From Peptostreptococcus canis (GTDB lineage: Bacteria; Bacillota; Clostridia; Peptostreptococcales; Peptostreptococcaceae), in the NCBI RefSeq assembly GCF_014229965.1, contig NZ_JABGBW010000001.1, positions 263,769-327,768 of the forward strand: 64,000 nt of DNA, written 5' to 3'. Under the pieces are notes generated by a model that was not told the DNA's origin, did not search any database, and saw only the letters and a program-made list of their open reading frames with translations. Both the position numbers and the translations under genes were made by a program. Below, piece by piece: positions 1 through 64,000 of the stretch; the first letter of the stretch is position 1; each line of letters opens with the position of its first letter.

Positions 1-2
1 TT

Positions 3-566
3 ATGACATTAACATCATTAACGGCAGTAGTATCATTTGATGCAGTGGGTAGCATTTTGGTTCTTTCATTTTTTATAACACCTGCGGCAACGGCATATTT
101 GGTAGCAAAGGATTTAAAGAAAATGATATTATTAAGTACTGTTTTTTCTGTCATAAATTGTACCTTAGGAACTTTGTTAGCTGTACATTATAATGCATCA
201 ATGTCAGGAATGTGTGCTTTTATAGGAATGTTAGTGTATTTAGCTGTTGTGGTATTTAATAAAAAGGGAGCAGTTTCAAAATATATCAACAATAAAAAAA
301 TTCTCACAAGAGTCGTTAATGATATGTTTATTATTCATATAGGAAATCATATTAATGATGGTACAAATAAGCAGGAAAATAGGATTGATGGAATGTATAA
401 GCATTTCAATTGGAGCAAGGATGATATTGAAAAAACAGCTGATAGTTTACTTACAAAAGGATTGATAGAAATAGCCGATAATGAATATAAATTAACTGAG
501 CTGGGAGAAAAGCGATATAATTTTTTAAATGAGCATTATAAATTAAATAATGAGGGGGAAATTTAA
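3..566 (+). CDS. Metal ABC transporter permease, C-terminal part (5' end outside window)
   Basis: This is the C-terminal 187 residues of an ABC-3 family permease for Mn, Zn or Fe import; the open frame runs off the left edge, so the true start is not in the window. The first ~85 residues are hydrophobic membrane segments typical of the end of ZnuB/MntB/TroC-D permeases. They are followed by a soluble tail of ~100 residues that reads like a winged-helix domain of the DtxR C-terminal kind (helix-rich, ending in a KYNFL-type helix). Permeases with such a tail are known from Tro/Mnt-type operons. The stop codon overlaps by one base the start of the DtxR-family regulator, so the two are translationally coupled and the transporter is probably controlled by that regulator. 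Which metal is carried cannot be read from this fragment. Confidence 0.8.
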   Translation: MTLTSLTAVVSFDAVGSILVLSFFITPAATAYLVAKDLKKMILLSTVFSVINCTLGTLLAVHYNASMSGMCAFIGMLVYLAVVVFNKKGAVSKYINNKKILTRVVNDMFIIHIGNHINDGTNKQENRIDGMYKHFNWSKDDIEKTADSLLTKGLIEIADNEYKLTELGEKRYNFLNEHYKLNNEGEI

Positions 567-1213
567 TGAATTCAAGTTGGCAAGACTATATAACGGTAAT
601 TTTTGAGCTAAATGAACTTGGGTGTAATATTAATAATAAAATGATTTCAGAGAAACTTGATATATCACCTCCTTCCGTAACAGAAATGATAAAAAAATTA
701 AAATCGGAAGGATTGGTAGATGGTAGAAAAAGTAATTTATTTTTGACAGAAAAGGGAGTATTAGAAGCAAAAAAAATAATGTCAAAACATAGATTATGGG
801 AGTATTTTCTTAAAAATGAATTAGGATATGATTGGGGGGAAGTGCATGAAGAAGCAAAAGCCCTTCAGTATTCCACATCAGATAAATTGATGAATAGGCT
901 AAATAAATATTTGAAAGAACCTATCGCTTGTCCTCATGGTGGATATATTTTTATAAATAGTAATGATGATTATGATAAAAAATTGATTTCATTGTCGAAT
1001 GTAGATGAAGGAAACAGAGTGATGATAGAAAGGCTTGCAGATATAAAAGATTTATTGGAATATATGGATAGAAAAAAATTATCATTGGGAGACTTTATTT
1101 ACGTGGAAAAAATCGACAAATATGATGGAAGTATATTGATTAGAAAAGAGGATAAGTTGGAAGTTCAAATAGGTATAATTGCAGCCAAGGATATCTTTGT
1201 TTCTGAAATATAG
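566..1213 (+). CDS. DtxR/MntR-family metal-dependent transcriptional regulator
   Basis: A 215-residue metal-responsive repressor. Residues ~1-65 form the winged helix-turn-helix (recognition stretch around ISPPSVTEMIKKLKSEGLV). Residues ~70-130 are the dimerization and metal-binding domain, with the family motifs HRLWE and CPHGG; His, Glu and Cys here are the usual metal ligands. The last ~75 residues look like a FeoA/SH3-like domain, so it is of the longer IdeR/TroR type rather than short MntR. It is the last gene of the metal-transport operon, overlapping the permease stop by one base. By analogy with troABCDR it should repress this operon when Mn or Fe is plentiful. Metal specificity is inference only. 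Confidence 0.88.
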   Translation: MNSSWQDYITVIFELNELGCNINNKMISEKLDISPPSVTEMIKKLKSEGLVDGRKSNLFLTEKGVLEAKKIMSKHRLWEYFLKNELGYDWGEVHEEAKALQYSTSDKLMNRLNKYLKEPIACPHGGYIFINSNDDYDKKLISLSNVDEGNRVMIERLADIKDLLEYMDRKKLSLGDFIYVEKIDKYDGSILIRKEDKLEVQIGIIAAKDIFVSEI

Positions 1214-1285
1214 TTATTTTAGATAATTTGTAGATAAGTAGTATTTTAAATTCTTATGAATGAAAAAAATATTTATATTATATTA

Positions 1286-1320
1286 AAAGGGGCTTTTGAG
1301 TCAGCCCCTTTATTTTATAA
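1286..1320. terminator. Hairpin terminator between convergent genes
   Basis: A 9-bp stem (arms 1286-1294 and 1303-1311, core GGGGCT/AGCCCC) is followed by a T-rich run on the + strand. It lies between the regulator gene and the convergent FNT gene and can serve both. Confidence 0.75.
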
Positions 1321-1360
1321 ATTGTCTATTAATCTATTAACTAGTAAAAGTCCTATAAAT

Positions 1361-2128
1361 TTACTTAGTTTTGAAAGTGTATATAGAACAACCGACGAAA
1401 AATACACCTCCAATAATATTTCCTATTGTTGCTATGATCAGAGAATAAATAGCCTGTCCAAAAGTGATAGTAGTTATGTTTTTTGCAAATAGAGCTATAG
1501 AAAATACAGTCATATTTGCGATACTATGTTCGAACCCTGATACGACAAAAGTAAATAAACACATAATTATTAAAAGAATTTTTGCTGCATCATTTTGGGT
1601 TCTGGTTGTTATTAATACAGCAAGACAAACAATGAAGTTACAAAGAATAGCTCTTCCGAATAGCTGAAAAACTGGAATAGTGGCTTTCATTTTTGCTACT
1701 TCACCAAAAAACTCAGCTGATGGATTAGTGGAAACCAGTCCTGAAATAACAAAAATAATGGATAGTATTATAGCTCCTAATAAGTTGCCTATCCAACTAT
1801 ATATCCATACATTAATCAAGTCTGTAAAGCTTATTTTTTTATCAAGTTTTCCTATTGTCATAATGAGATTATTGCCGGTAAATAGTTCTGTTCCGGTAAA
1901 GATTACTAGTGTAAGAGCAATAGTAAAGGTTAATCCCATTATAAGTTTAGTAGCCGGACTCTCTGAAGTTGATATAAGAGCTCCGGAAATAAAAGAAGAT
2001 AAAACGCCAGTCCCTATAAAAGCACCTGCAAGGGCAGAAGATATGATATATGAAAATTTTCTGTTTTTGCAAAAATTTGCCTTATATACAGCGGCATTGC
2101 TAAGTTTGTCAATTGTTTCATTATACAT
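1361..2128 (-). CDS. Formate/nitrite transporter (FNT) family channel
   Basis: A 255-residue membrane protein of the FNT family, pentameric channels that move formate, nitrite or hydrosulfide. The family shows in about six hydrophobic helices, the broken-helix motif GTELFTGNNLIMTIG (usually TELFTGN), the NFIVCLAVLI helix, and GFEHSIANM, which carries the conserved central-pore histidine. Length is normal (250-280). It has its own upstream spacing and is convergent with the metal-regulator gene. In anaerobic clostridia such proteins often export formate (FocA) or HS- (Fnt3/HSC); the substrate here is not decidable from context because neither pyruvate-formate lyase nor sulfite reductase lies next to it. 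The siroheme operon 1 kb away would fit nitrite or sulfite chemistry only loosely. Confidence 0.88.
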   Translation of the reverse strand: MYNETIDKLSNAAVYKANFCKNRKFSYIISSALAGAFIGTGVLSSFISGALISTSESPATKLIMGLTFTIALTLVIFTGTELFTGNNLIMTIGKLDKKISFTDLINVWIYSWIGNLLGAIILSIIFVISGLVSTNPSAEFFGEVAKMKATIPVFQLFGRAILCNFIVCLAVLITTRTQNDAAKILLIIMCLFTFVVSGFEHSIANMTVFSIALFAKNITTITFGQAIYSLIIATIGNIIGGVFFVGCSIYTFKTK

Positions 2129-2298
2129 TTAATTCCTCCTTATAAAAAGCGAATATTTATTAAAAATAGTATAACATAATTCGATAAAAAACGTAAGTAT
2201 TGATTTAAAAGTAACAAAAATATCAAAAAACAAGATAAATTTTTATATTGTTTATATAAAAAACGAATAATATTATAAAAGTAGGAATAACTTAGATT

Positions 2299-2973
2299 CT
2301 ATATTTTTTTATTTGAATTTTTATGTAAAAAAATATAATATATTATATATGAAGCTACACTTAATAAACATAAAATAACGAGAATTAGTATTCCTACATG
2401 AAAAAAATATTTTTCAGGGAGTATATCTATTACTGGATCAGTATTATTATCAAATAACCAGTAATCATTTCTAAATAATATTTTATGAAATATTTCAAAG
2501 CTTTTAGAGAAATTTATCAAAAATGGGAGCAATAATACAATAGGAAAAACAATTATCTGTATTGAAACTTCTCTAAAAATTTTATAATATTTTTTTTTGT
2601 AGCAAGACACAGCTCCTATCACTGATGTGATAAGAAGTACAAAACTAAGTTTTATAAGAATTTGTATTATATTTCTGACTTCAATAAAGTGTAATTTTCC
2701 GTATAATGAAGATGGAAAATCAGGAATATCAAATGTAGAGTCTTTAAATGACATTGTGAAGTCAATTATATAGTTGTAATTGCGTATAAGTATTTCTTTA
2801 GAAAAATTGCTGTACAAGTCTATATTTAAAAAATCTATATCAAAATAATAAAGATGTTTAAAAGAAAATGTAAATAAAATTGTCAGTATCACTAGAAATA
2901 TAGAAATAGTGTTTTTCATAAAAAATGCCATACTAAAATATTTTTTGCTTATATTATTTATATTGGTTTTCAA
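2299..2973 (-). CDS. DUF1461 / TIGR01906-type integral membrane protein
   Basis: A 224-residue membrane protein of unknown function. It has an N-terminal membrane segment (~18-40), an extracytoplasmic stretch, then segments near 107-125, 135-155 and 193-215. The stretch ILFRNDYWLFDNNTDPVI followed by DILPEKYFFH is the family signature of the DUF1461 / TIGR01906 proteins common in Firmicutes and Actinobacteria. It stands alone on the minus strand, with AT-rich DNA on both sides, and shares no operon with the divergent hemC. No function is assigned to the family. Confidence 0.75.
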   Translation of the reverse strand: MKTNINNISKKYFSMAFFMKNTISIFLVILTILFTFSFKHLYYFDIDFLNIDLYSNFSKEILIRNYNYIIDFTMSFKDSTFDIPDFPSSLYGKLHFIEVRNIIQILIKLSFVLLITSVIGAVSCYKKKYYKIFREVSIQIIVFPIVLLLPFLINFSKSFEIFHKILFRNDYWLFDNNTDPVIDILPEKYFFHVGILILVILCLLSVASYIIYYIFLHKNSNKKI

Positions 2974-3136
2974 AATTTTCCTCCATGTTTATAAAAATAT
3001 TACTATTTATTATACACTAAAATGTGATAAAAAGAGTCCATTATTTATTAATAATCTATAGAAGTGTATAAATTTGTAATAACAAATGAAAAAGTGATAA
3101 AATAAGTAATGGCAGATGAATATATAATATATTAAG

Positions 3137-3165
3137 TTGATGAAGATAAGGATATATATTATTAT
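3137..3165 (+). promoter_or_regulatory. Promoter for the hemC operon
   Basis: TTGATG at 3137-3142, a 17-bp spacer, then TATTAT at 3160-3165, about 65 bp ahead of the hemC start. Spacing is ideal for a sigma-A type promoter. Confidence 0.5.
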
Positions 3166-3232
3166 AGAGTAGTCCGTATTTAATAAAAAATATTAATTAT
3201 AATTTAAGGATTAAATAAAAAAGGGGTAGTAT

Positions 3233-4162
3233 ATGAGATTAATTGTAGGTACTAGAGGTAGTGAACTTGCTATAATTCAAACTGATATAGTTATAGATAA
3301 AATAAGAAATCTTTATCCTGATATAGAGATAGAAAAGAAAATAATTATTACTAAAGGTGATAAAGTATTGGATAGAGCGCTTGATAAAATAGGAGATAAG
3401 GGTATTTTTGTTTCCGAGATTGAAAAACAAATATTATCTGGTGAGATAGATTTTGCCGTTCATAGTTTAAAAGATATGCCTACTATTATCTCAGAAGGGC
3501 TCTTGCTTACAAAGACTCCCAACCGTGCAAATCCGGCAGATATTTTGGTTTTAAATTCAAAGTATAATATGAATCATGATGAAATTCATGACTGGTTAAA
3601 AAATTCAAAAAATATAAAAATAGCAACTGGAAGCAAAAGAAGGATTAGTCAGTTATTGAAAATAAATCCCGGTATAGAAGTTCCTTTAATCAGAGGAAAT
3701 ATAAATACTAGAATAAAAAAAATGGAATTGGAAGATTTTGATGGTATAGTGATTGCTGCAGCCGGTATTGAAAGGTTAGGGTTGGAAAAAAAATTAAAAA
3801 TATACTATTTTGATTATGATGAGATGATACCATCTCCAGGGCAGGGTGCCTTGGCTATAGAAATAAGAGAAAATGACAGCTTTTTAAGAAAAATATGTGA
3901 TGAAATTGCGGATTTGGAAAGTGATATAGGAGTAATTGCTGAAAGAAGTTTTATTAAAAGTATAGATGGAGGATGTCATATGCCGGTAGGTGCAATTTCA
4001 GAAATAGATGGTGATATTTTGAGGTTAAGAGCTATGTATGGGGATAGTGAATGTAAAAATATTGTCTCTGCAAAACTTGAGGGCAAAAAAGTTGATGCGG
4101 TTGAAATTGGAAATGAATTGGCAAAAATATTATATAAAAAATTGCACGATAAAGAGAGGTAA
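3233..4162 (+). CDS. hemC: Hydroxymethylbilane synthase (porphobilinogen deaminase)
   Basis: A 309-residue enzyme that joins four porphobilinogen molecules into hydroxymethylbilane. It starts with the diagnostic VGTRGSELAIIQTD and carries KDMPT, the Arg-rich TGSKRRISQL and IPSPGQGALAIE blocks of the family. The dipyrromethane cofactor cysteine lies in SIDGGCHMPVGA. Full length compared with family members (~310). A GGGG-containing ribosome site lies just before the ATG. It is first in a four-gene cluster for siroheme or corrin synthesis, followed after 6 bp by the cobA-hemD fusion. Confidence 0.95.
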   Translation: MRLIVGTRGSELAIIQTDIVIDKIRNLYPDIEIEKKIIITKGDKVLDRALDKIGDKGIFVSEIEKQILSGEIDFAVHSLKDMPTIISEGLLLTKTPNRANPADILVLNSKYNMNHDEIHDWLKNSKNIKIATGSKRRISQLLKINPGIEVPLIRGNINTRIKKMELEDFDGIVIAAAGIERLGLEKKLKIYYFDYDEMIPSPGQGALAIEIRENDSFLRKICDEIADLESDIGVIAERSFIKSIDGGCHMPVGAISEIDGDILRLRAMYGDSECKNIVSAKLEGKKVDAVEIGNELAKILYKKLHDKER

Positions 4163-4168
4163 TATCTA

Positions 4169-5686
4169 ATGATGTCTAAAGTGTATTTAGTAGGTGCTGG
4201 TCCGGGAGACAGGGGCTTGATTACCATAAAAGGTTTGGAATGTTTAAAGAAAGCGGATGTAATTATTTATGATAGATTGGTCAATAAAGAATTGCTGGAT
4301 TATAGAAAAAAAGAATGTGAACTATTTTTTGTTGGAAAAGAATCCAGTAACCACATTTTACCACAAAATGAAATAAATCACAAAATCTTAGAAGAGGCAA
4401 AACAAGGAAAAATAGTTGTGAGGCTTAAAGGAGGCGATCCCTACGTTTTTGGCAGAGGTGGAGAAGAGGCAGAAATACTTTATGATAATGATGTTGATTT
4501 TGAGGTTGTTCCAGGTGTTACCTCAGCTATTGGTGGATTAGCCTATGCAGGTATTCCAGTTACTCATAGAGACTATGCATCTTCATTTCATGTTGTAACA
4601 GGACATTCAAAATATGATGATAACCTTGATATAAATTGGCCTGCTCTTGCGAAAGAAAAGGGAACAGTTATTTTTTTAATGGGTATTGGAAATATAAAGC
4701 ATATAACTAAAATGTTGATTGAAAATGGTAGAGATCCTAATACACCTGTAGCTTTTGTTTCCTGGGCGACAAAATATGATCAAAAAACAGTAAAATCCAG
4801 CTTAGAAAAAGCATATTTACTTGTGGAAGAAAAAAAAGTAAAGTCGCCTGCATTATTTGTTGTCGGAGAGGTTGTGGCTCTTACTAAAAAATTAGGTTTT
4901 TTTGAAAAAAGGCCACTTTTTGGAAAATCAATAGCAATTACCAGAACTAGAGCAAAAAATAGTGAATTGAGATATAAATTAGAAAATTTAGGAGCTAGAG
5001 TGATTGAAATACCGACTATACAAATTGAAGGAATTGAAGTAGAAAAAGAATATTTAAAAAAAATGATAAAAAATAATGATTATATAGCATTCACGAGTCA
5101 ACATTCAGTTAAATATTTTTTTAATGCACTTAGAAAACATCGGATAGATAAAAGAATACTGGCGGGTTCAAAAATTTGCAGCATTGGAGAAGCTACCACT
5201 TCAGAAATAGAAGGAAAGGATATATACCCGGATATTATTGCCGATAATTTTTATGCGAACTCACTTGCTGACAAAATTATAGATGATATAAAAATTAACG
5301 GAAATAACAGGATAATGTATCCATGTTCTGAAATAGCACCTGGTGATTTTGAGGAAAAATTGAATGAAAATGGGGCTGTAGTCCATAGGTTGAATATTTA
5401 TTCTAATAAGGTAAATTTAGCAGCAAAGGAAGAGGTCATAAATATATTTGAAAATGATAAAATAGATTATATTACATTTACAAGTTCATCTACTTTCAAT
5501 AATTTGGTAGAACTGATTGGAAAAGAAAATATAGAAAAATTGAAAATGATAAAAAAAGTATCTATTGGGAGTATTACCAGCAAAAATATGACGTATAGTG
5601 GTATTAATCCCGATTTGGAGTCGGATAAAGCGAATATAAACTCCTTGGTAGATATAATATTATCTGATGTAGAGAAAAATTTTTAA
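4169..5686 (+). CDS. cobA-hemD: Uroporphyrinogen-III C-methyltransferase / uroporphyrinogen-III synthase fusion
   Basis: A 505-residue two-domain enzyme. Residues ~1-245 are SUMT (CobA), the SAM-dependent methylase making precorrin-2, with [34 protein letters not shown] and [11 protein letters not shown]-type motifs. Residues ~250-505 are uroporphyrinogen-III synthase (HemD), starting at [19 protein letters not shown] and including the [11 protein letters not shown] and [10 protein letters not shown] segments. The fused order CobA-HemD is common in Firmicutes. It sits 6 bp after hemC and 28 bp before hemB, so product is passed along in the order of the operon. The fusion commits uroporphyrinogen III towards precorrin-2 (siroheme, B12) rather than protoheme. 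Confidence 0.94.
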
Positions 5687-5714
5687 AAATAAAAATGGAA
5701 GAGAAGGAATAAGA

Positions 5715-6680
5715 ATGAGAAGGCCTAGAAGATTAAGAAAGAATAATTCAATAAGAAGTTTGGTAAGAGAAACAAGATTATCTATGAAGGATTTTGTATA
5801 TCCAATATTTGTTGTTGAGGGAGAAAAAATAAAAAGAGAAATAAAAAGCATGCCGGGCGTATATCATTTTTCAATAGATAAGTTAAAAGAAGAAGTAGAA
5901 GAAATAGTTAATTGTGGAATTAAAAGCATAATGATCTTTGGTGTTACTAAAGATAAGGATTGGTGTGCAAGTTCCGGTTTTAAAGATGATGGTATAGTTC
6001 AAAGAGCTATAAGAGAAATAAAAAAAGTAAATAAAGAGTTAGTGATTATTACCGATGTCTGTATGTGTGAGTATACTGATCACGGTCACTGTGGAATTAT
6101 AGATAATAATGGTTATGTAGATAATGATAAAAGTCTAAAATTTTTGTCAAAAATTGCATTGAGTCATGCAATAGCAGGTGCAGATATGGTGGCTCCGTCC
6201 GATATGATGGATGGAAGAGTGAGAGCAATTAGAGAGACCTTAGATAAAAACGGATATGTGAATGTAGGAATTATGGCATATAGTGCGAAATATGCATCTA
6301 ATTTTTACGGTCCATTTCGAGAAGCTGCTGAATCAGCACCATCTTTTGGAGATAGAAAAACATATCAAATGGATTCATCAAATTATAAAGAAGCTATGTT
6401 GGAATGTGAATATGATATTCAGGAAGGTGCAGATATTATAATGATAAAGCCAGCACTTTCGTATTTGGATGTGATAAAAGGAGCAAGTGAGATTTTTGAT
6501 GTGCCTCTAGCTGCATATAATGTAAGTGGAGAATATTCTATGCTTAAACTTGCGGTAAAAAAAGGACTGTTAAAAGAGGACGTAATATACGAATCAATTA
6601 TGTCAATAAAAAGAGCCGGTGCAAATATTATAATTACATATTTTGCAAAAGACATGGCAAAGTATATAGATAGATATTAG
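5715..6680 (+). CDS. hemB: Delta-aminolevulinic acid dehydratase (porphobilinogen synthase)
   Basis: A 321-residue enzyme condensing two 5-aminolevulinate molecules into porphobilinogen. Visible landmarks are [16 protein letters not shown] at the N-terminus, the zinc site [15 protein letters not shown] with three cysteines, the Schiff-base lysine regions [14 protein letters not shown] and [10 protein letters not shown], and YNVSGEYSM near the C-terminus. Length is normal. It lies in the middle of the tetrapyrrole cluster, 28 bp after the cobA-hemD stop, and is followed by a Met8-like gene after a clear GGAGG site. The substrate-making genes hemA and hemL are not in this operon. Confidence 0.95.
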
Positions 6681-6689
6681 GAGGAAGCA

Positions 6690-7148
6690 ATGTTTTATCC
6701 TATAATGGTGGATTTAGAAAAACTGAATATACTTGTAATCGGTGGTGGAAAAATATCATATAGAAAAGTTTATTCAATGATTGGCTATGTAGAAAAAATT
6801 ATCATTATTTCACCGGAATTTATAGATGATTTTCTGGAACTGGAGAAAAAGTTTGAAGGTGTCATTTTGATTAAGAAAAAGGTTGAATATGTGGATATTG
6901 ACAATATGGATTTAGTTTTTGCGGCCACAGATAATACCGAATTAAATAGCAGTATTAGTGAGTATTGTAAGAATAAAAAAATATTAATAAATTCTGTAGA
7001 TAATCATAAAAATTCTAATTTTATTAACATGGCCTTTTTTGAAACGAAATATGATAGTAATGATATAATAGTAAGTGTATCTTGCCTGGGCAAAAATCCA
7101 GCAATTTTAAAAAGGATAAAAAATAAGTTGAAATATTTTTTTGAATAG
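6690..7148 (+). CDS. Precorrin-2 dehydrogenase / sirohydrochlorin ferrochelatase-like (Met8/CysG-N type)
   Basis: A 152-residue protein of the siroheme synthase N-terminal family. It opens with FYPIMVDLEKLNILVIGGGK, the NAD-binding Rossmann glycine motif, and carries DLVFAATDNTELN, the region with the catalytic aspartate in Met8/CysG. It oxidizes precorrin-2 to sirohydrochlorin; whether it also inserts iron cannot be told, and at 152 residues it is shorter than Met8 or the ~200-residue Firmicutes homologues, lacking most of the C-terminal helical part. It begins 9 bp after hemB behind AGGAGG and closes the operon. Confidence 0.85.
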   Translation: MFYPIMVDLEKLNILVIGGGKISYRKVYSMIGYVEKIIIISPEFIDDFLELEKKFEGVILIKKKVEYVDIDNMDLVFAATDNTELNSSISEYCKNKKILINSVDNHKNSNFINMAFFETKYDSNDIIVSVSCLGKNPAILKRIKNKLKYFFE

Positions 7149-7220
7149 AGATTGAAAACATGAAATATCTATGTATTATGTAAGTTAGATTGTGTAAGTT
7201 GAATGACAAGGAGTATTATT

Positions 7221-9560
7221 ATGTATATTGATGATTTAAATCCTGCTCAAAAACAGGCTGTAGAAAAAACGGAAGGCCCCGTACTTATTTTAGCAGGAGC
7301 AGGTTCGGGCAAAACAAAAGTTTTGACAACCAGAATTGCCTATCTGGTAGAGGATAAAAATGTGAATCCGGGTAATATACTTGCTATTACATTTACAAAT
7401 AAAGCAGCTAATGAAATGCGTGAGAGAGTTGAAAATATGGTTGGGGAAAGTTCACATGATATGTGGATCTCTACATTTCATTCTTGTTGTGTCAAGATAT
7501 TAAGAAAAGATATTAATAAAATAGGTTATAATAGAAGTTTCGTTATCTATGATGCTTCAGACCAGATAACACTTGTAAAAGAATGTATAAAAGAATTAGA
7601 TCTTAATGATAAGAAATTTGAACCAAAATCCATTATTTCTACAATATCATCTGCAAAAGACAAGCTTATGGATCCAAAAGAGTTTGCAAGACAGGCAGGT
7701 ACAGATTTTTGGCTAAAAACAGTAGCGGAAGTCTATGCTATTTATCAGGAACGTTTAATTAGAAGTAGTGCTTTAGATTTTGATGATTTGATATTCAAGA
7801 CAGTAGAATTATTAAAAACAAATGAAGATGTATTGAATTTTTATAGAGGAAAATTTAGATACATAATGGTCGATGAATATCAGGATACTTCAAGAGCCCA
7901 ATACGAGCTTGTGAAGATGCTGGCAATGGGACACCAGAACATATGTGTAGTTGGGGATGATGATCAGAGTATATATGGCTGGAGAGGTGCTGATATAAGA
8001 AATATACTGGAATTTGAAAAAGATTATGATAATGTATTTGTAGTTAAGTTGGAACAGAATTACAGATCCACGCAAATAATTTTGGATACCGCTAACTATC
8101 TAATTGCAAATAATACAGAAAGAAAAAAGAAAAAACTTTGGAGTGATAAAAAAGATGGAAAACCCGTCAAAGTAAAGCTCTTAAAAAATGAAGTAGAAGA
8201 AGCTAATTATGTTGTAAACGAAATATATGAAAATTCTATGGAAACTGGAAGAAATTTTAGCGAATATGCAGTATTATACAGGGCAAATGCTCAGGCAAGA
8301 GCAGTGGAAGATGCATTGAATAGATTTCAAATACCTTATAATATATATGGAGGCACGAAGTTCTATGAAAGAAAAGAAATAAAGGACTTAATTGCATATC
8401 TGAGAGTGATAGTAAATCCTCAAGATGATATATCCGTTAAGAGAATAATAAATGTTCCTAGAAGAGGAATAGGTTTAAAGACTATTGAAAAACTTGAAGA
8501 TAGAGCAAGTATGATGAAAGAGAGTCTGTACTCTGTTCTTTTAGATGTAGATAACAATTCTGATATTTCTACAAAATCAAAGAAAGGAATAAATGAATTT
8601 GTAGATTTGATAGGAATATTCAGATCCATTTCTGATGGTTATCCACCTAGTATTATGGTGGATAAAATACTGGAGATGACAGGATATTTAGCTGAATTAG
8701 AGGCACAAAAGCTAAAAAATGAAAAATTACAAAATGGAAAATCTGAGGAAGCACAAGACAGGATAGACAATCTACAAGAGTTTAAATCTATCGCTATAGA
8801 ATATGAAAAAAGAGATGATGGCAGTGAGGAAGTAAAAAATTTAAGTGATTTTTTAGCCAATATATCTCTTTCAAGTGATATGGATGATGAAAATTCTAAG
8901 GAAATGGAAAAAGTATCTTTGATGACAATGCATTCGTCAAAAGGTTTAGAGTTTCCAGTAGTTTTTATAGTTGGTATGGAGGAAAAAGTATTTCCTATAG
9001 CTAGAGCGATTTCCAGTCTGAATGATTCTGATATAGAAGAGGAGCGAAGGCTTTGCTATGTAGGAATAACAAGGGCTATGAGAGAGTTATATCTAACACA
9101 TACAGCAAGTAGAACTCTTTATGGTAAGACTAATGTGAATTTAAAGTCCAGATTTTTGAAAGAGCTTCCCGATGATAGTATTGAAATTTTAGATTCCACT
9201 ATAAAACCGGTAGAATATGCAGGAAAAGACTACAGCTTACTTCAAAATTATGCACAAAAATATAAAAATTCAATGAGTGTGAATAAGGCCAAAGAAATAG
9301 GTGCTAGAATACTTGATAATAAAAATGAAATACAAATAGATCAGGATGTTGATATTAAGCGTAGTGAAGGAAAAGGGGCAGATTCGTATAATGTAGAAAG
9401 TATTCCAAAGGTAAAAAAAGGTACTATAATAAACCATCCGAGTTTTGGTGAAGGGGCAGTAATATCAAAATTAGGAGGAGAGATTACAGTAGCTTTTAAT
9501 AAAAAAGGTGTGAAAAAGATAAATTTGGAATATACAACTATAAAAGTATTGAAATATTAG
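7221..9560 (+). CDS. pcrA: ATP-dependent DNA helicase PcrA (UvrD family)
   Basis: A 779-residue superfamily 1A 3'-5' DNA helicase for excision repair and rolling-circle replication. Motifs in order: LNPAQKQAVE (Q motif), AGAGSGKTKVL (Walker A), TFTNKAANEM (Ia), YIMVDEYQDTS (II), VVGDDDQSIYGWRGAD (III), LEQNYRST (IV), MTMHSSKGLEFPVVF (V), EERRLCYVGITRA (VI). The last ~60 residues (GTIINHPSFGEGAVISKLGG) match the PcrA C-terminal Tudor-like domain. The ATG at 7221 is chosen over an in-frame one at 7203 because AAGGAG lies between them, 7 bp before 7221. No ligA or pcrB neighbours. A smaller paralogue is at 43.2 kb. Confidence 0.93.
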   Translation: MYIDDLNPAQKQAVEKTEGPVLILAGAGSGKTKVLTTRIAYLVEDKNVNPGNILAITFTNKAANEMRERVENMVGESSHDMWISTFHSCCVKILRKDINKIGYNRSFVIYDASDQITLVKECIKELDLNDKKFEPKSIISTISSAKDKLMDPKEFARQAGTDFWLKTVAEVYAIYQERLIRSSALDFDDLIFKTVELLKTNEDVLNFYRGKFRYIMVDEYQDTSRAQYELVKMLAMGHQNICVVGDDDQSIYGWRGADIRNILEFEKDYDNVFVVKLEQNYRSTQIILDTANYLIANNTERKKKKLWSDKKDGKPVKVKLLKNEVEEANYVVNEIYENSMETGRNFSEYAVLYRANAQARAVEDALNRFQIPYNIYGGTKFYERKEIKDLIAYLRVIVNPQDDISVKRIINVPRRGIGLKTIEKLEDRASMMKESLYSVLLDVDNNSDISTKSKKGINEFVDLIGIFRSISDGYPPSIMVDKILEMTGYLAELEAQKLKNEKLQNGKSEEAQDRIDNLQEFKSIAIEYEKRDDGSEEVKNLSDFLANISLSSDMDDENSKEMEKVSLMTMHSSKGLEFPVVFIVGMEEKVFPIARAISSLNDSDIEEERRLCYVGITRAMRELYLTHTASRTLYGKTNVNLKSRFLKELPDDSIEILDSTIKPVEYAGKDYSLLQNYAQKYKNSMSVNKAKEIGARILDNKNEIQIDQDVDIKRSEGKGADSYNVESIPKVKKGTIINHPSFGEGAVISKLGGEITVAFNKKGVKKINLEYTTIKVLKY

Positions 9561-9655
9561 TATAATTAAAGTGCATTGAAAACAACTTGTAATATGGAAA
9601 ATTATGAGAATGTATGAGAGTATATATTCAAAAAAGCATTATACGGAGGTGTGAG

Positions 9656-10978
9656 ATGATTAAAAAAAATGCTAGCGAACTGGCTAATGACTTAGTTGAT
9701 TATATCAATAAAGGACCGACAATGTTTAATGCTGTTCAAAATTCTATAAAAATGCTTGAAAAAAATGGATTTAAGGAATTGGACAGCAAAAATAAATGGA
9801 AACTGGAAATAGGAGGCAAATATTATGTAAGTGTTAACTCCTCCGCTCTTTTTGCATTTATTATAAATGGTGACAGGGTTGAGGAGTATGGTTTTAGAAT
9901 AATAGGAAGTCACTGTGATTCTCCGGGATATAAATTAAAACCCAACCCGGAAATAAGCACAAAAAACGGCATTAAGTTAAATGTAGAGCCTTATGGGGGT
10001 ATGATAGCAAGTACTTGGTTTGACAGACCTTTGGCAATTGCTGGTAAAGTAATGACTAAAAATAAAGCAAATGTATTTTCACCTAATGAATATATTATAA
10101 ATATAAAAAGACCTGTTTGTATTATTCCCAACCTGGCAATTCATATGAATAGAAATATAAATTCGGGATATGAATATAACCAGCAAAATGACATGATGCC
10201 TGTCGTATTGGAATCAGGAGAAAATTTAGAAGAAAATTATATTTTGAAATTAATACATAAAGAATTAGACGAAAAAATTGAAATAGAAGACATATTAGAT
10301 TTTGAGCTTTACCTATATGAATATGAAAAAGGAAGTGTTGTAGGTGATTGCAATGAATTTATATCTTGTGGAAGATTAGATAATCTTGCAAGTGCTCATT
10401 CAAGTATACTAGCTCTGATAGACAGTTCGAAAAATAAAAAAAGTGAATTTAGTGGTATTAGTCTTGTATCATTATTTAATAATGAAGAAATTGGAAGTCT
10501 TTCAAAAGAGGGGGCAGGTTCCAATTCATTATTGAATATTATAGAAAGAATATGCATATCACTAAATAAAGACAGGGAAGATATGTTAAGAAGTTTTGAA
10601 AATTCTTTTATGATTTCTGCTGATCTTGCCCATGCACTTCATCCTAATAAGCAAGAAAAGGCTGATATTACTAATAAACCAATATTTGGCAAAGGGCCAA
10701 CTATAAAAGTCCATGCAGGAAGAGCATATGCTAGTGATTCATTTTCGGTTGCTGTATTTAAATCTCTTTGTTTGAAGAACAATATTGATTATCAAATTTT
10801 CGTAAATCGCTCTGACATGAAAAGTGGAAGTACTATAGGTTCAATAATCACATCAAGTATTCCTATACCTATTGTAGACGTTGGTATACCTATATTAGCT
10901 ATGCATTCTATAAGAGAATTGGCATTTGTAGATGACTATATGAATTATTATATGTCAATGTATTATTTTTTTGAATAA
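9656..10978 (+). CDS. M18 family aminopeptidase
   Basis: A 440-residue zinc aminopeptidase of the M18 (aspartyl aminopeptidase/ApeB) family, a cytosolic dodecameric peptidase acting on N-terminal residues. Metal and catalytic motifs are visible: IGSHCDSPGYKLKP (His ligand), SCGRLDNLAS (bridging Asp), FNNEEIGSLSKEGAGS (catalytic Glu pair), SADLAHALHPN (Asp ligand) and the late His in AMHSIREL. Length is normal. The start at 9656 has GGAGGTG 4 bp upstream; a longer in-frame opening from 9614 has no such site. Monocistronic by spacing. Confidence 0.9.
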   Translation: MIKKNASELANDLVDYINKGPTMFNAVQNSIKMLEKNGFKELDSKNKWKLEIGGKYYVSVNSSALFAFIINGDRVEEYGFRIIGSHCDSPGYKLKPNPEISTKNGIKLNVEPYGGMIASTWFDRPLAIAGKVMTKNKANVFSPNEYIINIKRPVCIIPNLAIHMNRNINSGYEYNQQNDMMPVVLESGENLEENYILKLIHKELDEKIEIEDILDFELYLYEYEKGSVVGDCNEFISCGRLDNLASAHSSILALIDSSKNKKSEFSGISLVSLFNNEEIGSLSKEGAGSNSLLNIIERICISLNKDREDMLRSFENSFMISADLAHALHPNKQEKADITNKPIFGKGPTIKVHAGRAYASDSFSVAVFKSLCLKNNIDYQIFVNRSDMKSGSTIGSIITSSIPIPIVDVGIPILAMHSIRELAFVDDYMNYYMSMYYFFE

Positions 10979-11033
10979 TTAAATACAATTTTTTGACAAA
11001 TCTGAAAAAAACATGGTAACACTTTCACAAATA

Positions 11034-11042
11034 TGGTATAAT
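11034..11042 (+). promoter_or_regulatory. Extended -10 promoter element
   Basis: TGgTATAAT at 11034-11042, about 60 bp before the start at 11104. No good -35 box at the usual distance, as expected for extended -10 promoters. Confidence 0.5.
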
Positions 11043-11103
11043 GTAAAAAAGGTTGTTTTCAAACTAATCGAACTTAAAAATTTATATTTAAAGAGGTGAT
11101 ATC

Positions 11104-12255
11104 ATGGAACACAAGAAGAAAGTCAAAGCGATAAGCGTTGAAACCTTTGTATTTTTGGCAATATTTCTTGGTGGATTTATTTGGCTAGGAAGTATTATGG
11201 GTGTAGGTATGATGTTTAAAACGATGATGGCGACCGCCCATGATTTATTATTGCAAACTTCATTTTTCATAATGGCAATGGCGGTATTGGCTGGTGCTAT
11301 AAGTGCATTGCTATCAGAATTCGGAGTAATAGCGTTAGTTAATAAAATATTTGCGCCATTGATGAAACCGATATGGGGACTTCCAGGTGCTGGTGTTACT
11401 GGTGCAGTAGCAACGTATCTTTCTGATAATCCAGCAATTATACCTTTTGCAAGTGATAAGACATTCACTCAATACTTTAAGAAATATCAGGTACCAGCTC
11501 TATGTAACTTAGGAACATCTTTTGGTATGGGACTTATAGTTACAACATTTATGGTGTCTCAAGGTGATGAATACATTGCACCTGCATTGATTGGTAATTT
11601 GGCAGCTATTATTGGATCAATAGTAAGTGTAAGATTAATGTTAATTCAAACTAAAAGGTACTATGGTAGTTCAGCAAACGAACAATATGAGACATTGGAT
11701 ACTGATGGGGTAGAAGATCAGAACGAATTTAGATACATTAGGACAGGTAATTTATTCCAAAGGGTATTGGACGCACTATTGGAAGGCGGTAAGAATGGGG
11801 TTGAAATGGGATTAGCCATTATTCCTGGCATACTTATTGTATGTACATTTGTTATGATGCTAACATTCGGACCTGGTGAAAATGGATACACAGGTGCAGC
11901 CTATGAAGGGGTTAAACTTCTTCCATTATTAGGATCAAAGCTTCAGTTTATACTAGAACCAATGTTCGGGTTTAAATCAGCAGAAGCTATTGCAGTACCA
12001 ATAACATCATTAGGTGCAGTTGGCGCGGCCATATCTTTAATACCTGAGTTAATTAAAACTGGCAAAGTAAGTGCAAATGATATAGCAGTATTTACAGCAA
12101 TGGGTATGTGTTGGTCAGGGTATTTAAGTACTCATATAGGTATGATGGATGCTTTAAAAGCTAGAGAACTAGCAGGAAAAGCTATTTTATCTCATACTAT
12201 AGGTGGTATTGTAGCGGGTATCGTTGCACACTTTATATTTATGATTTTTATATAA
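11104..12255 (+). CDS. Nucleoside-recognition (Gate) domain membrane protein
   Basis: A 383-residue polytopic membrane protein with ~8 hydrophobic segments. Two segments resemble the Gate/nucleoside-recognition domain of concentrative nucleoside transporters and of SpmA/SpmB: the FGVIALVNKIFAPLMKPIWGLPG region followed by TGAVATYLSDNPAI, and a second copy around LLGSKLQFILEPMFGFKSAEAI. Proteins of this kind are common in clostridia and their substrates are mostly unproven. It has its own promoter and a strong terminator after it, so it is a single-gene unit. I infer transport, not a particular substrate. Confidence 0.7.
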   Translation: MEHKKKVKAISVETFVFLAIFLGGFIWLGSIMGVGMMFKTMMATAHDLLLQTSFFIMAMAVLAGAISALLSEFGVIALVNKIFAPLMKPIWGLPGAGVTGAVATYLSDNPAIIPFASDKTFTQYFKKYQVPALCNLGTSFGMGLIVTTFMVSQGDEYIAPALIGNLAAIIGSIVSVRLMLIQTKRYYGSSANEQYETLDTDGVEDQNEFRYIRTGNLFQRVLDALLEGGKNGVEMGLAIIPGILIVCTFVMMLTFGPGENGYTGAAYEGVKLLPLLGSKLQFILEPMFGFKSAEAIAVPITSLGAVGAAISLIPELIKTGKVSANDIAVFTAMGMCWSGYLSTHIGMMDALKARELAGKAILSHTIGGIVAGIVAHFIFMIFI

Positions 12256-12277
12256 GTAGGGCTTTAGTATTAAATTT

Positions 12278-12319
12278 AAATAAATAAAAAGAGGCTATAT
12301 AGCCTCTTTTTATTTATTT
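12278..12319. terminator. Bidirectional terminator (42-bp perfect palindrome)
   Basis: Arms 12278-12298 and 12299-12319 are fully complementary, with A-run and T-run flanks, centre GGCTATATAGCC. It lies between convergent genes and overlaps the apbE stop codon. Confidence 0.9.
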
Positions 12320-13360
12320 AATTATTTCATAAGTATCATCAGTTAATACAAAGTTGTTTTTTAATCCTTTTGTAAGAATTATTTTTTTATCTTTTGTAAC
12401 GAAAATTGCTTCAATATTTTTTTGATTTTCAATAAATTTTTTTCCTTTCTCAATACCAAGTCCATAAGTAGAAGTTGAAAGAGCATCTCCATCCATAGAA
12501 ACTTTTGAAATGATTGATACAGAGTTTAAATTATTGTCAAAAGGATAACCTGTTTTTGGATCCATCATATGGTGATAGATTTTGTCTCCATCTTTTATAT
12601 ATCTTTCATACGTACCCGATGTAACTACTGAAATATCACTACCTTTAATGTATCCTATAGCTTCAGACTTTTTTTCATATGGAGCTTGTATACCTATTTT
12701 GAAATTAGAATCGTCCTTTTTTCCAACTACATAAACATTACCACCCAAATTGATGATAGCACTAGATATTTTTTCATCTTTCATTAAATTGGCTATTCTG
12801 TCGGCAGCATAACCCTTTGCTATTGCGCCTAAATCAATTTTCATACCCTTTTCCTTAAGAAAAATTGTATTTTGTTTTTTATTCAACAAGACGTTTTTGT
12901 AATTTACAAACTTTAAATTATCCTTAATTTCTTCATTCTTAGGAACTCTAGCTTCTTCATTTCCTATATTCCATAAAGATGAGATTGCACCTATCGAAGG
13001 ATCAAATACACCCTCTGTTAAACCGGCATATTTTAATGCATTCTCCATAACATAAAATGTTTCTTCAGATACTTTAACTGGCTTTATACCGGCATTTTTA
13101 TTAACTTTATCAACTTCTGTATTACTAAGTTGTGAACTCATCTTATTATGCACATCTATAAGTATTTTTTCTGATTTTTTTAAGATTTCTTCAGAGTGTT
13201 TTTTATTATCTTTCAATATTTTTATGTCATTTACCGTACCGAGATAATAGTATGTAGCTGACACATCTTCCTTTTTATTTTGCTTTCCAAATATATACAC
13301 CCCTATTAGTATTACAAGAACTAATAGAGATGCAATTATTTTTAAGTTTTTCTTATCCAT
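12314..13360 (-). CDS. apbE: FAD:protein FMN transferase (ApbE family)
   Basis: A 348-residue flavin transferase that covalently attaches FMN to Thr/Ser of target proteins such as RnfG/NqrC subunits on the outer face of the membrane. N-terminal residues ~7-25 form a membrane anchor without a lipobox cysteine. Family landmarks: YYYLGTVNDIKI start, MSSQLSNTEVDKVN, FDPSIGAISSLWNIG, KIDLGAIAKGYAADRI, INLGGNVYVVG, and SMDGDALSTSTYGLG with the Mg-binding Asp. Full length. No Rnf genes lie nearby, so its client is elsewhere. Confidence 0.92.
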   Translation of the reverse strand: MDKKNLKIIASLLVLVILIGVYIFGKQNKKEDVSATYYYLGTVNDIKILKDNKKHSEEILKKSEKILIDVHNKMSSQLSNTEVDKVNKNAGIKPVKVSEETFYVMENALKYAGLTEGVFDPSIGAISSLWNIGNEEARVPKNEEIKDNLKFVNYKNVLLNKKQNTIFLKEKGMKIDLGAIAKGYAADRIANLMKDEKISSAIINLGGNVYVVGKKDDSNFKIGIQAPYEKKSEAIGYIKGSDISVVTSGTYERYIKDGDKIYHHMMDPKTGYPFDNNLNSVSIISKVSMDGDALSTSTYGLGIEKGKKFIENQKNIEAIFVTKDKKIILTKGLKNNFVLTDDTYEIIK

Positions 13361-13433
13361 TTTCTTTCCTCCCTAAACTCAATAATTATATTATATAATA
13401 CTATCTCTCATTTGTGAAACATTATATTAAAAT

Positions 13434-13457
13434 AAGCAGACCAAATTCGGTCTGCTT
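13434..13457 (-). terminator. Terminator after the cyclophilin gene
   Basis: A 9-bp stem AAGCAGACC/GGTCTGCTT with a 6-nt loop; on the minus strand it is followed by TATTTTAAT. It lies between the cyclophilin stop and the apbE start. Confidence 0.75.
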
Positions 13458-13462
13458 TATAC

Positions 13463-13987
13463 TTACATTTTTTCTGGTTCTTCGTAGTCTATTCCTTTTG
13501 TATCCACTGTAAAAGATTCGATTTTTTGTTCAACTTTAGGTTTGTCACCAAATCCTGTTTTTGTTTCTGCTATTTCATCAATGACTTCAATACCTTCAAT
13601 AACCTTACCAAAACTAGCATATTGACCATCTAAATGCGGAGAGTTTTGATGCATAATAAAAAACTGTGATCCGGCTGAGTTTGGATTCATGGCTCTAGCC
13701 ATTGAAAGAACTCCTCTTTCATGTTTTAGATTATTTATAAATCCGTTTGATGTAAATTCACCTGCTATAGTATATCCGGGACCTCCCATTCCGGATCCTT
13801 CCGGACAACCACCTTGAATCATAAATCCATTTATAACTCTATGGAATATTAAACCGTTATAATATCCTTTGTTTATAAGAGAAATAAAGTTTTTTACTGT
13901 ATTTGGAGCGATATGAGGATAAAGTTCAGCTTTGATTACACTACCATTTTCCATTTCTATTGTTACTATTGGATAGTTTTGTTCCAT
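13463..13987 (-). CDS. Peptidyl-prolyl cis-trans isomerase, cyclophilin type
   Basis: A 174-residue cytosolic cyclophilin (no signal peptide). It has the catalytic Arg in FHRVINGFMIQGGCPEGSG, then ARAMNPNSAGSQFFI and HLDGQYASFGKVIEG, the active-site loop and the core strands of the fold. It assists protein folding by proline isomerization. Length matches the bacterial PpiB class. It starts with ATG behind a GAGGTG-type site and sits 27 bp after the pyrophosphatase gene on the same strand, so the two are probably co-transcribed. Confidence 0.94.
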   Translation of the reverse strand: MEQNYPIVTIEMENGSVIKAELYPHIAPNTVKNFISLINKGYYNGLIFHRVINGFMIQGGCPEGSGMGGPGYTIAGEFTSNGFINNLKHERGVLSMARAMNPNSAGSQFFIMHQNSPHLDGQYASFGKVIEGIEVIDEIAETKTGFGDKPKVEQKIESFTVDTKGIDYEEPEKM

Positions 13988-14014
13988 TTTTTCACCTCTG
14001 TTTATAATAATTTA

Positions 14015-14923
14015 TTAAAGTTTCTCAACTTCTGGAGTTAAATTAGGTACCAGCTGTTTTTTTCTTGATACAAGTCCTTCCACAAATACACCTTGAATAG
14101 GAGTAACGTTAAAAGCGTTTCCAACTATTTCATCTGGTGATTTGTAAAGTAAATATGAACCTTCATTTATTATATCTGTTATTGCAAGATAAAGCATATC
14201 ATAATCGGATTCATTTATATAATTCAAGAAATCGTCTTTTTTACTCATTACAGCATCTATATCAAGAGTCATTACCTGACCGATACCAACTTTTTTTGAG
14301 CCCATTTCAAAAGCCTTAAAATCCATATTTACAATATCTTCAACTGTATATCCATCAAGAGATGTACCTGCTTTAAACATTTCCATACCATATTTTTCAT
14401 AATCAACGCCGGCTATTTCTGCTAATGTTTTTCCAGCTTCTATGTCATCATTTGTAGTAGTAGGAGATCTAAAGATTAGAGTATCTGATAATATAGCTGA
14501 TAACATAAGTCCTGCTATTTGTTTTGTTATTTCGACATTATTTTCTTTATACATAGAATAAAGGATAGTGTTTGTACATCCTACAGGTCTTAAAGTCATA
14601 CTAAGAGGTGCTGCAGTAGTCATTCCTCCTAATTTATGATGGTCTACAATATCTACTATAGTCGCTTTTTCCAGACCGTCTACACTTTGTCCAAATTCAT
14701 TGTGATCTACTAGACAACACTTGTCATTTTCATCTACTGATTTCAACATTTTTGGAGGTTCAACACCAAAATAGTTAAGAACAAATTCCGCTTCTTTTCT
14801 TAATTCACCTAGTCGACATGAAACTGCGTCAATTCCTAAAGATTTTTTGAAATTTGTCATTACCAGACTTGAGCAAATTGAATCTGTGTCTGGATTTTTA
14901 TGTCCGAATACTAATAAACTCAT
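14015..14923 (-). CDS. ppaC: Manganese-dependent inorganic pyrophosphatase
   Basis: A 302-residue family II pyrophosphatase of the DHH superfamily, hydrolysing PPi to drive biosynthesis. Metal ligands are visible in FGHKNPDTDSICSS (H, D, D) and IVDHHKLGG (DHH). The C-terminal DHHA2 domain includes SRKKQLVP, the SRKKQ substrate-binding signature of family II enzymes. No CBS/DRTGG insertion, so it is the unregulated short form. The start has AAAGGGG upstream on its strand. It is first of a two-gene unit with the cyclophilin. Confidence 0.95.
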   Translation of the reverse strand: MSLLVFGHKNPDTDSICSSLVMTNFKKSLGIDAVSCRLGELRKEAEFVLNYFGVEPPKMLKSVDENDKCCLVDHNEFGQSVDGLEKATIVDIVDHHKLGGMTTAAPLSMTLRPVGCTNTILYSMYKENNVEITKQIAGLMLSAILSDTLIFRSPTTTNDDIEAGKTLAEIAGVDYEKYGMEMFKAGTSLDGYTVEDIVNMDFKAFEMGSKKVGIGQVMTLDIDAVMSKKDDFLNYINESDYDMLYLAITDIINEGSYLLYKSPDEIVGNAFNVTPIQGVFVEGLVSRKKQLVPNLTPEVEKL

Positions 14924-15160
14924 TATTATTCCCCTTTCGATTTATAATTATTTAATATATACTTATTTATTACCCTAATATTATACCAAATAAATCTTAT
15001 AATTAAAATAAGCTTAAAATAAAAATAGAGTAAATAGTATACATTATAATGAAAATAATATAGAATAGTATTATATGGGAAGTTATTAAAAAAATAATAT
15101 AAAATTAACTATTTGATATAGATTAGTAAAAATTTAATGTGAAATAGAGAGGTATAGTCT

Positions 15161-16327
15161 ATGAAGATTAACTACCAGATGAAATTGGATAAAATAATAA
15201 ACGACATAAAAAATGAGGAATATGTACCAACATTATTATTACATAGTTGTTGTGGACCATGCAGCAGTTATGTTTTGGAATATCTTTCAGAATATTTTAG
15301 TATAACTGTTTTTTATTATAATCCCAATATATATCCTTCAAATGAATATTGGTACAGAGTAGAGGAACAACAAAAAATAATAGATTTGACAAGTGCTAAA
15401 AATTCCATAAATTTGATAACGGGAAAATATGATGTAGAAAGATTTTATAATATGACGAAAGGTATGGAAGATATGTCGGAAGGAGGGCATAGATGTCATC
15501 TATGTTATGAAATGAGATTAAGGGAGGCAGCCAAAATAGCACAAAAAGAGAACTTTGATTATTTTACGACAACGCTGACCATAAGTCCACATAAAAATTC
15601 TCAGGTATTAAATAGGATAGGCGAAAAAGTTGCTAAAGAGTTTGGAGTAAATCATTTGCCATCAGATTTTAAGAAAAATAACGGATACAAAAGATCTGTT
15701 GAAATAACTAGAGAAGCCGGACTCTACAGACAAGATTATTGTGGATGTGAATACTCGAAAAGGGAAGCCGAAATCAGAAAGATTAAATCAGAAAAAAAGA
15801 AATTAAGAGAGGATATGAAAGAACTTTCAAAAACAATAAGTTTAGAATATATGATGGAGTCAGATAAAGCTATTACGGATAAAATATTGAATTCTCAGGA
15901 ATATAAGAAAGCTAAAAATATTTTTTGCTATATAGGTGATTATCCGGAAATTAATACCAGATTATTTATAGAAAAAGCCATAGAAGATGGCAAAAAGATA
16001 TCGGTGCCATTATGTATAGATAATAGCAATATGAAGGCATATAGAATAAATTCTTTAAATGACTTAAAAGAGGGAAAGTTTGGAATACCGGAACCTGATC
16101 CGGAAATTTCAAAAGAAGTATTAAAAAGTGAAATTGATCTAATTATAGTACCGTGTTGTACTGTTGATTCAAGTGGAAATAGGCTTGGATTTGGAAAGGG
16201 ATATTACGATAGATTTATGGATGAGTACACTGGAAATAAACTCCTACCAATAAGAAAAAAGCAAATGGTAGATAAAGTTCCAATAGAAGAACATGACCAT
16301 AAAATAAAACTTATAATTACTGAATGA
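15161..16327 (+). CDS. QueH epoxyqueuosine reductase fused to 5-formyltetrahydrofolate cyclo-ligase
   Basis: A 388-residue two-domain protein. Residues ~1-205 are the QueH (former DUF208) family, the cobalamin-independent enzyme for the last step of queuosine synthesis in tRNA, with the Fe-S/iron cysteine motifs HSCCGPCSSYV, HRCHLCYEMRLREAA and YRQDYCGCEYS. Residues ~215-388 match 5-formyl-THF cyclo-ligase (MTHFS), which turns 5-formyl-THF into methenyl-THF using ATP; the key motif is GNRLGFGKGYYDRFM near residue 345. Each part has the usual length of the stand-alone enzyme, and the frame is unbroken across a charged linker (KSEKKKLREDMKEL). It is a single-gene unit. The functional sense of joining the two is unknown. 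Confidence 0.9.
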   Translation: MKINYQMKLDKIINDIKNEEYVPTLLLHSCCGPCSSYVLEYLSEYFSITVFYYNPNIYPSNEYWYRVEEQQKIIDLTSAKNSINLITGKYDVERFYNMTKGMEDMSEGGHRCHLCYEMRLREAAKIAQKENFDYFTTTLTISPHKNSQVLNRIGEKVAKEFGVNHLPSDFKKNNGYKRSVEITREAGLYRQDYCGCEYSKREAEIRKIKSEKKKLREDMKELSKTISLEYMMESDKAITDKILNSQEYKKAKNIFCYIGDYPEINTRLFIEKAIEDGKKISVPLCIDNSNMKAYRINSLNDLKEGKFGIPEPDPEISKEVLKSEIDLIIVPCCTVDSSGNRLGFGKGYYDRFMDEYTGNKLLPIRKKQMVDKVPIEEHDHKIKLIITE

Positions 16328-16459
16328 TAAATTTGAAAATTATAAGATGAACTAGAAATATATTTATTTAAATAAAACCTATAATTATAAAATAACGGTT
16401 TTATCTATATGACTAAATATTTGGAAAAGCTACTTTGAATAAAATAATGGGGGTTACAT

Positions 16460-17203
16460 ATGATTAATATTGAAGGACTAAGAGTAGAATATGGAAGTAA
16501 GGTGGCAATTGAAAATTTAAATCTGGAAATAAAAGATGGAGAAATTTTTGGACTAATAGGACATAATGGTGCAGGAAAATCCACTACCATAAAGTCATTA
16601 GTAAGTATTATTAAGCCCACAGCAGGAAAAATCTTTGTAGATGGGCTCAATTTGGAGGAAAATAGACTTCAAATAAAAAATATAATAGGTTATGTTTCAG
16701 ATTCCCCTGATATGTTTTTGAAAATACCCGCCAGATCGTTTTTGGAACTAATTGCGGACATTTATGGAATAGACGATGATAAAAGGGATGAAAGAATAGA
16801 ATATTTAAGTGAAATTTTTTCTTTAAAAAACAGTTTAATGGGAACTATTGAAGAATTTTCTCATGGTATGAGGCAAAAAATATTTGTAATTGCAGCTCTT
16901 TTATCAAATCCGAAGATTTGGATACTAGATGAACCTATGACAGGATTAGATCCACAGTCATCATATAACCTGAAAGAAATGATGAAAGAACATTCAAAAG
17001 CCGGTAATACTGTTTTATTTTCGACTCATGTATTGGAAGTTGCCGAACAGATTTGTGATAGAATTGGAATATTGAGTAAAGGAAAACTCCTTTTTGTCGG
17101 GACAATGGATGAGCTTAGAGCAACCTATCCCGGAGAAAATTTGGAAAATATATATCTTGATATGGTTAACACAGAACATCATTTAGAAATAGGTGAAGCA
17201 TAG
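16460..17203 (+). CDS. ABC transporter ATP-binding protein (exporter type)
   Basis: A 247-residue ATPase with Walker A GHNGAGKST, Q-loop near IIGYVSDSPDMF, a signature stretch EFSHGMRQKIFVIAALLSNP (FSHGM in place of LSGGQ, as often in CcmA/drug-exporter ATPases), Walker B IWILDEPMTGLD, and switch His in LFSTHVLEVAEQ. It is followed 13 bp later by a large permease gene, so it energizes that exporter. Its substrate cannot be told from sequence. Confidence 0.9.
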   Translation: MINIEGLRVEYGSKVAIENLNLEIKDGEIFGLIGHNGAGKSTTIKSLVSIIKPTAGKIFVDGLNLEENRLQIKNIIGYVSDSPDMFLKIPARSFLELIADIYGIDDDKRDERIEYLSEIFSLKNSLMGTIEEFSHGMRQKIFVIAALLSNPKIWILDEPMTGLDPQSSYNLKEMMKEHSKAGNTVLFSTHVLEVAEQICDRIGILSKGKLLFVGTMDELRATYPGENLENIYLDMVNTEHHLEIGEA

Positions 17204-17216
17204 GAGGATAAAGTAT

Positions 17217-18881
17217 ATGAAAAAATTGTTAGGTATTGACAGTGTTTTTACTAAAATATTCAACTTGAATCTCTTGTATGCAAATCCGATGTATACCTCA
17301 AAAGCTATGAAAAAAGAAAAATATAGAGAAAATCCGGAGGAGTTATATAAATCTATATTTCTATATACATATATACTCGGATCAATTGCAATGTTGATAA
17401 TATATGGATTTCTTTTTTTGATGGTAGATTTTAAAAAAATGCCATATATGCTTGATTATTCAATAGGATTTTTTCTAATTATGAATATTATACAAACATT
17501 TACATATTTTTTTAATGTGTTTTATGAAAGTAGAGATATGGAAGCATATATGCCACTTCCTGTTTCTGAAAGAACTGTATTTAAGGCAAAATTAGCAGTA
17601 GTATCAATAGCAACCATACAATTATCTATTCCAATTATATCTTTGGTAAGCATTTTTTATTTTCATAATGGTATAAATCTATTGATATCTATTTTATTAG
17701 GGATAGTTTACTTTGTTCTGATTGGAGCTTTGGTTATTGTTATAGATTTATGGATAATGCAGCTTCTTGTCAAAACAGCAATACTTTCTAAGTTTAAAAC
17801 GAGTATAATAACAGTGATAAGTACAGTCGGTATGTTTGCAAATATTGTTTTTATTATCATGTTACAAAATACAGCGAGCAAATATGCTATTAAAAGCATC
17901 TCTAATAAAAAAATTGTGTACGGGTTTTTATCGAAGTTATTATTAAGTGGTTATGGATGTATAATTTTTATATTAGTAACATTTTTTACTGTTGGAATAA
18001 CTTATAAATTTATACTAAGAAATATTGAGGGTAATTTTTATAAAAGTATTAACGATATAAATAATATTGGTAAAAATACAAAAAATAGTACGAAAAGAGA
18101 AGATGGCTCCCGAAAGTATAATCATCTGCAAAGTGGCGATCAACTAAATTCAAAGAAAACAAAATCGAAGTATAGTCTTTTCAAATATAATTTAAGTTTG
18201 ATAAATGATTCTACCGTAATAACTCAATCTATTATAATGCCTACTATGTTGCCTATAATTATATTCGTTCCATCTTTGATAAATAATTTAAGGTACAGTG
18301 GAGGGATGAACTTTATATCGAGTAATGCCACACTAATAAGCATAGTAATGGGAGTATTTCTAGGAGTCATGATAAATTTTTATCCTACCAATTTGGCAGC
18401 TATAATTATTTCGTTGGACAGAGAAAATTTTATATACTTTAAGGCTTTGCCTATAGACTTGAGAAAATATATAATGGAAAAACTAAAATTTGTCTTAAAA
18501 ATAAGTTTGATAGTACCAATTATAACGATTATAGTATCCGGTTATCTAATGAAATTTGGATTTGTGAATATATTGATAAGTATATCACTTTTTGTAATAA
18601 TGTCCACATCAATTTCAGCTAATTGGTTGATATATGATTATAAACATTTAATGATTGATTGGCATAACGTGTCGGATCTTCAAAATAGAATGCCTAAGGC
18701 AATTGCAATAACTGTATTTATTGTATTTATAATAATATTTTCAGTATCATTTGCAATACTAGGAGTTGTAGCTACAATGGGATTGACGATTCCGTTGATA
18801 GCATTTATTTTATTAATAGCAGCGGGAGTAGCTCTTATATCTTATCTAAGATTTAAGAAGTTTCTAAAAGAAATTAAATAA
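17217..18881 (+). CDS. ABC transporter permease (large, exporter type)
   Basis: A 554-residue membrane protein with about 12 hydrophobic segments in two halves, separated by a hydrophilic region (~275-325, rich in Lys/Ser/Asn). It has the general form of the large YthQ-like permeases paired with CcmA-type ATPases in Firmicutes. ATG at 17217 is taken because AGGAGG lies 9-14 bp before it; an in-frame opening 24 bp earlier would overlap the ATPase stop and has no site. Partner of the preceding ATPase; substrate unknown. Confidence 0.75.
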   Translation: MKKLLGIDSVFTKIFNLNLLYANPMYTSKAMKKEKYRENPEELYKSIFLYTYILGSIAMLIIYGFLFLMVDFKKMPYMLDYSIGFFLIMNIIQTFTYFFNVFYESRDMEAYMPLPVSERTVFKAKLAVVSIATIQLSIPIISLVSIFYFHNGINLLISILLGIVYFVLIGALVIVIDLWIMQLLVKTAILSKFKTSIITVISTVGMFANIVFIIMLQNTASKYAIKSISNKKIVYGFLSKLLLSGYGCIIFILVTFFTVGITYKFILRNIEGNFYKSINDINNIGKNTKNSTKREDGSRKYNHLQSGDQLNSKKTKSKYSLFKYNLSLINDSTVITQSIIMPTMLPIIIFVPSLINNLRYSGGMNFISSNATLISIVMGVFLGVMINFYPTNLAAIIISLDRENFIYFKALPIDLRKYIMEKLKFVLKISLIVPIITIIVSGYLMKFGFVNILISISLFVIMSTSISANWLIYDYKHLMIDWHNVSDLQNRMPKAIAITVFIVFIIIFSVSFAILGVVATMGLTIPLIAFILLIAAGVALISYLRFKKFLKEIK

Positions 18882-18907
18882 TTACAAATACTGAGAAAAT
18901 AGTACAT

Positions 18908-19000
18908 AAAAAATAGAGTGGTTCGAAAAGCTGATATTTTCCAAGTTGATTTTAGATCGACTTTCTGGAATAAGAACAGTTCCTGAACTACCCTATTTTT
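18908..19000. repeat. Long imperfect palindrome, probable terminator of two convergent genes
   Basis: A ~93-nt hairpin. Outer arms are 18908-18924 and 18985-19000 (AAAAATAG..GTGGTTC against GAACTAC..CTATTTTT, one G-U). An inner stem pairs AAGTTGAT with ATCGACTT around a short loop. It lies between the exporter permease and the convergent tpx gene and ends in a T-run. The length and bulges resemble a small non-autonomous element as much as a plain terminator. Confidence 0.6.
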
Positions 19001-19049
19001 ATTTGTAGAGTAATCTTATATTTATTTTAAGTTGGCAAACTTATAAAAA

Positions 19050-19556
19050 TTAAAGTGATTTAGCAGCTTCTAAAGCCTTATCATAATCCGGATGATCAGT
19101 TACTTCTGATACATATTCAACATATCTCACAACATCATCCTTATCTATTACTACAATACCCCTATTAAGAAGTCTGAATTCTTCAATTAAAAATCCATAG
19201 TTCAGACCAAAAGTAGTATCTTTATAATCAGATACAACTATAGCATTTTCTATTCCTTTAGCACCACAGAATCTCGCCTGAGCAAAAGGTAGATCACAAC
19301 TTATAGTAATGATCGCTACATCATTTAATTTTGAAGCTTCTTGATTGAATCTTATAGTCTGAAGCTCACAAACTCCGGTATCTACAGAGGGTACAATGCT
19401 TATAAGCTTAACTTTTCCCTCAACATCCTTTAATGTAAAAGGGCTTAAATCTCCTCTAAGTGCAACGAATTCCGGGGCTTTATCTCCAACTTTTATTTCT
19501 TTTCCTAACAATGTTACAGGATTTCCTGCAAAAGTAGTTATTGATCTTTTTTCCAT
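19050..19556 (-). CDS. tpx: Thiol peroxidase (Tpx, atypical 2-Cys peroxiredoxin)
   Basis: A 168-residue peroxiredoxin that reduces hydroperoxides. It begins with TTFAGNPVTLLGKEIKVGD, typical of Tpx. The peroxidatic cysteine lies in PSVDTGVCELQT and the resolving cysteine in ARFCGAKG. Length normal. A GGAGG site lies 5 bp upstream of the start. Monocistronic; it gives an anaerobe some protection against oxygen stress, which fits the neighbouring heme-handling genes but is no proof of co-regulation. Confidence 0.95.
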   Translation of the reverse strand: MEKRSITTFAGNPVTLLGKEIKVGDKAPEFVALRGDLSPFTLKDVEGKVKLISIVPSVDTGVCELQTIRFNQEASKLNDVAIITISCDLPFAQARFCGAKGIENAIVVSDYKDTTFGLNYGFLIEEFRLLNRGIVVIDKDDVVRYVEYVSEVTDHPDYDKALEAAKSL

Positions 19557-19867
19557 TTTTAATATCCTCCTTAATATTGAATGTATAATACATTTTATTT
19601 GAATTAATCACTATGATATTAAAATACCCATCAGATTAGATTGTATTCACAAAATTATAAAAAATAACAAAATAATTAGAAGAAGTTAAGTTAGAAAAAA
19701 AATAATTAAATTTAAAAAAAGAAATAGCTTTTTTATTGATTTATAAAAAAATAGAATAAGTTTATAAAAATCTAAAAAAATCTAAAGAAATACTATTATT
19801 TTTGAATATTATTATTCTTGTAAAAGTGTTATACTAATAATAGATTTTTTATAACCCTAAACTAAAT
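19557..19867. other. AT-rich intergenic region
   Basis: About 310 bp between the tpx start and the terminator of the araC-type gene. A promoter for tpx (minus strand) must lie near 19560-19640, but no convincing -35/-10 pair was identified. No ORF, hairpin or repeat of note. Confidence 0.5.
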
Positions 19868-19924
19868 AAACTAAAATAAAAAAAGCCATTTATATTTTTA
19901 TTGTGGCTTTTTTTATTTTAGTTT
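19868..19924 (-). terminator. Terminator of the AraC-family gene (21-bp perfect stem)
   Basis: Arms 19868-19888 and 19904-19924 are fully complementary (core AAAAAAAGCCA/TGGCTTTTTTT), with a 15-nt loop. It overlaps the stop codon of the regulator gene and would end transcription from either side. Confidence 0.9.
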
Positions 19925-20606
19925 ATTCCACCATACCGGATAAAGCATGATTTTTTCTAAAAATACCAGGAGACATACCCGTGTGTGAGGTAAATACAGT
20001 TGAAAAATATGAAGCTGAGCCAAATCCACAAGCAGAACTAATTACTTCCATGGTTTTATTGGTTTGGAGTAAAAGAAGCTTTGCATGATGAATTCTGTGT
20101 TGTGCAAGGTATGAGGTAAAACTTTGCCCCATATGTTTTTTAAAAGTTTGAGACAAATAAGTACTGTTTATGTGCAATATATCTGCAATATCACCTATTA
20201 ATATTTGTTTGCCTATATTTTCTTCTATATAATCTATTACACTTTGAACTAAAGGATTTCGTGAAACTATTTGCATATCAATCATTTCAGAATAATATGA
20301 GTCTATAATACTTTTTGAAATTTTCATAAATGTATCCTTATCAAGATGATTATGCATAAGTAAAATATTTGCATAACAGCATTTTGTAAGGGATATATCA
20401 TATATAAACAGTAAATAATGGTATATACTGTAGTTTAGATTATTCAAGGCCAATCTATAGCCGATAGTATTATTAAATCCAACCAGTTTCTTAGTTCTTA
20501 AAATAAAGTGATCATACGCTTCTTGGTGTTTGCCTTTGCATAAATCTTCACATAAAACTTTATAATCTAAATGAAGATCGAATTTATCCAAATTGATTAG
20601 TTCCAT
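19923..20606 (-). CDS. AraC-family transcriptional regulator
   Basis: A 227-residue regulator. Residues ~120-225 hold the paired helix-turn-helix DNA-binding domain: IGDIADILHINSTYLSQTFKKHMG, then LLLQTNKTMEVISSACGFGSASYFSTVFTSHTG, followed by SPGIFRKNH, the usual family ending. The N-terminal ~115 residues are helical and match no ligand-binding domain I recognise. It is transcribed away from the heme-uptake genes across a 315-bp shared intergenic region, so it may control them, itself, or both; that is inference from layout. Confidence 0.9.
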   Translation of the reverse strand: MELINLDKFDLHLDYKVLCEDLCKGKHQEAYDHFILRTKKLVGFNNTIGYRLALNNLNYSIYHYLLFIYDISLTKCCYANILLMHNHLDKDTFMKISKSIIDSYYSEMIDMQIVSRNPLVQSVIDYIEENIGKQILIGDIADILHINSTYLSQTFKKHMGQSFTSYLAQHRIHHAKLLLLQTNKTMEVISSACGFGSASYFSTVFTSHTGMSPGIFRKNHALSGMVE

Positions 20607-20806
20607 GGTTTCCCCCCTTTAATTAAGAAATGCAAATACGAATCGTATATAAACTTAATTTTTCTAAAAGTAATAATTGAATTGAATTGAAAAATAAAAT
20701 CATTATTCAAATTGAATTATACACTATTTAGTCTATAAAATCAAATTAATGACAAATTTCTAAGTATAAACCTAATAATTTTTAAATAATTCCCTAAAAA
20801 ATTTAA

Positions 20807-20835
20807 TTGATAATAAGAATTGATTTTGATATTAT
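20807..20835 (+). promoter_or_regulatory. Promoter of the heme-uptake operon with overlapping Fur-like site
   Basis: TTGATA at 20807-20812, 17-bp spacer, TATTAT at 20830-20835, 86 bp before the NEAT gene. The stretch 20809-20827 (GATAATAAGAATTGATTTT) matches the Fur 19-mer GATAATGATAATCATTATC mainly in its left half and continues as GAT-type hexamers over the -10. The promoter call is firm; an iron-responsive operator here is a guess. The rest of 20607-20921 is AT-rich and also holds the small palindrome ATTCAAATTGAAT. Confidence 0.5.
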
Positions 20836-20921
20836 TATAAGGTAGAGGTATCTGATACAAAATTTTATGTATTTACATAATATTTAAGATAAATATATTT
20901 TTAGAGATTGGAGTTTTTTAT

Positions 20922-22913
20922 ATGCAGAATCAAAACAAAAGATTTTTAATAAATATTAACTATCTAGTGATATTGTTTTTAGTAGTAGGAATATTGGTAT
21001 CTAGTTTTTCTTTTTTCAAGTCACATGCAGAAAATATACCAGATGGGAATTATAAAATTCCGATAACATTAATGCACAAATATGATGAAGTAAATTCAAT
21101 GGGAAATAATGCTATAGTTCAGTATGGTATTTTAAAGGTTAGAAATGGAAAACCTACCATGAAAGTAAGATTTGTCGCTTTAACTTTTCTTAATTTTACA
21201 GGATATTTGAGTGAATTTTTAGTTGATAATAAACCTGTAAATATATTATCTACCTATGATATATATGATGGTTACAATCACCCTGAAACAGGTAAGGATA
21301 AAAGATTTAAAGGTAAAAAATATCCCAAAGATATGGAGTTTGATATTGAAATAGGAGCTAGAGACATTCCCGTACATGTATATGTTCCGGTAATGGGAGA
21401 ATTGGCGAGTGGAGATCAGGATGCCAGATTAAGAATAAATTGGCCAAATAATTATAATGCCGTTAAAATATCAGGCGAAAGTTTTGACGAAGATTCATCT
21501 ACATCATCAGCTGATGCTCCTAGTATTTCAGAAGATGATTTAATAAATCGGGCTTTTGGATCAAAGGATAATAGAAACTTACCAGTGCTTGAAAAGGGTG
21601 AAAAAATATCTTTGGAAAATGGTCATTATTCTGTAAAAGTATCACTTTATCATGAGCGTGAAGAAAAGGATTCTATGGGTAATGCAGCAATGATACATGA
21701 TGGAGAATTATATGTCAAAGATGGAAAAGCTAAAATGCTTATTGGAAGTGATAAAATGAGTTTACAAGGAATAATTGCTTCTTTGGTATCACTGCAAATT
21801 AGAGATGATAATGCCTACTATCATTTTGCTCAACCACATGCTTTTGATTTATCAATTCCCGGAGAACAAGATAAAAGACCGGAAGTATTTAGTTTTGATA
21901 TAGAAAGAAAAGATCCAATGATTTATGTAAAAGTGGATCCAAAAGTTAAACCTATGGGAGAAATACCCGTAGGTGCAAGATTGAAATTCGATTGGAATAC
22001 ATTGAGAAAAATAGATAGGTCTGAAACTATTTTATATAAAAAAATGATAAATGGTACTCCTAGAAAAAAATTTAATCCAAATGAGAAATTATACAAGGTT
22101 GTAGATGGAATTGAATTATTTGGACCACCAAGTTCATTTAATGAAAATGTAAGTTTTAAAGTAAATAAAATACAAGGGGGAGCCAATTATTTAAAAATCG
22201 TTAAATCTGTTGGAAGGACTACAGCTATACATATGTATGAATTTAAAGTAGAGAATGATTTTGGTATTCCTATGAAGGCAAAAAAAGACGTAAAAATAAA
22301 AATTAAACTTCCTGTTGGAATAAAATCTATAAAGGCTATAAGAGCATCAGATATGAGTGAACTAAAATCTGAGGTATCAGGTGGATATGCGACTTTAACA
22401 TTGAGAAAATTTGGAGAAATAGCATTGGTTGATACGAGTTCGGGGAAAGGTAGTAGGAATGTAGCGACTCCTTCTAATAGAAACGGAGTATCTTCACCAA
22501 ATAGAAATACAAAAAGAAGTGCTAATAATTTAAAATCAAAAAATACATCTGGGAAAAGCTCTTCAAACAATAAAAAAAATAATAGTAATAATAATCGAAA
22601 TAGTGATGGTGATTCAGATAAAAAAAATACACCTATTAGTTTAACTAATGATGATAGTAATTTCAATGAATCCATTAAGAATCAAGATAATTTGGATACA
22701 GAGGAAAATAAAAATAATATTCAAAATTATGAGCCTAAAGAAAATGCTAAAGTTCTGTTCTTCTCGATATTACTTTTATTGGCTTGTGGTGGGTTAGCAG
22801 GTTACTCATATATCAAGTTTGGGAAAAGTTTATTATATGAAATACAACTTGGTGAGCAATTGAAAGAAAAATTAAATGGTGTGAAAACTGTAAATGACAG
22901 AATTCAATATTAG
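20922..22913 (+). CDS. Membrane-anchored double-NEAT heme-binding surface protein
   Basis: A 663-residue exported protein. Order: signal or anchor segment (~14-36), NEAT 1 (~41-175), NEAT 2 (~233-360), a further beta-rich domain (~405-505), an Asn/Ser/Lys-rich spacer (~506-605), a membrane helix (~609-632) and a short basic tail. Both NEAT domains have the SMGN lip motif (M60, M252) and a Met in the beta7-beta8 region (VPVMGE, M158; VKPMGE, M345). The YxxxY heme-iron motif of IsdA/IsdC-type domains is missing in both. NEAT proteins take heme from host hemoproteins. It opens an operon with an Shp-like protein and a heme ABC transporter, the place held by Shr in streptococci, though it lacks Shr's leucine-rich and DUF1533 parts. 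There is no LPXTG signal; it should stay in the membrane and reach outward through the spacer. Confidence 0.88.
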   Translation: MQNQNKRFLININYLVILFLVVGILVSSFSFFKSHAENIPDGNYKIPITLMHKYDEVNSMGNNAIVQYGILKVRNGKPTMKVRFVALTFLNFTGYLSEFLVDNKPVNILSTYDIYDGYNHPETGKDKRFKGKKYPKDMEFDIEIGARDIPVHVYVPVMGELASGDQDARLRINWPNNYNAVKISGESFDEDSSTSSADAPSISEDDLINRAFGSKDNRNLPVLEKGEKISLENGHYSVKVSLYHEREEKDSMGNAAMIHDGELYVKDGKAKMLIGSDKMSLQGIIASLVSLQIRDDNAYYHFAQPHAFDLSIPGEQDKRPEVFSFDIERKDPMIYVKVDPKVKPMGEIPVGARLKFDWNTLRKIDRSETILYKKMINGTPRKKFNPNEKLYKVVDGIELFGPPSSFNENVSFKVNKIQGGANYLKIVKSVGRTTAIHMYEFKVENDFGIPMKAKKDVKIKIKLPVGIKSIKAIRASDMSELKSEVSGGYATLTLRKFGEIALVDTSSGKGSRNVATPSNRNGVSSPNRNTKRSANNLKSKNTSGKSSSNNKKNNSNNNRNSDGDSDKKNTPISLTNDDSNFNESIKNQDNLDTEENKNNIQNYEPKENAKVLFFSILLLLACGGLAGYSYIKFGKSLLYEIQLGEQLKEKLNGVKTVNDRIQY

Positions 22914-22930
22914 AAAAAGGAGGTTAGAAC

Positions 22931-24070
22931 ATGGTAAATAATAATTTAAAAAAGTTCAGTGCCTTTCTTTTGGTAATATGCTTTATATTTTGTCTTTATG
23001 GAAAAGCAGAGGCTGCAGAAGTATACACGGCAGAAGCAAGAGGGTACTATAAACATCCCGTAACTGGAGAAATAGAAGATTCAGGAAACAATCCTGGAAT
23101 TGGGGATGGTATGGTAAGTAATACAGTATATGGTTTAGCGCTGATAGAGAAAGATGATAACGGAAAATTGTATGCAACAGTAAGATTAAATTTGAGAGAT
23201 AAAATAGAAAATATTAAATTTTGGGTTCAAAATAGAGGTGACAACGGATTTGCACCAGTATCATCTGAAGAAACTGCAAATACAGGTCCAACAGGGGATT
23301 TTAGATTTGAAATACCAAACACGGAATGTGTAGTAAGATCCAGTTTTTTTGTTGGACCGATGTCAAGAGATGTGATCTTTTATATAGATTTTTCGTCTTT
23401 GGAGAGTGGAAGTGGTGACTTTAAAGTAATGGTAAATGTATCCGGGGATACATCTACCAATAGGCAAAACGATCGTACAGGAGAGGTAACAGCTCCAACA
23501 CAAGCATCAGTGAGATCAAGTTCAGGTAATGCAAATTCATCTGGGAATAGTTCAAATTCTTCTCCAAATAACACAAGTAGGAATACGAATAAAAATAGCA
23601 AAAATACAAATAAAAATATTAATACAGGCCAAAAATTGAGTCAAAAGAATAAAAAAATAGATCTTCCTCATGGCCAAGGAGTAGTAGGGAATAATGGAGA
23701 AAAAAATGATTCTGCAAATAAAAAAATAAACCAGTCGGATTTAGGTTATGAGCATGGTTTACTTACCAACAAGGATTTTGATGATTCACAAACCTTATTC
23801 GGAACTACTCAAGAGAATGAATCAAATCATCCCTGGGGACCCTTTACTAAGGCTGTATTTACAATTGTTATAGTAATTATAGGTATTTTATTTAGCATAT
23901 TTTTGCTTGGCGGTGGTTCAGTAGCATTTCTATATCATTATAAAAAAAGAAATAATCTGGCTATTGAAGAGATTTTAAGTTCGGCAAATAGCAAATCTGT
24001 AGCAAAAAAGAATGTGGATAACTGGAATGGAAAATATAGAGTAAATAAGGATGGTGGTGCAAATGTATAA
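22931..24070 (+). CDS. Shp-like heme-binding cell-surface protein
   Basis: A 379-residue exported protein. Signal peptide ~1-29 (cleavage near AEA-AE). Residues ~30-180 match the streptococcal Shp heme-binding domain: ARGYYKHPVTGEIEDSG, GDGMVSNTVY and FFVGPMSRDVIFYIDF. M61 and M144 fall where Shp has its two axial methionine ligands (83 apart here, 87 in Shp). A Ser/Asn/Lys-rich spacer (~190-235) follows, then a hydrophilic stretch, a membrane helix (~303-327) and a cytoplasmic tail. Shp hands heme to the HtsA lipoprotein, and the htsA-type gene follows directly, overlapping by 8 bp. It begins 17 bp after the NEAT gene behind AAGGAGG. Confidence 0.88.
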   Translation: MVNNNLKKFSAFLLVICFIFCLYGKAEAAEVYTAEARGYYKHPVTGEIEDSGNNPGIGDGMVSNTVYGLALIEKDDNGKLYATVRLNLRDKIENIKFWVQNRGDNGFAPVSSEETANTGPTGDFRFEIPNTECVVRSSFFVGPMSRDVIFYIDFSSLESGSGDFKVMVNVSGDTSTNRQNDRTGEVTAPTQASVRSSSGNANSSGNSSNSSPNNTSRNTNKNSKNTNKNINTGQKLSQKNKKIDLPHGQGVVGNNGEKNDSANKKINQSDLGYEHGLLTNKDFDDSQTLFGTTQENESNHPWGPFTKAVFTIVIVIIGILFSIFLLGGGSVAFLYHYKKRNNLAIEEILSSANSKSVAKKNVDNWNGKYRVNKDGGANV

Positions 24071-24989
24071 TATTGTGAAAAAGATAATGGCTTTTTCTCT
24101 ACTGATTTGTATCATTATCATTGGAAATTCGGGTTGTGTAAATCAACATCCGGAAGGTGATAAAAAAACGGTAATAAATGATTTAAGGCAAATACCAACT
24201 TTAAAAAATCCAAGAGTCGTTGCGACTTCTATGGCAACAGTAGAAATAATGGAAAAGTTGAATGTGGACCTAGTTGGAGTTCCTGATAGTAAAATTTCGA
24301 AAATGCCGGGAAAGTATAAAAATGTGACTAAAGTTGGGATGGCTATGGCTCCTGATATAGAAATAGTAAAGGGATTAAATCCTGACTGGATATTTAGTCC
24401 CGTGAGCTTAATTAGTGATTTACAGCCAAAATACTCAAATGCAAATTTAAGATACGGATTTCTCAACTTGAATAATATACCAGGAATGTATAAATCGATA
24501 AAAGATTTAGGTATAATTTTGGACAGGGAAGCCGAAGCAGACAAGTTGATTAAAGATTATGAAGATTTTATGAAAGATTATAAGGAAAAGCATAAAGGAA
24601 AAAAGAAATCGAGAGTTTTGGTATTGATGGGGCTACCCGGAAGTTATATAGTAGCTACTAACCAATCCTATGTAGGCTCTTTAGTGGAACTTGCAGGTGC
24701 GGAAAATGTATACACTTCAAATTCAGATCAATTTTTAAATATAAATACTGAGGATATGTTGAAGAAAAACCCGGACATTATTTTGAGAACAGCTCATGCA
24801 CTTCCGGATGATGTCCAAAAAATGTTCAATGATGAATTTAAAAATAATGATATTTGGTCGCACTTTGATGCAGTAAAAAATAATAAGGTATATGATTTAG
24901 ATTATAAGGCATTTGGTATGTCGGCGAAATTTAACTATCCAAAGGCACTTAAGGACTTAGATAGTATTCTATATGGAGGTGATAAATAG
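24063..24989 (+). CDS. Heme ABC transporter substrate-binding lipoprotein (HtsA/SiaA/IsdE type)
   Basis: A 308-residue lipoprotein. The signal peptide ends in the lipobox GNSG|C at Cys25. The body is a class III periplasmic-binding fold with the long helical backbone. M95 in VGMAMAPDIEIV and H245 in LRTAHALPDDV sit where IsdE/SiaA have their Met and His heme ligands. ATG at 24063 is preferred over the in-frame openings at 24051/24054 because a GGTGG-like site precedes it; this makes an 8-bp overlap with the shp-like gene. It passes heme to the FecCD permease whose GTG start overlaps its stop by one base. Confidence 0.88.
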   Translation: MYNIVKKIMAFSLLICIIIIGNSGCVNQHPEGDKKTVINDLRQIPTLKNPRVVATSMATVEIMEKLNVDLVGVPDSKISKMPGKYKNVTKVGMAMAPDIEIVKGLNPDWIFSPVSLISDLQPKYSNANLRYGFLNLNNIPGMYKSIKDLGIILDREAEADKLIKDYEDFMKDYKEKHKGKKKSRVLVLMGLPGSYIVATNQSYVGSLVELAGAENVYTSNSDQFLNINTEDMLKKNPDIILRTAHALPDDVQKMFNDEFKNNDIWSHFDAVKNNKVYDLDYKAFGMSAKFNYPKALKDLDSILYGGDK

Positions 24990-26053
24990 TGGGTAGTTTT
25001 ACCTTGAGAGAAAAAATAGCAAGGATTCTTTTAGGATCAGATACCAGAGGATTTGCTATAAACAATAAAAGAAAAACGATGATATTTTCAGTTACAATTT
25101 TATTACTGATAATAATATTCTTTTTTTCTGTTAAAGCAGGAAGTCTGAAAGTCTCTTTTGGCCAACTGATACATGGACTGTTTATACAAAGAAACCCAGA
25201 TGTAGCTACTATTTGGGATTTGAGATTTCCCAGAGTGATAATAGCTATGCTTGCAGGTGCAGGTATTTCAGTATCGGGTGCACTTTTGCAGGCAGTGATG
25301 AAAAACCCTTTAACAGATCCTGGTATTATAGGAATATCATCTGCAGCATCTTTGGCAGCAGTATTAATAGCGACATTTGTTCCAGCGCTATACTTTTCAA
25401 TTCCATTTTTTGCTGTTTTAGGAGGGCTGGGAGCATATCTATTAATATATTCACTTGCTTGGGATGGCGGTGTAAATCCTGTAAAACTTGTTTTAGTAGG
25501 GGTTGCTTTAAATATGACTTTTGTTGGATTAGGAGAGTTTTTTAAGGCTGCAGGTGGTCAAGGTTCTAATCTTTCCAAAGTTCAATCTATTATAGAAGGG
25601 AATATAGCGCAAAAAACATGGGCTGATGTCAATATGTTATTCTGGTATGTAATTATCGGTTTAATAGTAGCAATGTTGTTATCCAAAAAGTGTAATATTC
25701 TTTCTTTGGAGGATAAAACGGCGAGAGGACTTGGAGTAAATGTCGATAGAGATAGATTTATAGTTGCGTTAGTAGGAATAGTAATAGTAAGTATATCTAC
25801 AGCAACTGTTGGAGTAATAGGGTTTTTAGGATTGATAGTTCCACATATTGCAAAACTTTTAGTAGGTAGTGATCACAGGATAAAATTGCCATATACCATG
25901 GTTTTAGGGGCTTTAGTTTTACTGATTTCAGATACAGTTGGAAGACTTATATTCGCTCCGTATGAAATCCCAGCAGCTATTATAATGGCAGTAATTGGAG
26001 GTCCTTTCTTCATCTTCTTGTTGAGAAGAGGAGGTGATAGTTTTGGAAGTTAA
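24989..26053 (+). CDS. Heme/iron ABC transporter permease (FecCD family, HtsB type)
   Basis: A 354-residue permease with about ten membrane segments. Motifs: DLRFPRVIIAMLAGAGISVSG, MKNPLTDPGIIGISSAASLA, TVGVIGFLGLIVPHIAK (the coupling region to the ATPase) and GRLIFAPYEIPAAII at the end, all typical of BtuC/FecCD/HtsB. GTG start at 24989, one base overlap with the lipoprotein stop, so translation is coupled. It works as a homodimer with the ATPase encoded next. Confidence 0.93.
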   Translation: MGSFTLREKIARILLGSDTRGFAINNKRKTMIFSVTILLLIIIFFFSVKAGSLKVSFGQLIHGLFIQRNPDVATIWDLRFPRVIIAMLAGAGISVSGALLQAVMKNPLTDPGIIGISSAASLAAVLIATFVPALYFSIPFFAVLGGLGAYLLIYSLAWDGGVNPVKLVLVGVALNMTFVGLGEFFKAAGGQGSNLSKVQSIIEGNIAQKTWADVNMLFWYVIIGLIVAMLLSKKCNILSLEDKTARGLGVNVDRDRFIVALVGIVIVSISTATVGVIGFLGLIVPHIAKLLVGSDHRIKLPYTMVLGALVLLISDTVGRLIFAPYEIPAAIIMAVIGGPFFIFLLRRGGDSFGS

Positions 26054-26807
26054 GAATTTAAGTTTTTCATACACAAAAGACTCACCATTAATAATAAATA
26101 ATATATCATTCGGAATTGAAGAGGGAAAAATAACAACTATTCTTGGTCCTAATGGATGTGGCAAATCTACATTATTCTATCTTATGACAAAGAATTTGAG
26201 TCCAAGACATGGAGAAGTTGTTTTAGGATATAGAAAAATAGATTCCATGACTAATAGGGAATTTGCAAAAAAAGTAGCCATAGTCCACCAATACAATAAG
26301 GTTGCAAATGATATAACAGTGAGACAATTAGTGAGCTATGGCAGAACTCCTTATCAAGCCATGATGAAACGTCAAAGTGACGAGGATGATAAAATGATAG
26401 ATTGGGCAATAAGCGTAACCGACCTGGAAGATGTCAGAGATAGAACCGTCAATTCAATGTCCGGCGGGCAAAAGCAAAGAGTTTGGATTGCTATGGCTCT
26501 TGCACAAGGAACGGAGTACCTATTTCTAGATGAGCCTACTACATATTTAGATATTAAGTATCAGTTGGAAACATTAAAATTGGTAAGAAGATTAAATAGA
26601 GAACTTGGAATCACGATAATCATGGTTCTTCATGACATAAATCAAGCAATTGCGTATTCAGACACAATTATAGGTTTAAAAAATGGAAAAATATTAATTA
26701 ATGGAGAGCCAAATTCGGTTATTACAGAAGATGTAATAGAGTCTCTTTATGGAGTCAAGTTAAAAATTGCCAATATAGATGGCAATAAAGTCATAATGAA
26801 TATATAG
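26043..26807 (+). CDS. Heme/iron ABC transporter ATP-binding protein (HtsC type)
   Basis: A 254-residue ATPase of the FepC/HtsC family: Walker A GPNGCGKST, YGRTPY motif after the Q-loop, signature MSGGQKQRVWIAMALAQG, Walker B YLFLDEPTTYLDI and switch MVLHDINQA. The start is taken as TTG 26043, 8 bp after AGGAGG; a GTG at 26034 overlaps that site. It overlaps the permease gene by 11 bp and completes the importer. Confidence 0.93.
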   Translation: MEVKNLSFSYTKDSPLIINNISFGIEEGKITTILGPNGCGKSTLFYLMTKNLSPRHGEVVLGYRKIDSMTNREFAKKVAIVHQYNKVANDITVRQLVSYGRTPYQAMMKRQSDEDDKMIDWAISVTDLEDVRDRTVNSMSGGQKQRVWIAMALAQGTEYLFLDEPTTYLDIKYQLETLKLVRRLNRELGITIIMVLHDINQAIAYSDTIIGLKNGKILINGEPNSVITEDVIESLYGVKLKIANIDGNKVIMNI

Positions 26808-26895
26808 TCACATTTGTGAAAATATATTGATATAAATTATCTTTTATTAAAAAAGTAATAACTAATAATTAATTAAAAATTTTGGAGGTATAAAA

Positions 26896-28356
26896 ATGAA
26901 TAAGTTATTTAAGAAAACAATGACAGTGTCAATGGCTGCTGTATCAGCAGTTTCAGTAAGTGGTTTAGGAAATATTGCACTAGCAGAGTCTGCAGTAGAA
27001 TATTCAGTTCCTGTAAAACTTATGAATGCAAATGAAAATAAACCATCAATGGGAAATGAAGCATTAGATGGACCGGCAAGAGTTGTTGTGAAAGATGGAA
27101 AAGCATCTATTTATCTAACAGTTAAGGGATTAAGTTTCCTTAACATGTATGGTCATCTATGGGGTGCAAGTGCATTCGAATCAGATGCCAATTCAAATGA
27201 AACACCAGCTATAGTTGAAAAAACTTTTAAAGATAAAGACTTAGAAGGAAAAGAGAGAGTTTTTCCAAAGGTATTAAAATTTGAAAGAAATAAAACTGAT
27301 GAGAGTGAAATTCTAATAAAAGTTGAAGTTGATGCAATGGATGCTATTAGTAGTGGCGGTGCGACATCATATGAAAATATAAAGAAAGGTTCAGGCGCAC
27401 AAAAAGCTAAGTTAGTTCTAGATTATAGCAATGCTAAAAAAATTGAAATTCCTAATCAAGAACCGGGGGATGTAACAAGAATAAGTGGTTCAAATAGATA
27501 TGCTACAGCAGCGAAAATAAGTGAATCAAGTTTTGAAAATGCAGATACAGTAGTATTGGCAAACGGATATAAAGAGGCCGATGCACTAGCAGCATCTCCT
27601 ATGGCAACTTTATATAAAGCTCCTATTTTATTATCAGATACTAATAAATTGCCAGCAGAGACTAAAAATGAAATAAAGAGATTAAATGCAAAGAAAGTTT
27701 TAATAACTGGTGGATTAGGATCTGTATCTAGTGAAGTAGAGTCCACTTTAAAATCAATGGGACTAAATGTAGAAAGAGTTTCTGGTAATAACAGATATAA
27801 AACTTCTATAGAGATTGCTAAAAAGATAAGAAATATTTCGAAAGATAATTCTTCAGCAGTTTTAGTAAATGGTCGTAATTTTGCAGATGCATTGGCAGTA
27901 TCATCATTAGCATCCAGAAAGAGTGCACCGATCTTACTTACTGAATCTAATATGCTAAATTCAGATACTAAGAAAGCCTTGGATGAATGGAATTTAAATA
28001 GCGTTACTATTGTTGGTGGAAAATCATCTGTAAGTGATACTGTTATGAACAATGTAAAATCTAATTCAAAGAGTAGAATTGCAGGTTCTAATAGGTTTGC
28101 TACTTCTGTAGCGGTTGCAAAGGCTGCATTCCCAGAGGCGAAATCTATAATAGTTGCAAATGGTTTAAAAGCTGCAGATGCATTGGCAGCAGGTGCGATT
28201 TCCGTTAAAAAATCTAGTCCTGTAGTATTAGTTGACGGAAGAAATATTTCAAATGACTTATCAGCATTTGTAAAAGGAAACGGGATTTCTAAAGTTCTTA
28301 TTGTTGGTGGAATGAATTCCGTTGGAAATGAAATACAGAATAATATTTTAAAATAA
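26896..28356 (+). CDS. NEAT-domain protein anchored by three CWB2 cell-wall-binding repeats
   Basis: A 486-residue secreted wall protein. Signal peptide 1-30 (ALA|ES). NEAT domain ~35-178, with SMGN (M52) and VDAMDA (M148) and no YxxxY. Then three CWB2 (PF04122-type) repeats, ~195-290, ~294-388 and ~392-486; each opens with R(I/V)(S/A)G(S/N)(N)RYxT or RFAT, holds an ANG..ADALAA core and ends in a VGG.. or TGG.. turn. In C. difficile three CWB2 copies fix Cwp proteins to the anionic wall polymer PSII. There is no membrane helix or sortase signal. It lies 88 bp after the heme ATPase behind GGAGG and is followed by a strong terminator, so it is likely the last gene of the heme island. Probable role: outermost heme receptor. 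Confidence 0.92.
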   Translation: MNKLFKKTMTVSMAAVSAVSVSGLGNIALAESAVEYSVPVKLMNANENKPSMGNEALDGPARVVVKDGKASIYLTVKGLSFLNMYGHLWGASAFESDANSNETPAIVEKTFKDKDLEGKERVFPKVLKFERNKTDESEILIKVEVDAMDAISSGGATSYENIKKGSGAQKAKLVLDYSNAKKIEIPNQEPGDVTRISGSNRYATAAKISESSFENADTVVLANGYKEADALAASPMATLYKAPILLSDTNKLPAETKNEIKRLNAKKVLITGGLGSVSSEVESTLKSMGLNVERVSGNNRYKTSIEIAKKIRNISKDNSSAVLVNGRNFADALAVSSLASRKSAPILLTESNMLNSDTKKALDEWNLNSVTIVGGKSSVSDTVMNNVKSNSKSRIAGSNRFATSVAVAKAAFPEAKSIIVANGLKAADALAAGAISVKKSSPVVLVDGRNISNDLSAFVKGNGISKVLIVGGMNSVGNEIQNNILK

Positions 28357-28399
28357 ATATTTTAATGTATTATTATAAAGAAGTTTATTAAAATTCATT

Positions 28400-28461
28400 A
28401 AAAAATACTTCTCTTTATGAATAGATGACATCTATATCATATTTTAGAGAAGTATTTTTTT
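28400..28461 (+). terminator. Terminator closing the heme island
   Basis: Perfect 15-bp arms 28400-28414 (AAAAAATACTTCTCT) and 28446-28460, loop of 31 nt, T-run at the end. Lies 44 bp after the NEAT-CWB2 gene. Confidence 0.85.
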
Positions 28462-28517
28462 ACTTTGTTAAAAAATATTAAAATATTGACATTTTTTTAC
28501 AAAAATCAACTAAAAAA

Positions 28518-28526
28518 TGTTATAAT
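28518..28526 (+). promoter_or_regulatory. Extended -10 promoter for the alcohol dehydrogenase gene
   Basis: TGtTATAAT at 28518-28526, 186 bp before the start codon. A TTGACA at 28486 is 29 bp away, too far to be its -35 box. The long leader (28533-28711) has no fold I recognise. A half-site TTGTTAA at 28465 recalls the Rex consensus but lacks its second half. Confidence 0.45.
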
Positions 28527-28711
28527 AAGAATATAAATTATATGGGAAACTTTATATATGATATTATGAATTAAGCATATTTTGAAATATAAAAAATCCT
28601 ATAAATTAGTATGTCAAAAAAATATCTATTGGTGGTTTTTTATAATACCTGTGTATATTTATAATCACTAACTAAATATTTTAATTTTTATTATTTTTGG
28701 GAGGTAGTAAT

Positions 28712-29923
28712 ATGGGAAGATTTACTTTACCGAGAGACCTTTACCATGGTAAGGGATCATTAGAAGAACTAAAAAATTTAAAAGGAAAAAGAGCTATCAT
28801 TGTTGTTGGTGGTGGATCAATGAAAAGAAATGGTTTTCTAGATAAAGCAAAAGCTTATTTGGAAGAAGCTGGTATGGAGGTTCAAATTTTTGAAGGTGTT
28901 GAACCAGATCCATCTGTTGAAACAGTTATGAAAGGTGCTAAGCAAATGCAGGATTTTGGGCCGGACTGGATTGTTTCAATGGGCGGCGGTTCTCCAATTG
29001 ATGCTGCAAAAACTATGTGGGCATTCTATGAATATCCGGATGTTACTTTTGAAGATTTAGTTGTGCCTTTTAATTTTCCAACATTAAGAACAAAGGCTAA
29101 ATTCTGTGCTATCCCTTCAACTTCGGGAACTGCAACAGAAGTGACTGCATTTGCAGTTATTACTGATTATAAGAACGGAATAAAGTATCCTCTAGCTGAT
29201 TTTAACATAACTCCTGATGTGGCAATTGTAGATCCTGAATTAGCTGAAACGATGCCTAAAAAATTGGTGGCCCATACTGGAATGGATGCAATGACACATG
29301 CAATTGAGGCTTATGTTTCAACTATGAACTGTGATTATACAGATCCTCTTGCATTACACGCAATAAAAATGATTCATTCTTATTTGAAAGATTCATATGA
29401 TGGATGCATGGAAGCAAGGGCATATATGCATAATGCACAATGTCTTGCAGGTATGGCATTTTCAAATGCATTGCTTGGTATAGTTCATTCAATGGCACAT
29501 AAAACCGGTGCTATATTTGATAATGGTCATATAATTCATGGTTGTGCAAATGCTATGTATCTGCCAAAAGTAATTCAATTTAATGCGAAAAATGAAGTCG
29601 CTGCAAATCGTTATGCAGATATTGCAAGATTTATAGGTTTAAAAGGTAATTCAACTGCTGAACTTGTAGATGCCCTGGTTGAAGAATTAAGAGCTATGAA
29701 TGTTTCTCTAGATATACCTCTTGGCATAAAAAATTATGGACCGGGCGGTGTAATAGCAGAAGAAGGAATAGTTGGAGAAGAAGAATTCCTTGCTAAATTA
29801 CCAAGTATAGCAGAAAATGCAATTGCAGATGCTTGTACAGGTACTAATCCAAGAATACCTAGTGTAGAAGAGATGGCAGAGATTCTAAAATGCTGTTATT
29901 ATGACAGGCCTGTAGAGTTTTAA
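28712..29923 (+). CDS. Iron-containing alcohol dehydrogenase (butanol dehydrogenase type)
   Basis: A 403-residue group III alcohol dehydrogenase. Dinucleotide-binding motifs GGGS (in IVVGGGSMKRNG) and SMGGGSPIDAAKTMW; Fe-binding residues in GMDAMTHAIEAYVS and in GIVHSMAHKTGAIFDNGHIIHG (Asp, His, His, His). PSTSGTATEVTAF is the conserved strand-loop. ATG at 28712 is preferred because GGGAGG lies 7-8 bp before it; an upstream TTG in the same frame overlaps that site. Probably reduces acetaldehyde or butyraldehyde in fermentation. Monocistronic between a promoter and a terminator. Confidence 0.93.
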   Translation: MGRFTLPRDLYHGKGSLEELKNLKGKRAIIVVGGGSMKRNGFLDKAKAYLEEAGMEVQIFEGVEPDPSVETVMKGAKQMQDFGPDWIVSMGGGSPIDAAKTMWAFYEYPDVTFEDLVVPFNFPTLRTKAKFCAIPSTSGTATEVTAFAVITDYKNGIKYPLADFNITPDVAIVDPELAETMPKKLVAHTGMDAMTHAIEAYVSTMNCDYTDPLALHAIKMIHSYLKDSYDGCMEARAYMHNAQCLAGMAFSNALLGIVHSMAHKTGAIFDNGHIIHGCANAMYLPKVIQFNAKNEVAANRYADIARFIGLKGNSTAELVDALVEELRAMNVSLDIPLGIKNYGPGGVIAEEGIVGEEEFLAKLPSIAENAIADACTGTNPRIPSVEEMAEILKCCYYDRPVEF

Positions 29924-29989
29924 ATTTTTAATATAATATCTTAACAAGTAAGTATTTTATATAGAAGTTAAATTGAATATTATACAATA

Positions 29990-30040
29990 AAGAGGGGGTA
30001 GCTTAGAAGTTCTTTTTGGCTTAAGGTATATCCCCTTTTT
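29990..30040 (+). terminator. Terminator after the alcohol dehydrogenase gene
   Basis: GGGGGTA (29994-30000) pairs with TATCCCC (30029-30035), an inner CTTA/TAAG pair closes the loop, and a T5 run follows. Confidence 0.75.
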
Positions 30041-30066
30041 AATTTTTAAATCAAACTAATTATCGA

Positions 30067-30095
30067 TTGACAATCAAGTGAAAATATGTTATCTT
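30067..30095 (+). promoter_or_regulatory. Promoter for the CDF-NUDIX unit
   Basis: TTGACA 30067-30072, 17-bp spacer, TATCTT 30090-30095, 31 bp before the CDF start codon. Confidence 0.6.
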
Positions 30096-30126
30096 AGATA
30101 TTAAAATTATAGTAGGAGGTTTCAAT

Positions 30127-31026
30127 ATGAACAACTTGACTGCAAAAGAAGTTCTTGAAAATAAAATTATCAATAAAGTTTCATCTGTGGGTATTTTTGG
30201 AAATATTTTTCTTACCGCATTTAAATTGATGGCAGGTATATTTGCAAATTCAGGTGCGATGATTTCTGATGCTATGCACTCTCTTTCAGATGTTTTTGCA
30301 ACTTTGATAGCTTTTATAGGAGTGAAATTATCAAAAAAAGAACCGGATAAAGAACACCCATATGGGCATGATAGGTTTGAAAGTGTTGCATCTATTATTT
30401 TAGCCCTTATACTTTTAGGAACAGGAGTTGCTATTGGATATACAGGATTGGATAAGATAATAAATTACAAGACTGCAATTATAGAAAAACCGGGAATTAT
30501 GGCATTAATCGCAGCTATCGTATCTATATTAATCAAGGAATCTATGTTTTGGTATACTAGGTATTATGCAAAGAAAATAAATTCCCAGGCATTTTTGGCA
30601 GATGCATGGCATCACAGATCTGATGCACTTTCATCAGTAGGAGCTCTTATTGGTATAGGTCTTGCCAGGTTGGGATATCCGATATTTGATCCAATAGCAA
30701 GTATAATAATATGTGCATTAATTATAAAAGTAGGGTATGATATATTTATAGATGGTTTTGGAAAAATGATGGATAAAAGTTGTTCGGATGAAATAGAAGA
30801 AAAAATAAGAGTCATTACTTTGAAACAAGACGGAATTTTAGGTATAGATGTTCTTAGAACTAGGGAATTTGGGGCAAAGATGTTTGTGGATATAGAAATA
30901 ACAGTAGATGGTGATTTAAGTCTAAGAAATGCTCATAGAATATCTGAAATACTTCATGATAGAATAGAAAAGGAATTTCCTGATTGTAAACATTGTATGG
31001 TACATGTAAATCCGGATAAAAAATAA
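30127..31026 (+). CDS. Cation diffusion facilitator (CDF) family metal efflux protein
   Basis: A 299-residue proton-coupled divalent metal exporter. It has six membrane helices; the transport-site residues appear in SDAMHSLSDVFAT (helix II) and LADAWHHRSDALSS (helix V), that is the D..D / H..D type pattern, with DKEHPYGHDRFE in the first cytoplasmic loop. The C-terminal ~90 residues form the cytoplasmic metallochaperone-like domain ending in CMVHVNP. Zn, Mn or Fe cannot be told apart here. It is followed 15 bp later by a NUDIX gene with GGAGG and is probably co-transcribed. Confidence 0.93.
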   Translation: MNNLTAKEVLENKIINKVSSVGIFGNIFLTAFKLMAGIFANSGAMISDAMHSLSDVFATLIAFIGVKLSKKEPDKEHPYGHDRFESVASIILALILLGTGVAIGYTGLDKIINYKTAIIEKPGIMALIAAIVSILIKESMFWYTRYYAKKINSQAFLADAWHHRSDALSSVGALIGIGLARLGYPIFDPIASIIICALIIKVGYDIFIDGFGKMMDKSCSDEIEEKIRVITLKQDGILGIDVLRTREFGAKMFVDIEITVDGDLSLRNAHRISEILHDRIEKEFPDCKHCMVHVNPDKK

Positions 31027-31041
31027 GTTGGAGGTTCTTTA

Positions 31042-31800
31042 ATGTTAATGACGTTGTGCTATATGGAAACTGAAAATAGTGTATTGATGCTTTACAGAAA
31101 TAAAAAGAAAAACGATGTAAACAGAGGAAAGTGGATTGGAGTCAGAGGAAAGTTAGAAAAAAATGAGAAACCTGAAAATGGTATAATAAGGGAAATAAAA
31201 GAAGAAACCGGATATACAGCAAATAGGTGTGAATTTAGAGGAATCGTGGTTTTTAATTATAATGAAAATCCTTCCGAATATATGTATTTATATACTTGTG
31301 AAGATTTTTACGGTAAATTAAAGGAATGCAATGAGGGAGAATTAAAGTGGATTCCAAAAGATGAAATATCAAATTTGAACCTTTGGGAAGGAGATAGGAT
31401 TTTTTTAGATTTGATAGGTAAAAATTCTCCTTTCTTTTACCTAACATTAAACTATGCCAACGATAATTTAGTAAGTCATGAATTGGAGTTTGTAGATCGA
31501 GAGTATACTGTATTTGAAGTATTCGTTCCGGAAAAATACATTCAGGTGATTGTTGATGAATTGGCAAAATATGAATTGTTAAGAGAAGGATGCTATAATG
31601 ATGTTTTCGCAGTTATAGATGTAGAAGGGCACTGGACATCGCTTGAAGGTGCGAATCCGTTTGATGGAAAAATCGGAAAACATAGTGTTGTTAAAGAAAA
31701 ACTAATGAGATTTAGAGTAAAAAAAGAATATAAAGAGCTTGCAAATTATTTAATTAAAAAGGCTCATCCCTATGAAGTTCCTGTAATAAATATATTATAA
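31042..31800 (+). CDS. NUDIX hydrolase fused to a YqfO/NIF3-type PII-CutA-like domain
   Basis: A 252-residue two-domain protein. Residues ~1-135 are a NUDIX hydrolase of the MutT/8-oxo-dGTP diphosphatase kind; the NUDIX box is GKLEKNEKPENGIIREIKEETGY (shown here only as landmarks: GK at ~36, REIKEE at ~50-55). Residues ~150-252 match the inserted domain of YqfO/NIF3 proteins (COG3323 type): FEVFVPEKYIQVIVDELAKY, EGANPFDGKIGKH and KKAHPYEVPVINIL, the last being the HPYEEPAYD-like hallmark. The stand-alone forms of both are known; I do not recall the joint form as a described family. Substrate unknown. Confidence 0.82.
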   Translation: MLMTLCYMETENSVLMLYRNKKKNDVNRGKWIGVRGKLEKNEKPENGIIREIKEETGYTANRCEFRGIVVFNYNENPSEYMYLYTCEDFYGKLKECNEGELKWIPKDEISNLNLWEGDRIFLDLIGKNSPFFYLTLNYANDNLVSHELEFVDREYTVFEVFVPEKYIQVIVDELAKYELLREGCYNDVFAVIDVEGHWTSLEGANPFDGKIGKHSVVKEKLMRFRVKKEYKELANYLIKKAHPYEVPVINIL

Positions 31801-31859
31801 ATTCATTTGTTTGTATAAAATATATTTATTTTTAAATTAAGAAAAATAGGTGAGGAAAA

Positions 31860-32246
31860 ATGCAATTAATTAAGAATTTAAACTTTGATTGTGATTTAGA
31901 TTTTAGAGTGATAGATAGAGAAGATAATAGTATAGATATTTTTATAGAAACGGATAACAGAACAGTAAATATATATGATGAAGGAAGTGATTTTTTTGAT
32001 TCAAGAATACAATTTCCTAGAGTTAGAATAATATTATTGAGATTATCTAAAAATAGTACATTGGTGACTGTCCATTTATTGAGGGATATAGATTTGCTTT
32101 CTGCTTTTGCAAATTTTGAAGTTGATTATAGAGAAAGTATTTTATCTGTAAAAAATAATCATGAGTATATAATAATTAAAAAAGCATTTGAAAAAAAATA
32201 TGATAAAATATATATAGTAAAAAAAGTATTTGAAAAAAAAATATGA
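31860..32246 (+). CDS. Hypothetical protein with slippery-repeat C-terminus
   Basis: A 128-residue acidic/basic protein I do not recognise. The first ~105 residues look like a small alpha-beta domain with no signal peptide or membrane segment. The last ~23 residues are encoded by a tandem repeat (unit FEKK-YDKIY-IVKK), where an A9 tract in the second copy shifts the frame to a stop that the A8 version of the first copy avoids. A GGTGAGG site lies upstream of the ATG. It stands between the NUDIX gene and the zinc-ribbon gene, with 59 and 82 bp gaps. Confidence 0.55.
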   Translation: MQLIKNLNFDCDLDFRVIDREDNSIDIFIETDNRTVNIYDEGSDFFDSRIQFPRVRIILLRLSKNSTLVTVHLLRDIDLLSAFANFEVDYRESILSVKNNHEYIIIKKAFEKKYDKIYIVKKVFEKKI

Positions 32247-32283
32247 TAAAATATATATAGTAAAAAAAAGTATTTGAAAAAAA
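32184..32283 (+). repeat. Tandem repeat, 42-44 bp unit, about 2.3 copies
   Basis: Unit: G(C/T)ATTTG, A-run, TATGATAAAATATATATAGT, A-run. Copy 1 is 32184-32225 (A8, A7), copy 2 is 32226-32269 (A9, A8), a partial third copy begins at 32270 (A7). Copies differ only in one C/T and in A-tract lengths. It covers the 3' end of the preceding gene. Confidence 0.9.
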
Positions 32284-32328
32284 TGTATAAGGGAGAATAT
32301 TATTATAAAATATGATAGGAGGATAGCA

Positions 32329-33429
32329 ATGTCAGAGGTTTTAGATCATAAATGTCCATCTTGTGGTGCTTCAGTTGTATTTGATGCTGGTAGCCAAATG
32401 GTATCTTGTCCATCTTGTGGGACTAATTTTGATATAAATGAGTTTGTGGATAGGGTTGAAGATTTTCAAAAGGCAACGGTATCATATAACGAAGGAGCAA
32501 ACGATTTCAAAAGTGGAGTATTGGAAGAAGAAAATGAGAATCAACAGAAAGAAGTAATAGATGATGAATTTCAGATGTACACTTGCAACTCTTGTGCTGC
32601 GCAATTACTTTGTGATGAAAACACAGTTGCTACGAGATGTCCATATTGTGATAGTGAAGTAGTGTTTACAGGAAGAGTATCAGAACAATTGAAACCTGAT
32701 TTTATTATTCCTTTCAAGCATGATAAAGAAGCTGCAAAAAAAGCATTGAAAGATCATACAAAAAATAAGTTTTTACTACCTAAAGTTTTTAAGGATGAGA
32801 ATCATATAGATGAAATAAAAGGGATTTATGTTCCATATTGGATATTTGATTATAAAATAGAAGGTTCAGCCAATTTTACAGGCACGAAAGTCAGGCATTA
32901 TTCTGACTCGGAATATAACTATACAGAAACGAGATATTATGATATAGTTGCCGAGGGAGATTGCAAATTTTATTCGGTTCCAGCTGACGGATCGTCAAAA
33001 CTTGATGATAGTCTCATGGAGTCAATAGAACCTTTTGATTATCAGGATAATAAAGAATTCCAAACTATCTATTTATCAGGATTTTTATCAGAAAGATATG
33101 ATGTGGATGAAAGTGAAGTGGACGAGATTGTAAAAAATAGAGTGAAAAATACTTTTTCCGATGAATTAGCAAATACTATCTCTGGATATACTACAATTCA
33201 TTTGGATAGATCTAATTATAAATATTATGATAAAAATGTAAGATATGCTATGATGCCGGTATGGATATTAAATACATCATGGAAAAATAAAAAATACATA
33301 TTTGCTATGAATGGTCAAACGGGCAAATTCGTGGGTGATTTGCCGGTTGATTGGTTCAAATTTATTGCAGTCACATTAATTTCATTAATATTTTTTGCAA
33401 TAATAGGATTTGCAATTTTTTTGAGATAG
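32329..33429 (+). CDS. TFIIB-type zinc-ribbon membrane protein (YdjG-like)
   Basis: A 366-residue protein with two N-terminal zinc ribbons (CPSCGASVVF..CPSCGTNFD at ~9-32; CNSCAAQL..CPYCDSE at ~85-107). A cytoplasmic or surface domain of ~220 residues follows (IKGIYVPYWIFDYKIEG, MMPVWILNTSWKNKKYIFAMNGQTGK), and it ends in one membrane helix (~343-365). This is the architecture of B. subtilis YdjG, which with YdjH and YdjI recruits PspA to the membrane. A TPM-domain gene follows 12 bp later and an SPFH gene lies opposite. GGAGG precedes the ATG. Confidence 0.72.
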   Translation: MSEVLDHKCPSCGASVVFDAGSQMVSCPSCGTNFDINEFVDRVEDFQKATVSYNEGANDFKSGVLEEENENQQKEVIDDEFQMYTCNSCAAQLLCDENTVATRCPYCDSEVVFTGRVSEQLKPDFIIPFKHDKEAAKKALKDHTKNKFLLPKVFKDENHIDEIKGIYVPYWIFDYKIEGSANFTGTKVRHYSDSEYNYTETRYYDIVAEGDCKFYSVPADGSSKLDDSLMESIEPFDYQDNKEFQTIYLSGFLSERYDVDESEVDEIVKNRVKNTFSDELANTISGYTTIHLDRSNYKYYDKNVRYAMMPVWILNTSWKNKKYIFAMNGQTGKFVGDLPVDWFKFIAVTLISLIFFAIIGFAIFLR

Positions 33430-33441
33430 GGGGAAAAGTTC

Positions 33442-34338
33442 ATGGTAAATAATAAAGCATTACATAATGAAAGTAAAAGTTATAATTTATTTAAAAATAA
33501 TGTGATTGTCCAATTAAGAAAATTATTTGAAATTTTTTCTTTATTTATATTACTATTAAGTTTTTTTACAATAAATATTAGTGCGCAAACTCCTGATTAT
33601 TCAAAGGGAGGTTCTTTGTTGCTTTCTAACAAGCCTAATGTATTTGATCAGGCTCAGATATTAAATGAAGATACAGAAAGCAAACTAAATAAAATTTCTA
33701 AAGACATTAAGAGCAAATATAATGCTGATGTAGTTTTTGTTTCTGTCGAAACACTATCTGATAAAACTGCTACAGAATATGCAGATGATTTTTTTAATAA
33801 TAATGGATATGGGGCAGATAATGATAAAAATGGTATAGTTTTTCTAGTCTCAGTTAATGAAAGAAAATGGGCTATTTCTACAAACGGTGAAAGTATTGAT
33901 ACCTTTACAGATATTGGACAAAAATATATAATGGACAAAGTGGCTACTGCATTAAAGGATGATGATTTTGATTTGGCATATTTAACTTTTGGTAGGGATG
34001 TGGCAGATTTTTACAGGCAGGCAGCAACTGGAAGTCCTTATGATAAATCAAATCTAGACTTACCCAAAACTGGAAAGGATTATTTATATGCTGCCCTTGT
34101 GGCTATAATACCAACTGTGATAATAATGGGTGTATTATTTGGACAGTTAAAAAGTGTAGGCAGTGAAAAAAAAGCCATTGCATATTTGGATGATAGCGAT
34201 AAAAAATTAAGAGTAGTAAGCGAGAGATATGTTAGAACTTCTGTAACAAGAACAAAAAAATCGGATAATAACTCTGGTAGTAGTACGCATTCAAATTCAT
34301 CAGGTGGTAGAAGTGGTGGAAGTTCCGGTAGTTTTTAA
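33442..34338 (+). CDS. TPM-domain membrane protein (YgcG/YdjH-like)
   Basis: A 298-residue exported protein. Signal/anchor ~30-49 (ending ISAQ), TPM domain ~65-200 (VFDQAQILNEDTESKLNKIS, DNDKNGIVFLVSVNERKWAI), a membrane helix (~211-233), and a cytoplasmic tail that ends in a Ser/Gly run. TPM domains occur in photosystem II assembly factors and in many bacterial membrane proteins of unclear function. It forms a two-gene operon with the zinc-ribbon gene (gap 12 bp). Resembles B. subtilis YdjH by context. Confidence 0.78.
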   Translation: MVNNKALHNESKSYNLFKNNVIVQLRKLFEIFSLFILLLSFFTINISAQTPDYSKGGSLLLSNKPNVFDQAQILNEDTESKLNKISKDIKSKYNADVVFVSVETLSDKTATEYADDFFNNNGYGADNDKNGIVFLVSVNERKWAISTNGESIDTFTDIGQKYIMDKVATALKDDDFDLAYLTFGRDVADFYRQAATGSPYDKSNLDLPKTGKDYLYAALVAIIPTVIIMGVLFGQLKSVGSEKKAIAYLDDSDKKLRVVSERYVRTSVTRTKKSDNNSGSSTHSNSSGGRSGGSSGSF

Positions 34339-34389
34339 AACTATGTTTGAATATTAAAAATACTCTTTAACTAAGAATAATGCTAAACT

Positions 34390-34431
34390 AAACCCCAAAA
34401 GTTGAATTTTTATATTCGACTTTTGGGGTTT
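34390..34431. terminator. Bidirectional terminator between TPM and SPFH genes
   Basis: An 18-bp stem with one G-U (AAACCCCAAAAGT..ACTTTTGGGGTTT) and a 6-nt loop, between two convergent genes. Confidence 0.88.
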
Positions 34432-34501
34432 ATATGAATATTTGCAAAAATTACAAAAATATATTTTTATTTAAAATTGTGACAAATTATAAAGAAAAAA
34501 T

Positions 34502-35833
34502 TTATTTTGCATCATTTTCATTAAAAATATCTCCACATTCTGAACAAAATTTAGGAGGTTTGGAAGGATCTTCCGGTTCCCATCCACATTTATCACATTT
34601 ATATAATAAGTCATCTGCTGGTTTCTTTTCGCCACACTCCGAACAGAATTTACCTTTATTTACATTAGAACAATTCGGGCATGTCCATCCATCTTGAGGT
34701 CTTTTTTCACCACATTCTGTGCAAAACTTTCCTGCAGCAATATTTCCACAGTTACAATTCCAAGAGTCCTGCGCTTTTTTCTCCACATCGATATTTATAT
34801 TGTTTTGCTGTTGATTTTGTTTTTGTGCAGCACCCATTTCATATAAACTCTGAGCATTTATTCCACCGGCATTTTGAGCCATACCAAGTCCCATAAATCC
34901 GGTCATAGCTCCAGCACTATTAGCTCCTGCTGCTTTCATAGCATCTGCTTGAGCAGATGTAAGATTGGCAGCTGCCATATTCGGATCTCTCATAACTGCA
35001 GTTCTTTGAAGCTGTTTGATCATTTCTTCATCTTCTTTATTTGCAATTACTGAATTTACACCAAATGATATTATTTTTAAACCTCTTAATTCAGTCCATT
35101 TTTTACTAAGTACCTCATTTAACACATTGGCTAATTCCATTGTATGTCCAGGTAAGGAGCTGTATCTGATTCCCATATCTGATATTTTTGAAAATGCAGG
35201 CTGAAGGGCAGTAAGAAGTTCGGATTTTAATTGTGATTCGATATCTATTTTTCTAAAATCTTCTTCAACGTTTCCTGTTACATTTGTATAAAAAAGAATT
35301 GGATCTATGATTTTAAATGAATATATACCATTACATCTTACCGAAATATCTATATCAAGACCTATATTCTTATCAACTACTCTAAAAGGAACAGGGTTAG
35401 GTGTTCCATATTTGTTATCTACTATTTCTTTAGTATTTATATAATATATTCTCTGATCTGTTCCAGTATCTCCCCCATATGTGAATCTTTTCTTAATATT
35501 TTCAAATGTAGCTTGAATACCATCCTCTAAATTACCTGCGAATATACTTGGCTCTAAAGTTGAATCGAAAGTGTAAGTTCCAGGTTCAGAACACACATCA
35601 ATAATTTTACCTTGTTCTACTATTATCATACACTGTCCATCTGCAACTGCAATTCCACTTCCATTTGAGATGATATTCTCGTGTCCTTTTTTATTGGACG
35701 ATTTTGAAGATGTTTTTTTCTTACCTCTAACCAGTAATATATCTGAGTCAAGAGAGTCACAATAGAAAAATTCTTTCCATTGATCCGCCAAATTGCCTTT
35801 TACTGCTGTGATTCCTGCTTTAATTAATCCCAT
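34502..35833 (-). CDS. SPFH-domain protein with C-terminal zinc ribbons (YdjI-like)
   Basis: A 443-residue protein. Residues ~50-300 form an SPFH/band-7-type domain of the virion-core-protein-like class (FFYCDSLDSDILLVRG, QCMIIVEQGKIIDV, ISVRCNGIYSFKIIDPILF). Then comes an Ala/Gln/Asn/Met-rich stretch (~300-355) and three short zinc-binding segments: CNCGNIAAGKFCTECGEK, CPNCSNVNKGKFCSECGEK and CDKCGWEPED..FCSECGD. No membrane helix. In B. subtilis YdjI links PspA to the membrane proteins YdjG and YdjH; homologues of both lie just beyond the terminator on the other strand. No pspA is visible here. AGGAGG precedes the start. Confidence 0.85.
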   Translation of the reverse strand: MGLIKAGITAVKGNLADQWKEFFYCDSLDSDILLVRGKKKTSSKSSNKKGHENIISNGSGIAVADGQCMIIVEQGKIIDVCSEPGTYTFDSTLEPSIFAGNLEDGIQATFENIKKRFTYGGDTGTDQRIYYINTKEIVDNKYGTPNPVPFRVVDKNIGLDIDISVRCNGIYSFKIIDPILFYTNVTGNVEEDFRKIDIESQLKSELLTALQPAFSKISDMGIRYSSLPGHTMELANVLNEVLSKKWTELRGLKIISFGVNSVIANKEDEEMIKQLQRTAVMRDPNMAAANLTSAQADAMKAAGANSAGAMTGFMGLGMAQNAGGINAQSLYEMGAAQKQNQQQNNINIDVEKKAQDSWNCNCGNIAAGKFCTECGEKRPQDGWTCPNCSNVNKGKFCSECGEKKPADDLLYKCDKCGWEPEDPSKPPKFCSECGDIFNENDAK

Positions 35834-36217
35834 AAATTCCTCCTAATAATGATGTTCGTTTTCCCGTTAATATTTACAATATTGTAATAATAGCATTATT
35901 TAAATTAATAATACCATAAAAATACAAGAATATCACTAGAAAACGATTTATAAAATTTTAATATTAACTTAAGGGTACTTAATATATGATATAGTTTTTT
36001 TCTATAATATATATTGATATTTTCTATAGTATAGATTAATAAAAAGAATTTAAAAAATGTTAAAATATTAGATGGAAAGAGATTAAACCTACTATTTATA
36101 AATTTTAAAAAAAGTTATGATTTAAAGTATGAATTTTTCAAACTTTTAGTTTTTTTATTAAAGGTTATAATTTTCTGTATTTAGTAAAGAAATATATTTC
36201 AGTAAAGGAGATAGGTT
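35834..36217. other. AT-rich intergenic region
   Basis: About 380 bp between divergent genes, over 80% A+T by eye. It must hold the SPFH-gene promoter (minus) and a promoter for the small gene at 36218, but no box pair stands out. No ORF or hairpin seen. Confidence 0.5.
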
Positions 36218-36442
36218 ATGAATGTAGTTTTGGATTTTAATAAATTTTCGTCTATTGATGAGTTTCATGATTTTATCATAGAAGAGTTTGATTTGGATGA
36301 TTCATACGAAAGGGATATAAGGTCTTTAAAGGAGCTTAAAAATTCATTATATAGTGTGAAATTTATAGTAATTAAGGGTGGAAGTATTGTTATGGAAATG
36401 CAGGAAATAATAGAGAAAATATTAGTTAGTTATAATTATTAG
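36218..36442 (+). CDS. Barstar-like small protein
   Basis: A 74-residue acidic protein. The pattern VLDFNKFSSIDEFHDFIIEE followed by FDLDDSYERDIRSLKELK resembles the barstar (barnase inhibitor) family, in which the second stretch reads LPxYYGxNLDALWDxL; the third part (KFIVIKGG..EIIEKIL) fits the barstar strand and last helix. The Trp and Gly of the usual YYGxNLDALWD are not present, so ribonuclease binding is doubtful. AAAGGAGAT precedes the ATG by 9 bp. No barnase-like gene is next to it. Followed by a strong terminator, so it is a single-gene unit. Confidence 0.55.
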   Translation: MNVVLDFNKFSSIDEFHDFIIEEFDLDDSYERDIRSLKELKNSLYSVKFIVIKGGSIVMEMQEIIEKILVSYNY

Positions 36443-36526
36443 TACATAATATTTGCTGTTAGAATAGCTAAAAAATAAATTATTCTAGCATTATATTATT
36501 ATTATTTAAATTTTCATATGTAAATA

Positions 36527-36573
36527 AAAAAACTTCCATTTTAAACTTCTGAAATTTAAAATGGAAGTTTTTT
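36527..36573. terminator. Terminator after the barstar-like gene
   Basis: Perfect 19-bp arms 36527-36545 and 36555-36573 (core ACTTCCATTTTAAA) with A-run and T-run; works in both directions. Confidence 0.9.
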
Positions 36574-36593
36574 CTATTAAATATCTTTTTCAA

Positions 36594-36613
36594 GGGGCTT
36601 TTGAATAAGCCCC
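36594..36613 (-). terminator. Small hairpin after the GNAT gene
   Basis: GGGGCTT-6 nt-AAGCCCC, downstream of the minus-strand GNAT gene. T-run on that strand is weak. Sequence is close to the hairpin at 1289-1308. Confidence 0.45.
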
Positions 36614-36664
36614 ATTAAATGACACTTATTGATTCTGATTTAAATGATATTTTAATATATAGAA

Positions 36665-36949
36665 TTAAAGAAGAAATAATTTTGTATATTTTGGATTATC
36701 ATTATTTTTTTGAATCCAGGTTTCAGCATAACTACAACTAGGAACTGCTTTCCATCCATTTTTTTCAATGACTTTGACAGCTTCCTGCATTAATTTTCCG
36801 GCAATTCCCTGTCCACGAAGAACAGGAGAAACGTAAGTACGTGTTATTTCGACCACATTTTCTCCGATAATAGGGAATAGTATTTCTGCTAACATTTCTT
36901 CATTTTCATCAACAATAGAAATTCTGTTTTCTTCATAAATATAATTCAT
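36665..36949 (-). CDS. GNAT-family N-acetyltransferase (small, YjdJ-like)
   Basis: A 94-residue acetyl-CoA-dependent acetyltransferase of the short YjdJ/GTNAT type. The acetyl-CoA binding motif A is VSPVLRGQGIAGKLM (R/Q-x-x-G-x-G/A form), followed by AVKVIEKNGWKAVPSCSYAETWI; the Cys-containing PSCSY is usual in this subfamily. The ATG at 36949 is preferred because GGAGG lies 8-9 bp before it, inside a five-codon longer frame. Substrate unknown. Confidence 0.85.
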   Translation of the reverse strand: MNYIYEENRISIVDENEEMLAEILFPIIGENVVEITRTYVSPVLRGQGIAGKLMQEAVKVIEKNGWKAVPSCSYAETWIQKNNDNPKYTKLFLL

Positions 36950-37577
36950 TTTTTTAACCTCCATATTATAATTATATAATTATAATATATCACATATAAC
37001 AGAATTGTTATATATATAGATACAAAATAGAGATTTTATTATACAAATTTAAATACATGGTTTATCGATTAGTGTTTAATTTTATTTTCGAAAAAAACTA
37101 TATATGAATAATATTTATTGAAAATTATAATTTTGTTAAAATAAAGATTATTTTATTATTTTGGCTTATATTTTTAAATAAAAAAATAATAAAATCGGTA
37201 ATGCTAATTTTGTACTTAATAATATAAAATTCACATTAATTTTACATTAGGTATACGAAAGAAAATAAAGAAAAGTGTTCCAAAATATTTATAAAAATAA
37301 ATTGTATAAAATTTTAAGACTTCTAAATACTATTTGATTTACTGTTAACATTATTTAAAATCCAAGAAATTTATTAAAAAAAACAAAAAAATAATAGAAT
37401 TAAATTTTAAATATGCACATGATTTAGAGTAGTTTTCAGGATATTACTAAAAATAATTAACTTTAATAAATTAAAGATTATCAAGAAAAGATTATTATTA
37501 TAAATTTCATTACACTTTCATACTGAAATAATATTATTTATTTAGGAAATTATAAATTTAAAAAGGGGTGCAATGAG
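36950..37577. other. Long AT-rich intergenic region upstream of the alanine symporter gene
   Basis: About 630 bp with no open frame of interest on either strand, mostly A/T runs. It must carry a promoter for the GNAT gene and one for the symporter. No riboswitch, T-box (no GGTGG core) or long hairpin was found. Confidence 0.5.
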
Positions 37578-38978
37578 ATGAGTAAAATTTTAGAAATTAA
37601 TAGCTTTATAGGTTCCATAGTATGGGGATGGCCTATGCTGATTATGTTATTAGGAACAGGAGTTTTTTTGGGGGTAATGACTAGATTTATCGCAATATCC
37701 AAATTTGGATATGTGATGAAAAATACGTTGTTTAAAATATTTAAAAAAGATCGCGATGGAGAAGGAGAAGTATCTGCATTTCAGGCTGTATCGACAGCTT
37801 TGGCAGCTACTGTTGGTACAGGTAATATAGCTGGTGTTTCTTTAGCAATAGCTATAGGGGGACCAGGAGCAGTTTTTTGGATGTGGTTTTCAGCTATATT
37901 AGGAATGTCTACCAAATTTTCTGAGGTTATACTTTCTGTAACTTATAGGAAAAAAGAAGAAAATGGAACTTTTTCCGGTGGTCCGATGTATTATATTGAA
38001 AGAGGTCTTGGGTATAAGAAACTTGCTAAAATATTTGCGTTTTTCGGTGGTGTTGCTTCGTTTGGTATAGGATGTATGACTCAATCAAATTCAATTGCTG
38101 AAGCACTTAAAGCATCATTTAGTTTTGATACAAGAATAGTAGGTATAGTACTAGCTTTATTAGCAGGAATTGTAATAATAGGTGGAATTAAGAGAATAGG
38201 TGCAGTAACAGAAAAATTTGTACCGCTAATGGCATTATTTTATATAGTTGGAGCTTTAATTATAATAATTATGAATGCCAACCAAATTCCACACGCATTT
38301 TCATTAATTTTTTCAAGTGCATTTACAGGACAGGCAGCAGTCGGAGGTTTTGCGGGTTCTACTTTAATGATGGCTTTAAGAAATGGTGTAGCTCGTGGTG
38401 TATTCACAAATGAAGCGGGTCTTGGTAGTGCTCCAATAGCACATGCTGCAGCAACAACGGATCATCCGGTTAGACAGGGATTATGGGGTGTATTTGAAGT
38501 ATTTATGGATACTTTGTTAATATGCACAATGACTGCATTAGTAGTTATTGTTACAGGAACTTGGAATTCCGGTTTACAGGGGGCTGCACTTACTACAGCA
38601 GCTTTTCAAAAAGGATTTAATGGTGGCCAGTATATAGTTGCAATTGGATTAACATTATTTGCATTCTCTACAATTCTTGGTTGGTCTTATTATGGTGAAA
38701 AATGTACTCAATATTTATTAGGGCAAAAATTTGTTAGATATTATAGAATGATATATATTCCTCTTGTTTTTGTAGGTGCTATAGGAGGTCTTCAGTCTAT
38801 ATGGGCGATTTCAGATACACTTAATGGGTTGATGGCATTACCAAACTTAGTTGGTCTATTGCTATTGTCTAAAGTTGTCATTATAATGATAAGAGATTTC
38901 TTTAAAGATCCGGATAGGATTAGATTATCTGAAAATGAATATATAGATTTATTACCGGAAAAATTTAGACCTAGATAA
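37578..38978 (+). CDS. Alanine/glycine:cation symporter (AgcS family)
   Basis: A 466-residue membrane transporter with ~10-11 helices, importing alanine or glycine with Na+ or H+. Family motifs: FQAVSTALAATVGTGNIAGVSLAI, GPGAVFWMWFSAILGMSTKF, SGGPMYYIERGLG, and GVARGVFTNEAGLGSAPIAHAAA. (Key residues only: TGNIAG, GGPMYY, NEAGLGSAP.) Length is standard. A GGGGTG-type site lies 8 bp before the ATG. Single-gene unit ended by a terminator. Confidence 0.94.
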   Translation: MSKILEINSFIGSIVWGWPMLIMLLGTGVFLGVMTRFIAISKFGYVMKNTLFKIFKKDRDGEGEVSAFQAVSTALAATVGTGNIAGVSLAIAIGGPGAVFWMWFSAILGMSTKFSEVILSVTYRKKEENGTFSGGPMYYIERGLGYKKLAKIFAFFGGVASFGIGCMTQSNSIAEALKASFSFDTRIVGIVLALLAGIVIIGGIKRIGAVTEKFVPLMALFYIVGALIIIIMNANQIPHAFSLIFSSAFTGQAAVGGFAGSTLMMALRNGVARGVFTNEAGLGSAPIAHAAATTDHPVRQGLWGVFEVFMDTLLICTMTALVVIVTGTWNSGLQGAALTTAAFQKGFNGGQYIVAIGLTLFAFSTILGWSYYGEKCTQYLLGQKFVRYYRMIYIPLVFVGAIGGLQSIWAISDTLNGLMALPNLVGLLLLSKVVIIMIRDFFKDPDRIRLSENEYIDLLPEKFRPR

Positions 38979-39003
38979 TATTAAAACATGGATTATTAAA
39001 ATT

Positions 39004-39047
39004 GCTAATCAATCTTAAACTCAAGGTTGGTTAGCTTTGTTTTTTTG
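39004..39047 (+). terminator. Terminator after the symporter gene
   Basis: Arms GCTAATCAATCTT (39004-39016) and AAGGTTGGTTAGC (39023-39035), with G-U pairs, followed by TTTGTTTTTTT. Confidence 0.85.
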
Positions 39048-39054
39048 ATATATT

Positions 39055-39063
39055 TGATATAAT
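39055..39063 (+). promoter_or_regulatory. Extended -10 promoter for cutC
   Basis: TGaTATAAT at 39055-39063, 31 bp before the cutC start, giving a very short leader. Confidence 0.45.
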
Positions 39064-39093
39064 AATAACTATAATGTTATGGAGGTGAAGATT

Positions 39094-39840
39094 ATGTTGG
39101 TAGAACTATGTATAGATAATTATGAAGGTGCATTAATAGCATCCAAATTAGGATACGATTCAGTCGAAGTAAATTCTTCATTATTTTTGGGAGGATTGAC
39201 TCCGACCTTAGGATTGGTAAAATCTATATTAGAAAATTTAAATATAGATACGATGGTTATGATAAGAAATAGGGCTGGTGGATTTTGCTATACAGATGCC
39301 GAATATGATGAGATGAAAAGGGAGTTATCAATTTTTCTTAAAGAAGATATCACGGGTATAGTTTTTGGTTTTTTAGATGAAAATTTTGAAATAAATACCG
39401 AAAGAACTAAAGAATTTATAGAACAAATACATAAAAGTGGAAAAAAGGCAATTTTTCATAGAGCATTTGATAATACTGCAGATCCTGTTAAATCAATTAA
39501 ATTGTTAATAGAATTGGGGATAGACAGAGTTTTAACAAGTGGGCAAAAAAGTAATGCAATAGAGGGTAGGGATACTTTGAAATATCTAATAGAAAATTAC
39601 GGTGATAAAATAGAAATAATTTGTGGTTCAGGACTAAATTCTGACAATATAATGGATTTTATAGAATTTACCGGAACAAAATTGGTACATTCTTCATGTA
39701 AAGAATACAGACGAGATATAACTACTGTGAATAATGTAAGTTATGCATTTTTAAATGGAGAAAGAGAAAAAATGTATCAAATTACATCTTATAAGGAGTC
39801 TATTAATTTTATAAGAAAAGCAAGGAAAATTGATAAATAA
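39094..39840 (+). CDS. cutC: CutC family protein
   Basis: A 248-residue TIM-barrel protein of the CutC family, linked by older work to copper homeostasis though a direct role is disputed. Family landmarks: LVELCIDNYEGALIASKLG at the N-terminus, MIRNRAGGFCYTDAEYDEM, AIFHRAFDNTADP and VLTSGQKSNAIEG. ATG at 39094 has GGAGGTG 6-7 bp upstream; the longer frame begins within that site. No copper exporter or copper-sensor gene is near. Followed 113 bp later by fchA with its own promoter. Confidence 0.9.
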   Translation: MLVELCIDNYEGALIASKLGYDSVEVNSSLFLGGLTPTLGLVKSILENLNIDTMVMIRNRAGGFCYTDAEYDEMKRELSIFLKEDITGIVFGFLDENFEINTERTKEFIEQIHKSGKKAIFHRAFDNTADPVKSIKLLIELGIDRVLTSGQKSNAIEGRDTLKYLIENYGDKIEIICGSGLNSDNIMDFIEFTGTKLVHSSCKEYRRDITTVNNVSYAFLNGEREKMYQITSYKESINFIRKARKIDK

Positions 39841-39909
39841 AAGTAATTATTTTAGACATAGTATTTATTTATCATATTGTTCGGATTACTTAAAAATATA
39901 TTGCAGTTA

Positions 39910-39918
39910 TGGTATAAT
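39910..39918 (+). promoter_or_regulatory. Extended -10 promoter for fchA-folD
   Basis: TGgTATAAT at 39910-39918, 36 bp before the fchA start. Confidence 0.5.
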
Positions 39919-39953
39919 AATATTTATGGCGAAAAAAATAGAGAGGTATTATT

Positions 39954-40586
39954 ATGGAGAAATATATTAATTTAAGTTTAAATGAATTTTCGAGAGAAGT
40001 AGCAGCAAAAAAATCTATGCCCGGTGGAGGAAGTGTGGCTGCATATTCAGCTACTTTGGCTTCTTCTCTTGCATCTATGGTTGCAAATTTTACAATCGGT
40101 AAAAAGAAATATTTGGAATATGAAGATGATATAAAATTAATTTTGGAGCAGGCTTATGATTTAGAAAAAGAATGTTTGGAATTAGTAGATCTTGATATAG
40201 AAGAGTATCTTCCTCTAGCAGAAGCTTATAAAATGACAGAAAGAAGCGAAGAAGAAAAAAAGATTAAAGAAATTGAAATACAGCGTTGTTTGAAGAATGC
40301 GGCGAAGGTGCCTCTAAATACATTAAAAACAGCAGATAAAATAGCTAAACTTCACAAAGAATTACTGGTTAAAGGTTCCAGAATGTTAATTAGTGATGTC
40401 GGAGTGGGTGTACAAATGTTAAAAGCGAGTGTATTAAGTGCGAAATTGAATATTTTAATAAATATAAAATACATAGATGATGTTGAATTTGTTCAAAACT
40501 ATAAAAAAGAAATGGATAATTTAGTCGAAAGAATAACGGATATTTGTGATTATGTATACGAAAATGTAGTCGATATTTTATTGTAA
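39954..40586 (+). CDS. fchA: Formimidoyl-THF cyclodeaminase/methenyl-THF cyclohydrolase family protein
   Basis: A 210-residue all-helical protein of the FTCD-C/FchA family. It has SREVAAKKSMPGGGSVAAYSA, the glycine loop that binds folate, and the helix ASSLASMVANFTIGKKKY. In clostridia FchA interconverts methenyl-THF and formyl-THF, or releases ammonia from formimino-THF during purine or histidine fermentation. It lies 53 bp before folD, so the two form a one-carbon unit. Confidence 0.9.
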   Translation: MEKYINLSLNEFSREVAAKKSMPGGGSVAAYSATLASSLASMVANFTIGKKKYLEYEDDIKLILEQAYDLEKECLELVDLDIEEYLPLAEAYKMTERSEEEKKIKEIEIQRCLKNAAKVPLNTLKTADKIAKLHKELLVKGSRMLISDVGVGVQMLKASVLSAKLNILINIKYIDDVEFVQNYKKEMDNLVERITDICDYVYENVVDILL

Positions 40587-40639
40587 ATTTTAAAAATTTA
40601 TAAAACTAATTTTAATATCGATATAAAAATGGAGGTTTT

Positions 40640-41494
40640 ATGGAAAATAATGGTCTATTAAAAGGAAAACCAGTGGCTGATAGTCTGACTGAAGAACTTA
40701 TAAAAAAAACACAGGAATTAAATAAAAGAAATATATTTCCGAAGCTTGCTATGGTTAGAGTAGGGAACAGAGAAGATGATCTATCTTATCAAAAAGCTGC
40801 CAGTAATAGATGTTCTAAATGCGGAATATTAACTGAAATAGTAGAATTAGATGAAAATTGCAGTCAAGACGAGTATATAAACACACTTAAAAATTTAAAT
40901 GATGATATATCGGTGAATGGAATATTATGTTTTAGACCGCTACCAAAGAGTTTAGATGAGAAGAAAATAGCAGAAACAATTTCTCCTGAAAAGGATGTGG
41001 ATTGTTTTTCTCCAGAAAATATAGCCAGACTAGTTATGGGAGAAAAATGTTTTCCACCATGTACACCAGAGGGAGTTATGGAAATTTTAAATTATTACGA
41101 TGTAGATGTTCAAGGGAAAAAGGTCGTGATTTTAGGCAGGTCATTATTAGTAGGAAAGCCACTATCAATGTTGCTTCTAAATAAAAATGCAACCGTTACA
41201 ATATGCCACTCTAAGACAGAAGCTATAGAAAATATTTCAAAGGGAGCTGATATTTTAGTTTCTTGTATGGGGAAATTAAAAATGGTTGACAAAAAATATA
41301 TTGGAGAAGGTAGTACTGTAATAGATGTAGGAATCAATTTTGACAATGATGGTAATATGTTTGGTGATGTGAATTTTGAGGATATCAGAGATATTGTAGG
41401 AAAAATTACTCCAGTTCCGGGAGGTGTTGGTTCTGTCACTACTTCTATTTTGGCAAAGCACGTGTTAGAGACCTGTATAAAACAAAATAGTTAG
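40640..41494 (+). CDS. folD: Methylene-THF dehydrogenase / methenyl-THF cyclohydrolase
   Basis: A 284-residue bifunctional folate enzyme. Catalytic Lys region SYQKAASNRCSKCGI (YxxxK), KDVDCFSPENIARL, CTPEGVMEIL, the NADP-binding ILGRSLLVGKPLSMLL, and the C-terminal PVPGGVGSVTTSILAKH signature are all present. Normal length. GGAGG precedes the ATG. Next to fchA; together with the cyclo-ligase fused to QueH at 15.2 kb the window holds three enzymes around methenyl-THF. Confidence 0.95.
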   Translation: MENNGLLKGKPVADSLTEELIKKTQELNKRNIFPKLAMVRVGNREDDLSYQKAASNRCSKCGILTEIVELDENCSQDEYINTLKNLNDDISVNGILCFRPLPKSLDEKKIAETISPEKDVDCFSPENIARLVMGEKCFPPCTPEGVMEILNYYDVDVQGKKVVILGRSLLVGKPLSMLLLNKNATVTICHSKTEAIENISKGADILVSCMGKLKMVDKKYIGEGSTVIDVGINFDNDGNMFGDVNFEDIRDIVGKITPVPGGVGSVTTSILAKHVLETCIKQNS

Positions 41495-41508
41495 TGGGCA
41501 GATATATT

Positions 41509-43092
41509 ATGTTTGGAATATTTGGAAATTCTAAGGATCAAAATGTTGCCAGTATATTAAAAACTACAGGAACATTAAAATATAAAATGATATTATATTC
41601 ATTTTTAATAGGATTAATAAGTGGCGGCGTAATAATAGTATATAGAATATTAGGCGAGTATTTGCTTGAACATTTTCAAATTATGTATAAAAAAGCAAAT
41701 GGGCATTTATTATATATGATAATTATTTTTGCATTGCTAGTATGCATTTCATTATTTGTATCTTTTTGTGTAAAAATGGAACCAAATATCTCGGGTTCTG
41801 GTATACCACAGGTTGAGGGTACAATTACGAGAAGAATTAAAACCGACTGGAAAAAAGTATTATTTTTTAAATTTATAGGTGGAGTTATGACATTAGCGGC
41901 AGGTTTATCTGTAGGTAGAGAAGGTCCTTCAATACAAATGGGAGCTGCTGTTGGCGAAGGTATAGCCAAAAAAACAAATAGAATGGATCACGAACAGAAA
42001 TATTTGTTGACTAGTGGAGCATCGGCCGGTCTTGCAGCTGCATTTAATGCACCATTAGCCGGTGTGATGTTTGCATTAGAGGAGGTTCATAAGAATTTTT
42101 CTCCGGTTGTTCTGATGTCTGCAATGGTTTCTGCAGTTACAGCTGATATAATGACGAAGTCCGTATTAGGTATTAATCCATCATTGAGATTTTCTATGCT
42201 TCATGTAATGCCGATAAAATACTATTGGTCATTAATAATATTAGGAATACTTGTCGGATTAAGTAGTTATATTTTCAATAATGGATTATTATTTACTAAA
42301 CATTTTTATAAAAAGATGCCTATAAAGTTAGAGTATAAAATAATGATACCTTTTTTACTTTCAGGTATAATTGGTATGACATTCCCTCTATTAATAGGTG
42401 GAGGTCATATATTAATAATGCAAATAAGTGCAATGAAATTTAGTATTCTTATGGTATTAATGATTTTAGTTATAAAATATATATTTACATTTATTTCATT
42501 TGGTTCCGGAGTACCAGGGGGAATATTTTTTCCATTACTTGCTTTAGGGGCCATTATAGGCAATATGTTTGCCATGATATGTATAAGATATTTGGGAGTG
42601 CCACAAGAATATTTAATAAATTTTGCTATACTTGCAATGGCAGGTCATTTTGCTGCAATAGTAAAAGCACCTATTACAGGAATTATATTAATATATGAAA
42701 TGACAGGTTCATTTGAACATTTACTGCCACTGTCGGTTGTAGTATTTGTAGCTATGATAGTTTCTGATTTATTAGGTGTCGAACCTGTATATGATATGTT
42801 ATTAGAAGATATACTTGGAAATAAAAATAATGAGATGTACGAAGGTGAAAAAAATAAAAAAACGTTGGTTGAACTTTCCGTTCATCTTGGTAGTGAGGTT
42901 GAGGGAAAATACGTTTCTGATATCAAATGGCCGGAAAACTGTCTTGTCGTGGCAATATATAGAGGGGAAAATGAAATAATACCAAGAGGTAAAACCATGA
43001 TACTTGAAGGTGATATGTTATTGATAATGGTAAATCAAACTGAATCGCCAAGAATGCTTGATTATCTAAATAGTTTGACCATACAGCGATAG
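41509..43092 (+). CDS. ClC-family chloride/proton antiporter with TrkA-C domain
   Basis: A 527-residue ClC transporter. Selectivity motifs: SGSGIPQVEGT, GREGPSIQMGAAVGEG (with the gating Glu of antiporters) and FGSGVPGGIFFPLLALGA. Residues ~440-520 form a TrkA-C/RCK-C ligand-binding domain (KTLVELSVHLGSEVEGKYVSD), as in many Firmicutes ClC proteins. Either the ATG at 41509 or a GTG at 41494 that overlaps the folD stop could be the start; neither has a good ribosome site, so start is uncertain by five codons. It probably follows from folD by read-through. Confidence 0.9.
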   Translation: MFGIFGNSKDQNVASILKTTGTLKYKMILYSFLIGLISGGVIIVYRILGEYLLEHFQIMYKKANGHLLYMIIIFALLVCISLFVSFCVKMEPNISGSGIPQVEGTITRRIKTDWKKVLFFKFIGGVMTLAAGLSVGREGPSIQMGAAVGEGIAKKTNRMDHEQKYLLTSGASAGLAAAFNAPLAGVMFALEEVHKNFSPVVLMSAMVSAVTADIMTKSVLGINPSLRFSMLHVMPIKYYWSLIILGILVGLSSYIFNNGLLFTKHFYKKMPIKLEYKIMIPFLLSGIIGMTFPLLIGGGHILIMQISAMKFSILMVLMILVIKYIFTFISFGSGVPGGIFFPLLALGAIIGNMFAMICIRYLGVPQEYLINFAILAMAGHFAAIVKAPITGIILIYEMTGSFEHLLPLSVVVFVAMIVSDLLGVEPVYDMLLEDILGNKNNEMYEGEKNKKTLVELSVHLGSEVEGKYVSDIKWPENCLVVAIYRGENEIIPRGKTMILEGDMLLIMVNQTESPRMLDYLNSLTIQR

Positions 43093-43179
43093 TGAAGATA
43101 ACTATTATATTGATTTGCCATAACGTGATATTTATTGACTGATAGGAATATCAGAAAATATTTTATACAAGGAGGAATT

Positions 43180-45045
43180 ATGCAGGAACTGAATAACGAA
43201 CAGAAAAAAGCTGTAGAACATCTAGATGGTCCATGCTTGGTATTGGCAGGTCCCGGTTCTGGTAAAACAAGAGTAATTGCCCATAGAATAGTGAATTTAG
43301 TCGTTGAAAAAAATATTCCTCCTACTAGAATATTAGCAATAAGCTTTACAAAAGTTTCTTCTCTTGATATAAAGAAAAAAACTATAGAATTATCTAATGA
43401 TGACAGGATAAAAAAGGTTAATTTTGGGACATTTCATTCTATATTTTTTAGAATACTTAGAAGATATGATAATATAGGACTTGAAGATTTGATATCTGAA
43501 AATGATAGATATCAACTTATGAAAATAATACTAAAACAAAATAAAATCACTAATTTTAGCGAAGATGATATAGGGGAAGTATTGTCTGAAATATCATATG
43601 TGAAGAATGAATTAATGAATGCAAAAAAATTTAAATCTAGTAAATTTGATAGCGATGTTTTTGAGAATATTTATAATTCATATGAAAATGGTAAAAATAA
43701 AATCAATAAAATTGACTTTGATGATATGCTAATAAAAACTTATGAAATATTATTCAAAAATGAAGAAATATTAAACATAATAAGACAAGTTTTTAGATAT
43801 ATTCTCATTGATGAATTTCAAGATATAAATAAAGTGCAATTTGAAATAATAAAATTAATTGCTCATAATAAAAATAATTTGTTTGTAGTGGGAGATGAAG
43901 ATCAAAGTATATATGGATTTAGGGGATCAAGACCCGACTTTATGGTCGATTTTTCGAATTACTTTGAAAATGCTAAAAAAATATTTTTGAAGAAAAACTA
44001 TAGATCAAAAAGAAATATAATATCGATATCCCAAAATTTAATTTCAAAAAATACAAACAGGTATAAAAAAACAATAATACCGGAAATAAAACAAGATGGT
44101 GATATAAAAATACAATATAGTTTAGATATTGATGATGAAGCTAAAAAAATAGCATCTGAAATAAAGTTACTTGTAGAAAAAGGTCGAGAATATAGTGATT
44201 TTGCAATTATATATAGAACAAATAGACAATCAAGGGCATTTGTAGATGTCTTTATGGATAATAGAATACCTTTTATATTAAAAGATGTACCTAGAAGCAT
44301 ATATGATCATTGGGTGAGCTTAGATTTAATAGCGTATTTAAAAGTAGCAGTTGGTATATCCTCAAACGATGACTGGGCAAGAATAATAAATAAGCCGTAC
44401 AGATATATTTCTAAGTCAGTTATAAAAAAGGCTATTGATAGTGATGATTTTTTTGAATATCTTATAAAAACTGATGATATTAAATCTTTTCAAAAAAAAG
44501 ACTTGGAAGATTTATATGAAGACTTAAATTATATTAAGGGATTAGCACCGGAATATGCCATTTCATACATAAGATCTACATTAGATTATGATAGATACAT
44601 ACTTGAATATTGTCATGATAGAAAGATAAAATCCAAACAAATAATAGAGGTTATGGACGAGTTTGAAATATCTTCTAAAGGATATAAGACTATCTTAGAT
44701 TTTTTTAAACATATTTCCGAAGTAAAAGTAGAGATAAAAAAGAGAACCGAAAATAAGGTCAATAATTCGATGAATTCAATTATGAGTGAAGGTGTTATAT
44801 TGACTACGATGCACTCGGCTAAAGGTTTAGAATTTAAAAACGTATACGTAGTTGGCGTAAATGAAGGAACAATTCCTTTTAACAATTCGGAAGATATTGA
44901 GGATATGAATCTGGAAGAGGAAAGAAGATTAATGTATGTTGCTGTTACAAGAGCTAAAGAGAGCCTTACAATCAGCATTCCACAAAAGAAATTTAATAAA
45001 AAAATAAATCAGTCCAGATTTATTAAAGAGTTGTATGGAAAATAA
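43180..45045 (+). CDS. UvrD/Rep-like ATP-dependent DNA helicase (PcrA paralogue)
   Basis: A 621-residue superfamily 1A helicase: LNNEQKKAVEHLDGPCLVLA, Walker A AGPGSGKTRVI, SFTKVSSLDI, LIDEFQDINKVQ, VVGDEDQSIYGFRGS, LKKNYRSK, TTMHSAKGLEFKNVY and EERRLMYVAVTRAKE. It is ~160 residues shorter than PcrA at 7.2 kb and lacks the C-terminal Tudor-like domain. ATG at 43180 has AAGGAGG 5-6 bp before it; a longer frame from 43135 lacks a site. Such short paralogues are common in clostridia and lack a defined role. Confidence 0.92.
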   Translation: MQELNNEQKKAVEHLDGPCLVLAGPGSGKTRVIAHRIVNLVVEKNIPPTRILAISFTKVSSLDIKKKTIELSNDDRIKKVNFGTFHSIFFRILRRYDNIGLEDLISENDRYQLMKIILKQNKITNFSEDDIGEVLSEISYVKNELMNAKKFKSSKFDSDVFENIYNSYENGKNKINKIDFDDMLIKTYEILFKNEEILNIIRQVFRYILIDEFQDINKVQFEIIKLIAHNKNNLFVVGDEDQSIYGFRGSRPDFMVDFSNYFENAKKIFLKKNYRSKRNIISISQNLISKNTNRYKKTIIPEIKQDGDIKIQYSLDIDDEAKKIASEIKLLVEKGREYSDFAIIYRTNRQSRAFVDVFMDNRIPFILKDVPRSIYDHWVSLDLIAYLKVAVGISSNDDWARIINKPYRYISKSVIKKAIDSDDFFEYLIKTDDIKSFQKKDLEDLYEDLNYIKGLAPEYAISYIRSTLDYDRYILEYCHDRKIKSKQIIEVMDEFEISSKGYKTILDFFKHISEVKVEIKKRTENKVNNSMNSIMSEGVILTTMHSAKGLEFKNVYVVGVNEGTIPFNNSEDIEDMNLEEERRLMYVAVTRAKESLTISIPQKKFNKKINQSRFIKELYGK

Positions 45046-45079
45046 AAATTGAAAATACAAAAATAATTTTGAAAAGTGC

Positions 45080-45108
45080 TTGACATAAACAAAAGTCAAA
45101 CGTATAAT
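45080..45108 (+). promoter_or_regulatory. Strong promoter of the T-box leader
   Basis: TTGACA 45080-45085, 17-bp spacer, TATAAT 45103-45108. Both boxes match the consensus fully. Confidence 0.9.
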
Positions 45109-45132
45109 AAAAATCATAAATCAATATAAAAA

Positions 45133-45355
45133 TTCTATGATGAAGAGAGTAGCTTAAATGGATTTTCAGCGAGTTGGGAAAAGGTGCAAGCCCGGTATTG
45201 AAGTTTATGTGAAGAGAGCTTCTGAGAATACTAGAAGAAAATAAGTATTTTAGTAGGTTTCCCGCCTTAAGGGTTTGAGAGGACAGTTTTTTGTCAATAA
45301 GAGTGGTAACGCGGTATATTCGTCTCTTGGTCATATGGATCAAGGGGCTTTTTTT
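45133..45355 (+). ncRNA. T-box riboswitch controlling an amino-acid ABC transporter
   Basis: Stem I opens with GAAGAGAGTAG at ~45139 and has the distal-loop block AGCGAGTTGGGAAAAGGTGC and AAGCCCGG. The specifier loop side is GTGAAGAGAGCTTC near 45212; the codon could be AGA (Arg) or GAG (Glu), since both are followed by a purine. The T-box antiterminator sequence AATAAGAGTGGTAACGCGG is at 45296-45314, then a terminator hairpin (CTCTTGGTC/GATCAAGGGG) with a T7 run to 45355. Uncharged tRNA pairing with the GTGG-containing bulge favours read-through into the transporter genes. YqiXYZ-type transporters under Arg T-boxes are known in clostridia, which favours AGA. Confidence 0.9.
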
Positions 45356-45402
45356 ATTATCATTTCGAGATAATCACATGACCAAATTTTTTATTGATAA
45401 TC

Positions 45403-45466
45403 TGTCAACAAGAGTGGTAACGCGGTATATTCGTCTCTTGGTCATATGACCAAGAGACTTTTTTAT
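45403..45466 (+). promoter_or_regulatory. Second T-box antiterminator/terminator module without Stem I
   Basis: 45403-45448 repeats 45292-45337 with a single C/T change (46-bp unit with AAGAGTGGTAACGCGG). It ends in a perfect 13-bp-arm palindrome GTCTCTTGGTCAT/ATGACCAAGAGAC and a T6 run. No specifier stem precedes it. Confidence 0.88.
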
Positions 45467-45501
45467 ATTTGATAAAACAATATTTTAAAAAGGAGAATGA
45501 C

Positions 45502-46353
45502 ATGAAAAAAGGATTAAAAAAATTAATGGCATTAGGTTTAGTTGCAGTATTGGCTGCTGGAATGGTTGGATGTGGAAAAAAGACAGATTCTAAAAAAACA
45601 TCGGAAAATACTTCTAAATTACAGGAGATAAAAGACAGTGGAAAATTGGTTGTTGGTACATCACCAGATTATCCACCATTTGAATTTTTAGTAGCAGGAA
45701 AAGGATCCGGTGACATAGTTGGGGCAGATATTGAACTTGCAAAAAGGATAGCAAAAGAAGCCGGAGTTGAGCTCGAAATAAAGGGAATGGATTTTGATAC
45801 TTTGATTCCTGCATTGACATCTGGACAGGTCGACATTGTAATTACCGGTATGACACCGGATGAAACACGTAAGAAATCGGTGGACTTTACAGATATATAT
45901 TTTAAAGGAAAAAATGGAGTAATAGTAAAATCTAAAGATGTAGATAAGATAAAAAGTGAAGATGATTTGAAAAAATTAAAACTAGGTGTTCAAAAGGGAT
46001 CAACGCAAGAAACTTATGTAAAGGATCAGTTAAAAATGAGTGATTATAAGGCATTGGTTTCTGTTCCGGATTTGGTTATGGATATGAAAAATGAAAATAT
46101 AGATGCAATAATATTAAATGATAAAGTAGCAAATATAAATTCTGAGAAATATAAAGGTATTAAAGTTGTAAAAAATATTGAATTTACTAGTGGTGGAGAT
46201 GAAGAAGCCATGGCAATAGCTGTAAAAAAAGGAAATAATAAAGAATTTATAGATATGATGAATAATTTAATCAAAAAGCTAAATGAAACTAAGGAGTATG
46301 ACAAAATACTGGCAGATGCTGTTGATTTAGTTTCCAAACAAGAAGAAAAATAA
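45502..46353 (+). CDS. Polar amino-acid ABC transporter, substrate-binding lipoprotein
   Basis: A 283-residue family 3 solute-binding lipoprotein. Lipobox AAGMVGC with Cys ~24; mature part opens KLQEIKDSGKLVVGTSPDYPPFEF. Binding-site blocks VGADIELAKRIAKEAG, DFDTLIPALTSGQVDIVITGMT and GVQKGSTQETYV are those of PAAT (Arg/Lys/His/Glu/Gln) receptors. ATG at 45502 has AAGGAG 6 bp before it. First gene after the T-box; permease and ATPase follow. Likely ligand is the amino acid that the T-box reads, arginine being my best guess. Confidence 0.93.
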   Translation: MKKGLKKLMALGLVAVLAAGMVGCGKKTDSKKTSENTSKLQEIKDSGKLVVGTSPDYPPFEFLVAGKGSGDIVGADIELAKRIAKEAGVELEIKGMDFDTLIPALTSGQVDIVITGMTPDETRKKSVDFTDIYFKGKNGVIVKSKDVDKIKSEDDLKKLKLGVQKGSTQETYVKDQLKMSDYKALVSVPDLVMDMKNENIDAIILNDKVANINSEKYKGIKVVKNIEFTSGGDEEAMAIAVKKGNNKEFIDMMNNLIKKLNETKEYDKILADAVDLVSKQEEK

Positions 46354-46428
46354 ATTTTAAATTAAAAACTAGATAAAAGGTTTTAAACATATTCTTCATA
46401 TAATTATTAGTTGAAAGGATTTTGAAAA

Positions 46429-47094
46429 ATGGGTTATTTATTAAAATTTTCGGGGGCATACGCTTCCGGAGCAGGTGTTACAATTTTGCTATCATTATTA
46501 TCAGTTATATTAGGATTTATTCTTGGACTGTTTACGAGTTTGGCAAAATTATCTAATAATAAATTATTAAATACTATTTCTAATACTTACATAGAAGTCA
46601 TAAGAGGGACTCCTTTGATGGTTCAGATAGTAATAATCGGTCTTTCTGTGCCAAGTATTCTAAAATATCCTGATTTTTTTGGTTTAGGGTCTGAGTTTAC
46701 GGCAGGTATTATAGCCCTTACATTAAACTCTGGAGCATATATAGCAGAGATATTGAGATCGGGTATACAATCTATAAATAAGGGACAAGTAGAAGCAAGT
46801 CGTTCTCTTGGAATGAGTTATTGGCAATCAATGAGATATGTAATTATACCTCAGGCAATTAAAAATATTCTGCCGGCTTTAGGAAATGAATTTATAACTT
46901 TAATTAAAGAATCTGCAATTGTTTGCTATATAGGAATTACAGATATAATGTTTGTAGCAGGAAGTGTTAAGAACTCGACATATAAATTTTTTGGTCCATA
47001 TCTACTAGCTGCTGCCATTTATTTTATAATTACATTTACACTTTCAAGAGTATTGAGAATATTTGAGAAGAGGATGTCTAGAGGTTTGAGATAA
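46429..47094 (+). CDS. Polar amino-acid ABC transporter permease
   Basis: A 221-residue HisM/GlnP-type permease with five membrane segments. It has NTYIEVIRGTPLMVQI near the N-terminus and the EAA loop EASRSLGMSYWQSMRYVIIPQAI, which contacts the ATPase, followed by NEFITLIKESAIVCYIG. Length is normal. It functions as a homodimer with the neighbouring binding protein and ATPase, 75 bp and 33 bp away. Confidence 0.94.
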   Translation: MGYLLKFSGAYASGAGVTILLSLLSVILGFILGLFTSLAKLSNNKLLNTISNTYIEVIRGTPLMVQIVIIGLSVPSILKYPDFFGLGSEFTAGIIALTLNSGAYIAEILRSGIQSINKGQVEASRSLGMSYWQSMRYVIIPQAIKNILPALGNEFITLIKESAIVCYIGITDIMFVAGSVKNSTYKFFGPYLLAAAIYFIITFTLSRVLRIFEKRMSRGLR

Positions 47095-47127
47095 TGATGA
47101 ATACAAGGTTTTTTAAGGAGATATCGT

Positions 47128-47868
47128 ATGTCAGAGAAAAATATATTATTAGATATAAAAGATTTGCATAAATCATTTGGAAATTTAAAAGTAATAAATG
47201 GTATAAATATAGAAATAGAAAAGGGCGAGATTATAGTAATTATAGGTCCATCCGGCTCCGGTAAGAGTACTATTCTTAGATGTATGAACTTATTGGAAGA
47301 GCCGACTTCAGGAGATATTATTTTTGAGGGAAAAAGCATAATTAAAAACAAAAAAAATATTGATAAAATAAGGGAAAAAATAGGAATGGTTTTTCAAAAC
47401 TTCAATCTTTTTCCAAATAAAACAATTATAGAGAATATAACGCTGGCTCCCATTAAAGTTAAAGGGTTGAATAAGGCGGAAGCTGAGGAAAAAGCGTTAA
47501 AACTTTTGAAAAGAGTGGGATTAGAGGAAAAGAAAGATGCATATCCATCTCAACTTTCAGGTGGTCAACAACAACGTATAGCGATTGCCAGGGCACTTGC
47601 TATGGAACCTGATATGATGTTGTTTGACGAACCTACATCAGCATTAGATCCGGAGATGGTAAAAGAAGTTTTGGATGTAATTAAAGAGCTTGCCAATGAA
47701 GGAATGACAATGGCAATAGTTACCCATGAAATGGGGTTTGCTAAAGAAGTGGCTGACAGAGTTTTGTTTGTAGACTACGGTTCAATAGTGGAGGATGATT
47801 CTCCTGAAGAGGTGTTTAATAATCCTAAGAGCGATAGAGCAAAAGAATTTTTTGATAAAATATTATAA
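47128..47868 (+). CDS. Polar amino-acid ABC transporter ATP-binding protein
   Basis: A 246-residue GlnQ/HisP-type ATPase: Walker [15 protein letters not shown]-loop [14 protein letters not shown], signature [19 protein letters not shown], Walker [14 protein letters not shown] and switch TIVTHEM-like [20 protein letters not shown] precedes the ATG. Last gene of the T-box-controlled operon; a large hairpin follows. Confidence 0.95.
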
Positions 47869-47911
47869 AAAAATAAATGACCCATTGTTTTTAAAAACTT
47901 TCTATTTAGTT

Positions 47912-48030
47912 GGGACTTACTCAAAACAATCAAAGAAAATCGTCTATAAATAAAAAATATCTATTTTCAATGATATTTTATTTATATAAACGAAGAAAGT
48001 TTGTTTTTGAGTAAGTCCCTTTTATATTTT
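47912..48030 (+). repeat. 108-bp imperfect palindrome after the amino-acid transporter operon
   Basis: Outer arms GGGACTTACTCAAAA (47912-47926) and TTTTTGAGTAAGTCCC (48004-48019), an internal AT-rich stem (ATAAATAAAAAATATC against GATATTTTATTTATAT) and a short loop; TTTTATATTTT follows. Acts at least as a terminator; its size and near-perfect ends resemble a small MITE-like element. Confidence 0.6.
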
Positions 48031-48112
48031 GATGGTTTTTTGCATTATGCTTAACTATATAATGGAAATTAAGATTTTTCTGTAATTTCTTTGGCTTTAT
48101 AACAATATTTTT

Positions 48113-49120
48113 CTAAAGTAGATTAAATGATTTTAATATAAATAGCCATAGTGTGAATGTTACAGAAGAAAACAGAGTCGTCATAACCACTATATTTGAC
48201 ATCAACACATAATCATTATCCATATTTTTAGACATTATATATCCGGAAATGGCACTGGGTGCACCTACCATTATTAAAATTGCCAATAATCCGCTTTTTT
48301 CAATTCCAAAATGTATCGCAACAGGAAGGGTGATTAAAGGAAGAATTATCAATTTAATAATAGTAGCTACAAATGATATACCAAATCTCGAGTTTAAATC
48401 ATTTAATGTGAAATCGCCACCAATAGAAATCAACATTAGTGGAACTGCCATATTTCCAATAGTCTTCAGTGTTTTTAATATTATATTTGGTATTTCTATT
48501 CCGAATATGAAAAATAAAAAACCGACTGCTATGCCTATAATTAACGGGTTAGTTAGTATAGATTTCAATATAAGTCCGTAATTAATTCTTACCTTTTTCT
48601 TTGTTTTTCCGTGAGACTTCCAGTTGTTACTTTTATCTGAGTTTTCAATATTTTTGAGATTGCTTTTTGAAGAAAATGCCAATATAATTATCGAATATGC
48701 GTTAAATAGCGGAACAGCTGCAAGTATCATTAAAGGTACTAAGCCGCTATTTCCATATATATTTTGCACAAACGGTATGCCAAGTACTGCTGCACTTCCT
48801 CTGGACGCACCTTGTGTGAAAGACCCCACCATTGTTTTATCTTTTATAAATATTTTTGCTATTATCCATATTCCAAAAAACATAATAGTTGTGGCTATTA
48901 TACAAAAGGCAATAAATTTTAGATTTCCACCATCCATTTTATCCATTGTTGCAATATCCAAAAATAGTATAGTCGGCATAGCTATTTTGAATGCTAACTT
49001 ATCGGACATTTTTATCCATTCCTTATTAATGATGTTTCGCCTTCTAAGTATATTTCCAATCAATATTACAAAGAAAATAGGCATAGTGGCATTTAATGCA
49101 AAAATAAAATTATTCATCAT
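48113..49120 (-). CDS. AEC (auxin efflux carrier) family transporter
   Basis: A 335-residue membrane protein with ~10 helices in two inverted halves. It opens NATMPIFFVILIGNILRRRNI, which is typical of bacterial AEC members (MdcF/YfdV-like), and includes FTQGASRGSAAVLGIPFVQN and the MVGAPSAISGYIMSK segment near the end. Bacterial members carry malonate, malate or other small acids; substrate here unknown. Between halves there is a Lys/Ser/Asn-rich cytoplasmic loop (~155-175). Stand-alone gene with GGAGGG before its start. Confidence 0.88.
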   Translation of the reverse strand: MMNNFIFALNATMPIFFVILIGNILRRRNIINKEWIKMSDKLAFKIAMPTILFLDIATMDKMDGGNLKFIAFCIIATTIMFFGIWIIAKIFIKDKTMVGSFTQGASRGSAAVLGIPFVQNIYGNSGLVPLMILAAVPLFNAYSIIILAFSSKSNLKNIENSDKSNNWKSHGKTKKKVRINYGLILKSILTNPLIIGIAVGFLFFIFGIEIPNIILKTLKTIGNMAVPLMLISIGGDFTLNDLNSRFGISFVATIIKLIILPLITLPVAIHFGIEKSGLLAILIMVGAPSAISGYIMSKNMDNDYVLMSNIVVMTTLFSSVTFTLWLFILKSFNLL

Positions 49121-49299
49121 TACCCTCCGATATTAATTTTAAATTATATCCAGTATGATTATATTATATCATTTATCATCAAATTATAAAATTGACGAAT
49201 ATATGGATTGCAATCTGAGTTTCAAATTATATAAATCTTATTTTATTTTGATACATTTTCAGAAAAAGAGAATTTATATAAATATTATTTAATCAGATG

Positions 49300-49308
49300 T
49301 GATATAAT
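49300..49308 (+). promoter_or_regulatory. Extended -10 promoter for the desulfurase-thiI unit
   Basis: TGaTATAAT at 49300-49308, 26 bp ahead of the start codon. Confidence 0.5.
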
Positions 49309-49333
49309 AAAGTTTTGAAAAGGAGTTGATAAT

Positions 49334-50491
49334 ATGCAGGCATACTTAGATAATAGTGCTACAACTAAACCATATAATGAAGTTGTGGATGCTATGGTAA
49401 AAGCATTAACTACTGATTTTGCGAATCCTTCTGCAGCATATAGAAAGGGTTTTGAAGTTGAAAAAAATATAAAGATAATTAGAAATAATATAGCCAAAAC
49501 TTTAGGAGTTGAAGATAAAAGTATTATATTTACATCGGGTGGAACAGAGAGTAACAATGCAATAATAAGAAGTGTTGCAAAACTTAATAAAAATAAAAGA
49601 AATCATATAATTGTTTCTGCAATTGAGCATCCGGCTGTTTTGAATACTGTTAAGGATTTGGAAAATGAAGGATTTGAAATTACTATTCTAAATGTAGATA
49701 ACAAGGGAATGGTATCTCTTGAAGAATTGAAAAATTCTATTACGGACAGGACTTGTTTAGTGAGTATTATGTATGTAAATAATGAAATAGGCACTGTAGA
49801 ACCTATTGAAGATATAGCAGTTTTATTAGATAATTACAATGATATATATTTTCATGTAGATGCCGTGCAAGCTTATGGAAAAATAAATTTTAAGTTAAAT
49901 AATATAGGAATTGATTTTATGAGTGTTAGTGGTCATAAAATTCACGGACCAAAAGGAATCGGTTTTATGTATATAAAAGATGTAAATAGATTTAGTCCGC
50001 TTATAACCGGTGGTGGTCAGGAATTCAATATTAGACCGGGAACAGAAAATGTACCGGGAATATATGGTATGGGAAAGGCAATAGAGATATTGTTTAAAGA
50101 TATAGATTCTAATATAGAATCGATGAAATCAAAAAGAAATTATTTATTTGATAGAATAAGTGAAAAAATAGAAGATTTTAAGATTAATACCGATTTGGAT
50201 AATGGAGTTTGTCATATATTAAATATATCTTTTAAAGACATAAAAGGAGAAATTCTACTTCATTATTTAGAAGGAGATGATATTTGTGTTTCAACCGGTT
50301 CAGCGTGCTCTTCCAAGAAAAAAGGTAGTCATGTATTAAATGCTATCGGATTAATTCCATCCCAGATTGATGGGGCTATAAGGTTCAGTGTGTCTGATAC
50401 AACTACAAATGATGAAATAGACTATGCTGTTGACAAATTAAAGTCTCACATAGATACAATCAGACTTATATCTAAAAGAAAGGGAAGATAA
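49334..50491 (+). CDS. Cysteine desulfurase, NifS-like
   Basis: A 385-residue PLP enzyme taking sulfur from cysteine. N-terminus YLDNSATTKPY; PLP Lys in SVSGHKIHGPKGIGFM; active Cys in CVSTGSACSSKK; substrate Arg near IRFSVSD. The extended SACSSKK-KGSHV active-site loop is of the type seen in NifS/IscS-like and NifZ proteins. ThiI follows 28 bp later, so it most likely supplies sulfur for 4-thiouridine in tRNA, as NifZ does in B. subtilis. Confidence 0.93.
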   Translation: MQAYLDNSATTKPYNEVVDAMVKALTTDFANPSAAYRKGFEVEKNIKIIRNNIAKTLGVEDKSIIFTSGGTESNNAIIRSVAKLNKNKRNHIIVSAIEHPAVLNTVKDLENEGFEITILNVDNKGMVSLEELKNSITDRTCLVSIMYVNNEIGTVEPIEDIAVLLDNYNDIYFHVDAVQAYGKINFKLNNIGIDFMSVSGHKIHGPKGIGFMYIKDVNRFSPLITGGGQEFNIRPGTENVPGIYGMGKAIEILFKDIDSNIESMKSKRNYLFDRISEKIEDFKINTDLDNGVCHILNISFKDIKGEILLHYLEGDDICVSTGSACSSKKKGSHVLNAIGLIPSQIDGAIRFSVSDTTTNDEIDYAVDKLKSHIDTIRLISKRKGR

Positions 50492-50519
50492 AAATATTTA
50501 AATGAAAGAGGATAATTTT

Positions 50520-51698
50520 ATGTATAATATTTTAATTGCGAAATATGGAGAAATAGGTGTAAAAGGAAAAAATAGATATATATTTGAGAATAAACTAATA
50601 AGAAACATAAGAAATATGCTTAAATCTATAGGTGAATTTAATGTATACAAAGAATATGGAAGAATATATATTGATGTAAATGACTCTAACTATAAAGTGG
50701 CTGTTGAGGAAGTTAGAAAAGTGTTTGGTGTTGTAGGAGTATGCCCGGCAATAAAAAGAGAAAAAGACTACGACATGCTAAAAGAAACAGCACTTATGTT
50801 GCTTAGAGAAAAAATAAGTATGGGAGCAAAAACATTTAAAATAGCATCCAAAAGAGGAGATAAGTCATTTAAATTTACATCACAGGAGATGAGCATAGAT
50901 ATCGGAGGATATGTATTATCAAATATTAATAATAAGGATGTTTCGGTAGATGTTAGAAATCCGGATGTCACTATTACATGTGAATATAGGAACGAACATA
51001 TTTTAGTCTATGCGGATTCTATTTCCGGATTTGGAGGATTGCCTTTAGGAACTAATGGTAAGGCTATGACGTTACTTTCAGGGGGAATAGATAGCCCGGT
51101 TGCATCTTGGCTTGTGGCTAAGAGAGGAGTAGATATTGAAGCGGTTCATTTTCATTCATATCCATTCACGAATGAAAGATCACAGGAAAAAGTAAGGGAA
51201 CTTGCTAAAATATTATCGAAATATTGTGGACCTATTAAATTACATATGGTAAATATATTGGAAATTCAAAAGTCTATTGCAAATAATTGTAATGAAGAAG
51301 AAACAACAATACTTTCGAGGAGATTTATGATGAGAATAGCTGAAGAAATAGGTGTAAAAAGATATTGTGATGCACTTATTACAGGAGAAAGCATAGGTCA
51401 GGTAGCTTCACAAACTATGCAAGGAATCACTTGTACTAATGCAGCAGTAAGTATTCCGGTATTTAGACCTTTAATAGCTATGGATAAAATAGACATTATA
51501 AAAACTGCGGAAAATATAGGAACCTATGAGACATCAATTATACCTGAAGTGGACTGTTGTTCTCTTTTTTCTCCTAAAAAGCCGGTAACAAAACCAAGAC
51601 TTGAGAGAATAGAAAAGTCTGAGTCAAAATTAGATGTAGATAAATTAATTAAATCAGCAATTGATGCTTCTGTTATGGAAGTAATTAGTTATGAATAG
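50520..51698 (+). CDS. thiI: tRNA 4-thiouridine synthase ThiI
   Basis: A 392-residue enzyme placing sulfur in U8 of tRNA. N-terminal ferredoxin-like plus THUMP domain (~1-165; start [18 protein letters not shown]), then the PP-loop ATPase ([14 protein letters not shown], ~185) and the adenylation domain with GQVASQTMQ and [15 protein letters not shown]. No C-terminal rhodanese domain, as in B. subtilis ThiI, so the persulfide comes straight from the desulfurase encoded just before. ATG at 50520 has AAAGAGG 8 bp upstream, which makes the longer frame from 50502 unlikely. Confidence 0.94.
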
Positions 51699-51877
51699 AC
51701 TGGTGGATTTTGTCAAAATATTAATATATAATTTGATATCAATAATAGTATTAAGGATAAGTATAAAATTAAATTGTATAATAATACAAGATTTATAAAT
51801 ATTTAATGATGATTTTAAGTAATAGAATGTATAAATAGTAAGATTATATTTATCTATGATAGGGAGGAGCGTAATTT

Positions 51878-52756
51878 ATGGAAAATAACATATATGATGT
51901 TGCTCTGATATTCGAAGGCGGAGGAATGAGAGCAGCTTTTTCTACTGGTATTGCAAATACCCTTTTGGAAAATAATATATATTTCGACTATGCATCCGGA
52001 ATTTCTGCTGGTGCAAGTGTATTATTGAATTATCTTTCAAAAGATGTTGAGAGAGGAAAAAAGTCATTTATAGATATAGTGGATGATCCAAATTTTGGAG
52101 GTTGGTCTTCATTTGTAAAAGGTAAGGGATTTTTTAATGGCGAGTATATATATGAGCAAATAGCTCATCCAGGTCAGCCATTACCATTTAAATATGACGA
52201 ATTCAAAAATAATCCGGCTAGATTTAGAATAGGAACATATGATGTGTTATCAAATGCCTCTAAATATTTTACAAATGAAGATGTAAATTGTATAGAAGAT
52301 ATTATGAAAATAGCAAGAGCATCTTCTTCTCTGCCTATTTTGATGCCACCTACAATATACAAAACAGGCGTATATTATGATGGTGGTCTTTGTGGAGGAA
52401 TTGCCCTTGATATAGCTATAAAGGATGGATATAAGAAATTTTTTATTGTCAGAACTCAGGAGAAATCTTATAGAAAAAATCCTGTCAAACATAAAAGTGC
52501 TATAAAGAGATTTTTTAAGAATACTCCTATGGTAGCAGAAACTATGTTTAAAAGACCGTATATTTACAATGAAACATGTAACCTAGTTGAAAGGCTTGAA
52601 AAAGCAGGATTGGCAATGGTAGTCTATCCGGAAAAAATGGATATAACAAATAGAGAAAAGGATAAAATAAAATTAATTCAAACCTATAATCAGGGATGTA
52701 AAATAGGTCAAAGAGATGTAGAAAAATGGAAGAATTTTCTATATAGTGCCAAATAA
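51878..52756 (+). CDS. Patatin-like phospholipase family protein
   Basis: A 292-residue serine hydrolase of the RssA/YjjU group. Oxyanion loop EGGGMRAAFSTG; nucleophile Ser in GISAGAS; catalytic Asp in YYDGGLCGGIALD. Cytosolic (no signal). Length fits YjjU. Single-gene unit with GGGAGGAG before the ATG and a terminator behind it. Substrate unknown. Confidence 0.92.
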   Translation: MENNIYDVALIFEGGGMRAAFSTGIANTLLENNIYFDYASGISAGASVLLNYLSKDVERGKKSFIDIVDDPNFGGWSSFVKGKGFFNGEYIYEQIAHPGQPLPFKYDEFKNNPARFRIGTYDVLSNASKYFTNEDVNCIEDIMKIARASSSLPILMPPTIYKTGVYYDGGLCGGIALDIAIKDGYKKFFIVRTQEKSYRKNPVKHKSAIKRFFKNTPMVAETMFKRPYIYNETCNLVERLEKAGLAMVVYPEKMDITNREKDKIKLIQTYNQGCKIGQRDVEKWKNFLYSAK

Positions 52757-52768
52757 TTAATAATTATT

Positions 52769-52810
52769 AAAAAGAACTATAGAAATAATATATTATTCAT
52801 AGTTCTTTTT
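52769..52810 (+). terminator. Terminator after the patatin gene
   Basis: Arms AAAAAGAACTAT (52769-52780) and ATAGTTCTTTTT (52799-52810), 18-nt loop, more T bases after. Confidence 0.85.
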
Positions 52811-53055
52811 AGTTTTTAATTAAAAAAATTGATATTTTATTAAAAAATTTGGAAGGTAAAATATAAAAGCATAAGTGAAATATATTCCGAATTTTTAAAG
52901 TTTAAAAAATTGTAGATGAAAGTTTATAATTACATATACAATGGTATTTATATAATATATATTTAAAATATCTTTTTAATAAATAAAGAAATATTCTGAA
53001 AAAAATTATAAAAAAATATTACTTTTATTTATAATTTGTGAAAGTAAAAATAAAT
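52811..53055. other. AT-rich intergenic region before the DEAD-box helicase gene
   Basis: About 245 bp of almost pure A/T between the terminator and the helicase promoter. No ORF, hairpin or cold-shock-box-like element recognised. Confidence 0.5.
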
Positions 53056-53084
53056 TTGCAATATAGTTAATAAAGACGTATAAT
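53056..53084 (+). promoter_or_regulatory. Promoter for the DEAD-box helicase gene
   Basis: TTGCAA 53056-53061, 17-bp spacer, TATAAT 53079-53084, 29 bp before the ATG. Confidence 0.65.
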
Positions 53085-53113
53085 TAAATGATATGTTATA
53101 GAAAGGAAGTTTT

Positions 53114-54727
53114 ATGGAAATAACAAATTTTAATGAATTAGAAATAAACCAACAAATTAAAAAAGCAATAGAGGATTTAGGTTATGAACAACCATCTCCA
53201 ATACAGGCAAAAGCAATACCAGTATTTTTAGAGGGGCATGATATAATAGGTCAAGCGCAGACCGGCACGGGAAAAACAGCGGCATTTAGTATTCCGATGT
53301 TAAATCAAATTGATCCTTCTGATAAAAGGCTTCAAGCTATAATTCTTTGTCCTACAAGAGAGCTTGCTATTCAGGTATCTGAGGAAGTGAGAAAACTTAC
53401 AAAGTATACTCATGGTATAAAAACTTTGCCTATTTATGGTGGACAGCCTATAGATAGACAGATAAAAGCTTTAAAGGGCGGTGTGCAGGTTATAATCGGT
53501 ACTCCAGGAAGAGTGATAGATCACATAAACAGAAGAACATTGAAAGTGCAAGATGTAAAAATAGTTGTATTAGATGAAGCTGATGAAATGTTGGATATGG
53601 GATTTAGAGAAGACATAGAAACTATTTTGAAAAATGTGCCTGAAAGCAGACAAACAGCATTGTTTTCTGCTACTATGCCCAAATCAATATTAGATTTAAC
53701 AGACAAATATCAAAAAAATCCTGTCCATATTAAAGTAGTAAGAAAAGAATTGACGGTATCTAATATTAAACAATTCTATATAGAGACAAAAAAAGCAAAC
53801 AAGCTAGAGGTACTTACTAGGTTGATTGATGTGTATAATCCTAAATTAACTGTTGTATTTACCAATACAAAAAAAGGGGCGGATGAATTGGTTTCCGATC
53901 TTCAGGCCAGGGGATATGGAGCTGATTCCCTACATGGAGATATGAAACAGATTCAGAGAGATATTGTGATGGATAAGTTTAGAACATCTACAATAGATAT
54001 TCTTGTAGCTACTGATGTTGCAGCCAGAGGTATAGACATAGATGACGTAGAGTGTGTAATAAACTATGAGCTTCCTCAAGATGAAGAGTATTATGTTCAC
54101 AGGATTGGTAGAACAGGTAGAGCCGGTAGAGAAGGAATAGCTTTTTCTTTTGCATTTGGTAGAGAGATGAGAAAACTAAAAGATATTGAAAGATATACTA
54201 AATCCAAAATTATGAAGCATTCTATTCCAACTGTAAATGATGTTGAACAAAAAAAGGTAAGCCAATTTTTTGAAACTGTAAAGCAAACTCTGGATGAAGG
54301 TAACTTTGCAAAGCAATTACAATGGGTAGAAGATTTCTTAAATGAAGAGGATTATTCTTTAATAGACATATGTGCTGCAATTGTAAAAACAAGTTTGGGT
54401 GATGAAGAAAAGCAGGAAATAAAAGAAGAAAAATATTTCTCAGGAGAAAATGGAAGAGAAAGAAATAGAAAATATAGTGATTCTAATATGATTAGACTTT
54501 TCTTAAATGTAGGTAGAAACCAAAAAATACAGCCTAAGGATATATTAGGTTCGATAGCCGGAGAAACCGGTGTTAGAGGAAAGCATATTGGAAATATAGA
54601 TGTATATGACAAATATACCTTTGTAGATGTAGATAAAAGTAAAGCTAAGACAATAATTTTAAAGATGAAGAATAGAAAAATAAAAGGTAATAAATTGAAT
54701 ATTGAACGTGCAAATAGAAAGAGATAA
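53114..54727 (+). CDS. DEAD-box ATP-dependent RNA helicase (DeaD/CshA type)
   Basis: A 537-residue RNA helicase. Motifs: Q-motif FNELEINQQIKKAIEDLGYEQPSPIQ (positions ~4-29), AQTGTGKTAA, PTRELAIQ, GTPGRVID, LDEADEMLDMG, LFSATMP, VFTNTKKGADEL, TDVAARGIDID and HRIGRTGRAGR. The C-terminal ~75 residues (MIRLFLNVGRNQKIQPKDILG..IKGNKLNIERANR) are a DbpA-type RNA-binding domain, so it likely acts in ribosome assembly or mRNA turnover at low temperature. Single-gene unit. Confidence 0.95.
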   Translation: MEITNFNELEINQQIKKAIEDLGYEQPSPIQAKAIPVFLEGHDIIGQAQTGTGKTAAFSIPMLNQIDPSDKRLQAIILCPTRELAIQVSEEVRKLTKYTHGIKTLPIYGGQPIDRQIKALKGGVQVIIGTPGRVIDHINRRTLKVQDVKIVVLDEADEMLDMGFREDIETILKNVPESRQTALFSATMPKSILDLTDKYQKNPVHIKVVRKELTVSNIKQFYIETKKANKLEVLTRLIDVYNPKLTVVFTNTKKGADELVSDLQARGYGADSLHGDMKQIQRDIVMDKFRTSTIDILVATDVAARGIDIDDVECVINYELPQDEEYYVHRIGRTGRAGREGIAFSFAFGREMRKLKDIERYTKSKIMKHSIPTVNDVEQKKVSQFFETVKQTLDEGNFAKQLQWVEDFLNEEDYSLIDICAAIVKTSLGDEEKQEIKEEKYFSGENGRERNRKYSDSNMIRLFLNVGRNQKIQPKDILGSIAGETGVRGKHIGNIDVYDKYTFVDVDKSKAKTIILKMKNRKIKGNKLNIERANRKR

Positions 54728-54732
54728 TATAT

Positions 54733-54779
54733 AATAAAAACAGCCATACAAGGGTTAAATCTTGATGGCTGTTTTTATT
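54733..54779. terminator. Bidirectional terminator between DEAD-box and PBP1A genes
   Basis: Arms AATAAAAACAGCCAT and ATGGCTGTTTTTATT with a small inner AAG/CTT pair, between two convergent genes. Confidence 0.88.
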
Positions 54780-54831
54780 ATTTAAATTTTGAAATAATTG
54801 TCTATATATTTACTTGATTATTAATAAACTA

Positions 54832-57651
54832 TTATCTTTGTTGAGAAAATGGTTGACCATTATTTCGAGGATAATTTTGGTTTCCTCTTACGTTATTTCC
54901 GTTGCCCGGTGTTGTTGTACCAGGAGTATTTCCAGGTGTCACACCAGGTGTAACTCCACCAGGATTATTTCCAGGGGTTGTAGTTCCAGGAGTTACCCTA
55001 TTTCTAGGTTGAATAGTTCTTCTTGGTGCTACATAACTATATCTATCCGGTGCAGTTCCCTCTATATATGCTGCTAGAACGCCATATGCTGCTCTACCTC
55101 CATCAACTGGATTGATAGTAGTTAGATATACATTTTCAGGTTTGGTAAATTGTTTATACTCTAGATTTTGGTGTACTTTATTCATTATTTTACCCCAAAG
55201 TCTTGCGGAAGATGTAGAACTACCACCTTCAATACGACGTCTCTGCATAGTTGTTCCATCTTCGTTTTTTATTCCGGCATCGTCACCAATGTATACTGCA
55301 CCTACATAGTAAGGTGTATATCCGACAAACCAAGTGTCCAAATAATTATTTGTGGAACCTGTTTTTCCAGCTACAGGGATTCCGGAATAAAGTGCGGCAT
55401 TTGTACCGATACCTTCTTTTACAACGGCCTTTAGCATATCAGTAAGGACAAAGGCAACATCCGGATCTACTACTTTATGTGTTTGAGGAGTATTTTTTAT
55501 TAGCATTTCGCCATTATAAGTTGTTATAGTTGTATAAATATGTGGTTCTACATAAACTCCTCCATTTGCAAGAGTACCAAAGGCAGATGCCATTTGAAGA
55601 GGAGTAACTCCCTTAGTAAGACCTCCAAGTACAAGAGAGTTGAAGTGTCTATCACTACGCTGTAAACCAGCTTTATTTTCTTCTTTAAAGTCAAGTATAG
55701 TAGTTATACCAAAGTTTCTCAAATAGTCCATCATGACATCGATAGAATCATCATATGTAGGACCAAGTAATTCACCAACTTTATAAGCTATAGTATTCGA
55801 TGAAAGAGCTAAACCATGTCTTATTGACATAGTACCATAACCTTGAGTAGTCGTTTCCGGATTATCAGCTCGATTTTCTTTAAATCTGTATCCACCACGT
55901 ACATCTGAAATCAATGTTGATTGAGTTACCTTCTGAGTATCTATTGCAGGTGTATATACAGAAAGTGGTTTAATAGTTGAACCAGGCTGATAAGGAGTTA
56001 TGGCTCTATTAAGTGTTTTTCTGGCCTTTATGTTTCTTCCACCAATTAATCCTTTTATATTACCGGTTCTGTAATCAATAATTACACTTGCCGATTGAGG
56101 TTGGCTAAGACCATTTGCAGCTATAATATGGTTAGGGAAGTTTGAGTTGTTATCATATTCTTCTTCAATGGATTCTTGAATCTTAGGATCTATTGTGGAA
56201 TTTATAATTAAACCTCCATTATAATACATATTTCTAGCTTCTTCTTCAGTTTTACCTTGCTCCATAAGAGCATCTATCACGTCATATTCAATTAAACTTT
56301 CGACTGAATTTGCAATTTTTTCCTTTGAATCAGGGAAACGTATATTTATAGGTTCTCTTATTGCCGATATATACTGTTTTTCAGTTATGACGTTAAGTTC
56401 TTTCATCTTGTTTAAGACAATTTCTTGCCTTTCTTTAGATTTAGGATTATTTATAGCTTTTCTAACTAAAAGATCTCCACCTTTAAGTTGTTTATATGTA
56501 TCCCAATCTACTAATTCCCATTCATAAAGTTTTTCATACATATCTTTTTCTACTGAATTCGCAGGCTGCAATTCTCCTGTAGGAAGGAAAAATAGCAGTT
56601 TATGATCAAGATCTCCTTTTGATTCATTTCCAGTTATTCTAGTAGTTATATAAGGTGTATATTTAGCCGGATTTCTAGTGATACCGGCAAGCATAGCTGC
56701 TTCTCCTAAAGTTAGATCTTTGGAGTGTTTGTTAAAATATCCCATAGAACCCGATTCTGCACCAACAAGCCCTCTACCAACGAAATAGTTGTTAAGGTAT
56801 GTTTCCAAAATCTTATCTTTACTAATAGTCTTACTCATTTCCAGTGCATAGTAAATATCTTTAATTTTACGGCTAAGTGTCTGATCACTACTTGTAAGCA
56901 AAACTTTAGATACCTGCATAGGAATAGTACTACCACCTTGTTTTTTACCTACAAGTGTTTTTACGACTGAACGACCTAATCCCCAGTAGTCAACACCGCT
57001 GTGTGAATAAAAACGTTCGTCTTCTATAGATACTATTGCCTTTCTAAGGTATGGAGACATATCACTTAGAGGTATCGGAGTCTTTTTATATAAAGTTGGA
57101 GCCGTAGACATTGTTTCTCCATTAGAATATTTTATAGTAGTAGTTTGATGTGTCAACTTATCCAATAAAGCTTCATTAACGGGTTTTACATCCTTCAATG
57201 ATGCAAATATAAATCCAAGTCCGATTGCAAATACTAAGATCATAGCAGCTATTAAACCACCGATAATTTTTTTCTTACGCTTATTTTTTAATTTGCGTTT
57301 CAAAGCTTTAGATCCATTCTTTTTACCGGATATATTTTTATTATTATTATTTCTTCTATCGTTTTTATTAGAAAGGTTTGAACCATCAACATCTTTTCTA
57401 TTTCTAGATGCAGAAGAAGCACTTACAGCTCTAGTTTTCGATGAAGGATTAGTACTTGCTGTTGATTTCCTTGAAGTATTTGAATTTGCTCTAGTTTTTC
57501 CATCTGAATTCATTTTAGATTTTTTCCTTTCTGATGGAAGTAAAAAGTCTTTTCTACTGGTTGAAGAGCCAGTTCTAGAGCTAGAAGAATTTCTTGAACT
57601 TACAGATTTTCTTCTTACTTTATTATTAGCTTCAGGGTTTTCTTTTTTCAT
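54832..57651 (-). CDS. Penicillin-binding protein 1A (class A, transglycosylase/transpeptidase)
   Basis: A 939-residue peptidoglycan synthase. A long cytoplasmic N-terminus (1-~127) very rich in Ser, Lys, Arg and Asn precedes the membrane helix (~130-150). The GT51 glycosyltransferase (~170-340) has the catalytic Glu in SIEDERFYSHSGVDYWG and KKQGGSTIPMQVSK. The transpeptidase (~510-810) has SxxK in QPGSTIKP, SxN in LSSNTIAYK and KTG in AGKTGSTNNYLDTWFVGYTP. The tail after ~850 is Pro/Gly/Thr/Asn-rich low complexity ending in QPFSQQR. It makes the septal or lateral wall outside the cell. GGAGG precedes the ATG. Divergent from the ABC-F gene. Confidence 0.94.
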   Translation of the reverse strand: MKKENPEANNKVRRKSVSSRNSSSSRTGSSTSRKDFLLPSERKKSKMNSDGKTRANSNTSRKSTASTNPSSKTRAVSASSASRNRKDVDGSNLSNKNDRRNNNNKNISGKKNGSKALKRKLKNKRKKKIIGGLIAAMILVFAIGLGFIFASLKDVKPVNEALLDKLTHQTTTIKYSNGETMSTAPTLYKKTPIPLSDMSPYLRKAIVSIEDERFYSHSGVDYWGLGRSVVKTLVGKKQGGSTIPMQVSKVLLTSSDQTLSRKIKDIYYALEMSKTISKDKILETYLNNYFVGRGLVGAESGSMGYFNKHSKDLTLGEAAMLAGITRNPAKYTPYITTRITGNESKGDLDHKLLFFLPTGELQPANSVEKDMYEKLYEWELVDWDTYKQLKGGDLLVRKAINNPKSKERQEIVLNKMKELNVITEKQYISAIREPINIRFPDSKEKIANSVESLIEYDVIDALMEQGKTEEEARNMYYNGGLIINSTIDPKIQESIEEEYDNNSNFPNHIIAANGLSQPQSASVIIDYRTGNIKGLIGGRNIKARKTLNRAITPYQPGSTIKPLSVYTPAIDTQKVTQSTLISDVRGGYRFKENRADNPETTTQGYGTMSIRHGLALSSNTIAYKVGELLGPTYDDSIDVMMDYLRNFGITTILDFKEENKAGLQRSDRHFNSLVLGGLTKGVTPLQMASAFGTLANGGVYVEPHIYTTITTYNGEMLIKNTPQTHKVVDPDVAFVLTDMLKAVVKEGIGTNAALYSGIPVAGKTGSTNNYLDTWFVGYTPYYVGAVYIGDDAGIKNEDGTTMQRRRIEGGSSTSSARLWGKIMNKVHQNLEYKQFTKPENVYLTTINPVDGGRAAYGVLAAYIEGTAPDRYSYVAPRRTIQPRNRVTPGTTTPGNNPGGVTPGVTPGNTPGTTTPGNGNNVRGNQNYPRNNGQPFSQQR

Positions 57652-57784
57652 AATTTGTAACCTCCTTACTATCTAATAATTATATCATTAAATATGAGTT
57701 TTACACAACATTTACTTGTATTTATTGATAATTAATAATATGATATATAAGTAGAATAATATAAATTTTGAAAGGAAGTAATTT

Positions 57785-59335
57785 ATGCTAGTTGTAGAAA
57801 ATGTTAGCCATGGATTTGGTGCAAGGACTATTTTAGAAGATGTTTCCTTTAGAATAAGAAAAGGTGAACATATTGCACTAGTAGGTCCGAATGGTGAAGG
57901 AAAATCTAGTTTTTTAAATATAATAACAATGAAATTAATGCCGGATGCAGGTACAATTAAATGGTCAAATAGGATTACTGTGGGGTATCTTGATCAACAT
58001 ACCGTATTAGAGAAAGGTAAGGATATTCGAGGTGTTTTAAGAGATGCTTTTAAGAATATGTTCGAGCTTGAAAAAGAGATGCTTGAAATATATGATAAAA
58101 TGGCAGAAGCTAGTGATGAAGAAATGACAAAATATCTTGAAGAAACCGCTGAAATACAGACCGTTCTTGAACATAGTGGTTTTTATACAATAGATGCCAA
58201 AATTCAAGAAGTTGCAAATGGCTTAGGACTTGGAGAGATAGGTCTTGATAAAGATGTATCGGATTTATCCGGTGGTCAGAGAACAAAAGTGCTATTAACA
58301 AAATTATTACTTGAAAATCCGACTATTTTAGTTCTTGATGAACCCACTAACTTTTTGGATGAAGAGCATATAGTATGGCTTACAAGATATTTACAGGAAT
58401 ATGAAAATGCTTTTGTACTTGTTTCACATGATATAGATTTTATTAATCATACATGTAATGTAATTTATCATCTGGAAAATGGGGAATTAAATAGATACAA
58501 AGGAAATTATGATGAGTTTGTCAGAATGAATGAAATAAAGAAACGTCAAGAAGATCAAGCATATGAAAAGCAGGTAGAAGAAAGAAAGAGGCTTGAAGAC
58601 TTTATTGCTAGAAATAAAGCCAGAGTTGCTACAAGAGGAATGGCAAATTCAAGGCAAAAACAACTTGATAAGATGGAAATTCTGGAAAAACGCAGGGAAA
58701 AGATTAAGCCGACTTTCGAATTTAAGAATGCCAGAACAAGTGGAAAAGTAGTATTTGAAACTAGAGATTTGGTTCTTGGATATGATGAGCCGCTTACAAA
58801 GCCCGTAAATTTTAGGTTAGAAAGAGGTAACAAAATAGCTCTAAAGGGAATGAATGGTATTGGTAAGTCAACTTTACTTAAAACCCTGTTGGGAATTGTT
58901 AAACCATTTAAAGGAGAAGTTATGTTAGGGGATTACCTGGAAGTTGGATATTTTGAACAAGAAAGCTCTCATGAAAATACAAACACTGCGATGGAAGAAG
59001 TATGGAACGAATTTCCGGGATTAGATAATATAGATGTGAGAAGAGCACTTGCCAAATGTGGTCTGACAAACGAACATATCACGAGTCAAATGCGAGTTCT
59101 TTCAGGTGGAGAAGCTGCAAAGGTAAGATTGTGTAAAATTATGTTAAAAGATATTAATTTTTTGGTTCTTGATGAACCTACTAATCATTTGGATGTAGAT
59201 GCAAAAGATGAATTGAAGAAGGCTATTAAGGAATTTAAAGGTACAGTTCTTTTGGTAAGTCACGAGCCGGAATTTTATAATGATGTGGTAAATGATGTTT
59301 GGAATATAGAAGATTTTACAACAAAAATTGTATAG
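57785..59335 (+). CDS. ABC-F family ATPase (YkpA/YbiT-like)
   Basis: A 516-residue protein with two ABC ATPase domains and no membrane part. First Walker A GPNGEGKSS, signature LSGGQRTKV, Walker B LVLDEPTNFLDEEH; second GMNGIGKST, LSGGEAAKVRL, LVLDEPTNHLDVDAK. The linker between them (~245-310) is charged and helical (P-site tRNA interaction motif). ABC-F proteins act on the ribosome E site to promote translation or resist antibiotics; the Ybit/YkpA-like kind is a general housekeeping form. No resistance-type traits were seen. Confidence 0.92.
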   Translation: MLVVENVSHGFGARTILEDVSFRIRKGEHIALVGPNGEGKSSFLNIITMKLMPDAGTIKWSNRITVGYLDQHTVLEKGKDIRGVLRDAFKNMFELEKEMLEIYDKMAEASDEEMTKYLEETAEIQTVLEHSGFYTIDAKIQEVANGLGLGEIGLDKDVSDLSGGQRTKVLLTKLLLENPTILVLDEPTNFLDEEHIVWLTRYLQEYENAFVLVSHDIDFINHTCNVIYHLENGELNRYKGNYDEFVRMNEIKKRQEDQAYEKQVEERKRLEDFIARNKARVATRGMANSRQKQLDKMEILEKRREKIKPTFEFKNARTSGKVVFETRDLVLGYDEPLTKPVNFRLERGNKIALKGMNGIGKSTLLKTLLGIVKPFKGEVMLGDYLEVGYFEQESSHENTNTAMEEVWNEFPGLDNIDVRRALAKCGLTNEHITSQMRVLSGGEAAKVRLCKIMLKDINFLVLDEPTNHLDVDAKDELKKAIKEFKGTVLLVSHEPEFYNDVVNDVWNIEDFTTKIV

Positions 59336-59384
59336 GGGGCATTTGAAAACCAATTATGAATTGAAACTCAAATCCAAATAGTTA

Positions 59385-59412
59385 TTGCCAACGATAAAGT
59401 GTATGTTATAAT
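59385..59412 (+). promoter_or_regulatory. Promoter for the EgtU-like operon
   Basis: TTGCCA 59385-59390, 16-bp spacer, TATAAT 59407-59412 with an extended TG at 59404. Confidence 0.65.
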
Positions 59413-59465
59413 TAGAGTATTATATATAAAAAATTAAAATTTAAAAATAATAGAAAAATGGAGGG

Positions 59466-59527
59466 GACTGGTTAAAATATTTATCAATGCATTATAAGTG
59501 CATGATTTATTTAACCAGTTCTTTTTT
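59466..59527 (+). terminator. Attenuator-like hairpin in the leader of the EgtU-like operon
   Basis: Stem GACTGGTTAAA (59466-59476) with TTTAACCAGTTC (59510-59521), an inner ATGCAT-type stem, and T6 right after, 21 bp before the start codon at 59549. It lies between a promoter and the gene it serves, so it would stop transcription unless prevented. Confidence 0.7.
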
Positions 59528-59548
59528 AATAAGGAGGTGTAAAAAATA

Positions 59549-61084
59549 ATGGGAGAAGTAATAAATCTAATATTTAATCAGAAAGATTTATTTATGAATT
59601 TAGTTTTTGATCATATAAAGATAGCACTTTTTTCAAGTTTTATAGCAATAGTAATAGGTTTGTCTATAGGGATATTTATAAGTAGGAGAGAGAAAATTGC
59701 AAGCATAGTTCTAGGAGTGGTAAATGTATTGTATACTATACCAGCTATTGCATTATTAGGAGTACTTATTCCACTTACCGGGATTGGAAATTCTACGGCA
59801 ATAGTAGCTCTTACAATATATGCTCTACTACCAATGGTTAGAAGTACATACACAGGTATAAAAAGTATTGATGAAGATATACTGGAAGCTGCTGTTGCCA
59901 TGGGAAGTACGGAAAAAGAGCTTTTATTAAAGGTAAAATTGCCATTAGCGACACCTATAATAATGTCTGGAATAAGAAATATGGTTGTAATGACAATAGC
60001 TTTGACGGGTATTGCATCTTTTATTGGCGCAGGTGGTCTGGGTGTAGCCATATATAGAGGGATTACAACTAATAATCCTACTATGATTCTGGCCGGGAGT
60101 ATATTAGTGGCATTATTGGCAATTGTTTTTGATGCCATTTTGGGATTGATAGGAAAAATATTGCAAGATAGAAAAGATTCAGGCAAAAAATACAGAAAAA
60201 TATTAATACCTGTACTAAGTTTATTGATAGTTTTCAGTTTTATCTTTAATCTTAGTACAAATAAGCATGAAGTGAGAATTGCGACAAAACCGGTTACTGA
60301 AGGCTTGATTGTAGGTCAGATTTTAAGAATAATGATAGAGGAAAATACGGATTTAAAGGTAGTTATGACAGATGGTGTAGCAGGAGGAACCGGAAATATA
60401 CATCCTGCAATGGTAAAGGGTGATTTCGATTTATATGCTGATTATACAGGTACTATATGGCAGGTAGTATTGAAAGAAAAAAGTAAATATGATGAAAGTA
60501 TGTTTCCGGAATTAGAAAAAAAATACTATGATAAATTTAAAATTAAATGGATAAATTTATTAGGATTTAATAGTACATTTGGACTAGCAGTAAGGAAAGA
60601 ATTAGCAGATGAATATAATTTAAAAACATATAGTGATCTACAAAAAATATCGGACAAAGTGGTGTATGCTGCAGGATATGACTATTTTGGCAGAGAGGAT
60701 GGATACAAACCATTAAAAGATACATATAATTTTAATTTTAAGAAAATAATTGATATGGATAATGGGTTGAAGTATAAAGCTTTATTAAATAATGAAGTAG
60801 ATGCGATTACTGTTTTTACTACTGATGGGCAATTAAGCAATCCCAATATAGTTTTATTGGAAGATGATAAACATTTACATCCTTCATATCTTGCAGGAAC
60901 AGTTGCAAGGGAAGAGATATTAATGAAATATCCCGAAATTCAAGTTCAGATGAAAAGATTAGAAGGATGTTTGGACGATTCAAAAATGTCAGTGTTGAAT
61001 AACTTAGTTGAAACTAAAGGCATGAAACCTTACGATGTAGCATATAAATTTTTAAAAGAAAATGGATTTTTGGAGGTGAAATAA
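59549..61084 (+). CDS. Permease/substrate-binding fusion of an EgtU/OpuC-type ABC importer
   Basis: A 511-residue fusion. Residues ~1-210 are an OpuB/OpuC-type permease (about five or six helices; EAAVAMGSTEKELLLKVKLPLATPII is the ATPase contact loop). Helix ~222-240 leads to the extracellular binding domain, ~245-511 (IATKPVTEGLIVGQILRIMI, GVAGGTGNIHPAMVKGDFDLY, LGFNSTFGLAV, AGYDYFGREDGYKPL, TTDGQL, HPSYLAGTVAREE). These blocks read closer to S. pneumoniae EgtU (ergothioneine importer, from memory) than to choline/betaine OpuBC, but a betaine-type ligand is possible. The stop overlaps the ATPase start by one base. Confidence 0.85.
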   Translation: MGEVINLIFNQKDLFMNLVFDHIKIALFSSFIAIVIGLSIGIFISRREKIASIVLGVVNVLYTIPAIALLGVLIPLTGIGNSTAIVALTIYALLPMVRSTYTGIKSIDEDILEAAVAMGSTEKELLLKVKLPLATPIIMSGIRNMVVMTIALTGIASFIGAGGLGVAIYRGITTNNPTMILAGSILVALLAIVFDAILGLIGKILQDRKDSGKKYRKILIPVLSLLIVFSFIFNLSTNKHEVRIATKPVTEGLIVGQILRIMIEENTDLKVVMTDGVAGGTGNIHPAMVKGDFDLYADYTGTIWQVVLKEKSKYDESMFPELEKKYYDKFKIKWINLLGFNSTFGLAVRKELADEYNLKTYSDLQKISDKVVYAAGYDYFGREDGYKPLKDTYNFNFKKIIDMDNGLKYKALLNNEVDAITVFTTDGQLSNPNIVLLEDDKHLHPSYLAGTVAREEILMKYPEIQVQMKRLEGCLDDSKMSVLNNLVETKGMKPYDVAYKFLKENGFLEVK

Positions 61085-61812
61085 TGGGTGAGATCGTTTA
61101 TGAAAATGTATCTAAGTCATACAATGAAAAGACCATTATCAAAAACTTTAATTTAAATATATATAAAGGAGAGTTTTTAACCATTATTGGAGCTTCCGGT
61201 TGTGGAAAAACGACTTTGATGAAAATGATAAATGGTCTTGTATTGCCTGATAAGGGAAGGATATTAGTAAATGGAAAAGATATTTCCCAGGTCGATATTA
61301 TAGAGTTAAGAAGAGGTATAGGTTATGCAATACAAGGAAATGTGCTTTTTCCTCATATGAACGTATATGAAAATATATCCTATGTACCCAAATTATTAAA
61401 GCTTGATAGAAGTGAAATTGATGATATAGTAGATAATATGTTGGAATTAGTTAATTTACCGGCTGATGCTAAGAAAAAATATCCCAACGAACTTTCCGGA
61501 GGTCAAAAACAAAGAGTCGGTATTGCAAGGGCATTAGCAGCCAACCACAAAATAATATTGATGGATGAACCATTTGGGGCATTGGATGCAATTACTAGAA
61601 ATCAAATTCAGAAAGAACTAAAAGAAATACACAAAAAAATTGGTGCAACAATAGTATTTATAACACATGATATATCAGAGGCCATAAAGTTGGGAACCAG
61701 GGTTTTAGTGCTTGAAAATGGAGAAATACAACAAATCTCTACTCCTGAAGAAATTATATCAAGTCCACAAACCGATTATGTTAAAAGTCTGATAGAAGCG
61801 GCAAGGCTATAA
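61084..61812 (+). CDS. ABC transporter ATP-binding protein (EgtV/OpuCA-like, no CBS domain)
   Basis: A 242-residue ATPase: Walker A GASGCGKTTLM, Q-loop IGYAIQGNVLFPHM, signature ELSGGQKQRVGIARALA, Walker B ILMDEPFGALD and switch VFITHDISEAIKLG. OpuAA/OpuCA osmoregulatory ATPases carry two C-terminal CBS domains that sense ionic strength; this one stops before them, as does EgtV. GGAGGTG lies inside the end of the permease gene. Confidence 0.92.
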   Translation: MGEIVYENVSKSYNEKTIIKNFNLNIYKGEFLTIIGASGCGKTTLMKMINGLVLPDKGRILVNGKDISQVDIIELRRGIGYAIQGNVLFPHMNVYENISYVPKLLKLDRSEIDDIVDNMLELVNLPADAKKKYPNELSGGQKQRVGIARALAANHKIILMDEPFGALDAITRNQIQKELKEIHKKIGATIVFITHDISEAIKLGTRVLVLENGEIQQISTPEEIISSPQTDYVKSLIEAARL

Positions 61813-61830
61813 AATATATACTCTATGAAA

Positions 61831-61864
61831 ACAGGAGAGCTAGATTATTTCTAGTCTCTCCTGT
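61831..61864. terminator. Hairpin after the EgtUV-type operon
   Basis: Arms ACAGGAGAGCTAG and CTAGTCTCTCCTGT (one bulged base), 7-nt loop; no clear T-run, so efficiency is uncertain. Confidence 0.6.
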
Positions 61865-61900
61865 AGTAAATACTTAAATTTTAAAAACTGTCTAATAGGA

Positions 61901-61924
61901 AAATTAGCCACAGAAGGCTAATTT
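61901..61924 (-). terminator. Hairpin after the hydrogenase gene
   Basis: AAATTAGCC/GGCTAATTT stem with a 6-nt loop, 43 bp downstream of the hydrogenase stop on the minus strand, with TTTT after it in that direction. Confidence 0.55.
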
Positions 61925-61966
61925 ACAGAAAAAATTATATACACTCAAAATACTATTTAATATGTT

Positions 61967-63511
61967 TTATTTTTCAATATCCCAATCATCATACCATGAA
62001 TCATCAAGATTTGCTAAAACTTCTGCATATTTACTTTCATTGGCTACTTGAAGTTCTGCCTTCTTTTTATAGTTATTTATGGTAGCAGTACTTTTGTTGA
62101 CCGGTTGTATAGTTCCAGTTCCTGCAACACATCCTCCAGGACAGGCCATACCTTCAAGAAGATATCCATTTCTTTTCCCCGCTTTTGCAAGTAAAAGCAT
62201 ATTTCTGCATTCTTTTAATCCATCCGCTTTGTCAATAGGTACTTCTCTATCCGGATCTATTTTCTTTATTACATCCACAACTGCACTAGCAACTCCTCCT
62301 GATACAGCAAATCCTCTACCGGCACCAGTACCATAATTAAAATTAGTAGCTGGTTCCATCTCTTCAAGCTTGATTCCTTTAGCTTCAAACATACCCATTA
62401 CTTCTTCAAAAGTAAGAACATAATCGACATGACTCTTAACAGATTTTCTTGTTGCTTCAAGTTTTTTAGATACGCAAGGTCCTATAAAAACAACCTTAGA
62501 ATCTTCATATCTCTGCTTTATAAATCTGGCTGTAAATACCATCGGTGTCATAGCCATGGAGATATTTTCCTTGAATTCTGGGAATTGTTTTTTTGCCATA
62601 ACTGACCAAGACGGACAACAAGATGTAGCCATGAAGTCTAATTTTTCTGGTACTTTTGCAAGATAATCTTCAGCTTCTTCGATAGTACATAAATCTGCAC
62701 CTATAGCAACTTCAACAACATCAAAGAAACCGAGTTCAAGAAGGGCAGCTTTTAACTTTTCTGGAGTAACCTTAGGTCCAAATTGACCGGCAAAAGCAGG
62801 TGCTATTTCAGCAATGACTTTATTTCCAGTTTTCATTTCATTGATTAACTGAAATATTTGAGTTTTATCTGCTATTGCTCCAAATGGACATGAAGATATA
62901 CATACACCACAAGAAACACATTTATCATAATCTATTGTAGCTCTTCCAAGTTCATCTGATTTTATGGCATCCATACCACAAGAAACGGCACATGGTCTCT
63001 CTAATTTAACGATTGCAGAATAAGGACAAACGTTTTTACATCTTCCACATTTTATACATTTTTCCTGATCTATAAATGATTTGCCATTCACCATTGAAAC
63101 TGCATTTTTCGGACAGACTTCAATACAAGGTCTGGCTAAGCAACCCCTACATATATCTGTTGTTTTGTATACGTTGTCTGGACATGAATTACATGCAAAT
63201 TTGATAATATTAACAAATGGTGGTTTATATATAATATTTTGAACAGTATGTTCATCTATTCCAGTTGACAGAGGGGCATGTTCATTTACCTTTCTAAGAG
63301 GTAATCCCATTGCCAATCTGATTCTTTCACCAACAATTGCTCTTTCAAGAAAAATACTTTCTCTTATCTGGGCAACTTCCCCAGGAACTATCTTGTAAGG
63401 AATTTCTTCCAATTTATTGTAATCTTCACCTTCATAAGCAAATCTAGCAACTTCGGTGAAAACATCACGACGTACTTTCGCTATTACCGTGAAAATACCT
63501 TTTAAGCTCAT
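61967..63511 (-). CDS. [FeFe] hydrogenase, monomeric (group B-like)
   Basis: A 514-residue iron-only hydrogenase (2H+ + 2e- to H2). H-cluster motifs: L1 MATSCCPSW, L2 IGPCVSKKLEA, L3 EGMACPGGC. L2 has GPC in place of the MPC of CpI-type enzymes. Upstream are ferredoxin clusters: CRGCLARPCIEVCP, CIKCGRCKNVCP, CAVSCGMDAI and CVSCGVCISSCP; there is no N-terminal [2Fe-2S] domain. This fits the group B [FeFe] enzymes (B1/B3 type). Maturases HydE/F/G are not in the window. Stand-alone on the minus strand; GGAGG precedes its start, and TGtTATACT at 63557-63565 (minus) is a likely promoter. Confidence 0.9.
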   Translation of the reverse strand: MSLKGIFTVIAKVRRDVFTEVARFAYEGEDYNKLEEIPYKIVPGEVAQIRESIFLERAIVGERIRLAMGLPLRKVNEHAPLSTGIDEHTVQNIIYKPPFVNIIKFACNSCPDNVYKTTDICRGCLARPCIEVCPKNAVSMVNGKSFIDQEKCIKCGRCKNVCPYSAIVKLERPCAVSCGMDAIKSDELGRATIDYDKCVSCGVCISSCPFGAIADKTQIFQLINEMKTGNKVIAEIAPAFAGQFGPKVTPEKLKAALLELGFFDVVEVAIGADLCTIEEAEDYLAKVPEKLDFMATSCCPSWSVMAKKQFPEFKENISMAMTPMVFTARFIKQRYEDSKVVFIGPCVSKKLEATRKSVKSHVDYVLTFEEVMGMFEAKGIKLEEMEPATNFNYGTGAGRGFAVSGGVASAVVDVIKKIDPDREVPIDKADGLKECRNMLLLAKAGKRNGYLLEGMACPGGCVAGTGTIQPVNKSTATINNYKKKAELQVANESKYAEVLANLDDSWYDDWDIEK

Positions 63512-64000
63512 TTCTTTACCTCCCCTGAAATACTCTTAATTACTCTTAGCGTTACAAGTATAACATATTTATTAATGAAAAGGAACACAATTTGTTGCAA
63601 TATTTTTAAAAAAAATTAACATTGTTTATAAAATTTAAAAGTGAATAATGGCTATTTAACTTTAGTTTATTAAAAAAAGTGATAAAAACTGAAATTATAG
63701 AAAATTCATATTATTTATTTTGTATAATAAAAAATTAATAAAAAACAGTATTTGTTAACAATAAATTAACTTATTATTGTATTTTATTTAATTTGATGTT
63801 CATAAAGAATAGTATAAGAGTAAATAAAAAATGGTAAAAAAGTATTTCAATGTAGTCAAAACTTTTTCTATGTCGACAAAAATATTTTTAACAAAGTAAT
63901 TTAAATTATTATAGAAGAAATAATTGTAATTATATTTCTAAAGATATTTTTATATAAAAGGGATGTCTCTTAAGTCTAAGATATATTTCTTCAAAATAGT
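63512..64000. other. AT-rich intergenic region at the right edge
   Basis: About 490 bp without an open frame. It holds the hydrogenase promoter (63557-63565, minus) and long A/T runs. The last 40 bp (GGGATGTCTCTTAAG...) may begin another element that leaves the window. Confidence 0.5.

Follow-up and report, generated by a model that had tools for sequence, protein, structure and literature searches.

The NEAT domains encoded at one locus of Peptostreptococcus canis raise the question of which residues could hold heme where the tyrosine pair of the Isd systems is absent. The locus lies in a window of 64,000 nt, the whole stretch of DNA that was analyzed (assembly GCF_014229965.1, contig NZ_JABGBW010000001.1, positions 263,769-327,768, forward strand). 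In the available text of a 2014 survey, the ligand of clostridial NEAT domains is left open, with either a phenylalanine or one methionine-vinyl contact proposed (PMC4143258). In its accessible part, a 2025 crystal paper regards methionine ligation as streptococcal and as no feature of the NEAT domains of other Gram-positives (PMC12796733). A sequence-only reading of the locus had suggested a relay based on methionine ligands. Our analysis speaks in favor of this suggestion, its order from wall to membrane being inferred from Shr, Shp and HtsA. We regard it as highly likely that the locus encodes an all-methionine heme relay comparable to Shr-Shp-HtsA, in which methionine holds the iron at each surface step and the NEAT protein of the wall is anchored by CWB2.

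On the plus strand, the cluster begins with a two-NEAT surface protein of 663 aa (20922..22913; Pfam NEAT 2.9e-09), which has a signal-like hydrophobic N-terminus and, by hydropathy scan, a hydrophobic C-terminal segment (aa 607-631); a motif scan of this protein for LPxTG or NPxTN found neither. It is followed by an Shp-like heme-binding protein of 379 aa (22931..24070; HemeBinding_Shp, PF11545, 1.6e-48) with a C-terminal hydrophobic segment at aa 301-336, an IsdE/HtsA-like heme lipoprotein of 312 aa (24051..24989; TIGR03659 IsdE, 5.5e-113), a FecCD-type permease (24989..26053; Pfam 1.4e-89) and an ABC transporter ATPase (26034..26807; ABC_tran 1.1e-32), whose top NCBIfam profile is FecE at a score under the FecE cut-off. 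The last gene encodes the NEAT-CWB2 wall protein (26896..28356, 486 aa; NEAT 4.1e-08, CW_binding_2 1.1e-58), in which three CWB2 repeats (27478..28353, three Pfam stretches) with PDB hits among S-layer proteins, Cwp6 and Cwp8 form the wall anchor. A divergent AraC-type regulator on the minus strand (19923..20606; HTH_18 2.7e-23) is a candidate for the regulator of the cluster. In P. russellii, a 58% identical protein is encoded directly upstream of the same cluster and on its strand, and none was found in the available DNA of P. anaerobius and sp. MV1. A scan of the window for a classical Fur box with up to three mismatches gave no match. As a search of nine genomes of the genus for HutW, the anaerobic heme-degrading radical SAM protein, returned nothing above cut-off, we name no heme-degrading enzyme here.

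The two window proteins score 37.8 and 34.1 bits with the NEAT profile PF05031 (cut-off 32.8), and each of their three domains contains an SMGN methionine and a second methionine in the strand 7-8 region. N1 (21030..21467, aa 37-182 of the two-NEAT protein; SMGN ... VPVM) carries M60 (codon 21099..21101) as candidate distal ligand and M158 (21393..21395) as candidate proximal ligand. The corresponding distal and proximal methionines are M252 (21675..21677) and M345 (21954..21956) in N2 (21609..22019, aa 230-366; SMGN ... VKPM), and M52 (27049..27051) and M148 (27337..27339) in N3 of the NEAT-CWB2 protein (26980..27474; SMGN ... VDAM), all on the plus strand. When the codons were re-read from the DNA, the residues named in the sequence-only reading proved exact, as did their spacing of 93-98 residues (98 in N1, 93 in N2 and 96 in N3) and the absence of YxxxY, the Isd-type strand 8 motif, from both NEAT proteins. 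The same reading had assigned A/Q, G/V and G/Q to the strand-8 tyrosine positions. These are indeed never tyrosine in two alignments, but differences in the length of the strand 7-8 loop prevent a firm assignment of the residues: one alignment gave L/gap, I/gap and I/G for N1, N2 and N3, the other G/A, I/A and G/A.

The N1-type profile matched Shr NEAT2 (PDB 9W5Y) with E=4.2e-28 and the N3-type profile with E=4e-27, and in both cases the two methionines fell on those of SMSN and VPIM. In the 9W5Y chain the aligned methionines are 110 residues apart by alignment count, as are the NEAT2 ligands Met997 and Met1107; the N1 and N3 pairs coincide with the heme-coordinating pair. The sequence-only reading had ascribed heme binding by two methionines to Shr NEAT1, correctly so: the available text of the crystal paper describes two-methionine ligation for NEAT1 (M390/M475) and NEAT2 (M997/M1107), and in the double methionine mutants heme binding is lost in NEAT1 and falls drastically in NEAT2 (PMC12796733). 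With the N2-type profile the match to 9W5Y was confined to the first half, which leaves M345 without a place on the solved structure; its sole placement comes from a profile-profile comparison of the N2 and N3 types (hhalign, probability 99.8). Shr NEAT1 (9W5Z), the other solved bis-methionine domain, matched at only 1.2e-4 and 0.0031, more weakly than some Tyr-type chains did. Judged by these alignments, N1 and N3 appear to be bis-methionine domains of the Shr type, with both methionines on crystallographic ligands, and N2 would join them by way of N3.

In some Isd domains only the first of the two methionines is next to the heme. It is unlikely that the same holds for the SMGN methionine here, with the main ligand elsewhere and the second methionine playing a structural part in the strand 7-8 turn. 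The first methionine is found in Tyr-type NEAT domains too (SMMNQ in 4H8P), three representatives combine it with YxxxY and lack the second one, and the heme ligands of IsdB are Tyr440 and Met362. The alignment, however, puts the second methionine on the iron-ligating Met1107 of Shr NEAT2. A tyrosine four residues ahead of the second methionine, Y154, is invariant in N1 (26 of 26 rows), and a phenylalanine ligand with a methionine-vinyl contact was proposed for a clostridial domain in the available text of the 2014 study (PMC4143258). Against the reading with a single methionine, the position of this tyrosine is often Phe or Trp in domains with the methionine pair (Tyr, Phe or Trp in most of them) and Phe in 9W5Y.

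Conservation likewise bears on the second methionine. Among all similarity matches in loci L118-L197, both methionines were kept in 172/173 of the N1 type, 100/101 of the N2 type and 175/177 of the N3 type, the second being absent in just one, one and two matches. The alignments drawn from these matches consist of rows chosen by hand among the 45 matches listed per type. Invariant columns were S, M, V, P and the second M for N1 (A6, 26 rows: the window and 25/173 matches), SMGN and MG for N2 (A5, 21 rows: the window and 20/101) and only S, M, V and M for N3 (A4, 36 rows: the window, 33/177 matches and two N1-type rows). Across 264 non-redundant NEAT domains, no columns were richer in methionine than these two, which had it in 83% and 80% of filled rows; for the other 146 columns the median was 0.8% and the highest value 27%. 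This enrichment is far above chance, with the reservation that the NEAT profile had been seeded with the Met-type domains of the window; Tyr-type domains were still recovered. For this set duplicate contigs were clustered, three domains were dropped as too short or containing unread bases, and 86 Shp-type and 25 regulator-like domains were left out by motif, one of the latter (L122:14343-15077) being no regulator. In the 80 named loci found through Shp (L118-L197 only, not de-duplicated), 218/259 non-Shp NEAT domains had both methionines and 0/259 had YxxxY, and at least one domain with the pair occurred at 67/68 Shp loci having a further NEAT. Five of these names denote contigs that also bear another one (L118=G003, L119=G001, L120=G008, L186=L087, L138=L092). 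The pair is present in Peptostreptococcus, Peptoniphilus, Mediterraneibacter, Pseudoflavonifractor and other anaerobes.

Exceptions occur within the family. In other genera of the Peptostreptococcaceae, 29/61 NEAT domains miss one or both methionines and 5/17 loci have no full pair; other ligand sets therefore exist. Both positions are lost, for example, in 16/61 of these domains and in two NEAT domains of a further protein of the P. canis genome (L039), one of which has SH and PVF instead. Such losses would agree with domains that have moved past heme binding to become hemoglobin-docking or structural modules, their methionines being relics. We consider this very improbable for the window domains, given that relics would hardly be expected to stay near-invariant while elsewhere in the domain the mean column identity has fallen to 30%, and that the available text on related Tyr-less NEAT proteins describes them as heme binders (PMC5026354). 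Within the 264-domain set the two methionines are strongly associated (2x2 table 194/18/9/27, Fisher p 8e-17). This value is not taken as evidence of co-evolution because, in a tree-aware test of independent pairs (FastTree, 223 domains), the two were not seen to change together (median p 0.625; of nine supported pairs, on average 2.4 changed the same way, 0.6 the opposite way and 6.0 showed no difference), and the association may reflect shared ancestry.

The genes linked to the NEAT proteins, Shp-like and IsdE-like, each have a ligand pair of their own. M61 (23111-23113) and M144 (23360-23362) of the Shp-like protein, both on the plus strand, are kept as proposed, and each faces a methionine in the alignment with Shp of S. 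pyogenes (2Q7A, E=7.5e-25). Both methionines were present in 86/86 Shp domains picked up by the NEAT profile, a count to be read knowing that the first is part of one of the two Shp search patterns. The Met/His pair of the lipoprotein was also kept, but its numbering changed: counted from the first ATG (24051) the residues are M99 (24345-24347, plus strand) and H249 (24795-24797, plus strand), and the former M95/H245 fits a start at 24063. At the aligned positions Lmo2184 and IsdE likewise have Met and His, in IsdE the heme ligands. The protein scores 377 bits with the IsdE equivalog (cut-off 298.65).

Overall, a pair of methionines probably clasps the heme in the NEAT proteins of the window, as in the Streptococcus receptor. 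Heme would be bound at the wall by the CWB2-anchored NEAT protein and at the membrane by the two-NEAT protein, clamped between the SMGN methionine on the 3-10 helix side and the VxxM methionine on the strand 7-8 side. From both proteins it would move on to the Shp-like protein (Met61/Met144) and then to the ABC importer's lipoprotein (Met99/His249). What the sequences show is the methionine pair, its conservation and, for N1 and N3, its alignment with the ligands seen in the Shr NEAT2 crystal structure; that the domains bind heme, in which order they hand it on and that they favor the ferrous form, as would suit an anaerobe, is inferred.

The pair in the NEAT domains of many anaerobes contradicts the 2025 statement of a streptococcal trait and offers a testable answer to the question of the clostridial NEAT ligand. 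It suggests that ligand choice may track the redox state of the heme encountered, and the heme grip is unchanged where the wall anchor is swapped (CWB2 in Peptostreptococcus, SLH in Peptoniphilus). More tentatively, and with somewhat less than even confidence, bis-methionine could be the general ligand set of NEAT relays in anaerobic Firmicutes, ferrous-tuned at every step between wall and membrane. Shr/Shp of the streptococci would then be one branch and Tyr-type NEAT domains the form of oxygen-exposed Bacilli, and a Met-type NEAT domain would have been put on a transcription regulator as heme sensor in several lineages.

With the Isd systems the window shares the NEAT fold, the 3-10 helix serine and an IsdE-type lipoprotein, whereas the YxxxY tyrosine pair is theirs alone. 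A second system for comparison is the Cht locus of Clostridium perfringens (ChtA-E, Srt): according to the available text, its NEAT proteins ChtD and ChtE lack the tyrosines, yet bind heme, ChtE is Shp-like and keeps the Shp methionines, ChtA keeps the Met/His pair of HtsA, and the ChtD ligands were not settled by the authors (PMC5026354). Unlike the cluster described here, the Cht locus has a sortase, and a CWB2 anchor is not mentioned for it in that text (PMC5026354). The comparison with Shr-Shp-HtsABC of S. pyogenes shows several differences: the host of the window is an anaerobe of the Clostridia, its NEAT proteins have two NEAT domains with a hydrophobic tail or one with three CWB2 repeats, and its lipoprotein scores above the IsdE cut-off. 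A Shr-like HID (PF07550) was absent from the window proteins at E<=0.1, and a search of the whole genome gave none above cut-off and a single sub-cut-off match in another protein. Two-methionine NEAT ligands, a two-methionine Shp and a Met/His lipoprotein are common to both systems, and the streptococcal gene order has permease and ATPase downstream, as in the window.

Six genes on the plus strand form a cluster extending from 20922 to 28356. The first encodes a two-NEAT protein (20922-22913) with a hydrophobic segment at its C-terminus; genes for a Shp-like protein, an IsdE/HtsA-like lipoprotein, a FecCD-type permease and an ATPase follow in this order, and the last gene (26896-28356) encodes a NEAT protein carrying three wall-binding CWB2 repeats. 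The sequence-only reading had assigned a methionine pair to each NEAT domain, and these positions proved exact: M60/M158 and M252/M345 in the first and second domain of the two-NEAT protein (N1 and N2), and M52/M148 in the NEAT-CWB2 protein (N3), with the first methionine in the motif SMGN and the second in VxxM. The Isd-type tyrosine motif YxxxY is indeed absent from both proteins, and the pairs M61/M144 of the Shp-like protein and Met/His of the lipoprotein (M99/H249 if numbered from the first ATG) were found as described. None of the residues placed opposite the two tyrosines is a tyrosine, but their exact identities cannot be fixed because the strand 7-8 loop varies in length.

With the first protein as a single-sequence query, one solved chain was found, namely 9W5Y, the second NEAT domain of S. 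pyogenes Shr (E=0.0013). M60 and M158 fall on its SMSN and VPIM methionines, which lie 110 residues apart when counted on this single-sequence alignment; the two residues reported to coordinate heme in that structure, Met997 and Met1107 (PMC12796733), have the same spacing. Profiles of the N1 type (26 rows) and of the N3 type (36 rows) matched 9W5Y at E=4.2e-28 and E=4e-27, respectively, with both methionines aligned. Tyrosine-type chains ranked after it, none better than 2.5e-6. The other bis-methionine domain, Shr NEAT1 (9W5Z), was matched at 1.2e-4 and 0.0031 only. The match of the N2-type profile (21 rows) was confined to the first half of N2 (7e-5), and the second methionine of this type aligned with that of N3 in a profile-profile comparison (probability 99.8). 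The conserved serine corresponds to the residue reported to hydrogen-bond a propionate in Shr NEAT1 (PMC12796733).

In the N3-type alignment of 36 hand-picked rows, 25-57% identical to the first row, the sole invariant columns were S, M, V and M. Unpicked similarity hits from the 80 named loci located via Shp (L118-L197) kept both methionines in 172/173 (N1), 100/101 (N2) and 175/177 cases (N3). From 520 NEAT-like domains collected from the window, its relatives and these loci, 86 Shp-type and 25 regulator-like domains were left out and the rest clustered at 70% identity; in the resulting 264 domains, methionine made up 83% and 80% of the non-gap residues in the two columns, compared to 27% in the next-richest column and a median of 0.8% elsewhere. 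Among the 259 further NEAT domains of the 80 loci, 218 had both methionines, 13 the second only, 12 the first only and 16 neither, and none carried YxxxY. A further NEAT domain was present at 68 of the loci, 67 of these having at least one full pair; the examined DNA of the other 12 loci showed no further NEAT domain. A loose YxxxY match at L169 is located well beyond the second methionine, and correctly placed copies occurred solely at L095 and L096, two genomes of the same phylum with Isd-like arrays.

Within Peptostreptococcus, the genus of the window, both methionines were present in 41 of 46 non-Shp domains, one of the remaining five being truncated by the end of its locus. Other genera of the family had both in 32 of 61 domains, the first only in seven, the second only in six and neither in 16, with at least one full pair at 12 of 17 loci. 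The five loci without a full pair therefore indicate that other ligand sets exist. These loci (L048, L111, L112, L115 and L116) encode multi-NEAT proteins in which every domain lacks both a full pair and YxxxY, and which may use a third ligand set or may not bind heme. Among independent pairs on a tree built without the two methionine columns, the two residues were not seen to change together, which counts against our reading; the best interpretation is therefore that the pair is ancient and strongly conserved, not that it reflects repeated co-evolution.

Outside the window, the same genome encodes three more NEAT-CWB2 wall proteins in open frames of 1466-1633 aa (L037:5106-9695, L038:5373-9770 and L039:4435-9333), one of them with leucine-rich repeats. 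One L039 domain has SH and PVF in place of SM and VxxM, and thus both ligand positions were lost together. In Peptoniphilus vaginalis, Urinicoccus and Aedoeadaptatus, wall NEAT proteins have SLH repeats in place of CWB2 (L123:14849-18811, L128:14011-16047, L155:13732-16788): the wall anchor is exchanged and the NEAT module kept. A further NEAT subtype, in which DHS[L] occupies the first ligand site and VPAM the second (L144:6887-9820, L148:7571-9817; seven similar domains at L147, L153, L156, L167, L172, L176 and L179), suggests His/Met coordination.

Near shp in other genera, 23 open frames (277-339 aa, 22 distinct sequences) combine an HTH-like N-terminus with a C-terminal NEAT-like domain, for example L186:5953-6816 (plus strand). 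All 23 kept the first methionine (SM[AG]N or similar), and 22 had the motif MP[EHV]S, preceded directly by histidine in 19 (usual form HMPES). A Pfam scan of 11 frames detected an HTH family over the cut-off in three, all on the plus strand (L093:16518-17453, L158:1596-2486, L194:2184-3122), an HTH or iron-repressor family below it in seven and neither at L164; the NEAT family appeared in three of the 11, below the cut-off only. Judged by sequence, these MarR/DtxR-like proteins are possible intracellular heme-sensing NEAT regulators, a type for which no description was found among the matches listed in the NEAT-DtxR and NEAT-MarR literature.

NEAT matches at E<=0.001 were obtained in four of nine Peptostreptococcus genomes searched, and weak ones only (E<=0.1) in four more; the order two-NEAT, Shp, NEAT-CWB2 is identical in the three other carriers of the genus. 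Across 398 genomes spread over the phylum, Shp (E<=1e-5) was detected in six, all of which fall within the nine with NEAT (E<=1e-6). An AraC-type regulator gene (19923-20606, minus strand) is divergent from the cluster; in P. russellii, a homologue (58% identity) immediately precedes the corresponding cluster but is encoded on the same strand as the cluster, and P. anaerobius and P. sp. MV1 yielded none in the DNA examined.

A 2014 survey reports YxxxY absent from all 51 clostridial-group domains and proposes phenylalanine as ligand together with a Met-vinyl contact (PMC4143258), and the ligand of C. perfringens ChtD was left open by its authors (PMC5026354). In a literature mostly outside subscription journals, we found no statement that clostridial NEAT domains, Shp-like ones aside, carry a methionine pair, and no match on heme uptake and hemoglobin in Peptostreptococcus; no NEAT protein was among the matches listed for CWB2 or cell wall binding. 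Methionine ligation has been termed seemingly characteristic of Streptococcus in the Shr structure paper (PMC12796733), which describes transfer from NEAT1 to NEAT2 and from both to Shp with rising affinity. By analogy with Shr, the CWB2-anchored NEAT domain would most likely catch heme at the wall and the two-NEAT protein would do so at the membrane, after which Shp, then the lipoprotein and finally the importer would receive it; the relative order of the wall and membrane NEATs is inferred. According to the same authors, neutral methionine can hold both ferrous and ferric heme, and signs of ferrous heme were seen in Shr protein made in E. coli (PMC12796733). If shared by the domains described here, such a capacity for ferrous heme would fit an anaerobe.
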